Source of the DNA: Candidatus Altarchaeum sp.
GTDB lineage: Archaea; Altiarchaeota; Altiarchaeia; Altiarchaeales; Altiarchaeaceae
Length of the DNA: 5,525 bases
Assembly (NCBI GenBank): GCA_018260755.1
Contig: JAGTWP010000074.1
Location: forward strand, 1 to 5,525
Reading direction: 5' to 3'
Part shown: positions 1 through 5,525 of the stretch, one piece after another
Numbering within the stretch: position 1 is the first letter of the stretch
How the letters are laid out: every line of letters begins with the position of its first letter
Translations under genes and position numbers: made by a program
The notes under the pieces: generated by a model
The model's input: only the letters and a program-made list of their open reading frames with translations
Databases searched by the model: none
What the model was told of the DNA's origin: nothing

Positions 1-38
1 AATTAAATATTTATAACCTTAAAAAATAATTGTTAAAG

Positions 39-45
39 AAAAAAA
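39..45 (-). terminator. Poly-T run after the small minus-strand ORF
   Basis: Seven A residues on the plus strand read as seven T residues on the minus strand, about 15 bases past the stop codon of the 60-197 ORF. A second run of six lies at 21-26. Archaeal transcription often ends at such U-runs without a hairpin. In DNA this AT-rich the run could be chance, so it only mildly supports a short minus-strand transcript. Confidence 0.3.
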
Positions 46-59
46 CACGCAGAAATATT

Positions 60-197
60 TTACCTATTACTTAAAAAGTGCAAAGTTACGGATTGATCAA
101 TGGAACAACCATTTTCCATAAGAATTTGATCTTTGTTTCCCCCATTTTTTATTGACTTCAAAATAGCGTATCGTTCTTCTACAATTTTTGTATCCAT
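60..197 (-). CDS. Possible small hypothetical protein, 45 residues
   Basis: Reading the minus strand from an ATG at 197 gives 45 codons and a TAA at 60-62. The product starts MDTKIVEERYAILKSIKNGG and ends FLSNR; I do not recognise it. It has charged and hydrophobic residues spaced as in two or three short helices (roughly residues 4-17, 21-28 and 32-42), which is compatible with a small helix-turn-helix fold or the N-terminal remnant of one. No membrane segment or signal peptide is visible. A TATA-like box lies about 22 bases upstream of the ATG, no ribosome binding site is present, and a T-run follows the stop, all fitting a short leaderless archaeal gene. It is transcribed away from the surface-protein genes. 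It could also be a broken gene remnant or a chance ORF; codon content alone cannot decide. Confidence 0.4.
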   Translation of the reverse strand: MDTKIVEERYAILKSIKNGGNKDQILMENGCSIDQSVTLHFLSNR

Positions 198-215
198 ATT
201 ATATAATTAGATTAG

Positions 216-223
216 TATATAAA
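216..223 (-). promoter_or_regulatory. TATA-like box for the small minus-strand ORF
   Basis: On the minus strand this reads TTTATATA inside a T-rich stretch, close to the archaeal TATA consensus. Its centre is about 22 bases before the ATG at 197. Archaeal initiation usually falls about 26 bases from the box centre, so a transcript would begin at or very near the start codon (leaderless), with the spacing a few bases short of ideal. Confidence 0.4.
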
Positions 224-239
224 AAAACACATAAAAATA

Positions 240-259
240 AGTATTTTTGATGAAATACT
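240..259. repeat. Inverted repeat, 7-bp arms with 6-base loop
   Basis: AGTATTT (240-246) and AAATACT (253-259) are perfect inverted copies around the loop TTGATG. It lies 43 bases upstream of the minus-strand ATG at 197, just beyond that ORF's TATA-like box, so it could be an operator or a short hairpin. The arms are AT-rich and chance is possible. Confidence 0.35.
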
Positions 260-380
260 CGCAAAATTATTAAAGATACTGCAAACCATGATTTTTTTAT
301 AAACTAATTGCACTAAAAAATTATGAAAAGAAAATCACATAACTTAATAGAATTTTTTTGAGAATATGACGTTTAAGAAA

Positions 381-390
381 GGTTTAAACC
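381..390. promoter_or_regulatory. 10-bp palindrome, candidate operator
   Basis: GGTTTAAACC is a perfect palindrome containing four G/C bases in a very AT-rich region. It ends 14 bases before a TATA-like box at 405-412. The string AAAGGTT occurs both here (378-384) and directly at that box (400-406, with one A fewer at its start: the bases are AAAGGTT). A symmetric site this close to a promoter suits a dimeric regulator, but no experiment or comparison supports it here. Confidence 0.35.
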
Positions 391-399
391 AGAATTTTT

Positions 400-412
400 A
401 AAGGTTATATAA
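400..412 (+). promoter_or_regulatory. Orphan archaeal-type promoter (BRE-like AAAGG plus TATA box)
   Basis: AAAGG (400-404) followed by TTATATAA (405-412) resembles a purine-rich BRE and TATA element. Initiation would be expected near 434. No meaningful ORF follows: only 5-codon (444) and 10-codon (464) ORFs occur before the tandem repeat. If active, it would make a noncoding RNA or a long leader of about 385 bases for the gene at 820. Confidence 0.4.
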
Positions 413-420
413 AAAGATTT

Positions 421-437
421 GCTTTTCATTCAAAAGC
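421..437 (+). repeat. Short inverted repeat near the expected start of the orphan transcript
   Basis: GCTTTT (421-426) and AAAAGC (432-437) pair around a 5-base loop CATTC. The element lies over the predicted initiation zone of the promoter at 400-412. It may be a binding site rather than an RNA hairpin, because the left arm would lie upstream of the transcript start. Confidence 0.3.
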
Positions 438-530
438 TTGAAAATGTCTGAAAATAAATGATTATGGAAAAACTAATTTTTCATGAAACTTTTTAAACAA
501 AACCAAATTTTTAACATTCAGAAATTTATC

Positions 531-615
531 TAATATAAATACTTTTAATATAAATACTTTTAATATAAATACTTTTAATATAAATACTTTTAATTTAAAT
601 ACTTTTAATTTAAAT
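531..615. repeat. 15-bp tandem repeat, about 5.7 copies
   Basis: The unit TAATATAAATACTTT occurs in four identical copies (531-545, 546-560, 561-575, 576-590), then one copy with a single change (591-605, TAATTTAAAT...), then a partial copy (606-615). There is no spacer, so it is not a CRISPR array. Each perfect unit contains TATAAATA, itself a good TATA-box sequence. The array ends about 205 bases before the start codon at 820. Possible roles are an AT-rich iteron or unwinding element, a regulatory array, or a simple slippage-derived satellite. Confidence 0.9.
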
Positions 616-708
616 TAATATACACCCCGTCTAATATACAAAATAGTATAATTTTACTAAAAATTCTATTATCTAAACAAATACAAATTAACATCTCTTC
701 GTTCGGAT

Positions 709-743
709 ATTTAAAATTTATACGATTTTAAATGATTTTAAAT
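709..743. repeat. 9-bp inverted repeat plus a direct copy
   Basis: ATTTAAAAT (709-717) is the exact reverse complement of ATTTTAAAT at 725-733, with a 7-base spacer TTATACG. ATTTTAAAT then recurs at 735-743, so GATTTTAAAT is present twice in tandem (724-743). It lies about 50 bases upstream of the TATA-like box for the gene at 820, a plausible place for a regulator site. The AT-only arms make chance a real possibility. Confidence 0.45.
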
Positions 744-791
744 GAAATTAAAAAAATCTGATTGTATGTGCGGAATGTTGGTTGTATTTGG

Positions 792-804
792 TATTTAATA
801 TTAT
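792..804 (+). promoter_or_regulatory. TATA-like box for the 820-2109 gene, leaderless layout
   Basis: TATTTAATATTAT is centred about 22-25 bases before the ATG at 820, so initiation would fall at or next to the start codon. No Shine-Dalgarno sequence lies between the box and the ATG (the bases before it are CAGCAGATT). An in-frame TAA at 796-798 excludes a longer protein. Together these support a leaderless transcript starting the gene cluster. Confidence 0.5.
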
Positions 805-819
805 CTTAAGCAGCAGATT

Positions 820-2109
820 ATGGAAAATTTTAAAAATTTTTTAGGAAAATGCAAAATGAATAGTGCGGGTAGTATTGGAACAGGCGTCTTTGTCGGATTT
901 GTTTTAGCCCTGATTTTATTCGCACTTGTCATGAATGTTGCTGCTGATGTTACGAGAGAAAATTTAAATAATGCCACAAATACAGATTATACTCTCCTGA
1001 AATACGATTATGAAATCTCCAAAAGCAATTATTTTGAGTCATTAGTATATTACAACGAAGCAAAGGCGGAGTGGCTCGTTTCAAGGCAAAAATATCTGGA
1101 AAACAAAAATGATGAAAATTATGAAATTTTTATTAAGTCAACAAAGAAATTTACTCTAAATATAGCAGTTGTTCTGGAAAATTATAATGAAATGTTAAAG
1201 AAAAGGGTCTTATCCGATGATTCGTTTGATGATATAACAAGAAATGAACAAATTTCACGAATTGACACATTGCTTGATAAAATAAGAGATATTAAAAAAC
1301 AACTAAATGAAACCACAAAATCACAACTGACTATAGAGACACTTAAAAATTTAAGCAGGGAATTACAAGAGACATACGCGCATTCACAACATATACGGGG
1401 AATGATTGTTACCATCCTATTAAAGAATAAGATGAAAATAGTACTTACCGACTTGGTTAACGATTCCTTAAAAATGAATGAAAATATTGCACAACTTAAG
1501 GCATCAGGACATAATACTACCGAGATGGAGAAAAAATTGTGCAAGCTAAATGAAATGTTAAATCAGTCGTATGCGAATTATCAAAAGTGCGTCAATCTTA
1601 TGAATCTGAGTACATCAGAGTCACTGGTAGAAGCAGAGGACTTATTTAAAAACACATACAAATCACTTTATCTGACAAAAAGCGAATTGTTGGATATCTA
1701 TAATTCAATACCCGGCGAATGGATAAGCAACTTGGAATCGGCAAATTCAACTTATGTGACAAAGGGAGACGGAAAAGCAGTAATAAATATAGATAAGACC
1801 GATAACGCAGATATTAAAATTTATGTTGTAGGGAGTGTGACATTAAAAGGAGACATAAGCAGTGCGGAAATTTCCCTTAAAAATTTAAAAGAGATTGAAT
1901 CCGGTGAAGGCAAAGCTTATGGAGGGGAAGGAAACATTGAAATTACTGGAAAAGATCTGATAATTGAGGTAAGCGGAAAGGATATAAATATAGCAATTGC
2001 AGGGAATGGAAATGCCACATTGACGGGAACAGGGACACAAAAAGCATGCGATAAAGGTCTGTGTAATACACTTCTATGGGAAGGAAAAAACATAAAATTT
2101 TCAAAATGA
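820..2109 (+). CDS. Membrane-anchored or secreted coiled-coil protein with beta-repeat C terminus
   Basis: The product has 429 residues and I do not recognise its family. A Lys-containing N terminus (residues 1-12) precedes one strongly hydrophobic segment at about 19-42, which ends VMNVAA and could be a membrane anchor or a signal peptide. Residues 50-300 are charged, rich in Leu, Lys, Glu and Asn, and predicted to be long helices or coiled coil. Residues 306-429 change to short alternating strands with Gly turns (ITGKD, VSGKD, AGNGNATLTGTGT), as in a stacked beta-repeat fold. Cysteines 410 and 415 (CX4C) near the end may form a disulfide. About nine N-X-S/T sequons, all after the hydrophobic segment, fit an outside location. 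The ATG at 820 is the first start after an in-frame stop; ATG 856 (M13), with AGGA nine bases before it, is an alternative but would lose the basic residues. It is the first gene of a cluster and its stop overlaps the next start in ATGA. A stalk or scaffold role is inference. Confidence 0.85.
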   Translation: MENFKNFLGKCKMNSAGSIGTGVFVGFVLALILFALVMNVAADVTRENLNNATNTDYTLLKYDYEISKSNYFESLVYYNEAKAEWLVSRQKYLENKNDENYEIFIKSTKKFTLNIAVVLENYNEMLKKRVLSDDSFDDITRNEQISRIDTLLDKIRDIKKQLNETTKSQLTIETLKNLSRELQETYAHSQHIRGMIVTILLKNKMKIVLTDLVNDSLKMNENIAQLKASGHNTTEMEKKLCKLNEMLNQSYANYQKCVNLMNLSTSESLVEAEDLFKNTYKSLYLTKSELLDIYNSIPGEWISNLESANSTYVTKGDGKAVINIDKTDNADIKIYVVGSVTLKGDISSAEISLKNLKEIESGEGKAYGGEGNIEITGKDLIIEVSGKDINIAIAGNGNATLTGTGTQKACDKGLCNTLLWEGKNIKFSK

Positions 2110-2423
2110 AAAATAAAATAGACAAAAAAATTTTGATTATAGTAATTTTACTTGTATTATCGCTATGTGCAGTAATATTCATCATCACACTCACAAATAC
2201 GGGAGAGTATCCTGAAGAAAATATAGGTGTGGAAGATATGTATCCAGAGGATTCTGCATCTTATCCCCCAGAAGATTCTTATCCTCCAGAAGATGAATAT
2301 CAGTCCCTTAACGAGATGGAACAGGCACTTAATGAAAGTGCTAACTACAACATATCAGAAATGGAAAAAGATATGAAAATATTAGAATCTACATTGGAAA
2401 ATGTCTCCCAAAACAAAACATAA
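2106..2423 (+). CDS. Small acidic membrane protein with Tyr-Pro repeats
   Basis: This 105-residue product is not a family I recognise. It begins MKNKIDKK, followed by one hydrophobic segment (about residues 8-31) that should anchor it with the rest outside. Residues 35-65 are very acidic and contain four Tyr-Pro motifs (YPEEN, YPEDS, YPPEDS, YPPEDE). Residues 66-105 look like an amphipathic helix or coiled coil with sequons NES, NIS, NVS and NKT. The SLC in the hydrophobic part is a poor lipobox because Leu, not a small residue, precedes Cys. I chose ATG 2106 because it overlaps the previous stop as ATGA, the usual sign of coupled translation. An in-frame ATG at 2076 would add MGRKKHKIFK and is possible. 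The 3' end overlaps the next gene by 23 bases. Its tight packing between two membrane proteins suggests a partner in one envelope complex (inference). Confidence 0.75.
   Translation: MKNKIDKKILIIVILLVLSLCAVIFIITLTNTGEYPEENIGVEDMYPEDSASYPPEDSYPPEDEYQSLNEMEQALNESANYNISEMEKDMKILESTLENVSQNKT
2208..2297 (+). repeat. Tyr-Pro-(Pro/Glu)-Glu-Asp coding repeats
   Basis: Four in-frame copies of a TATCC(A/T/C)... unit begin at 2208, 2241, 2262 and 2280. The last two are adjacent 18-base units (2262-2279 and 2280-2297) that share TATCC and CCAGAAGAT, so they look like a recent tandem duplication. The encoded stretch is acidic, rich in Pro and probably extended. Confidence 0.65.
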
Positions 2424-3468
2424 AAATTTTAGGAATTTTGTACATGCTGCTCTAATATTACTCTTAATGATACTTTTAACAAATGTAATTTTACAAGGTT
2501 CATTAGCAGCAGAAATTAAAGGAAAGGTTGTTGGAATAAACGGAGAAAATTTAAATGGCGCAGAAGTAAAAATTTATAATGGAACAAATCTTATGCAGAA
2601 TGTCGTAACCGTGAATGGAGTATATACTATAAATTTAAGTGAGGGAAATTACTTTGTCGTTGTGACATACATTGATAATAAAGAAAATTTATATATTGAC
2701 AGCATAAATTTAGCAATTGAACAAAATGAGACAAAATCAATGGACTTCTCGCTTATTGCCGCCTATACAAATTTTTCAGATACCTACATTCCCGCACTTG
2801 AAGATATATTTAAGATAGAAACAAATTTAACAGGCGGCTCACAACCAAATGGAAGTAACGACACAAATTTGCCAAACTCGGGAAATATTTCCTTAAACAT
2901 GCCGTTATTCATCATAATATTTATCCCTGTGATAATTCTTGTGTTTTTTTATATTTTTCATGTTTATTACAAGGCAAAAAAAGCAGAGGAGAAAATTGAT
3001 GAAGTTGAAACAATTATAAAAAAAACCGAAACCGGAAAAAAAGCAGAGGAAAAGCAACCCGTAATAATAACCTCTCCGATTACCCTAACAGCCACATCAT
3101 CAGATGCATCAGCAACCCCCCAATCAGCAGCCACAGACACAACTGTACCCCCATTGGCAGTGGCAGAGAGTAAAGCAGAGAAAAAAGAAGAAGATGCCGA
3201 TAAAAAAGAGCAATATAAAGATATGATTCAAAAAGAGAGAGAAAATTTATTGTTATCTTTAACTGAAAATGAGAGAAGTGTTATTAATCTTCTTATGGAA
3301 CATAACGGGGATTTATTAAGAACAGAGATATCGCGAGGTACAAATCTTCCAAAATCAAGTTTGGCGATGGCACTCAAAAAGTTAGAGGATAAAAAAATAA
3401 TAGAAATAGACAAGACATTTACAATCCATAAAGTTAAATTTACAGCATGGTTTAAATCCTTGTTGTAA
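2401..3468 (+). CDS. Membrane-tethered winged-helix regulator with an extracellular beta domain
   Basis: The 355-residue product shows four parts. Residues 1-36 are a signal peptide: basic N-region, hydrophobic core, likely cut near SLA/AE. Residues 38-118 (EIKGKVVGINGENLNGAEVK...) match the pattern of a carboxypeptidase-regulatory-like beta-sandwich. After an Asn/Thr/Ser-rich linker, residues 168-190 form a transmembrane helix followed by Lys-rich KAKKAEEK. A charged, then Ala/Ser/Thr/Pro-rich linker (about 191-285) leads to a winged helix at 286-355, with LTENERSVINLL as first helix and LPKSSLAMALKKLE as putative recognition helix. All eight sequons are before the membrane helix, none after, supporting an outside N part and inside DNA-binding part. 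This matches the archaeal COG2512-type architecture (family recalled, not searched). ATG 2401 is the only ATG after the in-frame TAG at 2383, and only GGA at 2396-2398 precedes it. The likely role is a one-component envelope sensor and transcription regulator; ligand and targets are unknown. Confidence 0.85.
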   Translation: MSPKTKHKNFRNFVHAALILLLMILLTNVILQGSLAAEIKGKVVGINGENLNGAEVKIYNGTNLMQNVVTVNGVYTINLSEGNYFVVVTYIDNKENLYIDSINLAIEQNETKSMDFSLIAAYTNFSDTYIPALEDIFKIETNLTGGSQPNGSNDTNLPNSGNISLNMPLFIIIFIPVIILVFFYIFHVYYKAKKAEEKIDEVETIIKKTETGKKAEEKQPVIITSPITLTATSSDASATPQSAATDTTVPPLAVAESKAEKKEEDADKKEQYKDMIQKERENLLLSLTENERSVINLLMEHNGDLLRTEISRGTNLPKSSLAMALKKLEDKKIIEIDKTFTIHKVKFTAWFKSLL

Positions 3469-3477
3469 AAAACAAAC

Positions 3478-3494
3478 AAATATCTGATATTTTT
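3478..3494. promoter_or_regulatory. Palindrome with T-run between the regulator and surface-protein genes
   Basis: AAATATC (3478-3484), one T, then GATATTT (3486-3492) form a perfect palindrome, and T continues to 3494. It begins 10 bases after the regulator stop and ends 18 bases before the ATG at 3510. It could be an operator over the downstream promoter (the ATATTTTTAT stretch is a weak TATA candidate about 20 bases before the ATG) or a weak terminator. The sequence cannot separate these, and AT-rich chance remains possible. Confidence 0.4.
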
Positions 3495-3509
3495 ATCATC
3501 ATAAGTAAG

Positions 3510-5525
3510 ATGAAGGGTAAAAAAATTGTGCTTTTGACAGGTTTATTTTTATTGTTGAGTATGGCTTATGTAACTCTTACTGCACCTCTATTTATAGAAA
3601 AAACAGCAAGCACATCAACATCAGAGCCGGGAAATTTTACTGACTTTACAATAAAAATTCAAAATAACGAGTCGGGAAATATTAGTAAAATAAACATTAC
3701 CGACTTGCTGCCAAAAGGATGGAAATTTAATAAAACACTGAATGAAACGGAAAATTTTGCAAGTATAAAATATGAAAGAACTTGGAAGAATTGTACAACT
3801 ATCTCATGTAATCCAAATCCAATTTCTGGAAATGTTACCTGCACTTCAATTTCAGATTTAAAATATAATAGAACATGGGATGATGCAAATACAGAAACAT
3901 CCTATCAGGGAAACAGACAATTAGTCAGATGGAATTTAACCCACCTTGAAAACATAACAGGTTGTTTCGTTACAAGTTGTAATGCATTATTATTATGCAC
4001 ATTTGCAGGAACATCAATTCCTGATGACAGATTATTTCCAGGTGAAAATATAAGCTTGATATTTAAAGCTCGTACAACTTCAAATGCAAGCGAAGGGATA
4101 AATATTAATAACGCGAGTGCCGAAGGAATAAACGAAAGCGGGAATGCTATAGGTGTTACAAAGACATTGGCGAATGTTACAGTTTATTATCCTTATGCTC
4201 AGGTAAAGAAAACATGGGAACAAACAACAGAACCGGGAAATTTAACAAAGGTCTCAATAAATTTAACAAATATCGGAAATGCAACTCTTAAGACCATAAC
4301 CATAACAGATCATTTACCTGCCTGCTTTGAATATAAAAATAATTTAACCCTTGAAGGAATCGTTATTGAAAATAAAACATGGGGATATAAAGGACCTGTA
4401 AATGCAAGTGATAGTAACGGAACAGATGTAACTGCAAAGGTAAATACTTCCGATAATGTCAGAGCAACAAAAACATTGTCCTATTTAGGAGATTCTTATG
4501 CAGTTAATGGAACATTCAATACAAGCATTTATAATGTAACAAGCATCAATAATGCCGCTGTTGTTTGCGAGGTTTATGCTGGAACAACAGTAACAACAGG
4601 GATAAATGTAAATATCTCGTGGTTTAACAAAACATCAGGACAATGGCAAGAAGTTTGTATTGGAACTGCAAATTTAGCAATTAGTGAAAATGATGCAAAT
4701 TTTACTTGTAATGATTCAAACAGCAATATAACTAAAATTATAAAAGAGGACATTACAACGCCTAAATTTAAGTGTAATATTACAAATTCAACACCTTTAA
4801 CAGGGGGGGTTGCATTTGGTTTTGATTTTCTCGGATTAGAGATAAATTACACTCCTTCAATAGTTAATAATATTACAATTCAAGAAGCAGATAATCAGCA
4901 AAATATAACATTTTCCCTTGAAGGTGACTTTTTGTTAAAACCGAACCAAGGTGTAATTTTAAATTTTTCTGTTCATACAAAAAGTTGTGCAATAGAAGGA
5001 CAAAATGAAAATTTTGCAAATGCAACAGGATTGGATTTAGATAATAATCAAACAACAGTTACAATTACTGCGGATACAACAAACATTACTGTTTATAAAG
5101 CCGACTTGAATGTTTCAAAGAGTGTTGAGTCAAACACAATAGAGCGGGGAAATTTAACAACTTATACAATAAGAGTAACAAATTTAGCAACAAGTAACGC
5201 ATCAGCTAGAAATATAACAATTAATGATACTTTACCTTTATGCTTTGAATATTTTGATACGATTAATCTAATCTACAATAATGGCTCTGTTATATTTCTA
5301 AACTATAACATTTCTAATATTTCTTATTCAAATACCATACAACAAAATATTGGTTGGTTTAATTTTACAAATACAAGTATAAGCGATGTTGTTCTTGCGT
5401 CCGGAGAATATATTGAAGTTGTATTTAGAAATTATGTGCATTCCTGTGCAAACGAAGGTTACGGACACACAAATTTTGCAAATGCGACGGGATTTGATTT
5501 GGATGATGGAACATTAACGAATGTT
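3510..5525 (+). CDS. Large secreted surface protein with DUF11-like modules (3' end outside window)
   Basis: The frame stays open from ATG 3510 to the last base, giving 672 codons with no stop. Residues 1-25 are a signal peptide (KGKK, then a hydrophobic core; cut near SMA/Y or TLTA). Three DUF11-like modules start near residues 31, 231 and 531, each with K(T/S)...(E)PGN or ERGN, then alternating strands and a D(L/H/T)LP turn (residues 67-68, 269-270, 575-576). Modules two and three continue as CFEY and later share SCA-EG...NFANATG. About 52 N-X-S/T sequons, roughly one per 13 residues, and 14 cysteines indicate a heavily glycosylated, disulfide-stabilised outside protein. DUF11 repeats are known from archaeal and bacterial cell-surface and S-layer-like proteins. 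It lies 41 bases after the membrane regulator, same strand; no ribosome binding site is visible. Adhesin, S-layer component or sheath protein are all possible; the C-terminal anchor is not seen. Confidence 0.88.
   Translation, partial: MKGKKIVLLTGLFLLLSMAYVTLTAPLFIEKTASTSTSEPGNFTDFTIKIQNNESGNISKINITDLLPKGWKFNKTLNETENFASIKYERTWKNCTTISCNPNPISGNVTCTSISDLKYNRTWDDANTETSYQGNRQLVRWNLTHLENITGCFVTSCNALLLCTFAGTSIPDDRLFPGENISLIFKARTTSNASEGININNASAEGINESGNAIGVTKTLANVTVYYPYAQVKKTWEQTTEPGNLTKVSINLTNIGNATLKTITITDHLPACFEYKNNLTLEGIVIENKTWGYKGPVNASDSNGTDVTAKVNTSDNVRATKTLSYLGDSYAVNGTFNTSIYNVTSINNAAVVCEVYAGTTVTTGINVNISWFNKTSGQWQEVCIGTANLAISENDANFTCNDSNSNITKIIKEDITTPKFKCNITNSTPLTGGVAFGFDFLGLEINYTPSIVNNITIQEADNQQNITFSLEGDFLLKPNQGVILNFSVHTKSCAIEGQNENFANATGLDLDNNQTTVTITADTTNITVYKADLNVSKSVESNTIERGNLTTYTIRVTNLATSNASARNITINDTLPLCFEYFDTINLIYNNGSVIFLNYNISNISYSNTIQQNIGWFNFTNTSISDVVLASGEYIEVVFRNYVHSCANEGYGHTNFANATGFDLDDGTLTNV
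3600..3728 (+). repeat. DUF11-like module A, conserved N-terminal part
   Basis: Encodes the first module from KTAS (residue 31) to LLPKGWKF. The motif EPGNFT (residue 39 onward) aligns with EPGNLT at residue 241 and ERGNLT at residue 545. It differs from the other two in having GW rather than CFEY after the LP turn. Confidence 0.65.
4200..5042 (+). repeat. DUF11-like module B, long form
   Basis: Runs from residue 231 (QVKKTW) through LPACFEY (C272) to SCAIEG (C493) and NFANATGLDLD. The distance from CFEY to SCA is 221 residues here and only 68 in module C, so this copy carries about 150 extra residues (roughly 310-460) including cysteines in EVYAG-, EVCIG-, FTCND- and FKCNI- contexts. Confidence 0.65.
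4803..4809 (+). repeat. G7 homopolymer inside the surface-protein gene
   Basis: Seven consecutive G bases encode Gly-Gly-Val (ACA GGG GGG GTT) in a gene that is otherwise strongly AT-rich. Loss of one G would give a TAG about 11 codons on (in ...TCG GAT TAG), and gain of one G would give a TGA after about six codons. Either change would cut the protein, as in contingency loci. It may also be a sequencing-error hotspot. Confidence 0.7.
5100..5504 (+). repeat. DUF11-like module C, short form
   Basis: Runs from residue 531 (ADLNVSKS) through ERGNLT, LPLCFEY (C578) and SCANEG (C646) to NFANATGFDLD. The final block (5442-5504) matches the end of module B (4983-5042) in amino acids and in many bases, for example TTTGCAAATGC(A/G)AC, so B and C derive from a duplication. 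Confidence 0.7.

Follow-up and report, generated by a model that had tools for sequence, protein, structure and literature searches.

Introduction

Transmembrane transcription regulators (TTRs) are widespread in archaea, 1,384 archaeal members being counted by Demey et al. (2023, PMC10269533). ArnR and ArnR1 of Sulfolobus acidocaldarius, described in what its authors call the first biochemical study of such regulators, show that archaeal membrane regulators bind the promoters of surface structures (PMC6396743). In this study, we report the analysis of a locus of Candidatus Altarchaeum in which the third gene encodes a protein that is best explained as a one-component, single-pass TTR acting at adjacent surface genes, a reading to which we assign a probability of roughly 0.6. 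To our knowledge, biochemistry on archaeal membrane-tethered regulators is limited to ArnR and ArnR1, and the targets and signals of the others are mostly undescribed.

Genomic Context and Domain Organization

The window (the whole 5,525-nucleotide stretch analysed) corresponds to the whole of contig C35 in a draft genome of Ca. Altarchaeum (G000) that measures 1.32 Mb. It holds four head-to-tail genes, namely A, B, the regulator and a DUF11-repeat surface protein (gene D; PF01345 match, E 9e-15), and their features are collected in Table 1. An orthologue alignment used as the query yielded related loci in Ca. Altarchaeum sp. CG2_30_32_3053 and Ca. Altarchaeum HURL_140. The regulator orthologues of these two genomes showed 79 and 66% identity, and the gene order A, regulator, DUF11 protein is repeated in both (three genomes in total); gene B is recognisable in HURL_140, where it is duplicated. 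With the regulator protein alone as the query, no relatives were found in the genome contigs, and the specificity of a diverse winged-helix (wHTH) alignment was too low. No relatives were found in the viral contigs searched. In the operon leader, a 15-bp AT-rich unit (TAATATAAATACTTT) is also repeated in tandem, almost perfectly, 5.7 times (positions 531-615 of the window).

The hydrophobic N-terminal stretch of the regulator, ending in ...LAAE, is most likely a signal peptide. Three of the eight sequons lie within the ectodomain that follows it and five in the stalk between this domain and the membrane, and the middle part of the cytoplasmic linker is poorly conserved among orthologues. TTRs are recognised by at least one transmembrane segment, which is present in the regulator and in all 24 pooled homologues, and by a DNA-binding domain in the same chain, which is indicated by the winged-helix model and by helix-turn-helix Pfam matches. 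The positive-inside rule and the sequon asymmetry, both set out below, place this DNA-binding domain, on sequence grounds, on the cytoplasmic side. At the level of Pfam, the ectodomain scored 24.8 bits against PF13620 (CarboxypepD_reg), under the cut-off of 32.3, which the HURL_140 orthologue passes with 33.1. The nearest models of the C-terminus, DUF7343 and MarR_2, are likewise below cut-off in the regulator and above it in that orthologue; for DUF7343 (PF24034) the scores are 23.2 and 29.0 bits, with a gathering cut-off of 27.6.

A full-length AlphaFold2 prediction based on a three-sequence alignment was poor (mean pLDDT 48.7), especially at the C-terminus; it placed strands over residues 37-122 with pLDDT values of about 50-70. 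Compared with the PDB, this ectodomain model matched the transthyretin-like (TTL) domains of carboxypeptidases D and N over 77-78 aligned residues, with Z 10.9 and rmsd 1.7, which agrees with the CarboxypepD_reg match, sub-threshold in the regulator and above cut-off in the HURL_140 orthologue. Residues 262-355 (94 aa), modelled alone, gave a winged helix with pLDDT 79.2, consisting of helices 289-300, 307-314 and 318-330 and wing strands 334-337 and 344-347. This model matched MarR-type regulators with Z of about 11, including the SlyA-DNA and HpaR-DNA complexes, and its fold matches also include the centromere-binding proteins TubR and AspA/pNOB8. A phmmer search of the regulator against PDB sequences gave nothing significant. 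The original prediction had placed a winged helix at residues 286-355 and had proposed structure prediction of the ectodomain region; the models thus agree with the former and suggest a transthyretin-like fold for the latter.

Table 1. Features of the analysed locus (positions in the window) and copies of the related ED-wHTH genes (positions in their loci).
Feature	Position	Strand	Remarks
Candidate operator/promoter element (weak)	695..715	+	Around GTTCGGATATTTAAAA; upstream of gene A
Operon gene A	820..2109	+	Membrane-anchored secreted protein, 429 aa, no assigned function; upstream of regulator in three genomes
Operon gene B	2106..2423	+	Small single-TM protein, ~105 aa; 23-base overlap with regulator start
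Regulator (TTR, best explanation)	2401..3468	+	Single-pass membrane-tethered winged-helix protein, 355 aa; intact ORF, ATG to TAA
Probable signal peptide	2401..2511	+	Residues 1-37 (...SLAA/E); hydrophobic 13-31; SLAAE invariant in three orthologues
Transthyretin-like / carboxypeptidase-regulatory-like ectodomain	2509..2766	+	Residues 37-122; PF13620 E 2.9e-5; predicted strands
Sequon span (eight N-X-S/T)	2578..2892	+	Residues 60, 78, 109, 124, 142, 150, 153, 162; direct count and shuffle test
Sequon-rich membrane-proximal stalk	2767..2901	+	Residues 123-167; predicted mostly unstructured, pLDDT <50 over 123-166
Membrane helix	2902..2958	+	Residues 168-186, hydropathy 3.0; model helix 167-213 continues on inside
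Cytoplasmic charged / low-complexity linker	2959..3255	+	Residues 187-285; sequence, low pLDDT
C-terminal winged helix	3256..3465	+	Recognition helix ~residues 318-330 (KSSLAMALKKLED); Pfam, model, fold matches, tree
Operon gene D	3510..5525	+	Secreted DUF11-repeat surface protein; contig end cuts gene; 41 bases 3' of regulator
ED-wHTH copy (G000:C56)	L044:12192-12977
ED-wHTH copies (G003:C104)	L101:9104-9799, 12008-12517, 4334-5488

Membrane Topology and Sequon Distribution

Eight sequons had been noted before the membrane helix and none after it, and a direct count in the 355-aa ORF gave the same numbers. Of the roughly 166 residues counted before the helix, about 37 are signal peptide, and the mature outside part has about 130 aa. 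When the outside segment was shuffled, 2.98 sequons were expected versus the 8 seen (P of at least 8 = 0.0018), while in the inside segment, with only 5 Asn in 169 aa, 0.83 were expected versus 0 seen (P of 0 = 0.40). The fraction of Asn residues lying in a sequon was 8/21 outside versus 0/5 inside (Fisher P = 0.28, regulator alone). For the regulator taken by itself, the outside excess is therefore significant and the inside zero comes mostly from the low Asn content.

The contrast became much stronger when 24 homologues sharing the same layout were pooled, with 89 sequons in 4300 aa outside (46.4 expected, 1.9x) and 5 in 2777 aa inside (15.6 expected, 0.32x). The Fisher P value of this comparison was 6e-10, and 1.6e-7 with the own genus left out, values which are optimistic because the homologues are related. 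The reversed motif S/T-X-N gave a much smaller contrast in the same proteins (56 outside versus 10 inside). Sequons equally common on both sides in homologues would speak against the original prediction, and the pool is strongly unequal. The rule is strong and not absolute, since paralogue G003:C100 has two sequons just inside the membrane. In addition, the N-out/C-in topology was upheld by a criterion independent of sequons, as Lys plus Arg beside the helix were more numerous inside than outside in 23 of the 24 homologues (positive-inside rule); the regulator itself has 0 K/R in the 15 residues outside the helix and 4 in the 15 inside.

The same bias was found across the own genome, where proteins whose sole membrane feature is an N-terminal signal or anchor contained 1.82x the sequons expected from composition and proteins without membrane segments 0.96x. 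For these two groups the reversed-motif control gave 1.15 versus 0.98 and the N-x-x-S/T control 0.85 versus 0.98. The genome encodes an AglB/STT3-like oligosaccharyltransferase with WWDYG (G000:C46; AglB_core match over cut-off), so that this genome combines exported-side sequons with an oligosaccharyltransferase gene, the two sequence features expected for an AglB substrate. N-glycosylation is plausible because of this gene and of the 1.8-fold sequon enrichment in secreted proteins, and the ectodomain and stalk are most likely N-glycosylated by AglB, as judged from sequence. It must be noted that the single sites show no special conservation, 4 of the 8 retaining the motif in each of the three orthologues. 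The AglB/STT3-like protein (L045:9831-13787), of 1319 aa, has weak C-terminal thioredoxin/DSBA-like matches, below cut-off, which would make it an unusual fusion.

Two membranes separated by a periplasm of about 32 nm have been described in the type species of the genus, Ca. A. hamiconexum (PMC4460559). Therefore, the outside of the regulator may be a periplasm, and by analogy with that related species its ectodomain probably faces this space. Taken together, the sequon asymmetry, the positive-inside rule and the models of the TTL ectodomain and winged helix favour the one-piece envelope-to-DNA sensor that had been proposed, and its interpretation as an outside sensor domain joined to an inside winged helix is supported. 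The sequon test also provides a cheap topology readout for tethered regulators in genomes with AglB.

DNA Sites Next to Related Regulators

Homologues with the same layout and different ectodomains were found across Altiarchaeia and beyond. In 13 Altiarchaeia genomes (G005, 6, 8, 9, 10, 13, 14, 15, 17, 18, 19, 21 and 23; loci L106, L107, L113, L114, L116 and L171-L178), an S-layer-like gene is immediately preceded, on the same strand, by a TTR homologue. S-layer-like genes were defined by S_layer_C (PF05124) over cut-off; the S_layer_N (PF05123) profile did not recognise their products. The gap between the TTR and S-layer-like genes measures 176-292 bp and has a conserved layout, with two G[AG]ACNTT sites exactly 30 bp apart, followed by GTTC/GTCC half-sites and then TATATA. 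The TATA box lies about 40, 50 or 60 bp past the second site (six promoters, measured by eye), spacings that differ stepwise by about one turn of the helix. The 30-bp-spaced GRACNTT pair was present in 11 of the 13 gaps, the maximum in 500 shuffled sets being 1 of 13, and when 29 genomes were scanned for it, 14 of the 36 matches were S-layer promoters, which were the sole match in eight genomes.

G012 has its TTR and S-layer genes 470 kb apart, and the GRACNTT pair still precedes the S-layer gene, with no GAAC/GTTC found 3' of the TTR gene; the sites therefore go with the presumed target. The pair was absent before the S-layer-like genes of G007 and Altarchaeum, which have no such TTR adjoining. 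A small conserved gene starting MADKPILEKxFNE usually lies upstream of the S-layer-linked TTR. We also considered a linked TTR as controlling the hamus-like S-layer gene of Altarchaeum, a candidate that was rejected as no TTR lies upstream of this gene in G002 or G003. In G002 (C243, L170:5607-8291), an Altarchaeum PF05124 protein without upstream TTR or GRACNTT pair adjoins an acylphosphatase-like gene, and an acylphosphatase-like gene is the reported neighbour of the hamus gene (PMC4460559).

The S-layer-linked subfamily has a different ectodomain and forms a separate clade from the window regulator in a tree of 34 wHTH domains. In this tree the three window orthologues grouped with G003:C100, the ED-wHTH proteins and the proteins of G010, G028 and G039 in a clade of nine (99/93). 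The genes of the other members of the clade are all located 5' of GAAC/GTTC arrays, either GAAC-N4-GTTC palindromes or GTTC direct repeats. That of G003:C100 is followed by GAACGGTTGTTC and GAACGGTCGTTC and then by a secreted gene; the ED-wHTH copies are followed by GGAACAAAAGTTC, GTTCRG and a TATA box; and those of G010, G028 and G039 by direct repeats of GTTC, most of them spaced by 10 bp, past which the next called gene is on the opposite strand in G010 and G028. Overall, the arrays 3' of these nearest relatives mostly precede secreted genes. In the 1.22 Mb of the own genome that were scanned, GAAC-N4-GTTC occurs 10 times, and the two intergenic cases are both directly 3' of ED-wHTH genes. 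Half-sites 3' of all non-S-layer TTR genes numbered 39 versus 16.5 expected (shuffle maximum 28), the motif having been first recognised in S-layer gaps and then tested elsewhere by the same analyst.

In the ED-wHTH proteins, a TTR-type winged helix is joined to the editing domain of archaeal threonyl-tRNA synthetase (PF08915, E 3e-41), and by their sequence they look like regulators built from a tRNA-editing domain. Those of G003 adjoin a full ThrRS gene, and past the GGAACAAAAGTTC that follows each gene, most copies are succeeded by a gene for a small secreted MDKLKTGFLVV protein. Beside the ED-wHTH genes of both genomes (L044 and L101) there is a repeated cassette of anchored proteins of about 290 aa with the motif FKVGDKFKY.

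At the window locus itself, a GAAC/GTTC array was sought in the 819 bp upstream, which contained 3 half-sites versus 2.6 expected and no array. The weak candidate element of Table 1 includes GTTCGG..TATTTA at position 701, the only promoter-placed case in the 1.22 Mb of the own genome, for a pattern chosen post hoc. GTTCGG occurs at 12 upstream places in this genome, several of them inside the TTCGTTCGGAGATTTT repeat, and the element was not conserved at the two orthologous loci. A sequence around GTTCGGAGATTTT recurs 26-78 bp before gene starts in the same genome (L229:17677, L046:7347, L050:701, L052:1070 and L088:1254). An apparently conserved block upstream of gene A (ACAAATAYAATTTTACYAAAA) was discarded, as it reflected a poor alignment of three AT-rich leaders and does not recur in the genome. 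Because there is no array at the window locus, we infer the target of this regulator, the likeliest being its own A-B-TTR-DUF11 operon.

Proposed Mechanism and Alternative Explanations

Under the TTR reading, the signal peptide would direct the transthyretin-like beta-sandwich and the stalk with its many sequons across the inner membrane, on whose outer side they would most likely be N-glycosylated, while the single helix would span the membrane and the flexible linker would hold the MarR-like winged helix in the cytoplasm. A change at the surface or in the periplasm, such as a surface protein or glycan being bound, or its absence, would change how the tethered winged helices dimerise or where they sit. 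The winged helices would bind GAAC/GTTC-type half-sites near the promoter and so set the expression of the adjacent surface-protein genes. In both the close paralogues and the class-wide S-layer subfamily, conserved predicted sites lie directly before the neighbouring surface gene. Adjacency and conserved DNA are not proof of binding, and these putative sites are to be read as operator-like only; for the regulator itself, we infer DNA binding, ligand and direction of regulation.

Winged helices are versatile and are also used in plasmid partition and in protein-protein contacts. The regulator could then be a scaffold of the surface or envelope whose cytoplasmic winged helix has no part in transcription control and, for example, anchors DNA or another protein to the membrane. 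The matches to TubR and AspA/pNOB8 and the lack of an array at the window locus are consistent with this, but the operator-like sites directly 3' of the wHTH relatives, mostly before secreted genes, fit gene regulation better than general tethering, and we consider such a scaffold unlikely. Regulated intramembrane proteolysis is common in other systems, and the cytoplasmic linker that separates the wHTH from the membrane, being long and disordered, would suit a DNA-binding part that is freed in this way to work in soluble form as a repressor or activator. This is equally improbable, as no recognisable protease gene occurs in the cassette in three genomes, no cleavage site was identified, and ArnR and ArnR1 bound DNA when purified as membrane proteins of full length (PMC6396743). 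Least probable of all is that the sequon asymmetry is an effect of composition only (secreted domains being rich in Asn and Thr, and the genome in AT) and silent on glycosylation, which agrees with the inside zero expected from few Asn in the regulator alone (P = 0.40) and with the conservation at only half of the sites, but not with the composition-corrected pooled values, the little or no excess of reversed and shifted motifs in the secreted proteins of the own genome, or the presence of an AglB gene.

The TTR reading can be extended, tentatively and with somewhat less than even confidence, to the whole group. The tethered wHTH regulators of Altiarchaeia with glycosylated ectodomains would then be surface-layer homeostasis switches, each sensing the condition of the cell surface and acting via phased GAAC/GTTC arrays before the adjacent surface gene, S-layer-like in most genera, and the window protein would be a switch of the same kind redirected to a DUF11 surface-protein cassette, in an archaeon with two membranes. 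If true, the control of an archaeal surface coat would be tied to a sensor beneath that coat. The predicted target (the S-layer-like gene) and sites (the GRACNTT pair 30 bp apart and GAAC-N4-GTTC) can be tested with purified winged helices and need no culture.

Comparison with Known Systems

The regulator shares with TTRs their one-component plan of at least one membrane helix and a DNA-binding domain, and the accessible sections of the TTR survey (PMC10269533) give no function, target or site for its subfamily and do not describe its ectodomain family or operon. ArnR and ArnR1 are likewise archaeal and membrane-bound and regulate surface-structure genes (archaellum and pili), but they have an N-terminal HTH, a HAMP-like and a sensor domain near the anchors and two C-terminal TM helices (PMC6396743), whereas the window regulator has an exported N-terminal sensor, a C-terminal wHTH and one TM helix plus a signal peptide. 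In the archaeal membrane-associated wHTH proteins of COG2512/DUF7343, as here, a membrane helix is followed by a winged helix of MarR/DUF7343-like type at the C-terminus; DUF7343 is over cut-off in the HURL_140 orthologue and below it in the window regulator, which is thus without formal membership. A search of the available literature on DUF7343, COG2512 and archaeal S-layer regulators of this type found nothing useful.

Among bacteria, the ToxR-type TTRs may work alike, by analogy, as they have a membrane-tethered DNA-binding domain that reads an extracytoplasmic domain. The DNA-binding domain of ToxR is cytoplasmic and N-terminal, so its polarity is opposite to that of the window regulator. 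With the carboxypeptidase regulatory or transthyretin-like proteins (PF13620) the ectodomain has its fold in common (Z 10.9), and there is no peptidase here, the TTL domain being the outside part of a regulator. In summary, the TTR class was already known, and what the comparison of sequences appears to add is the linkage to S-layer and other surface genes together with the predicted sites.
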